Part shown: positions 1 through 64,000 of the stretch, piece by piece
Position numbering within the stretch: position 1 is the stretch's first letter
How the letters are laid out: each line of letters begins with the position of its first letter
Source of the DNA: Anaerolineae bacterium
GTDB taxonomy: Bacteria; Chloroflexota; Anaerolineae; Aggregatilineales; J027
DNA length: 64,000 nucleotides
Direction of reading: 5' to 3'
Assembly (NCBI GenBank): GCA_021463865.1
Contig: JAJTXY010000001.1
Coordinates: 369,896-433,895, forward strand
Notes under the pieces: generated by a model
The model's database searches: none
What the model was told of the DNA's origin: nothing
Seen by the model: the letters and a program-made list of their open reading frames with translations, nothing else
Program-made: the position numbers and the translations under genes

Positions 1-1
1 A

Positions 2-52
2 AACTTGCTTTACTATGCCATGCTGGTGTCTGGTATGAGCCGCCGCGATTAG
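2..52 (+). CDS. 3' end of an upstream gene (partial)
   Basis: An open frame runs in from the left edge and stops with TAG at 50-52; its last residues read NLLYYAMLVSGMSRRD. A rho-independent terminator follows 23 bases later, which supports a real gene end here. Too little is visible to name the protein. The frame choice is inferred from the terminator position only. Confidence 0.45.
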   Translation, partial: NLLYYAMLVSGMSRRD

Positions 53-75
53 GCTCGGCTCACTGAACTTTGCAG

Positions 76-110
76 AACGCCATTGTCTAGTGTTAGCAGT
101 GGCGTTTTTT
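76..110 (+). terminator. Intrinsic terminator of the upstream gene
   Basis: A 10-bp stem (AACGCCATTG at 76-85 with CAGTGGCGTT at 97-106, one G-T wobble) is followed by a T run to 110. It separates the gene entering from the left from glyQS. Confidence 0.8.
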
Positions 111-124
111 GATTGGGCACTTCG

Positions 125-153
125 TTGTGGGGATGCCGTTCTTGATTTATAAT
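125..153 (+). promoter_or_regulatory. Candidate promoter of glyQS
   Basis: TTGTGG (125-130) and a perfect TATAAT (148-153) are separated by 17 bases, just after the upstream terminator. The predicted start of transcription near 160 lies upstream of the ATG at 203 and downstream of most of the alternative TTG at 164. Confidence 0.6.
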
Positions 154-202
154 CTGCCCGCACTTGCATTCATTCCCTGAACTGAATATGAGGTTAACAC
201 GC

Positions 203-3200
203 ATGGCGAACCCCAAAGCGTTGTCTTTCCAAGATGTTGTAATGAAACTAGACCAATTTTGGGCTGAACAGGGGTGTTTGCTTTGGCAGCCCTATAACAT
301 TCAAGTCGGGGCTGGTACGAACAACCCCGCAACCCTGCTGCGTGTGCTGGGGCCAGAGCCGTGGTGGGTGGCCTATATTGAGCCAAGCATCCGGCCTGAT
401 GATGGTCGCTATGCGGAAAATCCCAACCGTATGCAGTCTTTTTATCAATATCAGGTCATTCTCAAACCCGATCCCGGCAATCCCCAAGAAATTTATCTAA
501 AAAGCCTAGAAGCCATCGGTATTGACCCCCGTCAGCATGACATCCGTTTTGTCGAAGATAACTGGGAAAGCCCCGCTCTCGGTGCATGGGGCTTGGGCTG
601 GGAGGTCTGGCTAGATGGGCAAGAAATTACCCAATTTACCTATTTTCAGCAGGCAGGTGGCATGACGCTTGACCCGGTTTCCGTCGAAATCACCTATGGC
701 GTTGAGCGTATCGTATTGGCCTTGCAAGATGTGGCCGCGGTGTGGGATATACGGTTTGCGTCGGGCGTGACCTATGGCGACCTGTACCGCGAAAGTGAAA
801 TTGAACACTGCCGCTATTATTTTGAAATCGGTGATGTACAGGGTCTCAAACAAACCTACGAAATCTACTCCAGTGAGCATAAACGGGCGCTCGAAGCTGG
901 GGCGTTGATTCCAGCCTATGATTATGTGTTGAAATGTTCGCACCTGTTTAATGTCTTGGATACACGCGGGGCAATTGGTGTAACCGAACGCGCCTATTAT
1001 TTCCGCCGAATGCGTGATATGACCCGCAATGTTGCCAAAGCCTTTGTTGAACAGCGTGAGCAAATGGGCTATCCGCTACTGCAACGCAAAACCCCTTGGA
1101 CAATCAAGCCGGAGGAAAAATTCACCATCACCTCCATGTCACAGCCAGCCAAACCTGCGGATGTGCTATTAGAAATCGGCGTGGAAGAAATGCCGTATGG
1201 GGATGTGGCGACAGGAATTGAACAACTCAAGGCCCAAGTTCCGGCTCTATTAGGTAATCTCTTTTTGGAGCACTCCGGGGTGGAGGTTTATGGCACACCG
1301 CGCCGCCTCGCTGTCTTGGTACGTCAGATGGCAACCCATCAAACCACTCGTACTATTGAGGCCAAAGGCCCACCCGTCAGCCGCGCCTTTGATGACAAGG
1401 GCAACCCCACCAAAGCTGCCGAAGGATTTGCCAAAGGGCAGGGTGTTCTGTTGAGTGATTTGCAGCGTAAATTCATTGATGGCGGGGAATATATTGTCGC
1501 GAATGTGACCCACGATGGTCAACCCGCGATGGAAGTGCTGGCAAAGGCCTTACCAGAACTCATTGCTAATATCAAATTTGATAAGTCCATGCGCTGGAAT
1601 AGGTCGGGGATTGCCTTTTCCCGCCCAATTCGCTGGCTGGTGGGCTTGTATGGCGATCAAGTAATTGCCTTTAATTATGCGGATGTCCATTCAGGCAAAA
1701 CCAGTCGCGGCTTGCGTCCACTGGGGTCGCCTGAAATCCCTTTGAAGGATGCAGCCAGTTATTTGGAAACCCTCAAAGCCAATGGCATCACGCTTGACTC
1801 TGAACAACGACGCGAAATCATTTGGCAGCAGGTGATTGCGCTGGCAAACGAGGTCGGTGGTAAGGTGGCGGAAGACCCCGGTTTGTTGGATGAGGTCGTC
1901 AATCTTATCGAACAGCCGACGGTGCTGCGTGGGGAATTTGACAAGAAATTCCTTGATCTGCCACGTGAAGTGCTAGTGACAGTGATGCGGAAACATCAGC
2001 GGTATTTCGCAGTAGAAGATGAACACGGTCAACTCCTGCCCTATTTCCTTGCTGTGCGGAATGGGGATGATTTGCATCTTGATAAGGTCACGCACGGCAA
2101 TGAGCATGTCTTGGTGGCCCGTTTTAGTGACGCGGTCTACTTCTTTAACTCGGATCGTGAGCAACCGCTCGAAAGTTATTTGCCCCGCCTCGGTACGCTG
2201 ACCTTCCAAGAAAAACTAGGTTCGATGCTCGATAAAAACAACCGTGTTGCAACGATGGTTGACCCCTTTGGCGAACTGCTCGGTGCGGCGGTTGATGTCA
2301 TGCCGATTGTACGGCGTGCTGCCCAACTTGCCAAAGCTGACCTTGCAACTCAGATGGTGGTCGAAATGACCTCGCTGCAAGGGGTGATGGGTCGGATTTA
2401 TGCCACATTGGGTGGTGAGTCACCGGAAGTCGCCAACGCCATTTTCCAACACTGGCTGCCGCGTAGTGCCGATGATATTTTGCCCAGCGGCGCACCGGGG
2501 ATTCTATTGGCCCTGTTAGATCGTTTGGATAGCCTTGTCGGATTGTTTGCAGTCGGCCTTGCCCCAACCGCTAGTGCTGATCCCTTTGCACTGCGTCGGG
2601 CTGCGTTGGGGGTTATCCAAATTTTGCTGGATCAGCGGCTGGAGCTTGATTTGCGCGATGCCATTCAACTTGTTGCACGCTATCAGCCAGTGGATGTCAG
2701 CGATGAGGCGAAGGCCGCCGTTATGGAATTTATCATTGGACGTCTGCGGGTATGGCTGGTTGAACAAGGACAGCCGCGTGATGTAATTGAAGCGGTCTTG
2801 GCAGAACAGGGCCATAATCCCGTGCGTACTGTGACGGCGGTTCATGAACTGCGCCAATGGACAGAGCATGAAGATTGGGCCGGAATTTTGGACAGCTATG
2901 CGCGATGTGTGCGTATCAGTCGGGATAAACCGACCTATACCCTGCACCCCGAAAAATTCACCCTTGAGGCTGAAAAAGCCCTGTTTGAAGCCTATTTCAC
3001 CTATAACCGCCGCCTGCACCCGATTGAACATAATGTGGGCCGTTTCTTGGCGACCTTCATCAACATGGTGCCCGCCATTACCGACTTCTTTAAGGAAGTC
3101 ATGGTTATGGATGAAAATCAGGCCGTGCGTGAAAACCGCCTTGCGTTGCTGCAACATATCGCGGCAATGGCGCATGGTCGGGCTGATTTAAGCAAATTGC

Positions 3201-3211
3201 AAGGGTTCTAG
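203..3211 (+). CDS. glyQS: Glycyl-tRNA synthetase, fused alpha-beta chain
   Basis: Charges tRNA-Gly in the cytoplasm. The protein (about 1002 residues) joins the two subunits of the bacterial alpha2beta2 enzyme in one chain. The alpha-type catalytic part comes first (residues 1 to about 300) with class II signatures such as [20 protein letters not shown] and the segment [10 protein letters not shown]. The beta-type part begins near residue 313 with [13 protein letters not shown] and runs to a C-terminal helical anticodon-binding region. Fused enzymes are known in several phyla, so this is not a frameshift. I chose the ATG at 203 because GAGG lies 9 bases upstream at 190-193; a TTG at 164 and ATG at 188 are in frame but without a good site. 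Housekeeping gene, apparently monocistronic, closed by a hairpin at 3226. Confidence 0.96.
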
Positions 3212-3225
3212 TCTGAATATTTAAG

Positions 3226-3257
3226 AGGGTGGGTCGAGTGGCCTGCCCTTTTATTTT
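3226..3257 (+). terminator. Probable terminator after glyQS
   Basis: AGGGTGGG (3226-3233) pairs with CCTGCCCT (3242-3249), including two G-T wobbles, and is followed by TTTATTTT. It lies between glyQS and the next start at 3277. Confidence 0.5.
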
Positions 3258-3276
3258 GGATAAACAAGGAAAAGAT

Positions 3277-3831
3277 ATGCGCTGGTATAACGAACCGCAG
3301 ATGTGGGCAGCACCAACCAACACGATTCGCTTTACAACCAATCCCAAGACCGATTTTTGGCGCAAAACCCATTCGGGAGCCATCGCTGATAATGGGCATT
3401 TTTATTATCAGACCGTTGCCGGAAACTTTACAGCCGAAGTGAAATTTAGCGGGCAATATCGAGATTTGTATGACCAAGCCGGATTGATGCTGCGCCATGA
3501 TGAAAGTACATGGTTGAAATGTGGGATCGAGTATGTCAATGGGGTCTATAATGCCAGTGTAGTCATCACCCATGATTACTCTGACTGGTCAGTGACCGCC
3601 CTCAAGGAAAATCCGGCGGCGATGTGGCTGCGCTTGGTCTGGCATCAACCCACCATCGAGGTTTATTATTCGCTGGACGGCGCGGTGTATAACATGATGC
3701 GCCAAGCCTATCTGACCACTGCCAATGAACTCCAAGTGGGTGTGATGGCCTGTTCACCGACAGGCAACGGCTTTGAAGCGACTTTTGAGCATCTCAAGAT
3801 TGAAAAACTTGAAAAGAATGAAAAAGCCTAA
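3277..3831 (+). CDS. DUF1349 family protein (concanavalin-like fold)
   Basis: The 184-residue product matches the DUF1349 pattern (relatives are sometimes called 'regulation of enolase protein 1'): a single beta-sandwich domain with the typical stretches DFWRKTHSG, NGHFYYQTVAGNF and DQAGLMLRHDESTWLKCGIEY. The family has a jelly-roll lectin/glucanase-like fold, but no enzymatic role is established. No signal peptide or membrane segment is visible, so it is probably cytoplasmic. ATG at 3277 is preceded by AAGGAAAAG; the longer GTG-started frame at 3229 overlaps the terminator hairpin and is unlikely. Its stop overlaps the stop of the convergent DUF4291 gene by four bases. Confidence 0.85.
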   Translation: MRWYNEPQMWAAPTNTIRFTTNPKTDFWRKTHSGAIADNGHFYYQTVAGNFTAEVKFSGQYRDLYDQAGLMLRHDESTWLKCGIEYVNGVYNASVVITHDYSDWSVTALKENPAAMWLRLVWHQPTIEVYYSLDGAVYNMMRQAYLTTANELQVGVMACSPTGNGFEATFEHLKIEKLEKNEKA

Positions 3832-4430
3832 GCCATGCCTAGCCGCTTGGCGATCTCATCCGGTACGGGATAAACACGCTCCGGCGGCAGTAATTTTTGG
3901 GCTTTATCGTATTCCCCATCCCGGCAAAACGCATGAATTTTGTGGGTGAGGGGCGTGTAATCTTTGATTTCGGTAATCCATTTCGTCGCATAAGCTTCAA
4001 TTAAGTGGCGGCTAATGCCTACCTGAATGGCGGAATATTCCAGTTTGGCTCCCCGCAGTGAGCGCTCCGGGTCCCACTGCACAATCACCCGCGCTTTTTC
4101 AAACTGTTCGCGCCACGCCTCGGTGCTGCCATAAATTTTATTTTCGGGGTGGGTAAGAACCGCCTCGCACAAGGCCGATTCCCACGCCTGCCGCCGAATC
4201 CGGATTGCCAAGATCATGGCTTGGTCGGATTTTTGCGCCCAATTGCTGCGCTCCATTAACCACAGAAATGACGGTTTTATCCACGTCATGCGTGTGAGTG
4301 AAAATGGGGCGACAAATTGTTGGGCCTCAATTGCAGGTAGGCCGATTTCTTTGCGATAGGCTTGATACACCACCAGCGTCTCACGGTCAAAATCAGCCCG
4401 GATTTCATAGATTTTGGGGCCGCTCATCAC
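3828..4430 (-). CDS. DUF4291 family protein
   Basis: A 200-residue cytoplasmic protein with the hallmark motifs of DUF4291: IRADFDRETLVVYQAY at the N-terminus and RMTWIKPSFLWLMERSNWA near residues 47-65, followed by the LAIRIRR and VQWDPER segments. The family occurs widely in bacteria and fungi, with no agreed biochemical function. It starts 17 bases after the stop of the DsbA-like lipoprotein gene and looks like the last gene of the kinase operon. Co-transcription with a signalling kinase and an exported thioredoxin-fold protein is seen but the functional link is unknown. Confidence 0.88.
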   Translation of the reverse strand: MMSGPKIYEIRADFDRETLVVYQAYRKEIGLPAIEAQQFVAPFSLTRMTWIKPSFLWLMERSNWAQKSDQAMILAIRIRRQAWESALCEAVLTHPENKIYGSTEAWREQFEKARVIVQWDPERSLRGAKLEYSAIQVGISRHLIEAYATKWITEIKDYTPLTHKIHAFCRDGEYDKAQKLLPPERVYPVPDEIAKRLGMA

Positions 4431-4447
4431 AAGGGCATCCTGAGATT

Positions 4448-5269
4448 TTAGGGTTGTACGGATTCGACCAATGCTTTGATTTCATTAAACGAAGCACGGG
4501 TTGTTTGGGAGCCATCACTGCTGGTAAAGAATTGCCAGTTATCACCCCTATCGGTGCTATACACAACCGTCGGAACGGAATTAATGCCGAGGTCGTTTCT
4601 CCGTTGTTCCATTTGTTGCATCACCTTACTTTGGGTGTCGCTGTCGAGACAAGCTTGGAATGATTCGGGATTCAAGCCTAAATCAATCGCTTTTTCGATC
4701 AGGCGACCTTGTGTGAATTCTTGGCGACCTTCTCGTGATTGGATGGTATAAAGCTCGCTGCGATATTCCCAAAACGCACCCTGTTCACCCGCGCATAGGG
4801 CCGCTTTACCTGCTGTTTGGGAATACTCACCACCGACAAAGGTCAGAATATTAAAGGTGTAGAGGGCTTGCCCTGTACGTACCATTTCGGTGATGATACG
4901 TTCAGCTTCAGGGGCATACTCCGTGCAGTGGGGACACGAAAAATCGGCATATTCCGCCAAAATAATCGGCGCATTCGGATTGCCAATATAAGGTGTGCCA
5001 TCTTCCAACACCCCACGCACCACTTCCGGTGCAACGTCCGGAGCAGGAACTACAAACCGACCTGTTGCGGACGCGGCGTCTACATCTAGGGGGATTCCTG
5101 CAAACGCTGGATAACGGGATGCGTCATCTAAAGGGTTGTGGGCCGCTACTGGTTCGCCGACCTCGACACCACTGCCACCACCAAAGTTGCTGTCCATTCC
5201 GATATTGAGAAAACTACATGAGATCAAGGCTAGAACGCAAGGTAGATAGATCAAATTTCTTAGCTTCAT
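4448..5269 (-). CDS. DsbA-like thioredoxin-fold lipoprotein
   Basis: An exported thiol oxidoreductase of 273 residues. The N-terminus has a lipoprotein signal ending in LISC (lipid-modified Cys18), then a Gly/Ser linker. A DsbA-type domain starts near residue 95 with C112-P-H-C115 and a later SVPT loop carrying the cis-proline. CPHC is the classical DsbA motif, so oxidation of thiols in exported proteins is plausible, although cysteine-poor Chloroflexota envelopes make the substrate unclear. ATG at 5269 has GGGAGAG upstream; the open frame reaching 5365 runs into the kinase gene. It follows the kinase by 16 bases, so the two are co-transcribed. A related domain occurs in the fusion protein at 17148. 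Confidence 0.87.
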   Translation of the reverse strand: MKLRNLIYLPCVLALISCSFLNIGMDSNFGGGSGVEVGEPVAAHNPLDDASRYPAFAGIPLDVDAASATGRFVVPAPDVAPEVVRGVLEDGTPYIGNPNAPIILAEYADFSCPHCTEYAPEAERIITEMVRTGQALYTFNILTFVGGEYSQTAGKAALCAGEQGAFWEYRSELYTIQSREGRQEFTQGRLIEKAIDLGLNPESFQACLDSDTQSKVMQQMEQRRNDLGINSVPTVVYSTDRGDNWQFFTSSDGSQTTRASFNEIKALVESVQP

Positions 5270-5285
5270 GTTTCTCTCCCTACAC

Positions 5286-7886
5286 TTAATTATTTGGATT
5301 GGTGAGGATGTTGGTGCAGTCAAAATTGCCTTCATTGGCCCGTTGCAGATAGGGTGCGAATTCATCGCTTAGGTCGCTTTGGGTGATAACCGCTACATCG
5401 GCAAGAGCGTCCGACATACGATCTGTTTTTCGCCGTACATCGGCCCGCAGCAAATAAAGCGCAATAAAACTCGGATCGCGTTCGATGGCTTGGCTGTAGG
5501 CGGTTTCGGCGTCTTCATATTGCCCCAAATTGCAATAGGCCAAGCCCCGTACCATATAGACCTCAGCAAGGTCAGGGTCAATGCTGATGGCTTGGTCGGT
5601 ATCGGCAATCACGGCATTAAATTGGCCTAAAAACAGATTACCAGCAGCGGAATTAAACCATGTGTAGACCAAATCAGCATCCCGACCATAAACCGCTTGC
5701 AGAATGCGATTTGAAAAAGTGGGATCAGGAAATTGACGAGCGATGGTTTCGTTCGCGGCAATCGCATCTTCAATTCGACCTTCCCGCAGCGACACTAGAA
5801 CCTGCACAATATAGGGGAAATTGGTGGTTGGTGTTTCTGTTTGAGCGATGGACTCGTCGCTGGCCTGTTTCGCCTCCGTATATTTGCCTTCAAAGTAGAG
5901 TGAAATACTTTCTAGAGCAAGTGGAAACCAATCTCCCGGACGTAGTTCAGCCGCCTGCCGATAGGCTGTACTCGCCTCGGTCAATTCATCAGCAAAAACG
6001 GCTTGCAGTCCCTTTAAAACATAGGGTGTGGCCCACCGATCTAGAGCCTGCCGTTCAGCCAATAACAGGGCGGTATTCACATCTTCTCTGGCTTCGACCC
6101 GATTGCCTGTACGTTGGCGTAGCGTGCTGCGGGCCGCATACAAAATAGGGCTACGTTCGGCCTCAATCGCGCGGTTGATGGCCTCAAGTGCCACATCTGG
6201 CTGGCGGAAGGATGTCAGATAGCGATAGTAGTCAGCGGCGATGCTGGTGCCAATGATAGTAGCGGTATCTATCGGGCCGATTTCATCCGCAATTGCCAGC
6301 GTAACAGCCGTTTCATAAACATTGCCATCGGCAAACTGCAAAATGCCACAGGCCGAAATAATGATTGGGGCGATGGATTGGCGACGTTCGTTGTTGAGTT
6401 CAATCCGCACATTGATGAGTTTAGCAAGATCATCGGGGGTAAGCTGAAGATTGCTAAATCCATTCGACGCATCCGCCACCCCTAACTGGATTTCGAGTTG
6501 AATGAGGTCGTTGGTATAGTTCCCCCAGACAATTAAGGGGGCATTGTTTAATAAGGCTGCTTCGTGGGCCGCTTCGGCTGTAGTGATGACACGCGGATAG
6601 GCGCGGACCCGAATGTTAGAAAACACCACATCGCGTTCCAGTTTTTGCTGCAAGTCGTCCACAATAAAACGTGCGACATCACGTTCATCCCCGCCGGTCT
6701 GCTCCGGATTTGCCACCAGTACCAATACCTCACCATCGGCAACCGGGTCAATTTTGACAGGCCCTTTGGGGGTATCGGATGTATCAGACGCCTTGTCATC
6801 ATTGTCTTGTGGCAAGGCGAACCACGCGCCGCCGATGATCGCCACCCCAAGCAATACTGCTGCGATAATGGCCCATGCCGGGAAGCGACGAGCTGATTTT
6901 TCGACGGGCGCGGCAACGGTGGTTTGACTAGTGGGGGTACTCAGGATCGGATTCATAATCTGCACATTGATTTCGGGGAAAGCAGCCGAGGTGGGTGTTC
7001 TGAAGCGTGATTCCTCCGAGGTAGGGGCGGGTTTGGTGACTGGCCCACTCTGCGAACTGGAGAGTTTAATCCCGGACATCATGGCTTCCAGTTCCGCACC
7101 GATCTGCCGCACGCTGGGAATGCGATTGTCGGGGTCTTTTTCTAACATGCGCCGAATCAGATTTACCAATGCTTCGGGCACATCGGATCGTAGGCTCTGT
7201 AGATCGGGGGCGGGTTTCTGCATGATGGCAAATAAAAGAGCGGCTTGGGAATCCTCATTAAAGGGCCGCCGACCTGCCAACATCTCATACAACATCACGC
7301 CAAAAGCCCAAATGTCGCTGCGAGCATCCAATTGATGACCAGAGATAGCTTCGGGGCTAAGATAAGCGGACGTTCCCATGACCATACCCGTCTGGGTGAG
7401 TTCACTGCCTGCCTGCCATGCGAGGCCAAAATCGGTTAGGCGCGGTGTACCATCTTCGGCAATCAGCACATTGGCGGGCTTGAGGTCGCGGTGGACGATA
7501 TTTAAACGATGTGCGCGAGTGAGGGCGTCGGCGAGATCGAGGGCGATTTCCATGACCCGCTTGATGGGTAGTTGGGGCTGTTCCAATAACAGATCACGCA
7601 GCGTGCCACCCCCCACGTATTCCATCACGATGTAATGACGGCCTTCTTCTTGGGCCATTTTAATGACTTTAACAATGTTGGGGTGGTTGAGTCTTGCCAG
7701 CAATTCACCCTCACGGGCAAACCGCTGTAGCTGGTCAGGGTCTTGGGCAACGATTTCCGGCTTTAACACTTTGATGGCGACGGGTTGTTCGGTGGTGCGA
7801 TCAATGCCTCGATAAACATCGCCCATGCCACCGCCTGCTAGAAAACTCCCCATCTCAAACCGATTGGCAATAACCTGCTGGCTCAT
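5286..7886 (-). CDS. Membrane Ser/Thr protein kinase with extracytoplasmic TPR domain
   Basis: A Hanks-type (PknB-like) kinase of 866 residues. Seen in order: glycine loop LAGGGMGDVYRG (residues 16-27), VAIK lysine 39, catalytic HRDLKPAN (H132-R133-D134), DFG at 152-154, SPEA near 177-180; a Pro/Ser/Thr-rich juxtamembrane stretch; one transmembrane helix at about 336-358; an outer region with a Rossmann-like stretch (GEVLVLVANPEQTGG, then NAPLIVWGNY near residue 460); and C-terminal tetratricopeptide repeats to the end. All catalytic residues are present. The outer half probably senses or binds a partner. It heads an operon with the DsbA-like lipoprotein and DUF4291 genes and has an extended -10 promoter upstream. 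Confidence 0.95.
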   Translation of the reverse strand: MSQQVIANRFEMGSFLAGGGMGDVYRGIDRTTEQPVAIKVLKPEIVAQDPDQLQRFAREGELLARLNHPNIVKVIKMAQEEGRHYIVMEYVGGGTLRDLLLEQPQLPIKRVMEIALDLADALTRAHRLNIVHRDLKPANVLIAEDGTPRLTDFGLAWQAGSELTQTGMVMGTSAYLSPEAISGHQLDARSDIWAFGVMLYEMLAGRRPFNEDSQAALLFAIMQKPAPDLQSLRSDVPEALVNLIRRMLEKDPDNRIPSVRQIGAELEAMMSGIKLSSSQSGPVTKPAPTSEESRFRTPTSAAFPEINVQIMNPILSTPTSQTTVAAPVEKSARRFPAWAIIAAVLLGVAIIGGAWFALPQDNDDKASDTSDTPKGPVKIDPVADGEVLVLVANPEQTGGDERDVARFIVDDLQQKLERDVVFSNIRVRAYPRVITTAEAAHEAALLNNAPLIVWGNYTNDLIQLEIQLGVADASNGFSNLQLTPDDLAKLINVRIELNNERRQSIAPIIISACGILQFADGNVYETAVTLAIADEIGPIDTATIIGTSIAADYYRYLTSFRQPDVALEAINRAIEAERSPILYAARSTLRQRTGNRVEAREDVNTALLLAERQALDRWATPYVLKGLQAVFADELTEASTAYRQAAELRPGDWFPLALESISLYFEGKYTEAKQASDESIAQTETPTTNFPYIVQVLVSLREGRIEDAIAANETIARQFPDPTFSNRILQAVYGRDADLVYTWFNSAAGNLFLGQFNAVIADTDQAISIDPDLAEVYMVRGLAYCNLGQYEDAETAYSQAIERDPSFIALYLLRADVRRKTDRMSDALADVAVITQSDLSDEFAPYLQRANEGNFDCTNILTNPNN

Positions 7887-7925
7887 TACTTATACCCCCA
7901 CACGTACTTCGATAATTACGCAGGC

Positions 7926-7934
7926 ATTGTAGCA
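7926..7934 (-). promoter_or_regulatory. Extended -10 promoter of the kinase operon
   Basis: On the minus strand the sequence reads TGCTACAAT, an extended -10 element (TG-n-TACAAT), about 40 bases before the kinase ATG. No convincing -35 is seen, as expected for this promoter class. Confidence 0.5.
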
Positions 7935-7966
7935 TGAGGCATCAAAATGGGGAATTTCAGTGAGTG

Positions 7967-9301
7967 TCAATCTGCTTTTTTCTTGCGTGTGCCATCGGGC
8001 TTGACCTTGAGCAGCAAATCTTTGACCTCGACAATCTGCACGGGTTCACCTTTGGCAATTGCTACCCCGTCATTGGACTCCGCTTTCCATAGTTCACCAT
8101 TGATAAACACCATACCATGTGGTTCAAGGGCGACCCGTACCTCACCGACTTGTCCAATCATATGCGACATGCCCAATAGCGGGGCCTGATTGCGGACGCG
8201 CATCACAAAATAGACCGAGATGATGCCTAATGCGGCGACCAGCGCACTTTGCCCGATCAAAATCGGAATCGAGATTTTGCCGAACTGCCGTACATCATCA
8301 TTGTTGAATAGAATCAATCCTCCGACAGCAATCGAAATCGCGGCGGCGGTGGAGAGCGCACCAAACGAGTGTGGGGTAATTATTTCAACTACCAATAGGG
8401 CAAAGGCTAACCCCACAAATATCAGGCCAAGCCAATTGATAGGCAGGACGCCTAAGCCATACAGCGAGAGGAGAAGGCAGGCCGCGCCAATGGTACCCGC
8501 TGCCCAACCTCCCGGCGCACGCATCTCCAAAATGATCAGAATAACGCCCAAACTGAGCAGGGTAAATACAATGGTGGGGTCGGTCAAAATCAGCAACAGG
8601 CGTTCAATCAGGCTCATATGCAGGGTGCGAATCGGTAAGCCCGTTAACTCAAGGGGGAAGAATTCGCCGCGTACATCCGCGACGGTTGTACCATCCATTT
8701 GGGCAATTAAATCCCGGTTGTCGGTGGCGATGTAGTCAATCAGGCCCACTTGTAGGGCTTCATCGGCGGACACGGCCTCAGCGTCCGTGATGGTACGTTC
8801 GGCCAGATCAACGGCTTGGGGGCCACGTCGTTCTGCTAGACTGCGGGCCATTGCGGTCAACACCTCTTTGACCTTACGATCTGCCGTTTCGTTGAGGTCG
8901 CTGCCATCACTGTTGATTGGACTCGCTGCCCCGATGACCGTTTCAGGCGCCATCGCCGCTACATGACCCGCTAGGGTAATGAGTGTGCCTGCCGAAGCGG
9001 CCATTGCCCCGCGCGGCGCGACATAGACCACAACGGGTACCCGTGAGCCACGCAGGTTTTTTACGATGTCTTCCATTGTCGAAACACTGCCGCCGGGAGT
9101 GTCTAGGCGAATGATGACCAGTGTCGCACCATCCTCTTCCGCCTTTCCCAAGCCGCGTTCGATATAATCTTGCATGGCAGGGACAATCGGGCCATCGGCT
9201 TCCAAAATCAAAATATGAGCTTCATCGGCCTGCACGTTCGCCGGAACGAAAAACCACCCTAGCAGCATCAGCAAAATGACTAATAATAAACGACGGGCCA
9301 T
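7967..9301 (-). CDS. NfeD-family membrane-bound serine protease (ClpP class)
   Basis: A 444-residue envelope protein. A signal peptide (cleavage likely after ANVQA, residue 25) leads into a ClpP/SppA-like domain containing DTPGGSV and PRGAMAASAGT; Ser103 is the likely nucleophile and Lys143 the likely general base, matching the Ser-Lys pair known in archaeal 1510-N. Four or five membrane helices occupy about 230-370, and a C-terminal OB-fold NfeD domain (GQVGEVRVALEPHG) about 375-440. The family cleaves membrane-associated proteins such as stomatins; no stomatin/SPFH gene is in this window, which is a departure from the usual gene pair. Transcribed singly, divergent from the gene at 9402. Confidence 0.92.
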   Translation of the reverse strand: MARRLLLVILLMLLGWFFVPANVQADEAHILILEADGPIVPAMQDYIERGLGKAEEDGATLVIIRLDTPGGSVSTMEDIVKNLRGSRVPVVVYVAPRGAMAASAGTLITLAGHVAAMAPETVIGAASPINSDGSDLNETADRKVKEVLTAMARSLAERRGPQAVDLAERTITDAEAVSADEALQVGLIDYIATDNRDLIAQMDGTTVADVRGEFFPLELTGLPIRTLHMSLIERLLLILTDPTIVFTLLSLGVILIILEMRAPGGWAAGTIGAACLLLSLYGLGVLPINWLGLIFVGLAFALLVVEIITPHSFGALSTAAAISIAVGGLILFNNDDVRQFGKISIPILIGQSALVAALGIISVYFVMRVRNQAPLLGMSHMIGQVGEVRVALEPHGMVFINGELWKAESNDGVAIAKGEPVQIVEVKDLLLKVKPDGTRKKKAD

Positions 9302-9365
9302 GTTCTACCCAAATCCTTTCCCTATATAATTCCCCTATCTATAATGGTAAACCCAAAGTTCGCGC

Positions 9366-9393
9366 TTCACTCCCCCCAGATTTGGGGTAGAAT
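9366..9393 (+). promoter_or_regulatory. Candidate promoter giving a leaderless start at 9402
   Basis: TTCACT (9366-9371), 16 bases, then TAGAAT (9388-9393). A start site 7-9 bases downstream would coincide with the ATG at 9402. Two TATAAT sequences (9325-9330 and 9340-9345) further upstream are alternatives. The gene lacks a well-placed Shine-Dalgarno sequence. Confidence 0.4.
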
Positions 9394-9401
9394 CCAACAC
9401 T

Positions 9402-10145
9402 ATGCCAACACCATTTATGCACATGGTCGCCTCTCAGCGGCTCGTCAACGACCCACAATTTCCCCATGCTGAATTTGTTCAAGCGCATTGGGGTGAATTT
9501 TTGCTTGGCTGCATCTCACCCGATGCCCATCATAAGGGCAATCTCACCCGTGAGGATACCCATTTTTTCGCCTATCGTCCCAAAGTCGAACCCCATGCTG
9601 TTCCAGCTATGCTGACCGCCCACCCTAACCTGATCAATGGCGCAATCGAGGATGAGGCCCAGCGTGCATTTGTGGCAGGCTATCTGAGCCATTTGGAAAT
9701 GGATGAGGTGTGGTGCGAGGACATGCTGTTTCCCGAATTTATTCATGGGACATGGCCCTCGCGTGAAACCAGCCATTTTATGCTGCATGTGTTGTTAGCA
9801 TGGATGGATGCCCGTGATTATCTGCGATTGGGTCTCTCGCATCAATCAGCATTAGCTGGGGCAGTGCCTGAGCATTGGCTCGAATTTTTTCCCGATGAAG
9901 CCCTCATCGCATGGCGGGATGTGGTAGCAGGTCAAATTCAACCCGTCGGGACAAGCCAGACTGTCGAAATTTTGGGCAAACGTATCCCACAAGGAATAGA
10001 CGGCCTCTATACGATTCTCCAATCACCAGAGCGCCTTGCCGCTGAATTGTGGGTACAGATTACACCAGAAAAGATGGCTGCCGTTGAAGCGACGATGTAT
10101 GCGCGGATGCGACAGGCCGTGATGGATTATTTAGGTGCAGAGTAA
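9402..10145 (+). CDS. Zinc-dependent phospholipase C-like protein
   Basis: A 247-residue protein resembling the alpha-helical zinc-dependent phospholipase C / S1-P1 nuclease-like family (PF00882 type). Seen: an early PFMHMVASQRL helix, GEFLLGCISPDAHH (the GxxxPD-type motif common in the family) and FVAGYLSHLEMDEVWCEDM, with several histidines and aspartates that could bind zinc. No signal peptide is evident, so an intracellular role is possible. True substrate is unknown; the assignment rests on motif resemblance. It opens the long plus-strand gene run, 12 bases before galE. Confidence 0.65.
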   Translation: MPTPFMHMVASQRLVNDPQFPHAEFVQAHWGEFLLGCISPDAHHKGNLTREDTHFFAYRPKVEPHAVPAMLTAHPNLINGAIEDEAQRAFVAGYLSHLEMDEVWCEDMLFPEFIHGTWPSRETSHFMLHVLLAWMDARDYLRLGLSHQSALAGAVPEHWLEFFPDEALIAWRDVVAGQIQPVGTSQTVEILGKRIPQGIDGLYTILQSPERLAAELWVQITPEKMAAVEATMYARMRQAVMDYLGAE

Positions 10146-10157
10146 GGGAAAGATAAG

Positions 10158-11168
10158 ATGCACATTCTTGTAACAGGCGGGGCGGGGTATATTGGGTCAA
10201 CCACCGCCGCCCATTTTATGCAAGCCGGACATCGCGTGACTATTTATGACAACCTTTCACGGGGGCACTTGGCTGCTATTCCTGAAGGGGCGGAATTCAT
10301 ACGGGGAGATATTGGAGATCACGGCGCGTTGTCAGTGCTGTTCCAATCGCATAAATTTGATGCCGTCGCCCATTTTGCCGCATTTATTGAGGCGGGCGAA
10401 TCAATGGAAAAACCGGGCAAGTATTTCCGCAATAACGTGGTCAATTCGCAGGCCCTGTTGGATGCCATGATGGATAACGGGGTGAAACGTTTGGTGTTTT
10501 CCTCAACAGCGGCGGTCTATGCCAGTAAAAACGCTACCCTAAATGAAGAAGACCCACTGGGGCCAAGCAATGTCTATGGTCACACCAAGCTGATGATTGA
10601 GGAAATGATTCATTGGTACGCGCGGCAAGCGGGCCTAAAATATGCAGCCCTGCGCTATTTTAATGCCTGCGGTTCGATGGTAGATAGTAGTGGCAAATCT
10701 ATTCGCGGCGAGGCTCATCAACCCGAAACCCATTTGATTCCCTTGACGCTACAAGTCCCGCTCGGTCAGCGCAGTGAGATCAAAATTTACGGTGATGATT
10801 ACCCAACCCAAGACGGGACATGTATCCGTGATTATGTGCATGTCGAAGATTTGGCCTCAGCGCATGTGCTGGCCCTTGAAGCGATTGATGAACGCGGCGA
10901 GATGACCTATAACCTCGGCAACGGGCGGGGGTACAGCGTCAAAGAAGTGATAGACGTGGCGCGTAAAGTGACCGGGCATGAAATCCCCGCGCAGGTGGTA
11001 GATCGCCGTCCGGGAGATGGGGCGGTTTTGGTAGCCTCCTCCGAGCGCATTAATGATGAACTGGGTTGGCAGCCGCGCCGCCCCACATTGGAAGCGATCA
11101 TCGCAACAGCGTGGGCATGGCATCAGGCTCATCCTCATGGATATGCGGAAGGCGATGGCAACGCCTAG
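10158..11168 (+). CDS. galE: UDP-glucose 4-epimerase
   Basis: Interconverts UDP-glucose and UDP-galactose, supplying sugar nucleotides for surface glycans. The 336-residue short-chain dehydrogenase/epimerase has the NAD-binding GGAGYIGS motif at residues 7-14, catalytic Ser116, and Tyr140-xxx-Lys144 in NVYGHTK, followed by YFNACG and the C-terminal GRGYSVKEVIDVA segment. Length and motifs fit GalE, although related 4-epimerases acting on other UDP sugars cannot be excluded. GGAAAG precedes the ATG. Its end overlaps the next gene, a GT-C glycosyltransferase, consistent with a glycan operon. Confidence 0.93.
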   Translation: MHILVTGGAGYIGSTTAAHFMQAGHRVTIYDNLSRGHLAAIPEGAEFIRGDIGDHGALSVLFQSHKFDAVAHFAAFIEAGESMEKPGKYFRNNVVNSQALLDAMMDNGVKRLVFSSTAAVYASKNATLNEEDPLGPSNVYGHTKLMIEEMIHWYARQAGLKYAALRYFNACGSMVDSSGKSIRGEAHQPETHLIPLTLQVPLGQRSEIKIYGDDYPTQDGTCIRDYVHVEDLASAHVLALEAIDERGEMTYNLGNGRGYSVKEVIDVARKVTGHEIPAQVVDRRPGDGAVLVASSERINDELGWQPRRPTLEAIIATAWAWHQAHPHGYAEGDGNA

Positions 11169-13137
11169 TTCATCGCCTACCCGTGATTGGGAACGTCTGA
11201 TTCTGCTGGCGATTTTGGTCGTCGGCTTTGTTTTGCGTTTTCAACATTTTGGGGCAATCGAGGTCAATCTCGATCAGGTCTATCCGATCTGGCAGGCGCT
11301 CGATACGCTGGATAACGGGCATTTTCCACTGGCAGGGCAGGGGACATCGGTGTTATTCGCCAATCCTCCGCTGACGGGCTATATTTTTTTGCCCCTGATG
11401 GCGCTCACCCGTCAATTTATGATGGTCTATGTATTGACCATCAGCCTCAACAGCCTTGCCATTTACTTCGCCTATCGTGGCCTCAAACGGTTAATGAGTT
11501 CACAGGCGGCGCTGATTAGCACGGCCCTTTTTGCTGCCAACCCTTGGGTAATTGAAGACAGCCGCCGTACATGGGTGCAGTGCCTGATGCCGTTTTTCAC
11601 CTGTCTGATTTTTTGGGCATTGGTCGCGGTCATCACCGGCACTACCTCCCGGCCCGGTCAAAAAACATTGATTGCGCTGGTTGGCCTTGCGATTTTCGCC
11701 AATACCTATTTGCTGTCGTATGCCCTTGCTGCGCCAGTGGGATTGCTGATTTTGATTTATTGGCGGCGCATCCCCCAAAAACCTCTGCTACTTGGGGGAG
11801 CGATTTTTGTGGCCCTGTTCGCGTTATATGCCATCGGCTTGGCACGGCAATGGGAGGATACTAAAAGCCGTACCGAGTCGTTCACGGGGGGCAATTCCAG
11901 CCTATCCGATGAAGCCCTTAGTCATGCGCTCCGACAGGTGACGGGGTGGGAATATCCGGCGTCGCGGGGGGTGTATGCTCCGGTGCGGGATGCCGTTGTT
12001 CGTTATGACATCACTAATGTCGTCCATTATATTCTAACGGCGATATTGCTGGTGGGGGTCGCACGCGCCCTCTATTTTCTGGTCAAACGCGGTCATACGC
12101 CCGAACAAGACACAGCCGTGATCTTGCTGCTCTGGTTTTGGTTGCCTGTTTTGATGATGACCTATGTCTCCAAATCGGTGCATCCCCACTATTTGCTGCT
12201 GGCTCTTCCGGCGGGGCATGGTTTGGTGGGTTGGGCATTGGCGCCATTGTTTCAACCTACCCCCTCACCAAAACCAGCGAGCGAGAAATTCAGGCTCATC
12301 GCTCAATATGCTGCCGTTACAGGAGTTATTTTCACGATGGGCCTAAATGGACTCAATACCATTCGTTATGGTCAAGAAATTGCCACCTACCCCGGCAGTC
12401 GCATCCCATGGACCCTGCCGATTGACGCCGCCATGAAATTGGGGGCAGGCATCCGCGAAAATTATCAGGATGGCATGGTGGTCTATACCCAAATCGGCGA
12501 ATGGCCCTCAATGGCGATGTCCGGCGAAACGTTTCCAGCGGTCTATAACTTCTTGATTCACGAGGCAGTGGTTATTCCGAAAGGGGGCGGGCTATATATC
12601 AAATTTCATGGGCCGACCCAGCCACTTGACCCGCCCGCGCATGGTCATATAGCCGACATCCCGATTCACTTGGATGATGGCACACGTATCAGCCTATGGG
12701 AATTGCGGCAAGATTTCAGACCACGCAACCCAGCGGATATTCCGTCCGATGTGGGGATTCGATTTATCGGGTGGTGGCTGCTTGATCCACTGCATCCCGG
12801 TCAAACATCAACCCTGCGGGTGTACTGGCAGATAGATGGCCTCGCGCCTGAACGGGGGGGATGGAATTTTGCGCCCTATGCCCATGTGTTGGATAACCAG
12901 CGACAGGTGCGGTATATCGCGGATGGGGCGTATATCCCGGCATTGACGTGGCGAGTGGGGGATTGGATGATTTATGATCTCAAGCTGCAAGTCCCGGCGG
13001 ATATTCAAGGGCCGATGACCGTTCTGACCGGGTTTTATGACAGCCCACGCGGGGTCAATGCGATTTTTACTTATCCCGATGCCAATGGGCAAATGCAGTT
13101 CACGGCCGATTTGATTTTATTCACCACCGAGCCATAA
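11155..13137 (+). CDS. GT-C membrane glycosyltransferase (GT39/ArnT-like)
   Basis: A polytopic membrane protein of about 660 residues: ten or so hydrophobic helices (starting LILLAILVVGFVLRF) with the first outer loop carrying an acidic pair (NLDQVYP), then a soluble beta-rich C-terminal domain from about residue 470. This matches the GT-C fold of lipid-phosphate-sugar dependent glycosyltransferases (PMT/ArnT type), which act at the outer membrane face. Donor and acceptor are unknown. The start is uncertain: ATG at 11137, 11143 and 11155 all lie inside the end of galE; 11155 follows GGAAGG most closely. The C-terminal domain resembles those of the two DUF2142 proteins (13141 and 28959), as if all add sugars in related ways. 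Confidence 0.8.
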   Translation: MATPSSSPTRDWERLILLAILVVGFVLRFQHFGAIEVNLDQVYPIWQALDTLDNGHFPLAGQGTSVLFANPPLTGYIFLPLMALTRQFMMVYVLTISLNSLAIYFAYRGLKRLMSSQAALISTALFAANPWVIEDSRRTWVQCLMPFFTCLIFWALVAVITGTTSRPGQKTLIALVGLAIFANTYLLSYALAAPVGLLILIYWRRIPQKPLLLGGAIFVALFALYAIGLARQWEDTKSRTESFTGGNSSLSDEALSHALRQVTGWEYPASRGVYAPVRDAVVRYDITNVVHYILTAILLVGVARALYFLVKRGHTPEQDTAVILLLWFWLPVLMMTYVSKSVHPHYLLLALPAGHGLVGWALAPLFQPTPSPKPASEKFRLIAQYAAVTGVIFTMGLNGLNTIRYGQEIATYPGSRIPWTLPIDAAMKLGAGIRENYQDGMVVYTQIGEWPSMAMSGETFPAVYNFLIHEAVVIPKGGGLYIKFHGPTQPLDPPAHGHIADIPIHLDDGTRISLWELRQDFRPRNPADIPSDVGIRFIGWWLLDPLHPGQTSTLRVYWQIDGLAPERGGWNFAPYAHVLDNQRQVRYIADGAYIPALTWRVGDWMIYDLKLQVPADIQGPMTVLTGFYDSPRGVNAIFTYPDANGQMQFTADLILFTTEP

Positions 13138-13140
13138 ACG

Positions 13141-15441
13141 ATGCTCCAATGGCCTATCCCCCTCCAAAAGCATTTGCCCCTCGTCGTTTTACTGGGGGTG
13201 TCTTTGTTGGTCGTGCGGGGGTATGGGTGGGCGATCACGCCATTTGAAGGGCCGGATGAACCTTCGCATTTTGCCTATATCCTGAAAGTGCGTGAGACAG
13301 GGGAACTCCCCCATCCCGATACCGATTATGATACCACGATTGCTCAACAGGTCAGCCAAGCCCCATTGTATTATGTTTCGGCGGCGCTGTTTAGCCATCT
13401 GCGTGATTTTGGCACACTTGATGCTGAGGCCAAAGGCAACCCTTGGCGGGGTTATCCTGCCCCCGAAACCAGCCGGGATAATCGTAATTTCTATTTAATG
13501 TCGAAAAACCATGTGCTGACCGAAGGGGAGCAAAATTTAGCCGACGCCCTGCAATGGACACGCCTCTTATCCGCCGTTTATGGCATGGTCGCGGTGATTG
13601 GGGTCTATTGGGCCGGGTTGGCGCTATGGCCTCGTCAGCGCGGTTGGGCATTGTTGGCGGCGATGGGACTGGCCTTTAATCCCCAAGCCCTACATGGTTT
13701 CGCGGTGGTCAGCAATGACGTTGGGGCAATGGCATTCGGGGCATGGGTGCTGGCAGGGTCGCTTCATTTATTGCGCGATTGGCAAAACCGGCGCTGGTTG
13801 ATTGGCACAGGAATTTGCATGGGTTTGGCGGCGCTCTCCAAAACCAGCGGGTTATCCTTATGGCCTGTGCCGATATTGGCACTATTTTTAGGGTGGTTGC
13901 AAAGCCGAATCAATCAGCAGACCGCGCCCTTATCCCGCCTTCTCACCGGATTGGTAGTTTTGCTTGGCCTTGCCTCGATTATCGGCGGTTGGTGGTATGT
14001 GCGTGGGGCGATTTTGTTTGATGACCCCTTTGGCACACAGCCGCATATCAACATGCCTTGGGGGATTCAAGAACACCCCTCCATGCTGGAAAAACTGCCC
14101 GAATTTCGTGATCGTATCCCTGAATTGATGCGGGAACTTTGGGCGCGATTTGGCTGGCGCTCGGTGTTTATCAAAGATTGGGGCTATGTGCTGCCGATTG
14201 TGTTGGTGGCGGTTGGCGTATTGGGGTGGATAAAAGCTCTATTCAGAAACACGATTAGGAAAAATGCGGCCTCCAATAAACCTCCCCAGTCCACTTCAGT
14301 GGACTTTGCAAGGATAGCCATAAAATTTATTCTACGGATAAAAGTCGAAATTATGCTTCTCCTCACCCTCACCCTCGGCATTATTTCCCTCCTGCAATGG
14401 TCAACGATTAGCCATGTCGTGCCGGGGCGCTTATTGCTGCCATACTATCCGGCGTTGGTGCTGCTGCTGGTGATGGGGCTGCGCCAATTTCCCCAAACGC
14501 GGGGGTGGGTAGCAGGGGCTTTGGGTGGTGTAGCGGTCATCATTGTGCCAACGACGATTTATCCCGCCTTTGCACGACCCCGCTTGACCGATAATCCCCC
14601 CGAAAATTTGATGGGTGAGGTGTTGGATTATGGGCAGGTCGATTTTCTAGGTTTTAAGGTAGACGATTCACGCATCCATATAGGGGACTTGCGCGAATTT
14701 ACCCTATGCTGGAGGGCTGAATTATCAGGCGAAAAAATCCCGATGCCCTACGCCTTTGCTCTGCATGTCATCGGGCCGGATGATGAAGTTGCAGGGCGGC
14801 GTGAATCGTATCCGGGTTTGGGCAATTATACCCTGTGGGAAGCGGGCAAGTCGTTTTGTGATACCTTTGGCTTGCCGATTGGCGGAGAACTCAAAACGGG
14901 CCAAGTCTATCGGCTGGCGCTGACCCTGCTCGAATTTGAAACAGGCAACCGTCTGCCCAATTATGCCCCCGATGGCAGCGAATTGTTTACCACCTATATC
15001 GGCTCACTCATCTCCCCCGCCGCGAAAATTGACCCCGCTGAATTGGACGCCGCGCCGTTCCGCTTTGAGGGTATATCGCTGGTGGAGTATGCCGTCAGTC
15101 ATGACGCCGAAAATCTGCAATTGATGCTGACATGGGGCACACGCAGCCGCCCCGCCGATACCTATAAGCTGTTTGTACATATTGTGGATGCCAATGGTCA
15201 GCAGGTGGCTCAACTTGACCCACTTGCAGGTGGAGAGCAGTATCCAACATGGGCATGGGACGCCGGGGAGAGCATTCCCGATGTGATTACCTTGCCGTTA
15301 TCGGGCTTGCCAGCCGGGGAATATCAAGTCAAGATTGGGCTGTATCAGGCTGAGAATTTTACGCGGCTGCACGCGACGGATGCCGCCGGTAACGCCTTGC
15401 CGGATGACACAGTTATATTAGATGCCTTTAGGATTGAATAG
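13141..15441 (+). CDS. DUF2142-type GT-C membrane glycosyltransferase
   Basis: A 766-residue polytopic protein. After the first helix comes the family signature TPFEGPDEPSHFAY (residues about 35-50), the acidic outer loop typical of GT-C enzymes; then about ten helices and two C-terminal beta-sandwich segments (residues about 490-760). It is a clear paralogue of the protein at 28959, sharing FNPQ, SNDV/SNDP and LAALSKTSGLS/LSKPSGLS. Predicted to transfer a sugar from a polyprenyl-phosphate donor outside the membrane. About 35 residues near 365-400 are encoded by a palindromic repeat that the paralogue lacks. Three bases separate it from the gene before; the next starts one base after its stop. 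Confidence 0.82.
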   Translation: MLQWPIPLQKHLPLVVLLGVSLLVVRGYGWAITPFEGPDEPSHFAYILKVRETGELPHPDTDYDTTIAQQVSQAPLYYVSAALFSHLRDFGTLDAEAKGNPWRGYPAPETSRDNRNFYLMSKNHVLTEGEQNLADALQWTRLLSAVYGMVAVIGVYWAGLALWPRQRGWALLAAMGLAFNPQALHGFAVVSNDVGAMAFGAWVLAGSLHLLRDWQNRRWLIGTGICMGLAALSKTSGLSLWPVPILALFLGWLQSRINQQTAPLSRLLTGLVVLLGLASIIGGWWYVRGAILFDDPFGTQPHINMPWGIQEHPSMLEKLPEFRDRIPELMRELWARFGWRSVFIKDWGYVLPIVLVAVGVLGWIKALFRNTIRKNAASNKPPQSTSVDFARIAIKFILRIKVEIMLLLTLTLGIISLLQWSTISHVVPGRLLLPYYPALVLLLVMGLRQFPQTRGWVAGALGGVAVIIVPTTIYPAFARPRLTDNPPENLMGEVLDYGQVDFLGFKVDDSRIHIGDLREFTLCWRAELSGEKIPMPYAFALHVIGPDDEVAGRRESYPGLGNYTLWEAGKSFCDTFGLPIGGELKTGQVYRLALTLLEFETGNRLPNYAPDGSELFTTYIGSLISPAAKIDPAELDAAPFRFEGISLVEYAVSHDAENLQLMLTWGTRSRPADTYKLFVHIVDANGQQVAQLDPLAGGEQYPTWAWDAGESIPDVITLPLSGLPAGEYQVKIGLYQAENFTRLHATDAAGNALPDDTVILDAFRIE
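14288..14337 (+). repeat. Palindromic repeat inserted in frame in a glycosyltransferase gene
   Basis: Two adjacent hairpins: AGTCCACT (14288-14295) and AGTGGACT (14298-14305) with a 2-base loop, then CCATAAAATTTATTCTACGG (14318-14337), a decayed palindrome. The stretch is AT-richer than the gene around it and encodes a hydrophilic loop (NKPPQSTSVDFARIA) not found in the paralogue at 28959. It looks like a REP/MITE-type sequence absorbed into the reading frame. Confidence 0.55.
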
Positions 15442-15442
15442 G

Positions 15443-16588
15443 ATGCACATCGCCTTTAATGGATGGTTTTGGAATCAGCAGTACGTTGGCAGTGGTCAAT
15501 ATATCCGCCATCTGATGACCGCCCTGCAAAAAGTTGCGCCAGATTTGATGATGACGCTGATTGTGCCTGATTTTATGCAGGAATTGGACAGCCTACCTGA
15601 AAATGTGAATATTGCCCATGCCCCGACCAAATTTAAGGGTCATTTGCAAAAGGTGTGGTTTGAGCAGCGCGGCTATCCCAAGATTGTGCGGCAGGTCGGC
15701 GCGGATATTGCCCATGTGCCCTATTGGGGTGGCCCACTCAGCAGCAAGCCCGCTCGTCTAGTGACATCCGTCCTCGATATTATCCCGCTCGTGCTACCGG
15801 AATATCGGGGTGGGGTAGGCTCGAAGTTTTATACCAGCTTGGTCAGCGCGACGGCAAAGGGTTCAGCGCATATCATCACACTGTCCGAAGCCAGCAAAGC
15901 CGATATTGTGCAGTATCTCGACATTCCCGCCGAACAAATTACGCCGATCTATCTAGCCGCCGATGATCGCTTCCGTCCAGCGACCTATCCCGACGAAGAT
16001 GAGGTGGTGCGCCGAAAATATGATCTGCCAAGCGAATTTGTGTTGTATCTCGGTGGCTTTGACATCCGCAAAAATGTGCATAATCTATTATTGGCGTGGA
16101 CATATGCTGGGCCATCGTTGGGAGAGCAGGTGCCGCTGGTCTTGGCAGGCAATCAGCCGCGAGAATGGGGCAAACCAAGATTTCCCGATTTGCGGCAATA
16201 TGCCCATGAGTTGGATATTGAGCGTTATTTGATGTGGCTTGGCGAAATTGCTGAGGAAGATAAACCCGCCCTCTATCGTTTGGCAAAGGCAGTGGTGTTC
16301 CCCAGCCGCTATGAGGGATTTGGCCTGCCTCCCCTCGAGGCGATGGCCTGTGGCACGCCAGTGATCGCCTGCGACGTATCTTCGATTCCCGAAATCACAG
16401 GCGACGCGGCTTATCTTGTGCCACCGGACGATGCACGACAGTTAGGGGCGGCGATTTTGGCAGTGGTGATTCAAGATGATTTACATGACCATCTCGCCAA
16501 TGCCGGACGGGGACAGGCCACTAAGTTTACATGGCGCAAAACGGCCCAAAAAACACTTGAAGTCTATGAAATGGTGATGCGGGGTTAA
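15443..16588 (+). CDS. Family 4 glycosyltransferase
   Basis: A 381-residue cytoplasmic GT-B enzyme that transfers a sugar from a nucleotide donor with retention. Seen: N-terminal acceptor half with GSGQYIRHL near residue 15, then the donor-binding half with [31 protein letters not shown] (the E-x7-E motif) and [14 protein letters not shown]. It resembles mannosyl/galactosyl transferases of polysaccharide pathways. ATG at 15443 follows the previous stop by one base and has TAGGATTG upstream; an in-frame upstream start would overlap the GT-C gene. With galE and two GT-C enzymes just upstream, it probably builds the lipid-linked glycan. Confidence 0.9.
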
Positions 16589-16591
16589 AAA

Positions 16592-17146
16592 ATGGCGAAT
16601 ACTCCACTGCTGCTTTCCGTTGACGACGAAATTACCTTACGCCAGTTCGATGTGGCGGATGCCGAGACGATGTTTAATCTCATCCTGCAAAATCGTACCC
16701 ATCTGGATACGTGGCTGCGTTGGTCGGGGCGGATTCAAACCCTGCACGATACACAGGCCCTTATTGAGCGATTTGCCGAAAAATCTAGGCAGGGGGATGG
16801 GTTCCATGCCGGATTGTGGTACAAAAATGAATTGGCAGGTGGGGTAGTCTGCCATTTCATCAACCGTGAGAGCAACAAGACCGAAATCGGCTATTGGCTA
16901 GGGGAACGATATGTGGGGTATGGCCTTGTGACCCGCGCTTGTCGTGGAGTTATCACTTATCTTTTTGAACACGAGAAAATGCACCGCGTCGAAATTCAGG
17001 CGGCGGTAGAAAATCTTCGCAGTCGAGCGATTGCCGAGCGGCTAGGGTTTGCGTTGGAAGGCATCAAACGTCAATCAGATTGGCTGACCAATCGTTATGC
17101 CGACCATGCGATGTATTCAGTGTTGGCCCATGAGTGGACAATGTAA
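16592..17146 (+). CDS. GNAT acetyltransferase, RimJ/RimL type
   Basis: A 184-residue N-acetyltransferase. The RimL-like pattern is seen: ITLRQFDVADAETMF at the start, a central GGVVCHFINRESNKTEIGYWL strand pair, ERYVGYGLVTRACRGVITYLF (acetyl-CoA binding, with a Y-x-G variant of Q/RxxGxG/A), and VENLRSRAIAERLGFALEG near the end. RimJ/RimL enzymes acetylate ribosomal protein N-termini, but relatives in other contexts modify small molecules or peptides, so the substrate is open. It sits tightly between a glycosyltransferase and the DsbA-cyclophilin fusion (gaps of 3 and 1 bases). Confidence 0.88.
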   Translation: MANTPLLLSVDDEITLRQFDVADAETMFNLILQNRTHLDTWLRWSGRIQTLHDTQALIERFAEKSRQGDGFHAGLWYKNELAGGVVCHFINRESNKTEIGYWLGERYVGYGLVTRACRGVITYLFEHEKMHRVEIQAAVENLRSRAIAERLGFALEGIKRQSDWLTNRYADHAMYSVLAHEWTM

Positions 17147-17147
17147 C

Positions 17148-18380
17148 ATGCACAAAATATTTAGCGTGATTCTTTTAGCAAGTTTACTATTTCTATCCGC
17201 CTGTGGAGGGGACGACAAAAAAGGCGAACGGGTAGAGGTTACTCAATCCACCGCGCCGCCCCCGATTACCCAAACACCGGATGGCTTCAATTTGGGGGAT
17301 ACTGAGCCACAGGCCATCGAACCCCGCGATTATATTCTGGGGCCGGAAGATGCCCCTGTGACCATCATCATGTATGCCGATTTCCAGTGTTCCCGGTGTG
17401 CCCGCTATGCCCGTGATCTGGAAATATTGCGTGGTCAATATCCCGAAAGTTTGCGGCTCATTTGGCGACACCTGCCCGACACGCAAAGCAACGATAAAGC
17501 AGGGTTGGCACTCCAAGCCGCCGAAGCCGCCGCTGCCCAAGATCATTTCTGGGATATGCAGGCCATTTTGTATACCACGCAGGCCGAATGGGTAGACTTG
17601 TCGCCAGAGGATTTTCGCGCCAAGTTAACCGATTATGCCACAACGGCTGGTTTGGACATCGAACGCTTTAACCGCGAACTCGACGAGGGCTTGTATGCCC
17701 CGCTGGTTGAACAATATCAAACACAGGCCGTCGCGCTGGAAATCGTTGGCATTCCGACCCTGCTGGTTAACGGCGAATTGCTGAATGACCGTGATGACCT
17801 ATTTGGCTTGGATGGCGTAGTGCGATTGGCCCTCTTGGAACAGGATTTTTTTGAATCCGCGCCGTCGTTCACCCTCGACCCCGCCAAAGATTATCAGGCC
17901 GTCATCGAAACTGAAAAAGGCGATATTCGCATTGACCTGTATGAAGACGAAGCGCCGCAGACGGTCAATAATTTTGTGTTTTTGGCGGAACAGGACTGGT
18001 ATGATGCCAACACCTTTTTCTTGGTCATTCCCAGTTTTTATGCCCAATCCGGCGATCCTAGCGACACCGGACGCGGCTATCCGGGTTATCGTATATCAGG
18101 TGAAGAACAGAATGGCCTTGTTTTTGATCGTGCAGGGTTAGTGGCGATGTCCCATCCCCCCGGTGAACCCGGCGAAGCAGGTAGCCAATTTTTTATCACG
18201 TTTGGGGCGCTGCCGAATCACGAAACTGAGTGGGATGGGCAGTACACGATTTTTGGTGTGGTGACGGAGGGGTTGGATGTGGTGCAGGGCTTAACTCCGC
18301 GCAACCCCGGTGATCCGCTACGTTTCCCCAATCCACCGCCGGGGGATTTGATTCGTTCTATCCGCATTGAGGCCAATTGA
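17148..18380 (+). CDS. Lipoprotein fusing a DsbA-like domain to a cyclophilin domain
   Basis: A 410-residue exported lipoprotein: signal with LSAC lipobox (Cys19), Pro/Thr linker, DsbA-like thioredoxin domain with C81-S-R-C84 and a GIPT cis-proline loop, then a cyclophilin-type domain from about residue 245. The fusion suggests an envelope folding factor acting on both disulphides and prolines. In the cyclophilin half the GSQFFITFG core is kept, but the catalytic arginine of the usual FHR motif is replaced (FFLVIP), and the AN pair is SH, so isomerase activity is doubtful; peptide binding may remain. The intact cyclophilin at 27009 gives a direct contrast. ATG at 17148 lies one base after the previous stop. 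Confidence 0.9.
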   Translation: MHKIFSVILLASLLFLSACGGDDKKGERVEVTQSTAPPPITQTPDGFNLGDTEPQAIEPRDYILGPEDAPVTIIMYADFQCSRCARYARDLEILRGQYPESLRLIWRHLPDTQSNDKAGLALQAAEAAAAQDHFWDMQAILYTTQAEWVDLSPEDFRAKLTDYATTAGLDIERFNRELDEGLYAPLVEQYQTQAVALEIVGIPTLLVNGELLNDRDDLFGLDGVVRLALLEQDFFESAPSFTLDPAKDYQAVIETEKGDIRIDLYEDEAPQTVNNFVFLAEQDWYDANTFFLVIPSFYAQSGDPSDTGRGYPGYRISGEEQNGLVFDRAGLVAMSHPPGEPGEAGSQFFITFGALPNHETEWDGQYTIFGVVTEGLDVVQGLTPRNPGDPLRFPNPPPGDLIRSIRIEAN

Positions 18381-18390
18381 GGACAGGGAA

Positions 18391-19251
18391 ATGAAAGGGT
18401 TATTGGCATTTCTGATTGGCGCTATCAGCCTAATTGCAGGATTGGGTGGCAAAAAATTGGTCGAACGCCGCGTCCCTGACCCACCCGATTCCCCTGCCAA
18501 TCACGGCCTGCCATTTGAGCGGGTACGTTTTTACAGCCGTGATGATTTATTGTTGCAAGGCTGGTGGATTCCGGCACGCCACATTGCCAAAGGCACAATT
18601 ATTCAATGTCACGGGCAAAATGGCAGCATGGATGCTGATGTGCGCCAAGCGGAAATGTTGCATGACGCCGGGTTTAATGTGCTGATGTTTAATTTTCGGG
18701 CGCATGGCGAATCCGAGGGCAGTTGGGTAACGTTTGGCCTGCGCGAACAATATGACCTGCTCGGCGCAATGGATTATTTGGTGGGGGCGCATGGCATTGA
18801 ACAAGTTGGGGTCTTGGGTTTCAGTATGGGCGCTTCAACTGCTATTTTAACAGCGGCCCGTGCCAAACAAATTCGTTCGATTGTGGCGGACGGTGCGATT
18901 GCCACCCTCCATCAAACCATGACGGGCTGGCTGGTCGAAAAAAATATCCCATTCGTTTTGGCGGGCGCTTTGGCATGGCTGTTTATGCTAGGTGGTTCGA
19001 TCATCAGCATGGCGCGGTTGGATCGGGTGAATACGCATCATTGGATTCAGGCGGTTCGATGCCCGGTGCTGTTCATTCATGGCGCGGAGGATACGCTGGT
19101 TTCCAACCGGGCCATGCGCGAAATCGCCGCCAATGCCCCTTCTGGCAGCGACCTATGGATTGTTCCCAACTGCCGCCATCGCCGCGCCAATATCAAATAT
19201 CCTGAGCAGTATGCCCAAAAAGTTGTAGAATGGTTTGAAAGCACCCTTTAA
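18391..19251 (+). CDS. Alpha/beta hydrolase, membrane-anchored
   Basis: A 286-residue hydrolase with an N-terminal hydrophobic anchor or signal (LLAFLIGAISLIAGLGG). The nucleophile elbow is GFSMGAS (Ser about residue 147), with a likely acid in HGAEDTLV and a likely base histidine in PNCRHRRA; an oxyanion region HGQNGS follows the first strand. This matches the BAAT/FrsA-like or BEM46-like peptidase/esterase group. Substrate unknown. ATG at 18391 has GACAGGG two bases upstream and is preferred to a TTG at 18367 that overlaps the previous gene. Part of the plus-strand envelope run. Confidence 0.87.
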   Translation: MKGLLAFLIGAISLIAGLGGKKLVERRVPDPPDSPANHGLPFERVRFYSRDDLLLQGWWIPARHIAKGTIIQCHGQNGSMDADVRQAEMLHDAGFNVLMFNFRAHGESEGSWVTFGLREQYDLLGAMDYLVGAHGIEQVGVLGFSMGASTAILTAARAKQIRSIVADGAIATLHQTMTGWLVEKNIPFVLAGALAWLFMLGGSIISMARLDRVNTHHWIQAVRCPVLFIHGAEDTLVSNRAMREIAANAPSGSDLWIVPNCRHRRANIKYPEQYAQKVVEWFESTL

Positions 19252-19272
19252 TTTCATCAGATGGAGCATCCG

Positions 19273-20313
19273 ATGGAAGCCGTACCCCCGAATTCCTTAG
19301 TGCCTCAAAATCCATCCAACCAGCTATCATCAACACCCGCCACACCCAAGACCATCAGCCAACCGTTGACCCCAACAGAAGCCCAACGCATCGAAAAACT
19401 ATTGAACTATGCCGAGGTCGCTATGCACCGTCGCAATCTGGAGACGGCAGTCAGGGCATGGACAGCCGTTTTGGACATTCGGATAGATCATCCCGAAGCA
19501 TTAACGAAAGCGACCAAAGCTCTCTATGACAGTTATTTCACTGAGGATGCTTGGATACTTATGTTACGGGCACTGCGCGGCGGTTCTACTTCGGCGACGG
19601 TGTTTCTGTTGGGGATTGAATTGGCCGAAAAAATTGGGCGCTGGCGTGAGGCGGATGAAATTCGGATGCGGTTGGCGCGATTGCCCGATGCTGACCCTGA
19701 GATCATCTTGAAAGCCGCCCAGCAGCTAAAAGATGCGGGTCATCCCGAAAACGCCGTCAAATTATTGGAAACCGCCCTAAAACGACATCCAGAAAATCAA
19801 ACCCTGTGGCGGTCTTTAGGGGACGGGTATCGGCAGACGCGCCATGCCAAACTTGCAGCAGTGGCCTATGACCGCGCCGCACGCTTGGGGCCACGTACCG
19901 AAGATGGCAAAAAAGCCGAAGTCGCCCTCCAAAACGAAATTCCCATTGTCAGCGAACGTGAACAACGCAGTTTTCTGTTGGCCTTTCGGGAAGCAGTGGC
20001 GGTCAGTTTGTTGTTTCTCGTTTTGGGCTTTCAGGATGCCGGACTCGATTTTTCACAAATGGGACGTTCACGCTGGTTGGGGATAGGGTTGTCGCTGTTA
20101 GGGGCCTATTTGCTCGTGACGGCGACATCGGGATCACGCCAGCAGCCATTCGGCAGATGGTTGGGCAATCAATCCAGTGAAACCGAACCACCGGAAATCG
20201 CACTAGAAGCGCGGGCTGTGCTCGGTTTGGTGGGCGGGATACTGTTGATGGTCGCTTTTAGGCTGGTGCTACCAATCGCCTTGTCTCTACTCGCCGATAA
20301 ATGGGGAGTCTAG
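19273..20313 (+). CDS. TPR protein with C-terminal membrane helices
   Basis: A 346-residue protein: a Pro/Ser-rich N-terminus, tetratricopeptide-like helical repeats over about residues 40-215 (for example LNYAEVAMHRRNLETAVRAW and NAVKLLETALKRHPENQTLW), then three hydrophobic segments (about 235-260, 265-285 and 310-340). It probably tethers a cytoplasmic protein-interaction platform to the membrane; no enzymatic motif is present. ATG at 19273 has GGAG at 19263-19266 (spacing 6), a better site than the ATG at 19261. Its end overlaps the rhomboid gene by 13 bases, so the two may work together, which is inference. Confidence 0.75.
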   Translation: MEAVPPNSLVPQNPSNQLSSTPATPKTISQPLTPTEAQRIEKLLNYAEVAMHRRNLETAVRAWTAVLDIRIDHPEALTKATKALYDSYFTEDAWILMLRALRGGSTSATVFLLGIELAEKIGRWREADEIRMRLARLPDADPEIILKAAQQLKDAGHPENAVKLLETALKRHPENQTLWRSLGDGYRQTRHAKLAAVAYDRAARLGPRTEDGKKAEVALQNEIPIVSEREQRSFLLAFREAVAVSLLFLVLGFQDAGLDFSQMGRSRWLGIGLSLLGAYLLVTATSGSRQQPFGRWLGNQSSETEPPEIALEARAVLGLVGGILLMVAFRLVLPIALSLLADKWGV

Positions 20314-21159
20314 GACACTTGGCGATTATCCTGCTCGCAATCCTCTTTACCATCCTTGAATTGCTGCTGTCCTCGCTGTTTTATCCGATGCCATTTCGAG
20401 ATTCGCGTGGTGAGATGCGCTATCGAACGTTTCCATGGATGACATGGACGATTATCATCCTCAATATCTTGGTGTTTATGGTATGGCTTGTTCCTGACAT
20501 GGTGGCTGCGCGGACTTCAATCCTTCGCAGCAAGGTTTTTTTGTATGGCTATCGAGAAGCCGAATTACACCAATCCCAAAGTATCGGAGCGTTGATGACT
20601 TTCACTGCTATTTTTATGCACGGCAGCTTTGCCCATTTATTTGGCAATATGCTCTATCTGCGGGTGTTTGGATTTCGAGTGGAAGATGCGTGCGGCCCGT
20701 GGCGATTTCTGGCCTATTATTTGCTGGCGGGCATGGTAGCGAATGTTTTTGATGTACTGCTGAATCCGATTGAGGCACAGGCCAATTTTGCGGGGATCGG
20801 CGCGAGTGGGGCAATCTCCGGTGTGATGGGGGCATATCTCATTGTTGTTTTATGGCGAACGCATCACCTGTTTGTGGGGGGTGGGGTCGCTATTGCGTTT
20901 TATTGGGGTAATTCCAATACGTTTGTTTACACGCCGCCGACCCGATTGGTGGCATTGGCAGTTGCAGATCCCATCGGTGCTGCTGTTGTTCCCCTTTTTG
21001 ATTATGGAAACCGTGCCCTCCATCAGTATTATTGAAAGTGGCTATGAGAGCAATATTGGTCATTTGGCTCATGTGATGGGTTTTTTGGCGGGCTTTGCCA
21101 TTTTTTTGTTTATTCGCAAAGATATGCTGATGCGCTACCTACAGGGGCGTGCCCTATAA
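20301..21159 (+). pseudogene. Rhomboid family intramembrane protease, frameshifted
   Basis: Two overlapping frames together make one rhomboid. The first (20301-21035) carries the helix-2 motif HGSFAHLFGNMLYL and the catalytic serine motif GIGASGAISGVMGAYL; the second (open from 20827 to 21159) carries the last helix with catalytic histidine, GHLAHVMGFLAGF. One extra base somewhere between about 20842 and 20900 splits them; a run of six G at 20876-20881 and a run of four T at 20848-20851 are candidates. If the shift is real, the protease loses its histidine and is dead; if it is a sequencing error, the gene is intact with about 285 residues. The ATG at 20301 overlaps the TPR gene; a TTG at 20322 is an alternative start. 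Confidence 0.85.
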
Positions 21160-21193
21160 AAGAAATTTCGGCGGGTTTGCACACGCGGGCATA

Positions 21194-21202
21194 TGTTATA
21201 AT
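21194..21202 (+). promoter_or_regulatory. Extended -10 promoter of icd
   Basis: TGTTATAAT is a perfect extended -10 (TG-n-TATAAT), about 50 bases before the icd ATG and after the rhomboid stop. Confidence 0.65.
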
Positions 21203-21253
21203 CCACCGCGTTTCTTTGGATGACCGTAACTAATTTAGGAGTCAAAGCCCATT

Positions 21254-22507
21254 ATGGCCTACGAAAAGATTAAAGTACCTACCGAAGGGGATAAAATAAC
21301 AGTAGGTAAAAACGGCAAATTGGTAGTGTCTGATCATCCCATTTTGATGTACATCGAGGGCGATGGCATCGGGCGCGATATTATGAAAGCCTCGCTGCGG
21401 ATTTGGGACGCCGCAGTCGAAAAAGCCTACAGTGGCAAACGCAAGATTTCATGGATGGAGATTTATTCCGGCGAAAAAGCCGCCAGTGTTTTTAATGGCG
21501 ACTATATGCCCGAAGAAACGTTTGACGCCCTCCGCGAATATCTGGTCGGAATTAAAGGCCCGCTGACGACCCCTGTTGGTGGCGGTTTCCGCAGTTTAAA
21601 CGTAACCCTGCGCCAAGTGTTGGACTTATATGCCTGCATTCGTCCGGTGCGCTGGTATGAAGGCGTACCTAGCCCGGTGAAAAACCCCCAAGATATTGAT
21701 GTGGTCATCTTCCGCGAAAACACCGAAGACGTGTACGCGGGGATCGAATTTGAAAGTGGCTCACCCGAAAATGAAAAACTAGCCCGTTTCCTCCGCCAAG
21801 ATTTGGGCGTGGAGGGCTTCTTTGAAGGCGCTGGTTTGGGCATCAAGCCGATCAGTGAATTCGGCTCCAAAAGATTGGTGCGCAAGGCTATCCAATATGC
21901 CATCGAACACAAACGCAAAAATGTGACGCTGGTGCATAAAGGCAATATCCAAAAATTCACCGAAGGCGCATTCCGCAAATGGGGCTATGAAATTGCCGCA
22001 GCCGAATTTGGCGAACAAACCATTAGCTGGGATGATGTCGAAAAGAATCATGGCGGCAAAGTGCCTGAAGGCAAGATTTTGATTCAGGACACCATCGCCG
22101 ACATCATGTTCCAAAAGATGCTGCTGCGTCCCTCCGAACATGATGTGATTGCGACTCCCAACCTGAACGGGGACTATCTCTCCGACGCGATTGCGGCTGA
22201 GGTCGGCGGCGTCGGTATCGCCCCCGGCGCGAATGTCGGCGACGCGGTGGCCCTCTTTGAAGCGACACACGGCACTGCTCCCAAATATACTGATCAAGAT
22301 GTGGTCAATCCGGGGTCGTTGCTGTTCTCCGGTGTCATGATGCTGGAACACATCGGTTGGCAGGAAGCGGCGGATATGATTACCCATGCCTATGAAGCGA
22401 CCATCCGTCAAAAGATTGTGACCTATGACTTTGCTCGTCAGATGGAAGGCGCGAAACAGGTTAAGACCAGTGAATTTGCCACCGCGATCATCGCCAATAT
22501 GAAATAG
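21254..22507 (+). CDS. icd: NADP-dependent isocitrate dehydrogenase
   Basis: Oxidative decarboxylation of isocitrate to 2-oxoglutarate in the TCA cycle. The 417-residue length and sequence match the bacterial dimeric NADP enzyme: GDGIGRD near residue 36, substrate-binding [18 protein letters not shown] (with the phosphorylatable-type serine region), [13 protein letters not shown], the catalytic Tyr/Lys regions, [15 protein letters not shown], and [17 protein letters not shown] with the C-terminal [15 protein letters not shown] at 21254 has AGGAG at 21237-21241, a slightly long spacing of 12. Own promoter; the small gene at 22523 follows by 15 bases. Indicates an oxidative TCA route. Confidence 0.97.
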
Positions 22508-22522
22508 CGAGGATGGGCGGCG

Positions 22523-22768
22523 ATGGCAAAACGTGAAAACCGATTAAAACCGATTGAACATGAGCGGCGCCAAATTGAGAACCTCAAAACATTGGAACCG
22601 ATTGCAACGCCGCCTGAACTGCGACCTCTTTCGGATGGGCTGATTGATTTGGTGTTGGCAGCATTGGACGGGGTATCTGTCCTAGAGTCGGGTCATCAAA
22701 TCACGAAAGCCGATTTGCAGCAACTCATCAACCTGTTAGAAGATCTGCAAAAACTGGCCCAAGATTAA
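22523..22768 (+). CDS. Small helical protein of unknown function
   Basis: An 81-residue, charged, all-helical protein without cysteine, signal or membrane segment; two amphipathic helices are predicted from LSDGLIDLVLAALDG and KADLQQLINLLEDLQKLAQ. GAGGA lies 9 bases before the ATG, so it is probably translated, and it follows icd by 15 bases. I do not recognise a family. The C-terminal heptad spacing suggests oligomerisation or binding to a partner. Confidence 0.6.
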   Translation: MAKRENRLKPIEHERRQIENLKTLEPIATPPELRPLSDGLIDLVLAALDGVSVLESGHQITKADLQQLINLLEDLQKLAQD

Positions 22769-22793
22769 CAGGGCTAGATGTTGAGGGGTGTGG

Positions 22794-23638
22794 TTAGCCA
22801 TTGATGGTTTGCCACACCCTATCTAGTGCAGCGGCAATCGGCCCGATGACATCTCGATCTGTCCAATACCCCATATGCGCCGCCGGGGTCATATTGGCTG
22901 GGAAATTCCCCACATCCACCTGACAATCTTCCGTGACCACCGCCGCGTATTTCTCATTGAGGGTCTTTAAAGGAAAGCCAACGACATCATCTTTATCAAA
23001 GAAATTCAACCACTCGCCTTTGAGATCAGGATAGTAATGGGCCAACTGCGGGGCGGGCACTTGAATAGGCTTGCCGAAATTGTTATAACGCAGGCTCCAC
23101 AGGGCAATGGGACTCCCCAGTGTATAAAACAGCGTCAATGTTTCGCCGCGTTCGAGAGGGGTATCAGTCATCGCGTCTTTGATATTCCCGAAATAATGGG
23201 GCGAAAGGGTTCGATTTGCAGGTCATAGATGTAATTGCTGCTGATGATCGTCCCCAAACTGTGGGCGATGATACACAGGGGGGCAGTTGGGCCAGCTTTT
23301 TCCGCCAAGAGGTGGATGGCTTGAGCAAAAACGCGATGGATGCCATCATAGGCTGACCGATCATCGGGGGCAGACTGATAGGCCAGCGCGTCGGCGACAA
23401 AATCAATGGCGAATTCCCGTAGGCGTGGGAATGCTAACTTGCCACCCTGTTGCAAGCGCTGTTGAAGTTCGTTTTCGGCATCCTGCATCACTTTGGCCCA
23501 ATAAATCGGCTCAATGACAATATCGGCCCGGCATGTCTCACCACAATGGCTCATAAGAGCATCGCTGATTTCAGCGGCAAATTCGGGTACTTGTTTGCCG
23601 ATGCCATGAATAATTGCCACCGCGATTTTTTGGGTCAT
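22794..23638 (-). pseudogene. Lipase-like alpha/beta hydrolase, frameshifted
   Basis: Two minus-strand frames form one hydrolase. The first (from ATG 23638) has the oxyanion motif HGIGKQ and the nucleophile motif IIAHSLGT; the second (to 22794) continues with LFYTLGSPIALWSLRY and VDVGNFP. The break is at GGGG (23198-23201, plus strand): adding one G joins DLQIEPFRP to HYFGNIKDAMTDTPLERG and restores a protein of about 282 residues. So this is a one-base loss in a homopolymer, either a real mutation or a sequencing error. The second frame also has an ATG overlapping the first stop (ATGA at 23168-23171), so a separately translated C-terminal piece is possible. AGGA precedes the first ATG. Last gene of a three-gene minus operon. 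Confidence 0.82.
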
Positions 23639-23648
23639 GGGATTTTTC

Positions 23649-24287
23649 CTAGCCGGCAAATAGACTGATGATCCAAGCGGTCAACAGCAGTAGGCAACTG
23701 CACAGCAAAAACGCCACAACCAACAATGCCACCATGATGGACTTGGACACATTACCAACTCCCGAAGCATCAATAGTAGGCAGACCGGGGATGTTCAGAT
23801 TACGTCCGAGGCCATTGAGCGTATTCATAATCCCGTCAAGAGGCGATTGTTGCTCAGGTGCTTCAGTATAGTCGTCGGCGCGTGATCGCCCCCGGCGCGG
23901 CGGTGGATTGTCAATCGTGCCCCCCCGATTGCGACGATTGGCCCGTTCCATCAATTGGGCGGCCCGCTGCACGGCTGGCGAGGGTTGATTGGGATCAAGT
24001 GGCGGCACAGGCGCACCGGGTCGGCGATAGCGCGGATTGGTCGCGGGTGTAGGGTCAGCCAATGGGTCGGATTGCGCTTGGTCGTCCCAGTCTCGGTAGT
24101 AGCTGCTATTGCGGTTTTCCTCAACCAAGCCCCCTGCATAATCTTCGATATTGGCAAAATCACCGTCGGAACGATCTCCCGCGTCGGCCATGCCGAGGGC
24201 ATCATCTTCATAATTGAGACGCCGATTTCTCCGACGACGGCGTTCATTGAAATTGTTCTGGCCGTCGTATTGATCAAATTCACCCAT
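23649..24287 (-). CDS. Tail-anchored disordered membrane protein, unknown
   Basis: A 212-residue protein with a strongly polar, Arg/Asp/Pro-rich and probably disordered N-terminal 160 residues (including an RRRRRNRR cluster near residue 17) and one hydrophobic helix near the C-terminus (about 183-208, with adjacent cysteines CSC). The arrangement is that of a tail-anchored membrane protein. No family recognised. Its ATG overlaps the stop of the gene at 24287 and its stop lies 11 bases before the hydrolase start, so the three are translationally coupled. Confidence 0.7.
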   Translation of the reverse strand: MGEFDQYDGQNNFNERRRRRNRRLNYEDDALGMADAGDRSDGDFANIEDYAGGLVEENRNSSYYRDWDDQAQSDPLADPTPATNPRYRRPGAPVPPLDPNQPSPAVQRAAQLMERANRRNRGGTIDNPPPRRGRSRADDYTEAPEQQSPLDGIMNTLNGLGRNLNIPGLPTIDASGVGNVSKSIMVALLVVAFLLCSCLLLLTAWIISLFAG

Positions 24288-24997
24288 TAGCTTATATCTC
24301 CAAATAGGACATCATAGGCATCATCGTCGCCATGTGCGGCCAAATAACCCGCCACGAATCCCGGCTCTAGGCTTTGATTGAGGGCCGTTTGTTGACCCGC
24401 GAGTGCGGCATGAATCGAATCTTGCAGCAGCAGGCGGCGCATATCTAACAATTTGCGTTCGGCTTGGCCCAACTTCCAATTATTCCATACACGCAGGGCC
24501 GTATCCGCAACCTGTAGGGCGGTTTGGGTCACTTCGAGTAATCGTTGTGCCCGCTCCACATTAACCATCAAGCGGGCGGCGGGTCGGGCGAATTTTGCAG
24601 GCAAGGGCGGCGGACTGGGCACAAGGCTGCGCGAAGTTGGGATAGCTTCTATCAATCGTCCGGGCGCAGTTTGGCGCAGACTGAGATAGGGCTGCCAGAC
24701 TAGATGGTCACTCCCCATTAACCCCAGCTTATTCCATGCTTGATCGTCGGTCAGCAGAGTTTCAAAACGCGGGATAAGCATTTCTTGGGCCAACGACACC
24801 CCGCTGATCGAATCCGCCTGCCACTGTTGGTCAATGTGTTGGGGCAGGTCGGTAAAAACATAACGGACGGTGGCAATACGGGTCCGCAAAATATTGAGAT
24901 TGTTCGTCAGAGTATACTGTTCGACCTGATGCAGCACATAGAGGCGCAGATAGCGCACAAAAAATTGACCCTCTGATGGAGGTGGTAGTGAATTCAT
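24287..24997 (-). CDS. Helical protein of unknown function
   Basis: A 236-residue protein with no signal peptide. N-terminal half: aromatic, helical (FVRYLRLYVLHQVEQYTL); a Pro-rich break (SPPPLPAKFARP) near residue 135; C-terminal long helices suited to a coiled coil (RLLEVTQTALQVADTALRVW, then QAERKLLDMRRLLL). I do not recognise it. ATG at 24997 follows GAGG with spacing 7; a GTG four codons upstream is less likely. First gene of the minus operon that ends with the lipase-like hydrolase, and preceded by an extended -10 promoter. Confidence 0.7.
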   Translation of the reverse strand: MNSLPPPSEGQFFVRYLRLYVLHQVEQYTLTNNLNILRTRIATVRYVFTDLPQHIDQQWQADSISGVSLAQEMLIPRFETLLTDDQAWNKLGLMGSDHLVWQPYLSLRQTAPGRLIEAIPTSRSLVPSPPPLPAKFARPAARLMVNVERAQRLLEVTQTALQVADTALRVWNNWKLGQAERKLLDMRRLLLQDSIHAALAGQQTALNQSLEPGFVAGYLAAHGDDDAYDVLFGDIS

Positions 24998-25033
24998 GTC
25001 AGACCTCACCAGCTTTTTTCAATCTATTAAATA

Positions 25034-25042
25034 ATTATAGCA
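25034..25042 (-). promoter_or_regulatory. Extended -10 promoter of the 24997-22794 operon
   Basis: The minus strand reads TGCTATAAT, a perfect extended -10, 37 bases before the ATG at 24997. Confidence 0.6.
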
Positions 25043-25073
25043 GATTGTGGCAGGACCTATCGCTAAACCCGTC

Positions 25074-25111
25074 AAATAAAAAGGTTCAATTGGACAAATC
25101 TTGAACCCTTT
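25074..25111 (-). terminator. Terminator-like hairpin in the divergent intergenic region
   Basis: GGTTCAA (25083-25089) pairs with TTGAACC (25101-25107). Read on the minus strand the stem is followed by TTTTTATTT, so it would stop minus-strand transcription arriving from the right, insulating the operon at 24997. No minus-strand gene lies immediately upstream of it. The rest of 24998-25261 shows no other gene. Confidence 0.45.
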
Positions 25112-25261
25112 GGCATCAAAAAACCTAGACATGGTAGACGCCGATACATTAGGTAAAATAGGTCGCGTCAAAAATTTGCACAACTCCATTTTTTAGGCAC
25201 TTTTTCAGTCGAGCCATAAAACTTGGCTGCATGGCGATGAAATGAAAGGAAAATTTCTACA

Positions 25262-26215
25262 ATGAGTGTTCGTAAACTTTTGGTGGTGGTCATCACGGCC
25301 TTGATGGTGCTGGCGGTTTTGCCCGTACAGGCCCAAGAAGGCGAAGATTTGCTGGGGGTCGTGACAACCGCCTTTACCAATTTGAATGCCTTACAAGGCT
25401 ATCAAGCCACCACGGAACGCGAACAAACCCAGACGATCAGCAGCGGCGAAGGGTATCTGGCAATTGCTTCGGACATCAGTATGGAGCAAACGATTACAGC
25501 GTTGGTGCGTCCGGCGGCTGAGGGCCAGACGGAAGCCAGTAGCTTTGTAGTCGAACAGCGCAATTCGGTTTTTATTGACGACACCACCGACAATTCCAAC
25601 TCGACACGCCAAGACATCAACCTCGAAGTGGTACAGATTGACGGTCAAGTTTATGTCCGCATCCCCACCGATGTTGAAGGACTGTTTACTGCGACGGATT
25701 GGGTCAATATTAGTGAAAATCCCGAAGCCCTGCCGCTGGGCGAGGACTTTGATTTTGCTGGGATTGTTAACCTGAGCGGAATTAGCGGCACACTCTTTAC
25801 CCCCGATACCGTAACCGCCATTGAGGAAGGCGCGAACGAAGGCATCAGCGGCCAATTGATGCGAGTGTTTACCCTGACCATGAACCCCACCGCTTTGTTT
25901 AACAGTGTAGATGGAGCGGCCTTGTTGGGCTTGGGGGATGCGAACGACCCGGTGATACAGACTGTTTTGAGTGCTATGACCATGCAATATACCGTTTGGA
26001 TTGGGCAGGATGATAATTTGCCCCATCGTTTGCAGGCCACCATCAATGTGGATGTGGAACTCGGTGCAGATTTGACCGGGGGTGATGCGGTGAAAGTGGT
26101 GATTAGCAACGAGGGCACGACGGATTACAGCGCGTTGGGCGAACCCGTTGATATTCAAGTACCGAGTCCAGCTCCGGATGAAGAAGGCGAAGCAGACGAA
26201 GCCGAGGTCAGCTAA
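25262..26215 (+). CDS. Secreted LppX/LolA-like protein
   Basis: A 317-residue exported protein: signal peptide ending VQAQ (residues 1-24), then a beta-rich domain with alternating strands (DINLEVVQIDGQVYVRIPT, TMQYTVWIGQDDNLPHRLQATINVDVEL) of the kind seen in the LppX/LprG and LolA half-barrel families that carry lipids or lipoproteins. The C-terminus is an acidic Pro/Glu tail. Assignment is by pattern, not by a diagnostic motif; the protein has no lipobox cysteine, so it would be periplasmic or extracellular. AAGGAAA precedes the ATG. Followed by the AIM24 gene with its own promoter. Confidence 0.7.
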   Translation: MSVRKLLVVVITALMVLAVLPVQAQEGEDLLGVVTTAFTNLNALQGYQATTEREQTQTISSGEGYLAIASDISMEQTITALVRPAAEGQTEASSFVVEQRNSVFIDDTTDNSNSTRQDINLEVVQIDGQVYVRIPTDVEGLFTATDWVNISENPEALPLGEDFDFAGIVNLSGISGTLFTPDTVTAIEEGANEGISGQLMRVFTLTMNPTALFNSVDGAALLGLGDANDPVIQTVLSAMTMQYTVWIGQDDNLPHRLQATINVDVELGADLTGGDAVKVVISNEGTTDYSALGEPVDIQVPSPAPDEEGEADEAEVS

Positions 26216-26227
26216 ATCTTTGATTCG

Positions 26228-26236
26228 TGCTACAAT
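26228..26236 (+). promoter_or_regulatory. Extended -10 promoter of the AIM24 gene
   Basis: TGCTACAAT lies about 40 bases before the ATG at 26276; it has the same sequence as the kinase-operon promoter element at 7926-7934. Confidence 0.5.
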
Positions 26237-26275
26237 CGTAGGGAGTATTCTACTTTTTTCTGTGAGGGAAACCCT

Positions 26276-26956
26276 ATGGAATACGAGATCAAAGGTACAG
26301 TCATGCAGTCGCTTGAAATGCGTCTGAAGCAAGGCGAAACCGTCTATACCGAGGCGGGTGGCATGGCATGGATGACTGACGGTATTGACATGAAAACGTC
26401 GGGTCGTGGTGGAATTGGCAAAATGTTGGGGCGGGCGCTTTCGGGCGAGAGCCTTTTCTTGACCAATTATACCTGCACGGCGCCACAAGGCATGATTGTT
26501 TTTGTGCCAGAAGCACCGGGCAAAATTATCCCGCTGCCGCTCCAAGCCGGACACAGTATGATTGCCCAACGGGATGCCTTTATGTGCGCGGAAGATAGTG
26601 TGCAGATAGAAATGCACTTCCGTCGCAAACTGGGCACGGGCTTTTTCGGGGGTGAGGGTTTTGTGTTGCAAAAAATCACCGGGCCGGGTATTGCCTTTGT
26701 CGAAATCTCCGGTGAAGTGGCGGAATATAACCTGCAACCGGGCCAACGCCTCAAGGTAGACCCCGGTCATATTGCAATGTACGAGCCAAGTGTCAACTAT
26801 GACATTCAAATGGTCAAAGGCATCACCAATATGTTCTTTGGCGGCGAGGGCTTGTTCCTTGCCACGCTCACCGGGCCGGGGCGTGTCTGGTTGCAGACCA
26901 TGCCAGTGAGTAATTTGGCTCAAAAGATCCTATCATTTATGCCAAAAGGTGGCTGA
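26276..26956 (+). CDS. AIM24 / TIGR00266 family protein
   Basis: A 226-residue cytoplasmic protein of the AIM24 family: an all-beta, glycine-rich fold. Seen: MRLKQGETVYTEAGGMAWM near the start, SGESLFLTNYTC, the GEGFVLQKITGPGIAFVEISG repeat and GGEGLFLATLTGPGRVWLQTMP near the end. Bacterial relatives have a trimeric beta-barrel fold but no settled function; the mitochondrial protein affects inner-membrane organisation. GTGAGGG precedes the ATG. The next gene (cyclophilin) starts 52 bases later. Confidence 0.93.
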   Translation: MEYEIKGTVMQSLEMRLKQGETVYTEAGGMAWMTDGIDMKTSGRGGIGKMLGRALSGESLFLTNYTCTAPQGMIVFVPEAPGKIIPLPLQAGHSMIAQRDAFMCAEDSVQIEMHFRRKLGTGFFGGEGFVLQKITGPGIAFVEISGEVAEYNLQPGQRLKVDPGHIAMYEPSVNYDIQMVKGITNMFFGGEGLFLATLTGPGRVWLQTMPVSNLAQKILSFMPKGG

Positions 26957-27008
26957 TCTGTTTGGCATTTGAGATTTGATGGTAATTGTCTATACGTTAG
27001 GAGCGATA

Positions 27009-28298
27009 ATGCGAAGTTCATTTTCAGTTGGAATGCGGGGTGTGCTGTTGACCTTTGTACTGGTGGCAACAGGGGTCGTAGGAATGGGCACGACGCTATC
27101 CGTCAATGCGCAAGATGGCGGGGCGCAAACCCCGGCGCAATTGTGCGAAGCGGCTATACCAAACGTCACCGAACCTGAGACCCGTACCTATGATGCCCCC
27201 GAAGCCGTGTTGGAAGAAGGCGTAAATTATCAGGCCATTTTCTGCACCGAGCAGGGCGCAATTTATGTTGACCTCTATGAGCAATTTGCACCCGTTACGG
27301 TCAATAATTTTGTTTTTCTTGCCAACGAAGGCTATTACAACAACACGACATTCCACCGTGTTATCGCAGATTTCATGATTCAGGGCGGCGACCCGGAAGG
27401 CACTGGTATGGGTGGCCCGGGCTATGAGTTTCAAAATGAAGTGCTGCCGTTCCTCACGTTTGCCGAAGCTGGCGTGCTGGCGATGGCGAATGCTGGCCCG
27501 GATACCAATGGCAGCCAGTTCTTTATCACCCGTGCTCCTACGCAATACTTGGATGGCGATTACTCCATTTTTGGGGTCGTACTCGAAGGCCAAGATGTGG
27601 TGTTGAATGTGACTGACCGCGATCCAGATACCGCAACTGAAGAGGGTGATACCCTCCACACGGTTTTGATCGTCACCGATCCCACAACTGTTCAAACGAC
27701 ATACGTTCCACCTGTGGCATTTACGGCTGACCAGACGTTTGAAGTCATATCAGCCTTGCTGCCTGCTGAGAGTGGGTTTACGCAATTGGAGCAGGGGACG
27801 GGGTTGTTTACAGGGAGTGAAGAAGCGGTTGGTCAATTTGATGAGGCCGTTCAAGCAACCGCGACCACATGGTATGGTCTGGGCGGATTTGCCTATGAAG
27901 CCGGTAGTTCTTGGCAGGTTGCGGAGTGTCCGGCTGATCCTGAACTCTTTGGGATTGGCTTACGTATGTTGGACTGGGGCACAGCCAAAGATGCCGCTAC
28001 CGCCGTGCAAGATGCTTCATTGGGCGAGTTGATGACTGCCCAAGGTTATACCCTCTATGAAACGGATGAGGCGACCCTGACCGGGCCACTATTCACGCGC
28101 AATACCAGTGATTTCTGTGATAAACCCGGGATTCAGGCCCGTTACATCTTCGCCGAAGACCGCTATGTTTTAATGGTGGACATCATGGTGGATGAAAACG
28201 TGGAGGCGCTCGATCAACTGCCGTTGCTCATTAAGACCAATTTCTCCGACATTTTGGAAGGATTGGTTGGCAATATCATTCTCGCTGGAATGAATTAG
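27009..28298 (+). CDS. Exported cyclophilin-type peptidyl-prolyl isomerase with extra C-terminal domain
   Basis: A 429-residue exported protein. Signal peptide (about 1-34, ending NAQD), then a complete cyclophilin domain (about 70-235) with FHRVIADFMIQGGDP, ANAGPDTNGSQFFIT and YLDGDYSIFGVV; the catalytic arginine of FHR is present, so cis-trans isomerisation of peptidyl-prolyl bonds is expected. A second domain of about 190 residues follows (from TFEVISALLPAESG), of unknown function, with four cysteines in the whole mature protein that could form disulphides. ATG at 27009 has AGGAG five bases upstream, better than the in-frame ATG at 26976. Active counterpart to the degenerate cyclophilin half at 17148. 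Confidence 0.9.
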   Translation: MRSSFSVGMRGVLLTFVLVATGVVGMGTTLSVNAQDGGAQTPAQLCEAAIPNVTEPETRTYDAPEAVLEEGVNYQAIFCTEQGAIYVDLYEQFAPVTVNNFVFLANEGYYNNTTFHRVIADFMIQGGDPEGTGMGGPGYEFQNEVLPFLTFAEAGVLAMANAGPDTNGSQFFITRAPTQYLDGDYSIFGVVLEGQDVVLNVTDRDPDTATEEGDTLHTVLIVTDPTTVQTTYVPPVAFTADQTFEVISALLPAESGFTQLEQGTGLFTGSEEAVGQFDEAVQATATTWYGLGGFAYEAGSSWQVAECPADPELFGIGLRMLDWGTAKDAATAVQDASLGELMTAQGYTLYETDEATLTGPLFTRNTSDFCDKPGIQARYIFAEDRYVLMVDIMVDENVEALDQLPLLIKTNFSDILEGLVGNIILAGMN

Positions 28299-28320
28299 AC
28301 TTCAATCTGCAAAATCAAAT

Positions 28321-28347
28321 GGGGTGGTTGGCAAAAACAATCACCCC
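28321..28347 (+). terminator. Strong hairpin after the cyclophilin gene, without T run
   Basis: GGGGTGGTTG (28321-28330) pairs with CAATCACCCC (28338-28347), loop GCAAAAA. No T run follows, so it may protect the 3' end or act weakly as a terminator. Confidence 0.45.
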
Positions 28348-28412
28348 GAATATGTTTGGGTGAACGGCAACGTCCACCCTTTGTTTATTTGCACTTAGGG
28401 GTTTTGAAAGAA

Positions 28413-28910
28413 ATGAAATATTTTACAACCGTCAATGGACAGACCTATGAAGTCGAAATCAACCGCGAGGGTGAGGTCAAGGTCAATGGGGAAGTCCGCC
28501 AAGTGGATTTTAAGACTTTGGGCGTCAATCGGATTTATTCGCTGTTGATTGACAACCAATCGTTTGAGGCCGTCGTAGAAGACCGTGATGGCAAATTTCA
28601 GGTGTTGATGGCGGGTGATTTATATGAAGTGGATGTCACCGACGAACGGGAGATGCGCCTAGCGAGGGCTTCAGGTACACTGGCCGGGGTAGGGGGGGAA
28701 GCCACCATCCGTTCCCCTATGCCGGGTACGATTGTGGCAATCCCCGTCACAGTTGGACAAGAAGTGACCAAAGGAATGCCTGTGGTGATTTTGGAATCTA
28801 TGAAGATGCAGAACGAATTAAAAGCGCCCCGCGATGGTGTCGTTCATCACATTAACGTCAAACCCGGCGATAATGTGGATCAAAATCAGGTCTTGGTCAC
28901 GATGCACTAA
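28413..28910 (+). CDS. Biotin carboxyl carrier-type protein
   Basis: A 165-residue acyl carrier of the biotinyl/lipoyl family. The C-terminal domain (about 95-165) carries ESMKM with the biotin-accepting Lys131, preceded by SPMPGTIVAIPVTVGQEVTKG. The N-terminal half (YEVEINREGEVKVNGEV...) is the small beta region found in carriers of pyruvate, acetyl-CoA/propionyl-CoA or oxaloacetate decarboxylase-type enzymes. No biotin carboxylase or carboxyltransferase gene is nearby, so its partner is elsewhere and its role cannot be fixed. ATG at 28413 is chosen because the domain begins there; the frame is open further upstream with an unlikely leader. Confidence 0.88.
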   Translation: MKYFTTVNGQTYEVEINREGEVKVNGEVRQVDFKTLGVNRIYSLLIDNQSFEAVVEDRDGKFQVLMAGDLYEVDVTDEREMRLARASGTLAGVGGEATIRSPMPGTIVAIPVTVGQEVTKGMPVVILESMKMQNELKAPRDGVVHHINVKPGDNVDQNQVLVTMH

Positions 28911-28958
28911 TCACCCTGATTTCACCTTACGAAAATTCCCTTGTGATGGAGTGATAAT

Positions 28959-30812
28959 TTGCCCCAGTGGTCACGCCACAGTCTACGATTTTTGATTGAG
29001 CCATTGTTTGGATTACCCCGGTTTACCTACCTAGTTGCGATCCTCTATATAGCATTGGCAAGCATTTATGCCATCGTCACCCCGGTATTTGAAAAACCCG
29101 ATGAAAATTGGCACTTTGCCTTTGTGATGCACGTCGTCGAAAAAGGCGAACTGCCCTATCAAAGCCTCCCAACTCGTAATCATTATGCCGAGCAGCAAGG
29201 CAGCCAACCGCCGCTTTATTATTTGACGCTGGCGGGACTTCTAAAGGCGGCCAATCAAGATGAATTGATGACCGGGTTTCTGCGACTCAATGTTCGTAAT
29301 GCCCAATTTGGGCAGCATACGTCGCTTTGGCCGGATAATGAAAATGTGTTTGTTCATGGACGGTGCGCTAACGAGTGTGCCAAAACGGAACGGGCGGTTT
29401 ACATTGGACGTGGGCTGAGTATTTTATTGGGACTGATTGCACTTCTTGCGGCGGCTTGGACGATACAATTGATATTTCCAGACCATCCCGCCTTGCTACT
29501 GATTTTTGTTGGCAGCATCGCCTTTAACCCCCAGTTTTTGCACATTTCATCTTCGGTCAGCAACGACCCCATGACCTTTGCGACGGTCAATCTCGCCTTC
29601 CTGTCAGGCTTTTGGTGGCTAAAACATCCGACTAGCTACCGACGAGTCGCTGCATTGGGGATGATGGTTGGCCTAGCGGCATTGTCTAAACCCAGTGGGT
29701 TAAGCGCGGGGGTAATTGCCGGATTCCTTTTGTTATGGGCAGGGATGCTCACATGGCAAACGAGATTCAAGCAGTTGCTCTTGTTTGGCAGTATCGTCTT
29801 TGTGGTGGCGGGTTGGTGGTATATCAATAATCTTGTCCAATATGGCGAACTGACCGGGGTAGAGCGGCACATAGAAATTACGGGCGTCCGAGCACCAGAG
29901 GCAAGTTTTGAGCAAATCAAAACGGAATGGCGCGGCGTTGGAGATTCCTATTGGGCGTCTTTTGGCTGGGGCAACCTCAATATTCGCTCTTCCATTCCCT
30001 ATGATGCGGCACGTATTTTGCAGGCTGTTTTGGCGATTCTATTTGTAATAACGGTGTTTGCGCGGTGGCGGGGTTGGAACATTGAGCAGCGCTGGTTGAT
30101 TGTGTTGTCACTGGTACAGTTTATCTTGGTAGGGGCACTGTTAGCACGTTGGATGCGCATGACCGTCGCCCCGTTAGGCCGATTGATGTATCCGGCCATG
30201 ATTCCTATCTCGCTCATGATCGCCTTGGGGTGGCTTAATGTGATGCCCCAACGCCTGCGGGGGGTTATCAGCCTTGGGGTGACTTCACTGTGGGCGGTTG
30301 TCCCTATTGTATTGGCTGTTACACTAATCCCAGATGCCTATCGCCCGACGCAAAAAATGATGAATTCCGAACCCGGCCCGATCGAAATGACCTTTATTGA
30401 AATGGGTCAGGAAAAGGCAGTGATACACGATTTGGTATGGAGTGAAGATCAAAATTGGATTTATCTGCAAGCCTATTGGGAGCCTAAAGCTGAATTTACC
30501 TTTGATTACCAAATATTCGTGCATGTCTTGGATGCCCAAGGCAATATTATCAGCCAGCGCGACACCCATCCGGGCTTGGGGTATCACCCTACCACGTTAT
30601 GGAAAGCAGGGCAGGGATTTTCCGATATTGTGGTTATCCCGAAACCAATGGGTCAAACTTTTGTAAGTTTTGCTATTGGACTATATCGAGCGCATGATGG
30701 CATGTTTGAGCGTCTCTCTGTGACAAGTCCCATATTTGAAATACGTGACAATGCGGTGCAAATCCCACTTGAACAAGTCCGGCGCGGGATACCGCCTATA
30801 GACACAAAATAA
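28959..30812 (+). CDS. DUF2142-type GT-C membrane glycosyltransferase
   Basis: A 617-residue polytopic membrane protein, paralogue of the one at 13141. After the first helix comes TPVFEKPDENWHFAF (acidic outer-loop motif), then about ten helices containing FNPQFLHISSSVSNDP and LAALSKPSGLSAG, then a C-terminal beta domain (about 470-600) with YQIFVHVLDAQGN. Expected to use a polyprenyl-phosphate sugar on the outer face; acceptor unknown. The start is a TTG at 28959 with GGAG at 28948-28951, spacing 7. It lacks the palindrome-encoded insert of its paralogue. A bidirectional terminator begins at its stop codon. Confidence 0.82.
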   Translation: MPQWSRHSLRFLIEPLFGLPRFTYLVAILYIALASIYAIVTPVFEKPDENWHFAFVMHVVEKGELPYQSLPTRNHYAEQQGSQPPLYYLTLAGLLKAANQDELMTGFLRLNVRNAQFGQHTSLWPDNENVFVHGRCANECAKTERAVYIGRGLSILLGLIALLAAAWTIQLIFPDHPALLLIFVGSIAFNPQFLHISSSVSNDPMTFATVNLAFLSGFWWLKHPTSYRRVAALGMMVGLAALSKPSGLSAGVIAGFLLLWAGMLTWQTRFKQLLLFGSIVFVVAGWWYINNLVQYGELTGVERHIEITGVRAPEASFEQIKTEWRGVGDSYWASFGWGNLNIRSSIPYDAARILQAVLAILFVITVFARWRGWNIEQRWLIVLSLVQFILVGALLARWMRMTVAPLGRLMYPAMIPISLMIALGWLNVMPQRLRGVISLGVTSLWAVVPIVLAVTLIPDAYRPTQKMMNSEPGPIEMTFIEMGQEKAVIHDLVWSEDQNWIYLQAYWEPKAEFTFDYQIFVHVLDAQGNIISQRDTHPGLGYHPTTLWKAGQGFSDIVVIPKPMGQTFVSFAIGLYRAHDGMFERLSVTSPIFEIRDNAVQIPLEQVRRGIPPIDTK

Positions 30813-30843
30813 CTGGCACTTTTCTCAAAGCGCTAGTTATTTT
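30808..30843. terminator. Bidirectional terminator between convergent genes
   Basis: AATAACTGGCACTTT (30808-30822) pairs with AAAGCGCTAGTTATT (30827-30841), one wobble and one mismatch, loop TCTC. T-rich tracts follow on both strands, fitting the convergent genes ending at 30812 and 30865. Confidence 0.8.
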
Positions 30844-30864
30844 GATATTCGCCAACTTCAAAGC

Positions 30865-31242
30865 CTATTTGTTACGCCCAAAACCTCCCCGGCTTCGGAT
30901 ATTAGGGCTATCAGCACCGCGTCCCCCCAGCCGTGTTGATCCACTACCACCTAATCGTCCACCGCCCCAACCGCGCTTGGTTCCAGCCGCCGATACATTC
31001 GGGCGAGTGCCAAAACCGCCACCGCTGCGGATGGTGGGGTCATCGTAGGTGGGCCGATCTTCATATCCCTCATTCCCAAACGATCCCCGCCCCTGAATGT
31101 TGGGGTCGTCATACTGGGGATAATCTGTGCCGACAGGATTTCCACTGGCGCGTGTAGGAAAGCCACGTGCCAAGCGGCTTAAAACCATCAATACGACGAT
31201 GACCAAAAAAGCGAACATACAAAAAGTCAGGATGCTGTCCAT
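30865..31242 (-). CDS. Small membrane protein with Gly/Arg-rich repeat tail
   Basis: A 125-residue protein: one N-terminal membrane helix (about 4-22), then a disordered Gly/Arg/Asp-rich tail. Three 12-residue repeats are seen at 45-56, 67-78 and 111-122, pattern D-[DS]-P-[NT]-I-[QR]-[GS]-[RG]-G-[SG]-F-G. No family recognised. AGGAG lies ten bases before the ATG and the gene follows its upstream neighbour by 12 bases, so the two are an operon. The repeats could be docking peptides or a scaffold; this is inference. Confidence 0.65.
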   Translation of the reverse strand: MDSILTFCMFAFLVIVVLMVLSRLARGFPTRASGNPVGTDYPQYDDPNIQGRGSFGNEGYEDRPTYDDPTIRSGGGFGTRPNVSAAGTKRGWGGGRLGGSGSTRLGGRGADSPNIRSRGGFGRNK

Positions 31243-31254
31243 TGGTTTTCGCTC

Positions 31255-31794
31255 CTATTGAACGCTTAGGCCGACAGAATCGGTCTCGTTGCCGTTCACC
31301 ACAAAAACGACCTCGTAGTTACCGGGTTGAAGTTCGGCCTCCGCTGTCGGCTCGAAGACAAAATTGATACAGGTGTTGTTATAGTCTTGGGCCGCGCTAA
31401 TCACCGCTGTATCTTCAATGGGTTGACCTTCACGATAGAGCCGCGCAAAAATATTGGTGCCTGTGCTCACGGCGCTGTTGGGCGCTACGACATAGATCGA
31501 ATCCGTCGGGGTGAAGGTGGAGGTGTTGTCGGTGGGGCAGCCATTCCGATCCACATTACTTGTTGTTACCAATGAACCGAGGGAAACATCCTCCGTATTA
31601 TCTTCGGGTACTTCCACTTGGTTATCATTGTTATTATTGTTGCCATTGTTATCGTCGTCATCGCCCCCAAAAATCACGGGCAGCACGAGGATAATACAAG
31701 CCAGTGCCACCAAAATAAGACACCCAAAACCTAAAGTCTTGGCATCCAGTTTCATGCGATTTTGAGGTGTGGTATTCGTTTTGCTGGGATTCAT
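31255..31794 (-). CDS. Membrane-anchored Ig-like protein, unknown
   Basis: A 179-residue protein: short polar N-terminus, one membrane helix (about 20-42), an Asp/Asn-only linker (GGDDDDNNGNNNNND), then an outer beta-sandwich-like domain with two cysteines (NGCPTDN and NNTCINF) that could pair, ending in YEVVFVVNGNETDSVGLSV. No enzyme motif. ATG at 31794 has AAGGAA eight bases upstream; two upstream in-frame ATG codons (31800, 31812) are poorer. First gene of a two-gene minus operon. Confidence 0.65.
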   Translation of the reverse strand: MNPSKTNTTPQNRMKLDAKTLGFGCLILVALACIILVLPVIFGGDDDDNNGNNNNNDNQVEVPEDNTEDVSLGSLVTTSNVDRNGCPTDNTSTFTPTDSIYVVAPNSAVSTGTNIFARLYREGQPIEDTAVISAAQDYNNTCINFVFEPTAEAELQPGNYEVVFVVNGNETDSVGLSVQ

Positions 31795-31943
31795 GCTCAT
31801 TTTCCTTATCATTGCAAAAGGCTACACCTTGTTTGATGGTAAGATTTTTCCGGTGGAAATCCATCGGGCAGGGGGTTGGTTTTGGTTTGGGATGTTTAAC
31901 AGGAAGGGGTTAGGCTAACTGACCCATATACGGAACATCGCCC

Positions 31944-31972
31944 TTGTGAGAAAAAGCACCAGTCCGTATAAT
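31944..31972 (+). promoter_or_regulatory. Promoter of the 32013 glycosyltransferase operon
   Basis: TTGTGA (31944-31949), 17 bases, TATAAT (31967-31972); predicted start about 34 bases before the GTG start codon. Confidence 0.65.
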
Positions 31973-32012
31973 CGCTTGGCTTTTCCCTGAAGTTTATAGC
32001 TAGGAGACTGTT

Positions 32013-33260
32013 GTGCAGCGAAAAAACGCTTACAACATCCTGTGTGTGGCGGCTACCCCCTTTTTTGTGGATCGCGGTGGTCATATTCACATTTATGAAC
32101 AAGCCCGTGCCCTCCAAAAATTGGGCAATAAGGTGACCATGGTGACATACCACATCGGGCGTGATATGCCAGATTTAGACATCCGACGCATTGTCAACAT
32201 TCCTTGGTATAAGAAAACGGATGCTGGCCCCTCCTATCAAAAGCCCTATCTGGCTCTGTTGCTGCTCTTGAAATCCATCCAAGTGGCGCGTGAAATTAAA
32301 CCCGATGTGGTTCATGCGCATGGCTGGGATTCGTGTTGGGTAGCGTGGTGGTTGTGGAAACTCTTAGGCATCCCCTATATTTTTGACATGCAGGGGAGCT
32401 TCTCCGGTGAGATTGCTGAACATGGTTACAGTGCCAAAGGCGGCCCCTACTATAATTTCCTGAGCAGCATTGAACGGCTGACGCTGAAAAAATCGCCCGT
32501 CATCCTGACCTCATCCACTCAAATTTGCCAGCAGTCCCGCGAACGCTTCAATTTAAGCGACGACCATGCGTGGGCCATTTTGGATGGGGTAGATACGGAT
32601 GAATTTTCGCCGGACACCTATCCACACGACCCGGTTTTGCATGAAAAATTGGGTCTGCCTACTGACAAAAAAATCATTGTCTTTATGGGCCTGCTCAAAA
32701 CCTATCAAGGCGTGGATGATATGATCGAGGCCGCGCGGGTGTTGGTGCATGAACGCGGTTACACAGGCGCTCACTTTTTGGTGATGGGTTTCCCCGATGA
32801 AGATTTGTATGCGGCTAAGGCGGCTGAAAAAGGGGTGAAAGACTATTTCACCTTTACAGGCAAGGTTGAATATCGGGAAACCGGGCATTATATGGCCCTC
32901 GCAGATGTAGCGATTGCCCCCAAGATTGCCATTACCGAAGGCGACGCCAAAATCTATTTCTACATGGCGATGGGCCTGCCTGTCGTGGCCTATGAGCGGC
33001 CTGCCAGCCTTGAAATTTTGGGTAATTTGGGCTTCTACGCCAAATTCCATGATCCGGTAGATTTAGCGCGGGCTTTGCATGAAGCGCTCGAAAATCCCGA
33101 TTTGAAGGCACGTGGCGCGGCGAATCGTCAAAAAGCGGTTGACGAATATTCATGGACAGCCGTTGCACGACGCATTATGGATGCCTATGCCATTGCCGAA
33201 GATCGCATGTCGGGTCGTCGTCGTGCAAATGAACCCGTGATTGGAACGCAACGCACATGA
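32013..33260 (+). CDS. Family 4 glycosyltransferase
   Basis: A 415-residue GT-B enzyme. N-terminal half: ILCVAATPFFVDRGGHIHIYEQARALQKLG (acceptor-side glycine loop, residues about 9-38) and PDVVHAHGWDS; C-terminal half: IIVFMGLLKTYQGVDDMIEAA and the donor motif EGDAKIYFYMAMGLPVVAYE. The motif is a variant of E-x7-E with lysine in place, as in several wall- or lipid-glycan transferases. GTG start, AGGAG six bases upstream. The next gene begins inside its stop (ATGA), so translation is coupled to a membrane protein of the flippase-like family. Confidence 0.9.
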   Translation: MQRKNAYNILCVAATPFFVDRGGHIHIYEQARALQKLGNKVTMVTYHIGRDMPDLDIRRIVNIPWYKKTDAGPSYQKPYLALLLLLKSIQVAREIKPDVVHAHGWDSCWVAWWLWKLLGIPYIFDMQGSFSGEIAEHGYSAKGGPYYNFLSSIERLTLKKSPVILTSSTQICQQSRERFNLSDDHAWAILDGVDTDEFSPDTYPHDPVLHEKLGLPTDKKIIVFMGLLKTYQGVDDMIEAARVLVHERGYTGAHFLVMGFPDEDLYAAKAAEKGVKDYFTFTGKVEYRETGHYMALADVAIAPKIAITEGDAKIYFYMAMGLPVVAYERPASLEILGNLGFYAKFHDPVDLARALHEALENPDLKARGAANRQKAVDEYSWTAVARRIMDAYAIAEDRMSGRRRANEPVIGTQRT

Positions 33261-34294
33261 CCGAAGCCACACCAACCAAGCGCTCAATCAACTGGAAACG
33301 CATGTGGAACTGGGGTCGTCTGATTTTAGGCGTAGGCGGTCTTGGGATCGTTATCTATAGCGTGTCTGAACGAGATGCGTTGATAGAAGGCCTACTGAAA
33401 GTCAATTTGTGGTGGGTATTGGTTGCCCTAGTGCTAAATTTTGCCGCCACCCTTGTCAAAACAGGCCGATGGTGGTTAGTGCTGCAAGGGAGCGATATTC
33501 CAAACCTGAAACCCTCCCGCTTATTGGGAACGTACCTAGTCGGTATGTTTTTTAGCCAATTTATGCCGGGGTCTTCGATGGGCGGGGACGCTATGCGCAT
33601 GGTTGAGATGAGCGCAGATTCTGGCAAAGCCGCTAGTTCAATCGCCTCGGTGATGATTGAGCGTGTCGTGGGCATGTTGACCATTTTGAGTACCGCCAGC
33701 CTGATTCTGCTGTTCACCAACTATGATGAATTGACCCTAACCTTTGAATTGGCAATGCACATCCTGTCAGTTGGCGGGATTGCGGCCTTGTTTGTCTTAC
33801 GAATGGGCTGGTTTGTTGAGCCATTTACCAAGTTGCTGACGCGCTTCAAATTAGGCAAGGTTGCGGGGAAGGTGGCCTCACTCAGCGAAGCGCTCCAAAG
33901 TCAGCTTGGCAGTGTCCGTATCTTGTTTTACATGGTTGCCCTATCCTTTTTGGCAAATGCCATGACCATGACGGGGGCTTATTTGGTGCTGATCGGTTTT
34001 GGTGAAACAGTGCCTTACTTTGCCTTTATACCGCTGATGTGTATGGCCGTAGCGGTTGAATTGATTCCAATTTCCCCCGGCGCGTTGGGCCTACGTGAAG
34101 CCACCTATGTCGCCTTTTTGACAGGCTTTTTGGGCGTGGCTGAATCCGCCTCACTGGGGACGGCCCTCGTTGTGCGTGCGATTAGCATGGTGCATGGTGT
34201 CATCGGCGGCCTTATTCTGGTCAGTCGAGGGATTAGTTCCAATCAGAGGAGCGAAGTCAACCCCAACACCACCGCGCCATCTGCGACATCCTGA
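33257..34294 (+). CDS. Lysylphosphatidylglycerol synthase-type flippase domain protein
   Basis: A 345-residue integral membrane protein of the LPG_synthase_TM (UPF0104, PF03706) family, with about eight helices. Family features seen: WWVLVALVLNFAATLVKTGRWW, LLGTYLVGMFFSQFMPGSSMGGDAMRM and ISPGALGLREATYVAFL. The domain is the lipid-translocating half of MprF and stands alone in many glycan loci; no aminoacyltransferase half is attached. Coupled by a four-base overlap to the glycosyltransferase, which suggests it moves or binds the lipid product. A second family member is at 57951. Ends before a strong terminator. Confidence 0.9.
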   Translation: MTEATPTKRSINWKRMWNWGRLILGVGGLGIVIYSVSERDALIEGLLKVNLWWVLVALVLNFAATLVKTGRWWLVLQGSDIPNLKPSRLLGTYLVGMFFSQFMPGSSMGGDAMRMVEMSADSGKAASSIASVMIERVVGMLTILSTASLILLFTNYDELTLTFELAMHILSVGGIAALFVLRMGWFVEPFTKLLTRFKLGKVAGKVASLSEALQSQLGSVRILFYMVALSFLANAMTMTGAYLVLIGFGETVPYFAFIPLMCMAVAVELIPISPGALGLREATYVAFLTGFLGVAESASLGTALVVRAISMVHGVIGGLILVSRGISSNQRSEVNPNTTAPSATS

Positions 34295-34301
34295 TAATTT
34301 T

Positions 34302-34335
34302 AGGTGGAGTAACCAAGTTGCTCCACCTCTTTTTT
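34302..34335 (+). terminator. Intrinsic terminator
   Basis: AGGTGGAG (34302-34309) pairs with CTCCACCT (34321-34328), followed by CTTTTTT. Ends the 32013-34294 operon. Confidence 0.85.
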
Positions 34336-34354
34336 CAACAGTTTAGAGGCTGGT

Positions 34355-34987
34355 ATGCCAAATCTCCCATCTGACGACACGCTGCAAAAAATCTTGACCG
34401 AACTTGAGCCAGAAAATCATCTGGGGGCACTTTTGACCGTGCAAATGGGTGGCACGCCGGAAGAAGTTCAACTGTTGCTGCAAACCACTGAATTTGATGA
34501 GGAGCGAAACGGCCTGCGCCCCACCGGAAGTTATATCATTCGTTGTTTAGGTGTACGTGAACATCGAGTCAGCGTTGGTTTGTTTAATTCGATGGTCTAT
34601 ACGGAAACACACTCCCTTTTGTGGAATCATAATTATCCTTTTCAGCAAGTCTATTTTAGCGGTATGCCCGATAACGTGGATGGTCTGATGCTGGAACTGA
34701 CCCAGTTATACGGACAGCACTATGGCAATTTCCGCACCCTTGCCGATGACCTCAATCGTGCTATGCCCCTAGGGAAGTTGCTCACTTCGGGGCGTGGGCT
34801 GTTGGGAGAAATGCCCATCCCCATGACCGAAAAAGTGCAAAAATTACTCGAAGGTCATGGCCTAGCCGTCAGTTTAATAGACTCTGACCAAAATCCACCT
34901 GAAGCGCAACACGCTTTGTTGGTGATGGACGACTCTTTTTTCATTGCTCAACTCTATAGTGCCGACCCCCTTGAAGGTAAAAATTAG
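34355..34987 (+). CDS. Protein of unknown function
   Basis: A 210-residue soluble protein with no signal or membrane helix. Mixed alpha/beta composition; distinct stretches are TGSYIIRCLGVREHRVSVGLF and NYPFQQVYFSGMPDNVDGLM. The central part would form a beta-sheet layer and the C-terminal third is helical. I recognise no family. It lies between a terminator and a histidine kinase gene (100 bases downstream), and could be read with the kinase, but no link is proven. Confidence 0.75.
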   Translation: MPNLPSDDTLQKILTELEPENHLGALLTVQMGGTPEEVQLLLQTTEFDEERNGLRPTGSYIIRCLGVREHRVSVGLFNSMVYTETHSLLWNHNYPFQQVYFSGMPDNVDGLMLELTQLYGQHYGNFRTLADDLNRAMPLGKLLTSGRGLLGEMPIPMTEKVQKLLEGHGLAVSLIDSDQNPPEAQHALLVMDDSFFIAQLYSADPLEGKN

Positions 34988-35087
34988 CCCTTCTTGCCAG
35001 ACCGCGTTATCGTAGAGGAAGATAAAATTCAGTCTGCCCGAATACTGTTAAGCCTCAAAGGTTTTGGGTCTATAGAGAGGTCACTGG

Positions 35088-36389
35088 ATGACGCGCATAC
35101 AGGCTTTGACCGAAAATGCTTCCCTTTTTGAAATTGTTGACCACCCGACTACCCCTTTTCTCTTTACTGAACACCGCCATAGCCTCATCAGCATTAGCCG
35201 AGAAATCGAAAACTGTGTTATGGAAATCAGAACGCCCGTGCGGGTTTTTGCTGGTTTCCAAAAGCTGAGTTTTTTTCTGCCCCAGCTTAAACGTTATCGT
35301 GAAATTGCCCCAAAAGCCGAATCGGTGTGGGTTTTTGGCGTGCCAGATATTACCCCACCTGATGTACCGGGTATTGAGTATGTTTTATTGCCCCCCGATC
35401 ATTTATTGACACAAGAATGGTTTTTGGTGGTTGAATCTGCCGAATACTTTAGTGCGCTGGTCGCCAAAGATCTGAGTGGTCTAGCATTACCTCAAACGGA
35501 ACGACTGTTTCGGGGGATTTGGACATTTGACCCGGATTTAGTCAATCAAGTACAAAAACGACTGTCACACCTCGTTGGGCTGACTCCATTGGGTTATGAC
35601 TTCGACGAACGTGACTATGGAAGCCAAATGCACCATGTTTCCCGCATTGCCAACGATCTTATCCAAACCCTTGAAAAGCGTAATACGCAACTGATTGAGG
35701 CCCAGCAGCTTCACGAACAACTGGTGCAAATGCTGGTACACGACCTACGAAACCCTCTCAGCGGAATTATGGGCTACGTGGATTTGATTGAACGCGCCAT
35801 CCAACGGGGAGGTGAAGCTAGGGAAATTTTGGAATTTATTGAACGGGCACGAATTGGCAATGCCCAACTCAATATCCTTATAGAGAATATGCTCGATTTA
35901 AATCGTTTACGGGTGGGAGCATTTCCGGTCAAGAAAGAAGTGATTACGCTTGGGCCATTTTTTGAAGCAATACAGCGTCAGTTTTTGGGGATGGCCCAAC
36001 TCCATGACAATACCCTCCAAGTTGTACTAGCCTCTCCAGATTTGACGGTTTCGGCAGACCGCAATATTTTGACGCGCATATTGAGCAATTTGTTGAGTAA
36101 CGCCATTCGTCACACGCGCAAAGGGGAAGTTCGTCTGGAAGCAAGGCGCGATCAGCGGCGAGGCTGTACGCAAATAACCGTCGCGGATACGGGTGAAGGC
36201 ATTTCCCCCACTGAAGTGAACCGTATATTTGACCCCTATTATCAAGGCGAAAATCGGCGTACCAAAGGCGCGGCGGGCTTGGGCCTCACCTTCTGTAAAC
36301 AGGCCGTCGAAGCACAGGGCGGTGTGATTTGGGTCGAAAGCGAGATTGGCAAGGGTAGCGCGTTTCACATTCGATTGCCGAAAGTATAA
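35088..36389 (+). CDS. DICT-domain sensor histidine kinase
   Basis: A 433-residue cytoplasmic sensor kinase. Residues 1 to about 190 match the DICT domain (found with diguanylate cyclases and two-component proteins): SREIENCVMEIRTPVRVFAGFQ, LKRYREIAPKAESVWVFGVPD. A short coiled coil (about 185-215) precedes HisKA with phospho-acceptor His218 in LVHDLRNPLSG, then the ATPase domain with N box RILSNLLSNAIRHT, ADTGEGISP (G1) and GAAGLGLTFCKQAVEA (G2). No response regulator is nearby, so it is an orphan kinase. DICT is proposed to sense light or redox in some contexts; the ligand here is unknown. GAGAGG precedes the ATG. Confidence 0.93.
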   Translation: MTRIQALTENASLFEIVDHPTTPFLFTEHRHSLISISREIENCVMEIRTPVRVFAGFQKLSFFLPQLKRYREIAPKAESVWVFGVPDITPPDVPGIEYVLLPPDHLLTQEWFLVVESAEYFSALVAKDLSGLALPQTERLFRGIWTFDPDLVNQVQKRLSHLVGLTPLGYDFDERDYGSQMHHVSRIANDLIQTLEKRNTQLIEAQQLHEQLVQMLVHDLRNPLSGIMGYVDLIERAIQRGGEAREILEFIERARIGNAQLNILIENMLDLNRLRVGAFPVKKEVITLGPFFEAIQRQFLGMAQLHDNTLQVVLASPDLTVSADRNILTRILSNLLSNAIRHTRKGEVRLEARRDQRRGCTQITVADTGEGISPTEVNRIFDPYYQGENRRTKGAAGLGLTFCKQAVEAQGGVIWVESEIGKGSAFHIRLPKV

Positions 36390-36422
36390 TATTTTTGTCT
36401 ATATCGGATGAGGAAATTGAAG

Positions 36423-37592
36423 ATGCAAAAGCTAACCGCTGCTGATCTAGTTGCCCAAATTAGCCGGCTTGATAACAACAGATGGTATCTTTACCCTAGT
36501 GAAATTTCTCAACTCAAAATCACCAAAATAGTTGAACCGGAAGGCCCTATTAAATTTGTGAGTATAAATCTCAAGAAAGAGGATGCCAAAGAACGCTCTG
36601 GCAGTATTAGCTCTAGCCAGTTAGCTAGAATAGCTTCGGCATTTTCAAATAAACCTGATTATCCAATTCATATAGATCGCGTTTTTAGTGCAAGCAGCAA
36701 CAGTAGATCTGCCCTAGAGACTTTACTTGCATACACTCCGCATTTTTATATATGTTATACCAGATTCGGATAAACAGTCGCTTTTCAGAACAATGGGTTT
36801 AAACCCATTGTTGAAGCGATATAGCTATCATTCACCCGAATTTGGTATTACTTGCAACGTGCTGATGTATACACAGGCGAAACCTCTGATAAAAAACTGA
36901 AGCATATTATGTGGCGTCCATCTGAGGCACATGCTCTCGGTCAAATAGTCAAAGAAAAAGAATATCGACAGGTAATCACGGAAATCGAGCTTGGGGTTGA
37001 CTTTGGGCATATTCAGTTAAGTCCCAATCAGCTTTCAAATGAGTTTGACTCCATTGAAGCAAAAAGAACCCACACACAAATGCAAATTGCTCTTATCGAA
37101 ATTGGCAATGCGCTTGGTTTTCGGACTTGGATTGCGAAAAATGACCGCAGTATCGAGGTGGGCGAGTCTAAATTAGGTAGCCTGTTTGGTGTTGTTCAGT
37201 CTTTGGAAGAAATTCCTATTTTGTATAAGCCAGAAATCCGTGATTCAGCCTCTCTTGTGGATTGTATATGGTTTGCCGACAATGGTGATCGTATTCCTGC
37301 CATTATTGAAATTGAGCACAGCACTGGGGTTACATCGGGTTTAACTCGGATGAAAAAACTAAAGGATACATTTCCATCAATTTCAGCAACATTTGCCGTT
37401 GTTGCACCTAATGAACTTCGTAATAAAGTGATTACTGAAGCCAATCAGAAGGTTTTTCGTGATTTACGGGCAAGGTATATGCCGTACTCAACCATCCGAG
37501 AACTCTATGGTCTTATGCAACGATACTCATTTTCTGGCCTTGTGGATCATTCTTTTATCAACGCATTTATGGAGAGGGTAGTAGAGGAATAA
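36423..37592 (+). pseudogene. Restriction endonuclease-like gene interrupted by a MITE
   Basis: Seen: an N-terminal frame (36423-36773) ends at an in-frame TAA inside a 90-bp palindromic element, and the same frame reopens at 36849 and runs to 37592. Deleting the element plus one TTA copy joins HFYICY to LQRADVYTG and gives one 358-residue protein. Its C-terminal part has HTQMQ, TWIAKND and a likely nuclease core D249...E265-I-E267, a D...ExE arrangement like that of BamHI. It precedes a DNA methyltransferase by 58 bases, so a type II restriction enzyme is the best reading; recognition site unknown. AGGAAA lies six bases before ATG 36423. As it stands the enzyme should be inactive unless the stop is bypassed or a C-terminal fragment is made. 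Confidence 0.8.
36758..36847. mobile_element. 90-bp MITE-like palindromic element
   Basis: Terminal inverted repeats TACCAGATTCGG / CCGAATTTGGTA (one mismatch) and a perfect 24-bp central palindrome at 36789-36812 (AACAATGGGTTT and its complement); the arms between also pair (TCGCTT with AAGCGA). TTA flanks both sides (36755-36757, 36848-36850) as a likely target duplication; a TA duplication with a 91-bp element is equally consistent. Too small to encode a transposase, so moved in trans. The 93-bp addition keeps the host frame but adds a stop. Confidence 0.85.
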
Positions 37593-37650
37593 TCCAAATT
37601 ATTGTAAAATACGCACAGATGGTCGAAAAGAATAGGTATAGGTTACACTG

Positions 37651-38616
37651 ATGGTTGAGATCAAAGATTTATTGGATAAAGTCCATCTTTCTGATGCGCT
37701 CAGTTTTTTGCGTTCAATGCCTACTGAATCCGTTAATTCAGTCATCACTTCTCCACCTTATTTTGGACAGCGTGATTATGGTTCAGATAAGCAGATTGGT
37801 TTAGAAATACACCCAGATGATTATATTAAAGCTCTCGTAGAGGTCTTTAGAGAAGCCCGTCGGGTCTTGAAAAAAGATGGTACGTTTTGGCTCAATATTG
37901 GCGATAACTATGTGGGGGCGACCAGTCAGCATCGAGAAGGGGGGTCTCAAGGAAAGACATCACGTTATAGCCGCAAACATATGAATGGGATTCCTACTGA
38001 TGGGCGGGGAGACCGTAACCGAACGTTTTATGCGATGGGTTTGCCTATGAAAAGCCTTGTAGGGATGCCTTGGCGAGTGGCATTTGCTTTACAAAGCGAT
38101 GGTTGGATTTTACGTTGCGATATTATTTGGCATCGCCCTTCAACTGCCGAAAGCGTTAAAGACCGTCCAACACACGCACATGAATATATTTTCATGTTCT
38201 CTAAAAATCAACGCTACTATTATGACCGAAAACATATGCTAACTCCTACCGGCGCAAATATTCAATCGGTTTGGAAAGTTGCAGGCAGCCCCTTTACAGG
38301 TGCTCATTTTGCTGTTTTCCCAACAGAGCTAATTGAACCAATTGTATTGGCGTCATCCCCTGAAGATGGAGTAGTTCTTGATCCCTTTGCCGGTTCAGGT
38401 ACGGTAGGCGTGGTGTGTCGCCAACATCAACGCCACTACGTCTTATGCGATGTGAACCCTGATATTGTTCAGTTGGCACAAACGCGAGTCATTCAAGGGA
38501 TAACTGCTAATGACAAAAAGCGGCTGACCGAAAAGCGAATAGTGGCTTTGCCTGTTCCTGCCGAAAAGCCGGAGATCAAGAAAATTGTACCCGAACCGTT
38601 GCCATTTCCATTCTAG
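37651..38616 (+). CDS. DNA methyltransferase, beta class (N4-cytosine or N6-adenine)
   Basis: A 321-residue site-specific DNA methyltransferase using S-adenosylmethionine. Catalytic motif IV TSPPY (residues 33-37, in TSPPYFGQRDYG) comes before the AdoMet motif I DPFAGSG (244-250), the order of class beta. SPPY is typical of N4-cytosine enzymes, though some N6-adenine enzymes carry it. The region between (about 90-220) includes ILRCDIIWHRPSTAESVKDRP and the probable target-recognition part. It follows the broken endonuclease gene by 58 bases. With the endonuclease interrupted, it may now act as a solitary methylase. Codon use is AT-richer than in the flanking housekeeping genes, suggesting transfer. 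Confidence 0.92.
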   Translation: MVEIKDLLDKVHLSDALSFLRSMPTESVNSVITSPPYFGQRDYGSDKQIGLEIHPDDYIKALVEVFREARRVLKKDGTFWLNIGDNYVGATSQHREGGSQGKTSRYSRKHMNGIPTDGRGDRNRTFYAMGLPMKSLVGMPWRVAFALQSDGWILRCDIIWHRPSTAESVKDRPTHAHEYIFMFSKNQRYYYDRKHMLTPTGANIQSVWKVAGSPFTGAHFAVFPTELIEPIVLASSPEDGVVLDPFAGSGTVGVVCRQHQRHYVLCDVNPDIVQLAQTRVIQGITANDKKRLTEKRIVALPVPAEKPEIKKIVPEPLPFPF

Positions 38617-38622
38617 GTTCTC

Positions 38623-38651
38623 TTGACAGTCCGCTTTTTTTGCAATATGCT
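38623..38651 (+). promoter_or_regulatory. Strong promoter of the thrS T-box transcript
   Basis: Perfect TTGACA (38623-38628), 17 bases, TATGCT (38646-38651), six bases after the methyltransferase stop. Predicted start near 38658. Confidence 0.75.
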
Positions 38652-38659
38652 CTAAACAC

Positions 38660-38944
38660 CAATAGCCGCTATTGTGAACAACAATGCAAAGCGTTGAACG
38701 GGACGAGTATCACCCAGAGAATGCCCCAGAGAGAGTGTGCCATTGGCTGCGAGCACACTTGGCAAACTAGATGAGAAAACCCCCCGTGAGCGTGCTGATG
38801 AAAAGGTGATCCCTAAGTAACCAGCGCCGGACAGCCCCGTTATCGGCTAAATGAGGCTCGGCAGATGAAAATCTGTTGGGTAAATTGGGTGGAACCGCGT
38901 GATTTTGAAATCTCGCCCCATGTCGGTCTGGCATGGGGTTTTTT
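38660..38944 (+). ncRNA. T-box riboswitch (threonyl-tRNA) with intrinsic terminator
   Basis: Leader RNA that binds uncharged tRNA. Seen: the AGTA S-turn (in GACGAGTATC near 38705), the AGAGAG bulge and apical GGCTGCGAG of stem I, a candidate specifier ACC (threonine) at 38779-38781 after GAAA, the T-box core GGGTGGAACCGCG at 38887-38899, and a terminator CCCCATG (38916-38922) / CATGGGG (38932-38938) plus six T. By T-box rules, uncharged tRNA-Thr would favour the antiterminator and let transcription enter 39049 and thrS. The specifier codon is inferred from context; stem pairing was traced by eye. Confidence 0.92.
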
Positions 38945-39048
38945 GTTTCCCACTCCCGCGCAGAATGGTGAACCTGCCCCCCAGATCGGAACTCATCAAC
39001 CCTATCGGTCTTTTGATAGTGCCGCGAGTTCGGCAGGAGCATAGTACA

Positions 39049-39243
39049 ATGTCACCTAAGTCATCCAAATCCAAAGTGGATCCCGAACGACGGGCGCAAA
39101 TTGAACGCGAATGGGCCAATATGCAGGCCAACGCGGAACTGCTGCGACCCCGTAGCCCCATCGGGCAATCCGCCCAATCGGTAAAACAACCACCGAGCAA
39201 CTCATCCGCCCCCAACGATCAAGTATCGTGGTGCGCGGGGTAA
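39049..39243 (+). CDS. 64-residue leader-cistron protein, threonine-free
   Basis: A small open frame between the T-box terminator and thrS. AGGAG (39035-39039) lies nine bases before the ATG, which argues for translation. The product begins MSPKSSKSKVDPERRAQIE, has one charged helix (about 11-32) and a Ser/Pro/Gln-rich disordered tail ending VSWCAG. It contains no threonine at all. It would be made only when the T-box reads through. No family recognised. Alternatives: a translated spacer that affects thrS, or a chance frame. It ends 72 bases before the thrS start. Confidence 0.6.
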   Translation: MSPKSSKSKVDPERRAQIEREWANMQANAELLRPRSPIGQSAQSVKQPPSNSSAPNDQVSWCAG

Positions 39244-39315
39244 ACACGAAGTAGGGTAGGGCATAGACTGCCCTCTTGAAATACACAAACAGCAACACTA
39301 GAGGAGTACAAACCG

Positions 39316-41121
39316 TTGGAACGTTACGAAGACAGCAAGCTCTATCGCATCCGCCACTCAATGGCGCATGTGATGGCCCAAGCCGTGTTAGAGATTTTCC
39401 CACAGGCCCAAATCGCCATCGGCCCACCGATTGAAGATGGCTTCTATTATGATTTTCTGCTGCCCCGTCCGCTAACCAATGATGATCTCAAGGACATCAC
39501 GAAGCGGATGAAACGCATCATCGGCGGCAATCATGATTTTGTGCGGCGCGTGGTGTCGGCGGACGAGGCCAAAGCGATGTTTGCCAATCAGCCTTTCAAA
39601 ATTGAACTGATTGAAGGCTTGGCAGCAGGCAAATTGGACGAATATGGCAACAAAATTCAGGATGAATCCAATGTCCTAACGACCTACAAACAGGCCACCT
39701 TTGAAGACCTGTGCCGAGGGCCGCATGTCGCCAATACGCGGGAACTGAACCCTGAAGCCTTTAGTATTTCGTTTAAAGAACCTGCGGGGGCCTATTGGCG
39801 CGGGGATGAAAACAATCAAATGCTGACCCGCATCTATGGCACGGCATGGGAAACGCCAGAGCAGTTGGCGGAATATCTGGAACGCCTTGAAGAAGCCAAA
39901 CGCCGCGACCATCGTAAGGTGGGTATGGAATTGGGCCTATTCACGTTTAGCGAATTGGTCGGTAAGGGCCTGCCGCTGTGGAAACCCAAAGGCGCGATTC
40001 TACGAGATACGCTGCAACGTTTCCTCTATGACGAGCAGATTTGGCGGGGCTATCTGCCCGTCGTGACGCCGCACATTGCCAAAATTGAACTGTATATGAC
40101 ATCGGGGCACTATCCATATTACTCTGATAGCCAATATGACCCGATAGATGTAGATGGTGAAATGTTCATGCTCAAACCCATGAACTGCCCCCACCATATC
40201 CAGATTTATAAGAGCGAGATGCGCTCCTATCGAGATTTGCCACTGCGCCTGATGGAATTTGGCACGGTGTATCGCTATGAACAGTCCGGCGAATTGACAG
40301 GGTTGACCCGTGTACGCGGCTTCACGGTAGATGATGCCCATCTGTTTGTCACACCTGACCAACTGCTGGAAGAATTTATCGGCGTGGTGAAACTGATTCA
40401 ATATGTGTTTAAGTCGTTGGGCATGACCGATTTCCGTGCCCGCGTGGGGATGCGTGACCCTGCCAGCGACAAATACATTGGCGACCCGGCCATCTGGGAA
40501 GTGGCGACCAATGCCATTATCGAAGCCTGTGATCGCATGGGGCTAGACTATTTCAAAGAAGAAGGCGAAGCAGCTTTCTATGGGCCAAAACTCGACTTCA
40601 TTTTCCGTGATGTGCTCAAACGGGAATGGCAGTTGGGCACGGTGCAGGTGGATTATTCCCTGCCTGCGCGTTTCGAGATGGAATACGTGGGGGCCGATAA
40701 TGCCAAGCACCAGCCGATTATGATTCATCGTGCGCCGTTTGGCAGCTTGGAACGCTTCATCGGTATCCTGATTGAGCATTTCAACGGCGAATTCCCGCTG
40801 TGGCTGGCTCCCGTGCAGGTGGCGATTTTGCCTGTTAGCAACAAGGTTGAGGCCGAATCACAGGCGCTGGCAGAGCGTCTCAAGAATGAAGGCTTCCGCG
40901 TCGAGATTTTTGAGCGTGGTCAGTTGGGCAAGAAGATTGTCGAGGCACGTGGTCAAAAGATACCCTATCTGTTGGTCTATGGCCCACGTGACGTAGAAAA
41001 CGGTACGGTCAGTGTTCGTCTGCGTGACGATACCGAATTGCCTGCCATGCCGATTGAGCAGTTTATCAACATGGCCCATCAGGTCGTGGATGAAAAAGGA
41101 ATGGAATTGGTTCCGGCCTAA
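39316..41121 (+). CDS. thrS: Threonyl-tRNA synthetase lacking the TGS domain
   Basis: Charges tRNA-Thr. The 601-residue protein starts directly in the editing domain (RHSMAHVMAQAVLEIFPQ, with HxxxH), lacking the N-terminal TGS domain of most bacterial enzymes. Editing continues to CRGPHVANT; the class II catalytic core (about 190-490) has motif 2 FGTVYRYEQSGELTGLTRVRGFTVDDAH, zinc ligands in MNCPHH, and HRAPFGSLERFIGILIEHF; the anticodon-binding domain (LAPVQVAILPVS...) closes the protein. TTG start with GAGGAG nine bases upstream. Controlled by the T-box leader. The missing TGS domain is unlikely to be a start-site error because the leader cistron and its stop lie upstream. Confidence 0.96.
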   Translation: MERYEDSKLYRIRHSMAHVMAQAVLEIFPQAQIAIGPPIEDGFYYDFLLPRPLTNDDLKDITKRMKRIIGGNHDFVRRVVSADEAKAMFANQPFKIELIEGLAAGKLDEYGNKIQDESNVLTTYKQATFEDLCRGPHVANTRELNPEAFSISFKEPAGAYWRGDENNQMLTRIYGTAWETPEQLAEYLERLEEAKRRDHRKVGMELGLFTFSELVGKGLPLWKPKGAILRDTLQRFLYDEQIWRGYLPVVTPHIAKIELYMTSGHYPYYSDSQYDPIDVDGEMFMLKPMNCPHHIQIYKSEMRSYRDLPLRLMEFGTVYRYEQSGELTGLTRVRGFTVDDAHLFVTPDQLLEEFIGVVKLIQYVFKSLGMTDFRARVGMRDPASDKYIGDPAIWEVATNAIIEACDRMGLDYFKEEGEAAFYGPKLDFIFRDVLKREWQLGTVQVDYSLPARFEMEYVGADNAKHQPIMIHRAPFGSLERFIGILIEHFNGEFPLWLAPVQVAILPVSNKVEAESQALAERLKNEGFRVEIFERGQLGKKIVEARGQKIPYLLVYGPRDVENGTVSVRLRDDTELPAMPIEQFINMAHQVVDEKGMELVPA

Positions 41122-41139
41122 CTGGAATAGATGCTATAA

Positions 41140-41161
41140 GGGAGGGTTCACAAGCCCTCCC
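41140..41161. terminator. Hairpin between convergent thrS and PBP genes
   Basis: GGGAGGG (41140-41146) pairs perfectly with CCCTCCC (41155-41161). No T run on either strand, so termination efficiency is unsure. Confidence 0.5.
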
Positions 41162-41170
41162 AATATGTCA

Positions 41171-43450
41171 CTATTGATAAACCACTGGGCTGCATCCACT
41201 TTGCCACAAGGGCGGCCAATCAAAAGTGCCGTAGCGTTGTTCAAGGCCGTAATACTGCTGCAAGATACGGCGGGTAATGGGTGCGCCAACCTCTGACCCC
41301 TCACACGAATTTTCGACAATCACCGCAATCGCTAATTCCGGGTTTTCCGGGTCTGGCCCGGCGAATGAGGCAAACCACGCATGAGGCCGCACCCCTTCAC
41401 CCCCTGCTTGGGCGGTGCCTGTTTTGCCACAGACGGTGATTTCGTAGTTAAATTGCTCATACCACTCTTGGAATACATAATTGGCCGTACCGGATGGAGT
41501 CAAGGTAACGTCACACATGGCTTGGCGCACTTGCTCCAAAACATCTGGATTGATACCCAAATCGGTGCCGACGGGTTGAAAAATCTCACTCGGTTCAGTC
41601 CCCAACGACTGGATGCGATCCACCACCAGCGGTTCGTAGAGTGTACCTCCATTGGCAACGGCAGCAATCATGCGTGCTACTTGCAGGGGCGTGACCTGCA
41701 TCAAGCCCTGCCCAATCACCAAGTTGGTTGCATCAGCCTGCTGCCATGCGTAGTTTTCGTAGCCATTGATGGTACGAATAGAATCAGGGTCAGGGATGAA
41801 GCCGGACGCGGTGGGTAATCCTTGCAGGGGGGGCGAACTGCTAAAGCCTAATCGTTTCGCGTAATTGGGCAGCAGATAAGGATCAGCGTTATTCATCGCC
41901 ACGCTCATCGTCCAGAAATAGGGGTTGCACGAATTGACCAGACCCCCGCGCATATCCAGCGTGCCATGCCCATCGGGGTCCCAGTCATAGCGCGTAATAT
42001 CATTAAAATTGCCGCCGTACCATGTACCGGTGCAGTTCACACTGTCAAATGAGTGCCATACCCCGCTGTCCAACCCCGCGATCATCGAAAGCACTTTAAA
42101 CACCGATCCTAAAGGATAAGCACCCTGCGCTGCACGGTTGAGCAGTGCATTTTTGGAACTGTAGGTCGCTATTTCGGCTTGAGGGTCAAAATAGGGTGTG
42201 TCGGGGTTAAATACCGCCGGGTCAAAATCTGGATAACTTGCCATCGCCAAAATTTCGCCCGTATTTACATCCATAATCACAACAGCCGCACCCGGTGAGG
42301 TCGTTGACCATGTGGGGATGGCATTATCATAGGCACTGGCAAGTACCGACTGCACAATGAGTTGTAAATCACGGTCAATCGTCAAATAGACGCTTTCACC
42401 GGGTTCGGCAGGCCGTTCGGCGACTACACGGATGAGACTTCCATTGGTGGCTCGGATTTGGAGCCGTACCCCAATTTGGCCCGCCAGTTGTTTTTCAAAG
42501 GCTTGCTCAACCCCTTTTAGCCCGACTAATGCGTCCGCTGGATACCCTTGTGCTTCATAGGTGGTATCCCCTGCCGGAATTTGCCCAATGTACCCAACGA
42601 CATGCGGAGCGACACGATCATAATATTGGCGGGTGCTGCGCGGACGCAAATCAGCTTGGCAGGAACTTTGCAAAACAGCACCTTCGGTTCGGGCTGTTTC
42701 TTCACTCATTTCCCCAATAAAAAAGATGGTATCCGGCGCATATTTGTCGAAGGTAGCTCGAATATCCTCTTGTTCCCGCCGTAACGTTCGGGCAAGGTCT
42801 TGGACACAGGTGTCGAAACTGGAAATATCTTGACGGGCGACATAAATTTGCATTTGCACGCCGTTTTGGGCAACCAATACTTCGCCGTCGCGGTCATAAA
42901 TATTGCCACGAGCGGGTAGGGTGTTGACCAGTTCCAAGCTGGAACTATTTGTCCAATCCACAAAAATATCATTGCGTGACCACGCTACCCGCCATCCTTC
43001 TGATGTTGCGACCAAGTACATGTTGCGTAGGACATTTTCTGTCGCTGGGTCGGTAAATGTACCGAGCTTAGAGGTCTCAAAAGCCACTGAGTTAGATACG
43101 GTGGCTGTCGTGCCCTCAACCAAGACATTACTGATGTTCCATGTTAGGCCACGCAGCCCGACTACATCACTGACCTGCTCATAGATGGTGACAAATTGGT
43201 CTTGGCTAAAGGCGGCACGGGCATTGGGGCTAATGAAACTGTACATGGTCGGATAATCGCCGTCTTTCCATGCGTCCAAAAATGAAGAGGCGACCTGTTG
43301 GGCAGTGGTGGAATCCAGTTGAGTCGGGGCCGCGCCAAACAAATCCAGACCGCCGTCCGTGGAATCATTTTGGCAGGCTGAGACAAGTACGGTTATGAGC
43401 AGAGCCAGAATCAACAGGCGCTGGCTGGTGTAAACAAGCGGACGATTCAT
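41171..43450 (-). CDS. Class B penicillin-binding protein (PBP2a/MecA-like), lipoprotein
   Basis: A 759-residue transpeptidase that cross-links peptidoglycan. Order: lipobox LVSAC (Cys26); an NTF2-like domain of the MecA_N type (about 40-165, FLDAWKDGDYPTMYSFISP); the PBP dimerisation region (PARGNIYDRDGEVLVAQNG); the transpeptidase domain with S-x-x-K in GAYPLGSVFK, S-x-N as SCN, and KTGTAQAGG. All active-site motifs are intact. A MecA_N domain is common in low-affinity PBPs, but resistance cannot be inferred. ATG at 43450 has AGGA eight bases upstream and TATAAT further up; the frame is open to 43474. It follows maf by 98 bases. Confidence 0.93.
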   Translation of the reverse strand: MNRPLVYTSQRLLILALLITVLVSACQNDSTDGGLDLFGAAPTQLDSTTAQQVASSFLDAWKDGDYPTMYSFISPNARAAFSQDQFVTIYEQVSDVVGLRGLTWNISNVLVEGTTATVSNSVAFETSKLGTFTDPATENVLRNMYLVATSEGWRVAWSRNDIFVDWTNSSSLELVNTLPARGNIYDRDGEVLVAQNGVQMQIYVARQDISSFDTCVQDLARTLRREQEDIRATFDKYAPDTIFFIGEMSEETARTEGAVLQSSCQADLRPRSTRQYYDRVAPHVVGYIGQIPAGDTTYEAQGYPADALVGLKGVEQAFEKQLAGQIGVRLQIRATNGSLIRVVAERPAEPGESVYLTIDRDLQLIVQSVLASAYDNAIPTWSTTSPGAAVVIMDVNTGEILAMASYPDFDPAVFNPDTPYFDPQAEIATYSSKNALLNRAAQGAYPLGSVFKVLSMIAGLDSGVWHSFDSVNCTGTWYGGNFNDITRYDWDPDGHGTLDMRGGLVNSCNPYFWTMSVAMNNADPYLLPNYAKRLGFSSSPPLQGLPTASGFIPDPDSIRTINGYENYAWQQADATNLVIGQGLMQVTPLQVARMIAAVANGGTLYEPLVVDRIQSLGTEPSEIFQPVGTDLGINPDVLEQVRQAMCDVTLTPSGTANYVFQEWYEQFNYEITVCGKTGTAQAGGEGVRPHAWFASFAGPDPENPELAIAVIVENSCEGSEVGAPITRRILQQYYGLEQRYGTFDWPPLWQSGCSPVVYQ

Positions 43451-43485
43451 GGTGTTAATCCTATTTCTGACCAACGGTGGGGTGC

Positions 43486-43491
43486 ATTATA
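43486..43491 (-). promoter_or_regulatory. Candidate -10 box of the PBP gene
   Basis: TATAAT on the minus strand (GCGCTATAATGC), about 35 bases before the ATG at 43450. No clear -35 (CATTTG at 17-base spacing). Confidence 0.4.
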
Positions 43492-43548
43492 GCGCGGGAT
43501 GTAGGCAACAAATGTACGCTTGATGAACGTTCAGCCCACAGCAACCTT

Positions 43549-44220
43549 TTATTGCATACGCAGCACATCATCGTAAACCGGGCACTCAATTTGATTAAAC
43601 TGCTGGCAGTTCGTTGGAACATCAGTATGGGGTTCGACCCCAAAGCGGCGCAGACAAACAATCAAATGGCAGAGGGGCAGCCCCATGACATTGGCGTAAC
43701 AGCCTTTGATACGGGCCACTGGGCGAAAATCTCCATTCTGAATGCCATAGCTGCCAGCTTTATCTTTAGAGTCGCCGCTGGCAACATAATGGGCAATCTC
43801 CATATCGGAATAATCCCGCATGGTCACTTGGGTAATTGCCAAAATTTGCTCGACATGATTATCTGTCGTATCAAGTAGCGTGATGGCGGTGTAGACCTGA
43901 TGGGTGCGGTTCCGCAGTTGCCGAAGCATGGCCTCGGCGTGGGCTTCATTATCGGGCTTGCCCAGAATCATATCGCCATCAGCAACGGTAGTATCGGCAG
44001 TCAAAATCACCGAGCCTTTTTTCACCATTTCCACGCTGTCATAGGCTTTTTCAAGGCTGACCCGCAGCGTATAGGCATCGGGCAGTTCGCCGGAACGGGG
44101 GGTTTCATCAAGGGTGCCCACGACCCGTTCAAACTCAAAACCGAGCAGGCGGAGTAGTTCGCGGCGGCGGGGCGACCCAGAAGCGAGTACCAATGTGCGG
44201 CGATTGGTGGGGGTACTCAT
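43549..44220 (-). CDS. maf: Maf-family nucleotide pyrophosphatase
   Basis: A 223-residue house-cleaning pyrophosphatase of the Maf/HAM1 fold that hydrolyses dTTP, UTP and modified pyrimidine nucleotides to monophosphates. Seen: LASGSPRRRELL at residues 12-23, the ADTTVADGDMILGKP loop, and DKAGSYGIQ near residue 158. These fit the MafA/YhdE group (dTTP/UTP). The last 25 residues (PTNCQQFNQIECPVYDD) are an unusual cysteine-containing tail beyond the family core. Five bases after the helicase gene, so co-transcribed with it. Confidence 0.95.
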   Translation of the reverse strand: MSTPTNRRTLVLASGSPRRRELLRLLGFEFERVVGTLDETPRSGELPDAYTLRVSLEKAYDSVEMVKKGSVILTADTTVADGDMILGKPDNEAHAEAMLRQLRNRTHQVYTAITLLDTTDNHVEQILAITQVTMRDYSDMEIAHYVASGDSKDKAGSYGIQNGDFRPVARIKGCYANVMGLPLCHLIVCLRRFGVEPHTDVPTNCQQFNQIECPVYDDVLRMQ

Positions 44221-44225
44221 GCGGC

Positions 44226-46490
44226 TTAACTTTCCTCCCCTTTTAAGGGCTGTAGATAGTTACCATCAATGCGTTTGCTGCCGACCTGCTGGGTAAACAA
44301 CACTTCGACTTCCTCAATATCATCATGTACACGGCTCTTGATGACCACCCCCTCACCATATTTGACATGCACAACACGCTGCCCGGATTTAAAGCGGGTG
44401 GGCTGTTGAGGTTTTTGGGGGGCGGGGGGTGGATTGCCCCCGGTAATAAGATTATTTGGCTTAGAAAGGCTATCCGCTCTACGGCGCGGTTCCCATGTCG
44501 TATCCCATTGTTTTTGCGGCTGGCTGAACATATTTTGCATCGAGGGTTTGAGGCCAGCTTGACCTGTGGTAATTTCGGGTGGAATATCCCGCAAAAAGCG
44601 CGACGGGGTGCTGATGTCGCTTTGGCCCCACATCATGCGTTTAAAGGTATAGACCAGATAAATACGGTCTTTGGCGCGGGTTAACCCCACGTACATCAAG
44701 CGCCGTTCCTCACCCAACTGATGTTCGCGGGTGATAGGGTTGCTGTCTTCCATCGCCTTGCGATAGGGCAGCAGTCCTTCTTCGAGGCCGATGATAAACA
44801 CTACCGGAAATTCGAGGCCCTTCGCGGCGTGCAAGGTAAGTAGGGTCGGCGCATTGGTCGTTCGGTCAAAATTATCGGTCTCGGCAACCAGTGCGATTTC
44901 TTCTAAAAATTCACCCAGCGATTGGTTTTGATGTTCGGAGGCCACGCGGCGGAGTTCCTCGATATTTTCTTCACGGTCTTCACTGCGCTCGGTTCGATCC
45001 CGTTTCAGGTAATCAATGTAATTGGTTTCTTCGAGCATAGTGTCGAGCAAATCCAGTGGCGACACTGTTTCGCGCATTAGCCGCCAACCCTCGACCATTT
45101 CCACAAAGCGTACCAGCGCCGCTTTAGATCGTCCACTGAGGGGGGATTCTTCGCCGCCTGCCAATGCTAACAGGGCAGGATACAAGCCCTCACCCCGACT
45201 GGCGGCCCAAGCGCGGAGTTGGTCAATGGTGCTTTGCCCGATACCGCGAGCCGGAACGTTGATAATCCGCAAGAGGCTAACCTCATCGGCAGGATTTTGC
45301 ACCAATCGCAGATAGGCCAGCGCATCTTTAATTTCCTTACGTCCATAGAAGCGTGTCGCCCCAACCAATAAATAGGGGATACCCTCATGGATAAACGCTT
45401 CTTCCAAAACACGTGATTGGGCATTGAGCCGATACATCACGGCAAAATCACGCAGTTTGGCTTCGCCCCGTTTCACCAAGTCGGTGATGGTCTCAAGAAT
45501 ATATTGACTTTCTTCCCGTTCGTTATAGGCCTCGTGAATCTCCAATTTCGAGCCGGTTTTGCGCTGGCTGAACAAATTGCGCGGGATGTGATCCACATTT
45601 TTGCGGATGACCGCCATCGCCGCATCCAGCACATACTGATGGGAGCGATAATTTTCTTCTAGGTAAATTGTTAGGGGATCAAAGTCTTGCTGGAAACGCT
45701 TGACATTACGATAGTCTGCCCCGCGAAAACTGTAGATGCTTTGGTCGGGGTCGCCTACGACAAATACATTGCGGCGCGGCCCTGCCAGCAAACGTACTAA
45801 TTCATATTGCACCATATTGGTGTCTTGAAATTCATCCACCAACAAATAGGGCATTCGATAATGATAAGCTGCTAGCGTATCGGGGTATTGTTGAAACAGG
45901 CGCACGGTATAGACCAATAGATCGTCAAAATCCATCGCATTGCTGGCCCGCAGGCGCTGTTGATAGACATCATAAACTTTCTTTTTAAGTTCATCGCCCT
46001 TATTTTCAATTGGCAGATTTTGCGGCAGGATAAATTCATTTTTGGCAAAAGAAATGGTATCCAAAAAGCTGTAGGGTGGATGTTTTTGCGGATCCAAGTG
46101 GAGATCGTGCAGAATCTGTTTCATCAGGGTCACTTGATCGTCGCGGTCAAAGATGACAAAATCTGGCGTGAAATCAATCAGGTTGGCTTCGCGGCGTAAG
46201 ATGCGGACACAGATGCTGTGGAATGTGCCCAACCACAAATGACGGGCATTTTCCTTGCCAATCAACTGTTCCACCCGTTCGCGCATTTCCCCAGCGGCCT
46301 TGTTGGTAAATGTCACTGCCAAAATGCGATGGGCTGGGATGCCGGATTCTTGGACCATGTAGACGATGCGGTGGGTCAGGACGCGGGTTTTGCCGCTGCC
46401 GGGGCCAGCCAACACCAAGACTGGGCCATCTACCGCTGTAATGGCGTCACGCTGTGCCGGATTCATTGAATCTAAAATGGGCGAATCCAC
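44226..46490 (-). CDS. pcrA: UvrD/PcrA-type ATP-dependent DNA helicase
   Basis: A 754-residue superfamily 1A 3'-5' helicase for nucleotide excision repair and recombination control. Motifs in order: LNPAQ-type Q motif (MNPAQRDAI), Walker A AGPGSGKT (28-35), motif Ia TFTNKAAGEMRERV, motif II LLVDEFQDTN, motif III VVGDPDQSIYSFRGAD, motif IV LEENYRS, motif V TLHAAKGLEFPVVFI and motif VI RRLMYVGLTRAKDRIYLVY; a C-terminal Tudor-like PcrA tail (GQRVVHVKYGEGVV) follows. The tail marks it as PcrA/UvrD rather than Rep. GTG start at 46490 with GGGAG upstream; ATG at 46466 is an alternative. Operon with maf. Confidence 0.95.
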   Translation of the reverse strand: MDSPILDSMNPAQRDAITAVDGPVLVLAGPGSGKTRVLTHRIVYMVQESGIPAHRILAVTFTNKAAGEMRERVEQLIGKENARHLWLGTFHSICVRILRREANLIDFTPDFVIFDRDDQVTLMKQILHDLHLDPQKHPPYSFLDTISFAKNEFILPQNLPIENKGDELKKKVYDVYQQRLRASNAMDFDDLLVYTVRLFQQYPDTLAAYHYRMPYLLVDEFQDTNMVQYELVRLLAGPRRNVFVVGDPDQSIYSFRGADYRNVKRFQQDFDPLTIYLEENYRSHQYVLDAAMAVIRKNVDHIPRNLFSQRKTGSKLEIHEAYNEREESQYILETITDLVKRGEAKLRDFAVMYRLNAQSRVLEEAFIHEGIPYLLVGATRFYGRKEIKDALAYLRLVQNPADEVSLLRIINVPARGIGQSTIDQLRAWAASRGEGLYPALLALAGGEESPLSGRSKAALVRFVEMVEGWRLMRETVSPLDLLDTMLEETNYIDYLKRDRTERSEDREENIEELRRVASEHQNQSLGEFLEEIALVAETDNFDRTTNAPTLLTLHAAKGLEFPVVFIIGLEEGLLPYRKAMEDSNPITREHQLGEERRLMYVGLTRAKDRIYLVYTFKRMMWGQSDISTPSRFLRDIPPEITTGQAGLKPSMQNMFSQPQKQWDTTWEPRRRADSLSKPNNLITGGNPPPAPQKPQQPTRFKSGQRVVHVKYGEGVVIKSRVHDDIEEVEVLFTQQVGSKRIDGNYLQPLKGEES

Positions 46491-46617
46491 TAAGTCACTA
46501 CTCCCTATTGCTGAAACAATTATTCTATTTTAGCCGTCCTGCTCTCACTTGGCGACGTTGAATCTGATAGAAACCAAAGGAATCTTATCGGTTTCTCAGT
46601 TCAGGTTCATTTGGATG

Positions 46618-46626
46618 TGGGATAAT
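46618..46626 (+). promoter_or_regulatory. Candidate extended -10 for the 46714 gene
   Basis: TGGGATAAT (TG-n-GATAAT) about 90 bases before the ATG at 46714. The remainder of 46491-46713 shows no gene. Confidence 0.35.
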
Positions 46627-46713
46627 GGGGTGTAATCAAATCGTAAGGAAGATTCCCGAACATCAAGACAACCAATCAAGTAGATTATCAAAATACTAGC
46701 GTGGCGAGGGAGT

Positions 46714-48771
46714 ATGCATAGACGACTTTTTTCTGGAATCGGTATTGTGGCCCTCATCGTGGGCTTTTTCTGGTTTGTAAACGGGCAGATGTCGGCCCAA
46801 GACGGCAGCGAATTTACTTATGCTGGGGACACCGACGCCCCCGATTTTCCAGCCGAACTCGATTGGATCAATGTATCCCAACCACTGACCATAGCTGATT
46901 TAAAAGGCAAGATCGTCATCCTCGATTTTTGGACGTATGGCTGTATCAACTGTATCCATATCATCCCCGACCTAAAGCAGTTAGAGACCGAATTTGGCAA
47001 TAATCTGGTCGTGGTAGGGGTGCATTCTGCCAAGTTTGAAAACGAAGGGGACACCGACAACATCCGCAATATTGTGCAGCGCTACGGTGTGGAACATCCG
47101 GTGTTGAATGATAATGGTTTTGTGGTTTGGCAGACCTATGGCGTGCAAGCATGGCCCACTCTTGTCTTGATTGACCCCCTCGGCAAAATCGTGGGTGGTC
47201 GGGCAGGTGAAGGTATCTATGAGGTGTTCCAACCCATCTTGACCACGATGGTCGAGGAATACGGGAACGCTGGTCTGCTAGACGATACCCCGCTGACACA
47301 ACTTGCCCCTGAAATTGAAGCGGCGTCTCCAAGTCCTTTGAGCTACCCCGGCAAGGTGTTGGCTGATCCGACGGGCAATTGGCTGTTTATCGCGGACACC
47401 AGCCATAATCGTATCGTCATTGCCGACCTTGACACCTTTGAAAATGTGCAGGTCATTGGCACGGGTGAGGCGGGTCTTGCCGATGGGTCTTATGCCGAAG
47501 CGATGTTTAATCAGCCGCAGGGCATGGCGGTAGATGGGGATAATTTATTCGTGGCGGATACCGCCAATCACGCCATTCGTCAAATTAACCTCGCTACCCA
47601 AACCGTTTCTACGTTGACGGGCACGGGCAAAAAGGCCTCCATGTATCCCCCCGGTGCTGGCAATGCCCCCTTTACCGACTTGGCCTCGCCATGGGACTTA
47701 GTTTTTCACGATGGCATTCTCTATATCGCAATGGCTGGGTCACATCAACTCTGGCGCATTGATTTGGCAACGGACAGGGTCGAACCCCATGCTGGCACAG
47801 GCCGCGAAGGATTGACCGATGGCCCATTAGGTGAGGCGGAATTGTCGCAGCCGAGTGGGATTGCCACCGACGGCACAACGCTCTACTTTGCCGATTCCGA
47901 AGACAGTGGCATTCGCACGGCTTCGATTGACCCAAATGGCGAAGTGGATACGATTGTTGGCACAGGCCTCTTTGATTTTGGGGATGTGGATGGTATTGGT
48001 GGTCAGGTTCGTCTGGAACATGCCCTCGGCGTCACGATTGGGCCGGATGGCATGTTGTATGTCGCCGACACCTATAACAATAAAATCAAGCAGATTAATC
48101 CCCAGACCCGCGAGAGTATCACGTTTGCTGGGACAGGCGAACCCGGCTTAGTAGATGGGCCATTGCTGGAAGCGCAATTCTATGAACCCGGCGGCATCTA
48201 TTATGCCGATGGCAAACTCTATGTGGCCGATACCAATAACCATGCCATTCGCGTCATTGACCTTGCCAACCAGACGGTCAGCACCGCCGTGTTTCCCGAT
48301 ACCACTGTCCTCGTAAATTCTGCTGACACAGGGCTAAACCTTGATCCCAATGAAAACCCGTATGCGCTGGATGACACAGTAATCCAATTGGATTCCCAAA
48401 CCGTCGCTCCGGGGCAGGGGGAATTGGTGTTTGCGATTGAACTGCCCGAAGGCTATAAATTGAATGCCCTTGCACCCTTTACCGCCGAGACTGCCAGCAC
48501 TATGACTATCGAAGTGCCTACCGAGTCACAGGATTACCGCCAAATTTTGCCAGAACTACCTGTCCATCTGCCCGTCAATTTTACCGAGGGCAGTGATGTC
48601 CTCTCAACAGATTTCACCATTTATTGGTGCGAGGCGGTCAACGAAACACTGTGTTTTGTAGATCGTGTCACCATTCAAGTGCCTGTGACTGTGACTAGCG
48701 AGGCCACCAGCAGCGAGGTCATCATGACCTATGCGCTTGTGCCGCCAACGGTGAGCAATGGCTTGAAATAG
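46714..48771 (+). CDS. Thioredoxin-like protein with NHL beta-propeller (NHLRC2-like)
   Basis: A 685-residue exported or membrane-anchored protein. An N-terminal helix (about 8-24) leads to a TlpA/ResA-like thioredoxin domain (about 45-185) with FWTYGCINC (Cys77 and Cys80) and a WPT cis-proline. An NHL propeller follows (about 205-545): repeated VADTxNHAIRxI units such as FVADTANHAIRQI and YVADTNNHAIRVI, with interleaved GTGxxGLxDG turns. A C-terminal beta-sandwich domain (about 560-685) has one Cys pair (WCEAVNETLCF). The thioredoxin-NHL order and C-I-N-C site match NHLRC2-type proteins. It probably reduces or binds an exported partner. GAGGGAG precedes the ATG. Confidence 0.9.
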   Translation: MHRRLFSGIGIVALIVGFFWFVNGQMSAQDGSEFTYAGDTDAPDFPAELDWINVSQPLTIADLKGKIVILDFWTYGCINCIHIIPDLKQLETEFGNNLVVVGVHSAKFENEGDTDNIRNIVQRYGVEHPVLNDNGFVVWQTYGVQAWPTLVLIDPLGKIVGGRAGEGIYEVFQPILTTMVEEYGNAGLLDDTPLTQLAPEIEAASPSPLSYPGKVLADPTGNWLFIADTSHNRIVIADLDTFENVQVIGTGEAGLADGSYAEAMFNQPQGMAVDGDNLFVADTANHAIRQINLATQTVSTLTGTGKKASMYPPGAGNAPFTDLASPWDLVFHDGILYIAMAGSHQLWRIDLATDRVEPHAGTGREGLTDGPLGEAELSQPSGIATDGTTLYFADSEDSGIRTASIDPNGEVDTIVGTGLFDFGDVDGIGGQVRLEHALGVTIGPDGMLYVADTYNNKIKQINPQTRESITFAGTGEPGLVDGPLLEAQFYEPGGIYYADGKLYVADTNNHAIRVIDLANQTVSTAVFPDTTVLVNSADTGLNLDPNENPYALDDTVIQLDSQTVAPGQGELVFAIELPEGYKLNALAPFTAETASTMTIEVPTESQDYRQILPELPVHLPVNFTEGSDVLSTDFTIYWCEAVNETLCFVDRVTIQVPVTVTSEATSSEVIMTYALVPPTVSNGLK

Positions 48772-48860
48772 GCCTCAATCTATAGCGGTTTTTTAGTTTG
48801 AGTGTCCTCTATTTGCAGCTAGATTGAGCATGGCGGATTTAGGCCCCATGTGTTAACCCA

Positions 48861-48888
48861 AAAGAGCAGGTCAATCGGCCTGCTTTTT
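48861..48888 (+). terminator. Intrinsic terminator of the thioredoxin-NHL gene
   Basis: AGCAGG (48865-48870) pairs with CCTGCT (48879-48884), extended by A/T pairs, followed by five T. Confidence 0.8.
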
Positions 48889-48953
48889 CATTGAAGATTG
48901 TGAATTTTATCTTAAAGTTGTCTTAGACCTCCCACTCTTACAGCAACTTCCGC

Positions 48954-48959
48954 TATAAT
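48954..48959 (+). promoter_or_regulatory. Candidate -10 box for the PucC-type gene
   Basis: TATAAT (CGCTATAATTC) about 47 bases before the ATG at 49006; no clear -35. The rest of 48889-49005 holds no gene. Confidence 0.4.
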
Positions 48960-49005
48960 TCTACGTAAATCTATGCAAACCTACTCAAAAGTTTAGGAAA
49001 ATCCA

Positions 49006-50415
49006 ATGCTGGATACCGCTGTAGAAGCGTCTGCTGTCCCCAAAACTGAGACCGTTCAACCTATCCCACAGCCTGATGCTGTATCTGCCGAACAAAACCT
49101 ACCCGTTCTGCGGAATGTCAAAATCGGCATGTTTAATGTCGGCTCGGCGCTGGCGGATTTATTGGGGTCGGGGGTGTGGAATCGCATCATGATCGCCGAT
49201 CTAGGGTATCCTGCCACCCCGATTTCACTGCTGTTGGCCCTCAATTATTTTCTCGCCCCACTCGCTGTTTGGACAGGGCAGCGTTCGGATCATACCCATT
49301 GGCACGGCTATCGGCGGCTGCCATTTGTATGGGGTGGACGTGGTCTCATGGCAATCGGCTTTATGCTGTTGGCCTTCATGACGGTGGAATTGGCCGAAAC
49401 TGGAAACAGCATCTGGTGGGCGGGCATTGTAGCAGCTTTGTTTATCAACAGTGTCGGTTATGCGCTTTCCGGCAGCACCTATACCACCTTGATTTATGAT
49501 CGTGCCCCAGAACATCAACGGGGACGGGCAGTAGGGTTAGCATGGACAATGCTGTTGGCGGGTTATGCCTTTTCCGGCGCATTAACGGCGCGGTTGCTGC
49601 CGGAATATTCACCAGAGGGCCTACTTGGATTATTTGGGGTAGTGGTTGCACTGATGGCTGCCTTATGGTTCTTTTCCATTTTGGGGGAAGAGCGCCGCCG
49701 CAGTTCCGACGAAATTCGTCACATGGCCTTGCCGCAAACGCGACCCAATTTCATAGACGACTTACGCATGGTATGGTCAAATCGCACCACGCGCCTCTTT
49801 TTTCTCTACATCGGCCTGAGTTTTATGGGAGCGTTCGCCCAAGATCAAATTTTAGAGCCGTTTGGTGGACAGGTATTCGATTTTTCAACAGGGGAGACCA
49901 ATCGGTTTGCGGCGTTTTGGGGGACGACGGCTCTGCTTGGCTCGATTATTGGACTTGCCAGTTATCGGCGGGTGGCGCAATTGAGTTATGCCCGTATCAA
50001 CAAAATTGGCTTGGGTACGCTCATTGTCACCTTCGCATTTTTGGCCTTGTGTGCCTTTACTGAAATGCAATCGCTGATTCGCCCGACCTTGCTACTGTTT
50101 GGGTTGGGGTTAGGCTTGTGGAATATCGGCACATGGGGTTTGATGGTCTCGGTGAGTAGTGCCGAACGTGCGGGCACCTATTTTGGCCTCTGGACAATGG
50201 CAAGCCTCCTGTTTCGCGGCGGTGGGTCGGTGATTGGCGCGGCCCTACGTGATATTTCGCATCTGCTCGGCGCAAGTTATGCCTTTTCCTATGGCGCAGT
50301 GTTTGTAATTGAAATGATCGTGCTGTCAGCCGCCCTTATGCTCATCAGCCGATTGAACCTAGACTTCAAACGCCAAGTTAGCCAAAATGAGGTACTCCTC
50401 GCTCTCGCTGATTAA
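49006..50415 (+). CDS. PucC-type MFS transporter
   Basis: A 469-residue membrane protein with twelve predicted helices, of the BCD/PUCC branch of the major facilitator superfamily. Family features seen: NVGSALADLLGSGVWNRIMIADLGYPA at residues 45-71, GQRSDHTHWHGYRRLPFVWGGRG, and ALSGSTYTTLIYDRAPEHQRGRAVGLAWTM. In phototrophs PucC helps assemble light-harvesting complexes, probably moving bacteriochlorophyll; many non-phototrophic Chloroflexota carry relatives of unknown substrate. No pigment or reaction-centre gene is in this window. AGGAAA lies nine bases before the ATG. The HAD gene starts 11 bases after its stop. Confidence 0.88.
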   Translation: MLDTAVEASAVPKTETVQPIPQPDAVSAEQNLPVLRNVKIGMFNVGSALADLLGSGVWNRIMIADLGYPATPISLLLALNYFLAPLAVWTGQRSDHTHWHGYRRLPFVWGGRGLMAIGFMLLAFMTVELAETGNSIWWAGIVAALFINSVGYALSGSTYTTLIYDRAPEHQRGRAVGLAWTMLLAGYAFSGALTARLLPEYSPEGLLGLFGVVVALMAALWFFSILGEERRRSSDEIRHMALPQTRPNFIDDLRMVWSNRTTRLFFLYIGLSFMGAFAQDQILEPFGGQVFDFSTGETNRFAAFWGTTALLGSIIGLASYRRVAQLSYARINKIGLGTLIVTFAFLALCAFTEMQSLIRPTLLLFGLGLGLWNIGTWGLMVSVSSAERAGTYFGLWTMASLLFRGGGSVIGAALRDISHLLGASYAFSYGAVFVIEMIVLSAALMLISRLNLDFKRQVSQNEVLLALAD

Positions 50416-50426
50416 GGATATTGGGG

Positions 50427-51134
50427 ATGCTGTTGCAAGCCGTTTTGTTTGATCTGGATGATACGTTGACCGATCATCAATATAGTGTTCGGGTCGGACT
50501 GACGGCCCTAGCCCATCAATATGCCTGTTTGGACGAACCGTCATTCGAAGATCTGCATGAAACCCATGCTCACTATCTCGAAACGTTTCATGATCGAGTG
50601 ATACGTGGCGAGGTATCATGGGATGAGGCACGTATCCAACGTTTTCAGGCGATATTCGGTCATTATGGACAGCCGATTTCCCTTGAGGAGGCTGCTCAAG
50701 TCGCGGGTTTGTTCCGGCACGCATATCTTGAATCAGAACGCGCGATCCCCGGTGTTATCCCTTTTTTGCAGCATCTCAGAGCACATAGTCTCAAAATTGG
50801 TATCATTACCAACAGCACCATCGGGGAACAAACCGCCAAATTGCGACGCTGTGGCCTTGACTCCCTGATTGATTTGATGGTGACAGCCGAGGAAACCCGT
50901 ATTTCCAAACCTGACCCCGTGATTTTTCATCACACCTTGCAGCGCATGGGCTACACACAAAGCGAGGTAATCATGGTCGGCGATAATTGGTGGACGGATA
51001 TTATTGGGGCGTCGCAGGCGGGTATTCCAGCGCTGTGGCTAAACCGTTATGGGCATCACTGCCCCGATACTAGTCTTGCCACCGAATTTACCACTTATGA
51101 GCCACTCGAGGAAGTATTGTCACTTATCGTATAG
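50427..51134 (+). CDS. HAD-superfamily hydrolase
   Basis: A 235-residue haloacid-dehalogenase-type phosphatase. Motif I is FDLDDTLTD (nucleophile Asp9, acid/base Asp11), motif II ITNST near residue 126, the motif III lysine in SKPDPVIF, motif IV GDNWWTDIIGA. The alpha-helical cap lies between motifs I and II (subclass I), as in phosphoglycolate phosphatase and YjjG-type nucleotidases. Substrate not determinable. ATG at 50427 has AAGGA upstream. Probably co-transcribed with the PucC-type transporter; convergent with the VOC gene, three bases apart. Confidence 0.9.
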   Translation: MLLQAVLFDLDDTLTDHQYSVRVGLTALAHQYACLDEPSFEDLHETHAHYLETFHDRVIRGEVSWDEARIQRFQAIFGHYGQPISLEEAAQVAGLFRHAYLESERAIPGVIPFLQHLRAHSLKIGIITNSTIGEQTAKLRRCGLDSLIDLMVTAEETRISKPDPVIFHHTLQRMGYTQSEVIMVGDNWWTDIIGASQAGIPALWLNRYGHHCPDTSLATEFTTYEPLEEVLSLIV

Positions 51135-51137
51135 CAC

Positions 51138-51527
51138 CTAGATCGTAATTTCGATGCGGTTGCCATCGGGGTCAAGTGAGACGCTTTCATAATACCCATC
51201 CCCGGTGCGGCGTGGCCCATCCAAAATCGGAAATCCATCTCGCCGCAGGCCTTCGGTGAGTTGATTGACCGCCTCCTCCGACCCAACGGAAAATGCCATG
51301 TGAATCAGGCCCGTGAATTGCTTTTGCACATCATTTTTGGAGGTCGGGATATTCGGCATTTGCATGATTTCCAGCCGTGCCCCGCTCTCAAATGTCAAAA
51401 AATAAGAATGAAAGTCGGTGCGGGGATTGTGATATTTTGCCCCTGCTGTGCCGCCAAAATAGGTTTCATAAAACCCACGCAGACGTTCTAAATCGTGCGT
51501 CCAGATGGCGACGTGTTCGATCTTCAT
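51138..51527 (-). CDS. VOC superfamily protein (glyoxalase-like)
   Basis: A 129-residue vicinal-oxygen-chelate protein with two beta-alpha-beta-beta-beta modules: KIEHVAIWTHDLERLRGFYETYFGG first, GLIHMAFSVGSEEAVNQL second. Candidate metal ligands are His5, Glu53 (in LEIMQ), His76 region (IHMAF) and the glutamate in GNRIEI, a complete HEHE set. It resembles SMU1112c/YaeR-type members and lactoylglutathione-lyase-like proteins; the substrate is unknown. It begins downstream of the aap terminator on the same strand, so has its own start. Confidence 0.9.
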   Translation of the reverse strand: MKIEHVAIWTHDLERLRGFYETYFGGTAGAKYHNPRTDFHSYFLTFESGARLEIMQMPNIPTSKNDVQKQFTGLIHMAFSVGSEEAVNQLTEGLRRDGFPILDGPRRTGDGYYESVSLDPDGNRIEITI

Positions 51528-51548
51528 GCTCTCTTTTTCCTTAGCGAA

Positions 51549-51575
51549 TAAAAAAGGGCCATTTGATGACCCTTT
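51549..51575 (-). terminator. Terminator of the amino-acid ABC operon
   Basis: On the minus strand AAAGGGTCAT pairs with ATGGCCCTTT (arms 51566-51575 and 51553-51562), then a T run to 51549. Confidence 0.8.
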
Positions 51576-51581
51576 GGCGGT

Positions 51582-52340
51582 TTAGAGAATCTGCGACAAA
51601 AACAACTTGGTGCGTTCGTGGCTGGGATTTTCAAAAAAGTGTTCGGGTGTGCCGATTTCAACTATGCGCCCGCTGTCCATGAAAATCACACGATCCGCCA
51701 CTTCCCGTGCAAAGCCCATTTCATGGGTGACTACCAACATCGTCATCCCGCTGCGGGCCAATTCTTTCATTACATCCAGCACTTCTTTAATCATTTCGGG
51801 GTCAAGCGCCGAGGTGGGTTCGTCAAACAGCATAATTTTCGGCTGCATCGCCAACGCACGAGCAATTGCCACACGCTGCTGCTGCCCCCCCGAAAGCTGA
51901 CCGGGATATTTATTGGCCTGTTCGGGGATACCGACGCGCTGTAACAACTGACGAGCCATATCTTCGGCATCGCGGCGTGGACGACGGCGTACATAGCGTT
52001 GGGCCAGCGTGATATTTTGCATCACAGTCAGGTGGGGGAACAGATTAAAGCTCTGAAACACCATGCCTGTTTCGCGGCGGATGGCGTTGATATTTTTGAG
52101 GTCGTTGCTCAATTCGATGCCGTCTACGAGAATCTTGCCCTCTTGATGCTCCTCGAGGCGATTGATGCAACGGATGAGGGTGGATTTACCAGAACCAGAC
52201 GGGCCAATGACGACGACCACCTCCCGCTCTTTGACCTTCATATTGATGTCTTTAAGGACATGAAATTCGCCAAACCACTTGTTGACATCTTGGCATTCAA
52301 TGATATAGCCACTGCCATTGGAATTGGATTGTTCACTCAT
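51582..52340 (-). CDS. aapP: Polar amino-acid ABC transporter, ATPase subunit
   Basis: A 252-residue ABC ATPase of the GlnQ/HisP/AapP group that powers amino-acid uptake. Walker A GPSGSGKS (46-53), Q loop [15 protein letters not shown], signature [15 protein letters not shown], Walker [17 protein letters not shown] loop [12 protein letters not shown] are all present. It is the last gene of the operon, 23 bases after the second permease, in the order binding protein-permease-permease-ATPase known for the general L-amino-acid (Aap) system. Followed by a clear terminator. Confidence 0.95.
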
Positions 52341-52363
52341 AAGAAAACCACACCTTATAAAAA

Positions 52364-54346
52364 TTACGCCTTACGCACTTTCCGTACCGTCCCCGCACCC
52401 GATTCTTCCAAACGGCGGCTCAGGCTCGACATGATATAGCTGATGATAAAATAGATGACCCCGACAAACAGATAGGCTTCGCGCTGATAGGGCCGATAGA
52501 TTTGCTGTCCATTTACAATGAGTTCGATCATGCCCAAAAATTCAAACAGCCCTACGATGGAGACCAGCGTCGTATCTTTAAACAAGCTAACCGACTGGCT
52601 CATCATCGCTGGAATGACTGCCCGTAACGCTTGGGGCAGCACGATAAACACACTGGTCGCAAATGGATTGAGGCCGAGCGCCTGTGACGCTTCAATTTGG
52701 CCTTTGGGGATAATTTGTAACCCCCCTCGGATGATTTCGGCATTATAGGCGGCGGTGAACAAGGTTAACCCAACCAATAACCGGATCAGCAGTTCGGTGT
52801 CGCTCATGGATTTGGCAAAATAGGGCACAATGAATTTTGCCATGAACAAAATCGTAATCAGCGGGACGCCGCGCACCACTTCAATAAACAGGATACAGAA
52901 AATACTGATGATGGGTAATTTGCTGCGCCGTCCCAGTGCCAACAGGATGCCAATGGGGAAGGCGACGGTTAGGCTTACGAAGGTCAGGACAATAGTGAGA
53001 ATAAGGCCACCCCACAGCGACTGCGCCACCTGTGGCAGTCGCAAAAATGGATGGACGCTGTCTGGGTCTTTGAAACCTGAGAGCAGTATCCAACTCAACG
53101 GGAAGAAAATAACCCAGCCCATGATGGTGACACGACTAACGGCCTTTTTGCTGCTAGGATTGCGGCTTTGTTTGGCAAAATTCCCGATGGAATAGGCCGC
53201 CAGCATCACGGCAAAGCCAACCACCAACGAGACAATGATTTCTTGTAGAAAAGGGTCGAGTTGTGTTTTCAGAAACGCACTGAACGAGCGTGCGCCCTCA
53301 AAACGTGTGTTTTCTTCCAATAATAGACGGCGACATTCGGCAGCAGAAGGGCATTGAATGGCGGGCACTTCGCCATAGGTTTTAGTACGCTGCTCCACAT
53401 CGGCGACTTGGCTGGACATGGTTTCGACGCCATCCATCCGAATCCACGCATACCCAGCATTAGGCAATGTGCGGGCTGGCGCGATGGGCAGTTGTACCCC
53501 ATCTACCGTCTTGTAAATTGCCTCGCCCGTTTCATCACGCAGCACTTGGATATAATACCAACCGTCAGCGGGGAGGTTAAATTCAAAATTAACCTTGCGG
53601 CGGGTAGGCGTTGAAAGCTGTTCGTCTAGAACCTTGCCGCTTCTGTCCAACAACTGTACGGTCAATTGCAGGTTGTAATCGGTCAAGTCCAATGTGCCAG
53701 CCACCACTTGGGCTTTTGCATTGTTCCACAAAGCACGGGAGCTACTTGAACCGGGGCTGTTTTCGATGAACCCCACAAACGGGGATGTCTCATTAGCGAT
53801 GGCGTTATCATCAATCGGCTCAACTAAGAGCCGTACCGTATCATCCTTATCCCCGACAAACACCACAGGCCCAATCGCGTCGGTGGGGGTAATCAGGAAG
53901 CGAATGGGAGGCGGCTCGATTCGCTCGGCCCCAATGGGAATAAATAGCGCCGCAATGATAATCATCAGCGCGATAATAAAAAAGCCCCGTGCGTTACCCC
54001 CCCAAACCCCTAGACCCAACCCACTGAGGAACACCAGCAGCACGGCAATTAACTCGATACGCCAAATTTGATCTACTGGGTACAAGCCAACCATCATCAG
54101 GCGCATGGTGTTGTTGACCACGTTCCATTCCGCTTTGGCAACTGACCACGTCACGAGTTCATAGAAAAACGCTGCCATCAACCCGACAGTGATAACCGTG
54201 ATCAGGGTATTGCTGACACTGCTAAACAGATTTTTCCGCAGCCAACCCACTGGCCCAATCGTCAAGGCGGGGGGACGGCGTGAGGGTGGGGGTTCTTTGG
54301 GCGCGATATAAAAGGTTTCGTCAGGCCGATGATAGGCTTCGCTCAT
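52364..54346 (-). CDS. aapM: Amino-acid ABC transporter permease with large inserted outer domain
   Basis: A 660-residue permease, much longer than the usual AapM/HisM (about 380). The N-terminus has a Pro-rich tail and about four helices (35-145), then a soluble beta-rich insert of some 200 residues (about 150-350, for example [20 protein letters not shown], with a Cys pair CPSAAEC), then the conserved permease domain (from [14 protein letters not shown]) with the coupling motif [30 protein letters not shown]. The insert lies between helices and should face outward, perhaps docking the binding protein. Starts 13 bases after aapQ. Confidence 0.9.
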
Positions 54347-54359
54347 GTGTCGGCCCTCC

Positions 54360-55904
54360 CTAGCGTGTCTTCAACCGCATTGAACGGTTGACCATATTCA
54401 TCAATAAGGAAATCAGCAGACTAATCACCAAATAAGTCGCCATCAAGATGGCAAATAGCGCAACCGCTTGCCCGGTCTGGTTTTGTACAACCGTCGCCAC
54501 GTTATACAGATCATAAAACCCGATGGCAATGGCAAGGCTAGAGTTTTTGGACAAGTTCAAATATTGATTGGTCAGCGGCGGCACAATCAACCGCATGGCT
54601 TGGGGCAGCACCACTAAGCGCAGGGTTTGGTTACTGGTCAGACCATGTGCGCGGGCAGCTTCAATTTGCCCATAGGAGACCGATTGGATACCCGCCCGAA
54701 CAATATCAGCGATAAATGCTCCGGTATAAAGCGTCAGGCCGACCACCAGCGTCAGATAGCCCGATGACCAGCGCGACCCACCTGAGAAATTAAAGCGATC
54801 CAAAACAGGGTAGTCCAATTTGAAAGGCGACCCACCTACTGCAAAAGCCAGTCCTAGCCCAACCGCACCTAGTCCCAAAAACGCCATACTGAACCATGCA
54901 AGTGTGTTGGCAGGCTTCCCGGTTTCATCTTGTATCCTCAGCCGCCAGCGCCATAAAAACACGCCGACGACCAACCCGGCAATTACACTCACCAGAAAAT
55001 AGGGGTAGGTGTCAGTGGTCAGCACTTTGGGGAAATTTAAACCGCGTCCACTCAGATAAAAGTCGCCCAATTTATAGGCATCACGCGGCGAAGTCGGCAG
55101 CACACCGAGCAATCCCCGGAAGATGAAAAATAATTGCACCAAAAGTGGGGTATTGCGGAAAATTTCGACATAGATAGTCGAGAGATTGCGTACCAGCCAA
55201 TTGTTCGATAGCAGCCCAATCCCGACAAAAATGCCGAGTAGGGTTGAAAAGATCAACGCCAACATAACGGCCCGTAGGGTATTGATTACCCCAGTAATCA
55301 AAGAACGAGTGACTGTACCCGGTTGTAGAACGGTAGCATCCGCTAAAGAATTGCCAACAATCGGGATGTCCTTCAGCCATGGAATTTCTTTGGTGAAGTC
55401 TGGCCCTTCGCTGACTTCTACAGGAAACTGACGCTGTACCACGTTCCAATTAATCGGAATCTGGGTGTTATCCATGACATTGAGCGCCAATGTATACAGG
55501 CCAGCGACCACAGCAAAAAGAAAGACAACTTGGGTGATGTCGCTTAAGAAGTCAATGTTGCGGAAAAATGGAATGCTCAACCTGACTTGAACGCTAACAG
55601 CATTGATAACACTGTAAACTAGGTAGGGGAGCGCTACCCAAAAGCCCAACCACATCGCCTCGACCCCATTGCTAATTTCTTCAGAGGGTTTGTTTAAAAT
55701 GTCCTCGGCAAGCCACCGATGTAATGTGTCCCATTTGACCATGATAAGGACGACGTAGGCGAGATAAATGCTGACAAGAACCATCGGGCGTTTGAGAAAC
55801 TGAACCGCTGCATTTTGAGAACGAGGGGGGGGGCGACGAGCGCTTAGGTCAGCGGTGTTAACAAAAAAATCATCATGCTGGGAATAATTAGTTTTTGCCG
55901 TCAT
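54360..55904 (-). CDS. aapQ: Amino-acid ABC transporter permease
   Basis: A 514-residue inner-membrane permease. N-terminal polar tail, helices at about 35-60, 85-105 and 125-150, a short outer loop (VSEGPDFTKEIPWLKDIP) and the permease core: TLRAVMLALIFSTLLGIFVGIG, EIFRNTPLLVQLFFIF and the EAA loop EAARAHGLTSNQTLRLVVLPQAMRLIVPPL. Longer than the typical 400 residues of AapQ. It is separated from aapJ by 98 bases with a stable hairpin, so the binding protein is probably made in excess. Shine-Dalgarno sequence is weak. Confidence 0.92.
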   Translation of the reverse strand: MTAKTNYSQHDDFFVNTADLSARRPPPRSQNAAVQFLKRPMVLVSIYLAYVVLIMVKWDTLHRWLAEDILNKPSEEISNGVEAMWLGFWVALPYLVYSVINAVSVQVRLSIPFFRNIDFLSDITQVVFLFAVVAGLYTLALNVMDNTQIPINWNVVQRQFPVEVSEGPDFTKEIPWLKDIPIVGNSLADATVLQPGTVTRSLITGVINTLRAVMLALIFSTLLGIFVGIGLLSNNWLVRNLSTIYVEIFRNTPLLVQLFFIFRGLLGVLPTSPRDAYKLGDFYLSGRGLNFPKVLTTDTYPYFLVSVIAGLVVGVFLWRWRLRIQDETGKPANTLAWFSMAFLGLGAVGLGLAFAVGGSPFKLDYPVLDRFNFSGGSRWSSGYLTLVVGLTLYTGAFIADIVRAGIQSVSYGQIEAARAHGLTSNQTLRLVVLPQAMRLIVPPLTNQYLNLSKNSSLAIAIGFYDLYNVATVVQNQTGQAVALFAILMATYLVISLLISLLMNMVNRSMRLKTR

Positions 55905-55950
55905 TCGGAAAACACCAGACTTGAATTTAAAACATTATTTTTTCTAACAA

Positions 55951-55975
55951 AGGGGCAGGCAAAACACCTACCCCT
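55951..55975 (-). terminator. Attenuating hairpin between aapJ and aapQ
   Basis: On the minus strand AGGGGTAGG pairs with CCTGCCCCT (one G-T wobble), loop TGTTTTG, followed by TTTGTTAG, a poor T run. Such hairpins after binding-protein genes usually stabilise that mRNA and lower downstream expression. Confidence 0.6.
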
Positions 55976-56002
55976 CTATTTTTGTTAAAAACTTAGGACG
56001 GA

Positions 56003-57088
56003 TTAACGCCAAGCGGGAGCGTAGATTAGCCCACCGTCTTTCCAAGAGGCGTTGAGTGTGCCAGCGCGATCAATACCAATCGGCACGATGTTGCGATCAT
56101 AGATTTCGCCATAGTTACCGACAGCACGGATAATGCTGACGGCGAAGTCGTCGCTCAGACCGATGAAGCTGCCGAGGCTGGGGCTACCATCTGCGGCGGC
56201 AACACCAAGGAAACGTTGAATGGAAGTGTCGGCACTCGCCAAGAATTCATCTACATTGGCGGAAGAGATGCCATATTCTTCGGCTTGGAAGGTGGCATAG
56301 ACAGTCCAATTTACCACATCAGCCCATTGAGCATCACCTTGATTGTACATGGGGCCGAGAGGTTCTTTGGAGAGTGTATCGGGCAGGATGACATATAGGC
56401 TGGGATCAGCTGTGCCGGAACGTAGACCCGCCAATTGGCTCTTGTCGCTGGTCAGTACGTCACATTGTCCAGCTTCAAGGGCGGTGATGGTTTGAGAGCT
56501 ATCTTCAAATGGAATGAGTTCAAGATCGAATCCACGTGCATTGAAGGCCTCAGTAATGTTCAGTTCGGTGGTTGTTCCGGTCTGGACACAGATGCTGGCA
56601 CCATTGAGATCATCAATGGAGGCCACGCCGAGGGCGACAGGAACCATTAGCCCCTGCCCATCATAGAAAGTTGTGGGGCCAAAGTCGCCTTGCAAGTCAG
56701 TATCACGGCTGAATGTCCACGTGGTGTTGCGCATGAGCACATCTACCTGACCTGCTTGGAGGGCCGGGAAGCGTTCAGCGGCAGTCAGGGGAACCAGTAC
56801 CAGATTGGTGTCGGTGACTTCGCCAAAAATCGCAGCGGTCAAGGCACGGCAGTAATCCACGTCCAACCCTGACCATGAATTGTCGTTGGGGTTGAGATAC
56901 GAGAAACCGGGCAAGCCACCACTCACGCCGCAGTTGAGGCTGCCGCGAGCGATAACTTCAGCCAACTTGCCTGTGGGTTCGGCTTGGGCAAAAACGGTCT
57001 TTTCAGCACGGTCGTTCATGACATTGCTGACGGCTACAAAGGAAAGCAGTACAGCCAATGCGAGAACAAAACGGAAGGTACGACGCAT
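56003..57088 (-). CDS. aapJ: Amino-acid ABC transporter, substrate-binding protein
   Basis: A 361-residue exported binding protein of family 3 (SBP_bac_3). Signal peptide (about 1-35, ending FAQAE), then GKLAEVIARGSLNCGVSGGLPGFSYLNPNDNSWSGLDVDYCRAL, VPLTAAERFPALQAGQVDVLMRNTTWT, and a C-terminal lobe with GNYGEIYDRN. The AapJ/BztA signature (GLPGFS, TTWTFSRD) points to broad L-amino-acid specificity. Cys53 and Cys80 could form a disulphide, as in homologues. AAGGAG precedes the ATG. Heads the operon with its own promoter. Confidence 0.94.
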   Translation of the reverse strand: MRRTFRFVLALAVLLSFVAVSNVMNDRAEKTVFAQAEPTGKLAEVIARGSLNCGVSGGLPGFSYLNPNDNSWSGLDVDYCRALTAAIFGEVTDTNLVLVPLTAAERFPALQAGQVDVLMRNTTWTFSRDTDLQGDFGPTTFYDGQGLMVPVALGVASIDDLNGASICVQTGTTTELNITEAFNARGFDLELIPFEDSSQTITALEAGQCDVLTSDKSQLAGLRSGTADPSLYVILPDTLSKEPLGPMYNQGDAQWADVVNWTVYATFQAEEYGISSANVDEFLASADTSIQRFLGVAAADGSPSLGSFIGLSDDFAVSIIRAVGNYGEIYDRNIVPIGIDRAGTLNASWKDGGLIYAPAWR

Positions 57089-57154
57089 TGTTTAAGGCTC
57101 CTTAATCAAAATATCCCTTAAGTTTTTGTAGTCATTAAATTGACATGAGGCGAT

Positions 57155-57183
57155 TTTTTAACATATCCATTGGATTAGGTCAA
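57155..57183 (-). promoter_or_regulatory. Promoter of the aap operon
   Basis: On the minus strand TTGACC (57183-57178), 17 bases, TAAAAA (57160-57155). Leader to the aapJ ATG about 60 bases. Confidence 0.55.
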
Positions 57184-57224
57184 ATAATTCGTAAATTCTT
57201 GACAATTGGGCAAATGACATAATC

Positions 57225-57809
57225 CTAGCGTGCCCGCAGTGGGAACCCCCAAAATAAAGCCACCTCATCACGCTCGATATCCTGATTGGTATAAAACAGG
57301 GTATTGATCCCGACGAGTTGAAACCCCATGCGTAAGTAAAATTTGCAGGCGGGTACATTATTGGTTTGGGTTTCCAGCAAGATCGCCCGTAAACCGCGCC
57401 GCCGCCCCCATCCAATCGTGTGATGGATCATTTCTTGCCCAATGCCATGACTGCGTGCATCCACGTCTAACATAATGTTCCAAATCCATGCCGTATGACG
57501 CCATGCTTCTTCTTCCACATCCAAAATCCCGACGATTTTTCCCGTGTGTTTCTCAACCGCCACTTCCATCAAGGTATTGTCTTGGGCCAAGCGCCCCGCG
57601 ATGCTTTGGCGTTCTTCCAGCGTAAAGTCATAACCTGCGCCTTTATCAAAGGGTGTGGCGAGTTTCTTTTCGACCAGCCGCCAGCCTTGTTCCAATCCCT
57701 GACCGAAGCGTTCAACCCTGAAAACGGTGTCGGTGACAAAGCCGGGTCGAATATCAACGAGCGGTTCAATATCTTCGGGAACCATCGGACGAATAAAATA
57801 TTCAAACAT
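57225..57809 (-). CDS. GNAT family N-acetyltransferase
   Basis: A 194-residue acetyltransferase. N-terminal FEYFIRPMVPEDIEPLVDI, central VAVEKHTGKIVGILDVEEE strand, acetyl-CoA site as DARSHGIGQEMIHHTIGWGRR (R/Q-x-x-G-x-G/A type), then RAILLETQTNNVPACKFYLRMGFQLVG. It resembles single-domain small-molecule or peptide acetyltransferases; substrate unknown. The ATG at 57809 has GGAG at spacing 9; the open frame to 57944 is spurious and covers the divergent promoter. Confidence 0.9.
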   Translation of the reverse strand: MFEYFIRPMVPEDIEPLVDIRPGFVTDTVFRVERFGQGLEQGWRLVEKKLATPFDKGAGYDFTLEERQSIAGRLAQDNTLMEVAVEKHTGKIVGILDVEEEAWRHTAWIWNIMLDVDARSHGIGQEMIHHTIGWGRRRGLRAILLETQTNNVPACKFYLRMGFQLVGINTLFYTNQDIERDEVALFWGFPLRAR

Positions 57810-57901
57810 AGGCGACACTCCAGTATGACAAAAATCAAGGGTTAAGTCTAGCGCAAAGGAAATACTTGGTAGAAATGTGTATAGTTTAGCAGCAGGGTCT
57901 T

Positions 57902-57910
57902 TGGTAAAAT
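57902..57910 (+). promoter_or_regulatory. Extended -10 promoter of the 57951 gene run
   Basis: TGGTAAAAT (TG-n-TAAAAT). It includes the in-frame ATG at 57909, which therefore cannot be the start codon, and supports the GTG at 57951. Confidence 0.5.
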
Positions 57911-57950
57911 GCTTCTCCGCTTTAGACCGAATCAGGGAAAGCACATTTTG

Positions 57951-58994
57951 GTGAAACGCTGGATTAGTCTGCTGATTGGCCTCATTTTTAGCCTGTTTTT
58001 TTTGTGGCTGGGCTTTCGCAATCTTGCATTTGATGATTTATGGGACATCCTGCGTGGCATCAATCCTCTCTGGTTGCTGTTGACTGTTCCAGTTTATGGC
58101 GTTGCAACCTATCTGATTAGCTGGCGTTGGTATTCCCTGCTGCGTCCGGTCAAGGATGTGCCGCCGCGCCGCCTTTTTAAGATTGTCTACATCGGCTATA
58201 TGGCGAACAATCTGCTCCCTTTCCGTCTGGGTGAGGTTATGCGGGCCTATGTCTTGAAACGCCGCGATGCTGTGCCAATCCCCCCCACGCTGACCATCAT
58301 TCTAATTGAGCGCATTTTTGACGGGCTGACCATGCTCACCTTTATTTTTACGGCGCTGGTCTTTGTTGGGGACAAAATTGGTGACACCCTACGCACCGTC
58401 GTGGCTGTTGCGACCCCCTTGTTTTTTGCGGCGCTCTTGGTGTTTTTGGCGCTGGCCGCTGCCCCCAATTTGGCCCGTAAAATTTATACCCCGATTATCA
58501 ATACCCTGTTGCCCGGTGGCCCCCGTCAAAAAGTGTTATCCCTAATGGAGCATTTTTTGAGCGGACTTGAGGCGCTACGTAGCGGACGCGCTCTGATTGA
58601 GGTGGTGATATTTTCTTTAGGGAGTTGGGCAGTTGAAGCCGCGACCTATTGGATCGTTATGCAGGCCTTCGACTTTGAAGTGAGCTTTTTTGTAATGCTG
58701 CTGGTGGTTGGTTTTAGCACCTTGACCACTGTCCTGCCTTCCACGTCGGGTTATGTCGGCACATTCCACGCTGCGGCTATTTTGACCCTGACCGCCTTTG
58801 ATGTGCCGCGTGTGGATGCGGCCAGTTTTGCGCTAGTGATTCATGCTACCCTGTGGATTCAAGCCACCCTGATAGGGTTTATCTACCTCTTCCGTGAAGG
58901 GTTGCATTGGAGTGATTTTGGCAGGGCGCAGACTGAGGTTGAGCAAGCCGAGTATCCTGCAATAGAGTTTCGCAACGAGGAGACATTGGCCTGA
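57951..58994 (+). CDS. Lysylphosphatidylglycerol synthase-type flippase domain protein
   Basis: A 347-residue membrane protein of the LPG_synthase_TM (UPF0104) family, with about eight helices: RWISLLIGLIFSLFFLWLGFRNL first, then the conserved YMANNLLPFRLGEVMRAYVL with ERIFDGL, and FSTLTTVLPSTSGYVGTFHAAA. Distinct from the member at 33257. Probable role in moving or sequestering a lipid or lipid-linked sugar. GTG start at 57951 with AGGGAAA upstream. It overlaps the FAD enzyme gene at TGATG, so the two are translationally coupled, pointing to a shared pathway. Confidence 0.88.
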   Translation: MKRWISLLIGLIFSLFFLWLGFRNLAFDDLWDILRGINPLWLLLTVPVYGVATYLISWRWYSLLRPVKDVPPRRLFKIVYIGYMANNLLPFRLGEVMRAYVLKRRDAVPIPPTLTIILIERIFDGLTMLTFIFTALVFVGDKIGDTLRTVVAVATPLFFAALLVFLALAAAPNLARKIYTPIINTLLPGGPRQKVLSLMEHFLSGLEALRSGRALIEVVIFSLGSWAVEAATYWIVMQAFDFEVSFFVMLLVVGFSTLTTVLPSTSGYVGTFHAAAILTLTAFDVPRVDAASFALVIHATLWIQATLIGFIYLFREGLHWSDFGRAQTEVEQAEYPAIEFRNEETLA

Positions 58995-60331
58995 TGGCTA
59001 AACAGATTGCAGTGATAGGCGCGGGCATTGCTGGCCTTTCGGCGGCATGGGATTTAGTCCGTGCGGGTCATCAGGTAACCGTCTATGAAGCTGGCGATAA
59101 AGTTGGCGGATTGGCGGCTGGCTTTCGAGATGACGGGTGGGATTGGACGCTCGAAAAATTCTATCACCATTGGTTCGCCTCCGATGCAGAAATCCTGCGA
59201 CTGGCCGATGAATTAGGTGTGCGCGAAAAAGTGATGTTCCCGCGCCCCAAAACCTCAATGTGGATTGATGGCAAAAATTATCAACTCGATTCTATTCTCA
59301 GCGCTGCCGTGACCATGCTGACCATGCCCAAGCTGTCATTGATGGCAAAGGCCCGTTTTGGTTTCACAACCCTCTATCTCCGGTTAGCCCGTTCATGGCA
59401 AAACATGGAGCAGTACACTGCCCATGAATGGCTGCTCAAAAAGATGGGCCGCCAAGCCTATGAAACCCTGTGGATGCCGATGCTGATTGGCAAATTTGGC
59501 GAATTTTACCGTGAAGTCAACATGGCGTGGTTTTGGGCACGTATTCATTCCCGTACCACCCGTCTCGGCACCTTTGAGGGCGGCTTCCAAGCATTTTTGG
59601 AAGTATTGGCAGCCCGTATTCAAAAAGATGGCGTGGTTATTCGATTAAGTACCCCGCTCAAATTCATCACCCAAATGGAAAATGGGCACTTCAAATTAGA
59701 AGTGGGTAATGAGGAGCACGCCGAAGCGGATTTGGTGCTGAGTACCACCTCGCCCCGCCTGTTACGCCAGACCGTCCCGCAAATTCAAGGCGAGTATGCA
59801 GCCAAATTGGATGCCCTTCGCAGCATGGGAGCGGTGGTGATTGTGCTGGCCCTTAAGGAACAGCTTTTGGAAGATGGCACATATTGGTTGAATCTGCCTG
59901 CGAATAATCCCGACAAAAAACAAAGTCGGTTTCCCTTTCTGGCACTGGTGGAACATACCAATTATCTGGGACGCGAACACTATGGCGGAGATCGCTTGGT
60001 CTATTGTGGTGATTACGTCTCGCCGACCCATGAATATTTTCAATTGAGTGAGGAGCAAGTGGTCAATCGTTTTGTGGAGGCCCTACCTACCTTTAATTCT
60101 AAATTTTCTAAAGACTGGATCCGTAAATGGTGGGTGTTCCGAGTGCCGTATGCTCAACCACTGCCCACCGTGAACCATTCGCAAAATATACCGGACATCC
60201 ATACTCCCTTGAACGGGTTATACTGGGCCAGCATGAGCCAAGTCTATCCTTGGGATAGAGGGACAAATTATGCAGTCGAGATCGGACGGCGCACCGCCCG
60301 GATGATGCTCGACGATTTGCAGAACGGATGA
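58994..60331 (+). CDS. FAD-dependent amine oxidase/protoporphyrinogen oxidase-like oxidoreductase
   Basis: A 445-residue flavoenzyme. The FAD dinucleotide fold is clear at the N-terminus: IAVIGAGIAGLSAAWDLVRAG, then YEAGDKVGGLA. The middle part (LEKFYHHWFASDAEILRLADELG, TMPKLSLMAKARFGF) and the C-terminal GLYWASMSQVYPWDRGTNYAVEIGR, which closes the FAD site, match a group of NAD(P)/FAD proteins often found with glycan genes rather than haem synthesis. It is therefore more likely an oxidoreductase acting on a lipid or sugar than HemG/HemY, but this is inference. Co-translated with the flippase-like gene; next gene begins 14 bases after the stop. Confidence 0.85.
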   Translation: MAKQIAVIGAGIAGLSAAWDLVRAGHQVTVYEAGDKVGGLAAGFRDDGWDWTLEKFYHHWFASDAEILRLADELGVREKVMFPRPKTSMWIDGKNYQLDSILSAAVTMLTMPKLSLMAKARFGFTTLYLRLARSWQNMEQYTAHEWLLKKMGRQAYETLWMPMLIGKFGEFYREVNMAWFWARIHSRTTRLGTFEGGFQAFLEVLAARIQKDGVVIRLSTPLKFITQMENGHFKLEVGNEEHAEADLVLSTTSPRLLRQTVPQIQGEYAAKLDALRSMGAVVIVLALKEQLLEDGTYWLNLPANNPDKKQSRFPFLALVEHTNYLGREHYGGDRLVYCGDYVSPTHEYFQLSEEQVVNRFVEALPTFNSKFSKDWIRKWWVFRVPYAQPLPTVNHSQNIPDIHTPLNGLYWASMSQVYPWDRGTNYAVEIGRRTARMMLDDLQNG

Positions 60332-60345
60332 CGAGGACGAGATTT

Positions 60346-61161
60346 ATGACACGAACAAAAATTTTATTGTGGGGAATGCTGATCTTTAGCCTAGCAGCCT
60401 TTAGCATCGCCGCGATTCAACCTTCGGGCGATAGTGGTCGTCTCCTAGCACCACAGCGGGCCACTTCAACATTTACCCCGACTGTGCCCACCGCGACACC
60501 GACGCGCACCAATACCCGCCCACCTGCGACGCCAAGTTTGACATCAACCATCACCTCAACGCCGAGCATAACGCCGACCAGCACGATGACCCCTACTTTG
60601 TCTGGTTCGCCAACGGCTACTCCCACCGCTACTGCCACAACCAATAGTGCAGAACTCCGCGCCCGCAACACGGACCCGGATTTTGTTCTGCGACTGGTAT
60701 TGGACAGCAATTGTTATGAAGTGGATACCGAGATTACCGGAAAATTGGTGGCGCATAATTATCGCCCCAGCCCCATTTATCTGTACTTACGTGGGCAGAT
60801 TATGTTAAGCATCAATGACAGCCCGCTTCTACCCGATTTCCCACCGGGAGAACCCCTAGTACGCGACGATTTTGTGCGGCTGGCCTACGATGAATCTTAT
60901 GAGTGGGAAATTGAAGATTTGGGCTTGTATGTTTTAAGTATGGGACTAGATACCCCCATTGATATGAGCGAAACGATTTATGGCCTACCAGTCGGGGACT
61001 ATTGGGTCACAGTGGCCTACAACAACCCCCATTCGGGCCTGACCGAACAGCGCGACGGCACATATCTCATCCCAGAGGCGGCGTGGCGTGGTCTGTCGGT
61101 CAGTCGTGAAGTTCGTTTTTCTGTCGTGTCTGATTTAGCCGATTGCCCGGCGGTACAATAA
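60346..61161 (+). CDS. Exported protein with Thr/Pro-rich linker, unknown
   Basis: A 271-residue protein: signal or anchor helix (about 6-24), a mucin-like low-complexity linker at residues 40-100 built of TPT/TST/TAT units (a likely wall-spanning or O-glycosylated stretch), then a folded beta-rich domain (about 110-265) with two cysteines (SNCYEV and ADCPA). No enzyme motif recognised. ATG at 60346 has GAGGA at spacing 8. Such Thr/Pro linkers are common in Chloroflexota surface proteins. Follows the FAD enzyme by 14 bases. The hairpin GCCCGG/CCGGGC (61145-61168) straddles its stop, without T run. Confidence 0.75.
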   Translation: MTRTKILLWGMLIFSLAAFSIAAIQPSGDSGRLLAPQRATSTFTPTVPTATPTRTNTRPPATPSLTSTITSTPSITPTSTMTPTLSGSPTATPTATATTNSAELRARNTDPDFVLRLVLDSNCYEVDTEITGKLVAHNYRPSPIYLYLRGQIMLSINDSPLLPDFPPGEPLVRDDFVRLAYDESYEWEIEDLGLYVLSMGLDTPIDMSETIYGLPVGDYWVTVAYNNPHSGLTEQRDGTYLIPEAAWRGLSVSREVRFSVVSDLADCPAVQ

Positions 61162-61204
61162 TCCGGGCAGATCCAGAAAGTTGTGATACTCAAGAGGTAA
61201 CATC

Positions 61205-62533
61205 ATGAAGAATATCTGTGTGATCGGCGTCGGGTATGTTGGGTTGACCACCGCCGCGTGCTTTTCCGATTTGGGCAATAAAGTGGTCGCCGTTGACATC
61301 AGCGAAGAACGTATTGCCAATTTGAAGAAAGCGATTTTGCCGATTTACGAACCGGGTATGCAGGAAGTCGTTGTACGGAACGTGGAATCAGGCCGTCTGC
61401 ATTTCACCACCTCCTATGAAGAAGGCTTGAAGGACGCCGAATTTGTATTTATCTGTGTCGGTACCCCTGAAGGCGTTGATGGTGAAGCCGATTTGCGTTA
61501 TGTGCGTATCGCCGCCGAAACCATTGCCAAGACGATGGATCATCCCCTGATTATTATCAATAAATCCACCGTGCCAGTGGGTACAGGCGACTGGGTATCC
61601 GATATTGTCAAAGAGACCCAACCCAAGCCGATTGATTTTTCAGTGGTAAGCTGCCCAGAATTTTTGCGTGAAGGCGCGGCCATTTCGGACTTCTATAATC
61701 CAGACCGCACAGTGTTGGGTAGCACTGACCGTGATGCCGCCAATCGTGTTGCTCAATTACATCTGCCGCTGCGTGCCCCCATCATTGTCACCAACCTCCG
61801 CACTGCCGAAATGATTAAATATGCCTCCAATGCCTTCCTTGCCACCAAGATTAGCTTCATCAATGAAATCGCCAATATTTGCGAGGCGTTAGGCGCGGAT
61901 GTAAAAGAAGTGGCGACGGGTATGGGCTATGACAAGCGCATTGGCCCCCGTTTCTTGGATGCGGGTATCGGCTATGGCGGTTCCTGCTTCCCCAAAGATG
62001 TGAAAGCATTGGCACACATGGCAAACGTACATGGCCGTCATCCCCAACTGCTGCACGCGGTTATTGACATCAATGATTATCAACGCCGCCATGTCATCCT
62101 CAAACTAGAGGAAATTTGGGGGTCGGTCAAGGATAAAGTGGTCGGTTTGATGGGCTTGGCTTTCAAGGAAAATACCGACGACATGCGCGAATCGCCCTCC
62201 ATCACGATTGGCGATTATCTGCATGGGCGTGGCGCGGTAGTACGTGGTTATGACCCGGTGGCGATGGAAAATGCCTCCAAGATTATGCCCTATCTCAATC
62301 TTGCCGAAGACCCCTACGATCTGGCACGCGGCTGTGATGCGGTAGTTGTTCTCACTCCTTGGAACGAATTTAAGAACCTCGATCTGGAACGGCTGCGTGA
62401 TGTTATGCGTCAACCCGTCATGGTGGATGGTCGTAATTTATATGAGCCAGAAATCATGCAGGGGCTTGGTTATACCTATCGTGGCATCGGGCGTGGCTAC
62501 AACGGCAGCAACGGCAAAGCCAAGAAGAAGTAA
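61205..62533 (+). CDS. ugd: UDP-glucose 6-dehydrogenase
   Basis: Oxidises UDP-glucose to UDP-glucuronate with two NAD+, a precursor for acidic polysaccharides. The 442-residue protein has NAD-binding GVGYVG (residues 7-12), [17 protein letters not shown], the hinge [20 protein letters not shown], catalytic Cys261 in [10 protein letters not shown], and the C-terminal domain [19 protein letters not shown]. Related UDP-ManNAc dehydrogenases differ in the hinge, so UDP-glucose is the best call. A basic Gly-rich tail ([14 protein letters not shown]) extends the C-terminus. Uses the same sugar nucleotide pool as galE. AAGAGG precedes the ATG; strong terminator follows. Confidence 0.95.
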
Positions 62534-62559
62534 AACCCAACACTCAAAATTCACCTTCG

Positions 62560-62610
62560 TTTCCCTAAATTAGTGTAGGATAAAAGCTAATTTGGGGAAA
62601 TTTGTTTTTA
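62560..62610 (+). terminator. Strong intrinsic terminator after ugd
   Basis: TTTCCCTAAATTAG (62560-62573) pairs with CTAATTTGGGGAAA (62587-62600), one mismatch, followed by TTTGTTTTTA. Confidence 0.9.
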
Positions 62611-62629
62611 TCTAAAAGGGGATTGATAG

Positions 62630-63916
62630 ATGCTCACTGACGAACAAATCCAGTTTTGGGAAAATCTTCTTGCAGATATGGAATCAGATCAACGATTCAT
62701 GATTGAACGAAAGTATAGGGAAGAAATTCGTATAAAGGTACGTCCTGAGATACAGGATTTGTTGCGTCGTTTCATTACTGGAAAAATAGACACTGAAAAA
62801 TTGCGCTCCACCTTTGATGCAAAAACCAGAAAAGAATGGGATGTGTTTGGTCTCAAAGGACTATCGGGAGCTATGTTTCTCAATAAGCTAGTGAAGCATA
62901 TACCCGATAAAGCATTACTCACCGCAGAGCTTCGTAGTGTTATGAGGGTTCCTTCGTCTGCCGATCAAGCCCGCCGACAAATGCAAGGTTTCCAAACTTT
63001 TCTGGAGGAACAAATTGAAACGGGCCAAACGACGAGACGCTTGGTTGAACCTGCTCGGATGCCTGTCTTGATTAGCGCTTGTTGGCACATGCAGGATACA
63101 GATAGGTGGCCCATTTTTTATCAATCCAAGCGACAAACGCTAGAGGCTGTAGGACTATATATTCCTCATCAAGATTCAGCCGAAAACTATCTTGTCTTTC
63201 GAGATGTATTTTTAGCTTTGGGCAAGTCTCTTCAATTAACTAATTGGCGACTAGAAAGCCTGTGTACATGGTATCAAATGCAGTATTCTGGCAGCACTGT
63301 TGCCCCAGAAGAAGAAGCATTTGCCTCAGAAACGATATCGGCAACCGCTGATATGCCAATAATGCACCATTTGCCTGAGCGTGAAGAAATTGGGCACACT
63401 CAAGTTCAGGTGCTTCTTGCCAAGTTAGGAAAGCATTTTGGTCGAAAGATATGGATTGCAGCCAATGACCATAACAGGTCTTGGAATAATGAACGGTTAG
63501 GCGATTATAGTTTGGGTACATTGCCGGAATTTCCCGGCATTGGTCGCAAAACTCAGCGCATGATTGAACTCATTGATGTTTTGTGGCTAGAGGGTCGAAG
63601 GATTGTTGCAGCCTTTGAAGTAGAAAAGACCACCTCTATCTACTCAGGTCTCCTGCGTCTTTCAGATGTATCAATTACTCTGGGGAATTTTAACTTTCCT
63701 CTCTATATCGTAGCGCCAGAAGCCCGTTTAAAAGATGTTCGTGAGCAACTTTCTAGGGCGACTTTTCAGTCTTTGGAATTACACCGACGTTGTGGATTTT
63801 TTTCATACGAGCAGTTAATTCATGATTTCGAAACGATGATTAATTGGGCGAGTGACCCGCAAGTAATTGGGAAGTTGGCGGAATACGTGGCTGATAATAT
63901 CTACCCTGATTGCTAG
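62630..63916 (+). CDS. Putative restriction endonuclease-like protein
   Basis: A 428-residue protein without signal or membrane helix. The N-terminal 220 residues are helical and charged and I do not recognise them. The C-terminal region (about 255-395) aligns with the interrupted endonuclease at 36423: shared HTQVQ, KIWIAAND, IDVLW, AAFEVEKTTS, SGLLRL and YIVAPEA. The likely catalytic set is D316, E330 and E332 (D-x13-E-x-E; Lys333 follows). The gene is AT-richer than ugd. No methyltransferase is seen to its left; a partner may lie beyond the right edge. AAGGGG precedes the ATG. Nuclease activity is inferred. Confidence 0.6.
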   Translation: MLTDEQIQFWENLLADMESDQRFMIERKYREEIRIKVRPEIQDLLRRFITGKIDTEKLRSTFDAKTRKEWDVFGLKGLSGAMFLNKLVKHIPDKALLTAELRSVMRVPSSADQARRQMQGFQTFLEEQIETGQTTRRLVEPARMPVLISACWHMQDTDRWPIFYQSKRQTLEAVGLYIPHQDSAENYLVFRDVFLALGKSLQLTNWRLESLCTWYQMQYSGSTVAPEEEAFASETISATADMPIMHHLPEREEIGHTQVQVLLAKLGKHFGRKIWIAANDHNRSWNNERLGDYSLGTLPEFPGIGRKTQRMIELIDVLWLEGRRIVAAFEVEKTTSIYSGLLRLSDVSITLGNFNFPLYIVAPEARLKDVREQLSRATFQSLELHRRCGFFSYEQLIHDFETMINWASDPQVIGKLAEYVADNIYPDC

Positions 63917-63918
63917 TG

Positions 63919-63991
63919 GTCGTTCATGAAAAATGAGCCAAACTGGTGTTTATCAAGGACATCAGCAAGGGACAAGTAATTCATGAACGAC
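63919..63991. repeat. Perfect 12-bp inverted repeat at the window edge
   Basis: GTCGTTCATGAA (63919-63930) and TTCATGAACGAC (63980-63991), 49 bases apart; each contains the palindrome TTCATGAA. The right copy covers a possible start codon of the next gene, so it may be an operator, or the arms may be ends of a small element. Confidence 0.6.
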
Positions 63992-64000
63992 AATGTAATT
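63983..64000 (+). CDS. Possible start of the next gene (partial)
   Basis: ATG at 63983 opens a frame reading MNDNVI to the edge, with AAGGGACAAG upstream. Six codons only, so it is a tentative call. Confidence 0.25.

Follow-up and report, generated by a model that had tools for sequence, protein, structure and literature searches.

Very probably, a MITE that was likely mobilised by an IS630-type transposase has stopped the predicted restriction endonuclease (R) gene of a Type II RM pair in this bacterium, which would likely abolish cutting, and has left the gene of the adjoining methyltransferase intact. Judged from the sequence, loss of restriction is strongly supported. The window, which is the whole stretch of 64,000 nucleotides that we analysed, lies on contig C1 of a genome of 4.9 Mb in 59 contigs (G000). 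It was compared with relatives, above all with G001, from a different species of the genus (record JABFGB010000022.1, Chloroflexi bacterium isolate CFX10), and with P0001, an uninterrupted homologue of the R protein of 358 aa. The genes concerned are as follows:

36423..37592, + strand: predicted Type II restriction endonuclease gene, interrupted; 358 codons once the insert is removed (both pieces match PADLOC REase_II; identical intact gene in G001; restriction-enzyme-like fold of the C-terminal part of P0001)
36423..36773, + strand: N-terminal piece, truncated, ending at the TAA of the element (sequence, ORF list, PADLOC)
36771..36773, + strand: in-frame TAA supplied by the element (sequence, frame reading)
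36852..37592, + strand: C-terminal piece, 246 codons from a TTG, with the whole predicted nuclease domain inside (ORFs, PADLOC, predicted fold)
37651..38616, + strand: intact DNA methyltransferase gene, 321 aa, N6_N4_Mtase (Pfam PF01555, 1.9e-48; PADLOC MTase_II, 3.5e-92; identical to that of G001)

The two halves of the R gene matched the PADLOC model REase_II (PDLC03534) at positions 4-106 and 123-350, and P0001 matched the same model at 4-350 in one stretch. The neighbouring gene matched MTase_II (PDLC03387), so that both members are present and adjoining as in the PADLOC pair, but here, unlike in the model, the R gene is interrupted. Its frame from 36423 is also open from an upstream ATG at 36408. 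In the predicted fold of P0001 a restriction-enzyme-like domain (a moderate match) occupies residues 160-358, downstream of the insertion point (residues 112/113), which itself falls inside a strand (108-116). The locus has the marks of a Type II RM system, namely a nuclease domain (predicted, whether PD-(D/E)XK or other) and a DNA methyltransferase gene beside the R gene. Foldseek alone gave nothing at E ≤ 0.001 for the fold of the R homologue, and a local copy of Pfam gave no family for the R pieces or for P0001, P0002 and P0017; in the protein search, PF27126 was given for R homologues. A PDB sequence search with the C-terminal piece returned 0 matches, and one with the R family profile returned a single weak match (E 0.47), which we discarded. 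A Prp protease model (NCBIfam, E 0.005) on the R pieces scored far below its cut-off and was rejected as a chance match. The PADLOC matches and the modelled fold support the prediction that this is a restriction-enzyme-type gene. Elsewhere in the window, a 428-aa open frame (62630-63916) has a distant REase_II match (E 3.1e-7, residues 256-382); the window beyond ~62537 has no match in contig C22 of G001, and the contig ends where the window ends.

The TAA of the element ends translation of the R gene. The truncated product would probably be inactive because the nuclease domain is missing from it, and the C-terminal piece would either not be made or be nonspecific without the N-terminal part. 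The methyltransferase would go on marking DNA as an orphan. Translation from an internal start could yet supply the nuclease domain. It is also conceivable, though in our judgement improbable, that the two halves work together: the N-terminal piece would combine into a working enzyme with a C-terminal one whose translation restarts at TTG 36852, or at the ATG of an HIMW motif. The C-terminal piece is open with the whole predicted nuclease domain inside, neither piece differs from its counterpart in the G001 gene, and among the matches listed four homologues of 226-227 aa start at the internal HIMW Met. These short homologues, however, may be gene calls on partial genes; the cut lies inside a predicted β-strand, and by eye a good ribosome-binding site was not seen.

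A disarmed R gene is the reading that we prefer, and the insert that would disarm it is made up of the following parts:

36758..36847, + strand: 90-bp MITE (copy family with TNA duplications; missing from the otherwise identical G001 locus)
36755..36757, + strand: left copy of the TTA target-site duplication (sequence; single TTA in G001)
36848..36850, + strand: right copy of the TTA target-site duplication (sequence; single TTA in G001)
36758..36769, + strand: left terminal inverted repeat, TACCAGATTCGG (end-pattern search)
36836..36847, - strand: right terminal inverted repeat, TACCAAATTCGG as read on this strand (end-pattern search)
36789..36812, no strand: 24-bp perfect palindrome in the core of the element, AACAATGGGTTTAAACCCATTGTT (sequence; same or nearly the same core in the 90-91-bp copies)

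On the + strand the element opens with TACCAGATTCGG and closes with CCGAATTTGGTA, and its terminal inverted repeats are 12 bp long with one mismatch. With 90 bp of its own and 3 bp of TTA it adds 93 bp, so the reading frame is kept; the sequence-only reading had placed the element, its duplication and the in-frame TAA correctly. Within the 64-kb window, exact matches to ATACCANATTCGG were the two element ends only, and no further element copies were found there above chance (9 matches at ≤2 mismatches, against a shuffle mean of 6.0). The strand at 36750-36860 folds as a long hairpin, far more stable than shuffled sequences (z -6.7; 0 of 200 as good). The element is short, ends in terminal repeats and has no transposase gene, its longest stop-free stretch being 29 codons; as this stretch makes one of its six frames stop-free, peptide read-through in another frame is conceivable. 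These features support the assignment of the insert as a MITE with a target duplication.

The same assignment had been made in the earlier reading, and it was borne out by a family of sister copies and by the empty site in G001. A 12-bp end pattern gave 20 matches in G000 and 61 in G003 (30 of the latter were given loci), compared with 1 for the reversed control in each genome. Of 56 loci parsed, 29 gave element-like end pairs, in G000, G001, G003 and G004, so that the family is present in four of the five genomes of the genus and has the several copies in one genome or its close kin that are expected of a MITE; G002 had two weak matches to the element only. Matched 3-base flanks were present in 24 of the 29 pairs and all were TNA (TAA 9, TGA 7, TCA 5, TTA 3), and the five pairs with unmatched flanks are seemingly degenerate or mispaired. 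Ten of the 24 matched copies are 90 bp long, four are 91 bp, and ten measure 111-145 bp with other cores. At ten loci the common ends and TNA duplications enclose quite different cores of 111-145 bp, and the same ends seem common to several MITE sub-types. Copies of 90 and 91 bp both exist, and we therefore dropped the notion that selection had favoured an element that preserves the frame. G000 has a single full copy of the 90-bp sub-type. Among the candidates scored in 21 genomes, its own included (40 of 97 candidates in G003), the best full-length match that could represent a source copy was 82% identical; it is in G003, where the 44-base left half of the element is 100% identical. Of 24 joined sites, 11, the window's included, had a frame that stayed open for 25 codons or more on either side, and in six the frame reached 150 codons; at one locus the right flank measured just 83 bases. 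Interruption of a gene was the rarer result among these sites. One 90-bp sister copy in G003 (L080, 1260-1349) lies within a would-be 350-codon frame across the empty site.

The empty site was compared directly in G001. With the window flanks joined at a single TTA, the 2,155 bases from 36382 to 38629 match G001 letter for letter, and there the site is empty, with a single TTA, an open 358-codon R gene and an identical methyltransferase. The earlier statements that exact removal of the insert restores the frame and that the adjoining methyltransferase is intact are thus upheld, and the uninterrupted allele that was to be sought in relatives exists both as P0001 and as the G001 gene; a scan of the genome collection with P0001 gave one locus, the G001 record. 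The further statement that the gene has no other lesion stands against G001, from which none of the 1,077 gene bases differs; from P0001 the window allele differs at residue 27 (G to E) and residue 203 (Q to R). Of 109 other homologues, 88 carry G at residue 27 and 3 carry E, which is also the residue of both G000 and G001. Given this residue, the uninterrupted allele may be less than fully active. Among 110 aligned full-length homologues (drawn from 120 listed, of 541 found), an insertion at this place was absent from all 110. On the simplest account, the alleles split first and the MITE came into this lineage afterwards.

The likely mover of the MITE, as far as the contig ends allow it to be read, is an IS630-type transposase, which would act on it in trans. 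Contigs of G000 and G001 break off within a longer element that has the MITE's ends, ~90 to 130 bases in; on one side of it an open frame begins MRRLKIEPHLSVEELEAGYRQAT..., and on the other an open frame ends ...WLQDHPELVRSATCFHWWPAYA. A decayed copy in G002, with an internal stop, ties that C-terminus to a DDE_3 domain (PF13358, 4.9e-8), the last 22 residues of this remnant being the same as the IS end of G000, and some of the best plasmid matches are named IS630 family transposase. IS630 elements duplicate a 2-bp TA. Here the MITEs have a 3-bp TNA duplication and the outer trinucleotide was TNA at 9 of the 9 distinct IS ends examined, and because the TA duplication is not found, the partner is labelled IS630-type by its DDE_3 transposase alone. 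The element at contig ends in these two genomes, judged from nine loci, has a likely DDE_3 transposase and TNA, not TA, flanks. Of four DDE_3 places, that of G002 alone has an adjoining repeat with ≤1 mismatch; the other three, G000's included, have none at this threshold and were rejected as partner. Searches for a full-length IS by its DNA end (21 genomes), by DDE_3 (the 5 genomes of the genus) and by the C-terminal protein (151 genomes of the order, of which 6 matched) gave only ends cut off at contig borders, the decayed G002 copy and distant matches.

The element could in principle be a transposase-operated arming switch, an idea to which we give little credence. Precise exit at some rate, through the 3-bp staggered TNA, would re-arm a fraction of cells, so that restriction would flip and vary from cell to cell; the methyltransferase would always protect the chromosome, and disarmed cells would take up DNA more freely. 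The 93 bp that keep the frame, the perfect duplication, the presence of IS ends with the same repeats and the uninterrupted allele in G001 all speak for such a cycle. However, G001 most simply never had the insert, since none of the 110 aligned homologues has one, and divisibility of 93 by three is a 1-in-3 chance in a family with copies of 90 and 91 bp. In the part of PMC4561436 covered here, which concerns eukaryotic elements, footprints are usual after excision of Mariner/Stowaway elements and excision of Tourist/PIF elements is generally precise. Because the likely partner is of the IS630 type, and excision of the mariner/Stowaway type usually leaves footprints, precise re-arming is less expected; it is conceivable by way of the 3-bp TNA duplication, but the type of transposase argues against it. 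Neither an excised nor a footprint allele was seen in the assembled sequences, and none of the observations calls for excision. That the element was spliced in from another copy during assembly is hardly credible, for although this is a 59-contig draft with related repeats at contig ends, the element is the sole full copy of its sub-type found in the genome, so that there is no other assembled copy to misplace, it has the duplication typical of the family and it lies in the interior of a contig of 433,895 bases. A consensus assembly may conceal mixed alleles.

The insertion of a MITE into the R gene, which we favour, would be the last of three steps in the history of the locus, for which two larger features were considered:

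33320..38629, no strand: tract that differs from G001 by 9 mismatches over 5,220 aligned bases (99.8% identity), amid ~90-92% synteny (alignment of the window with G001)
36388..38635, no strand: RM cassette, at a site of variable content that follows a histidine kinase gene; the site is empty in G002, and G003 and G004 have other genes there (locus comparison)

In G002, 22 bases separate the histidine kinase gene's end from the conserved block that follows, and because this site is empty the RM pair looks like an insert. The gene in the gap of G004 is a PADLOC NERD+UvrD defence candidate (E 8.2e-51) with NERD and UvrD domains, and the gap of G003 has an open frame with a start similar to that of G004. 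The variable-site loci compared were 36388-38635 of the window and L073, L106 and L107, the RM pair being found in G000 and G001. In G004 (L106, reverse complement 3290-3340) a 51-base repeat of window 36330-36380, the end of the histidine kinase gene, follows the inserted 421-codon frame at 84% identity. So few mismatches within surroundings of ~90-92% identity indicate that the ~5-kb tract was likely exchanged between two species of the genus. The RM cassette would thus have been gained first at the variable site of the genus, the tract around it exchanged second, and the MITE inserted third, in the R gene of this lineage.

We also compared the locus with published cases, each as far as the parts of the source covered here go. 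In PMC10359306, IS elements and MITEs inactivate cas genes by insertion; as here, a prokaryotic defence gene is hit by a mobile element or by a MITE derived from one, but the system there is CRISPR-Cas, whereas here the R gene is hit and the M gene of the Type II RM pair is intact. In Anabaena sp. 90 (PMC3542288), 15 of 147 MITEs lie in disrupted ORFs and the same genome has 13 RM-related pseudogenes, and the parts covered do not mention a MITE in an R gene or a letter-identical intact allele. MITEAba12 (PMC6382973), of 113 bp, has terminal repeats and a TSD length in common with the resident ISAba12 and disrupts hns; it is a gene-disrupting MITE with a resident IS partner, such as is likely here, but with a 9-bp TSD, another IS and another target gene, and as a new insertion in a laboratory strain. 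Going by titles, no report came up in which an R gene is interrupted by a MITE and its intact counterpart is known, which is no proof of absence from print. Mobile elements in defence genes, MITE-made pseudogenes and RM pseudogenes are already known, and the present case is a well-documented new example of them.

G007 belongs to a different genus of the family, and its relative of the R gene (L007, 1305-1800 and 1888-2784) is seemingly broken in a different way: its N- and C-terminal parts are adjacent, the middle is missing and the frame changes. The methyltransferase beside it is 73% identical to the one of the window (residues 8-301) and has one stop close to where the alignment ends; this genome is only 69% complete, which leaves room for sequence error. 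This second decay of R, of another kind and again beside a methyltransferase, fits the general idea that R is shed and M retained. In the two species, the same RM locus is identical over 2,155 bp bar one transposon, in genomes that differ by ~8-10% around it, so that the R-minus, M-plus state can be compared directly with its armed twin in an unusually clean snapshot. The locus is also a record of a variable defence site, and of a MITE family that targets TNA, in Chloroflexi-type bacteria.
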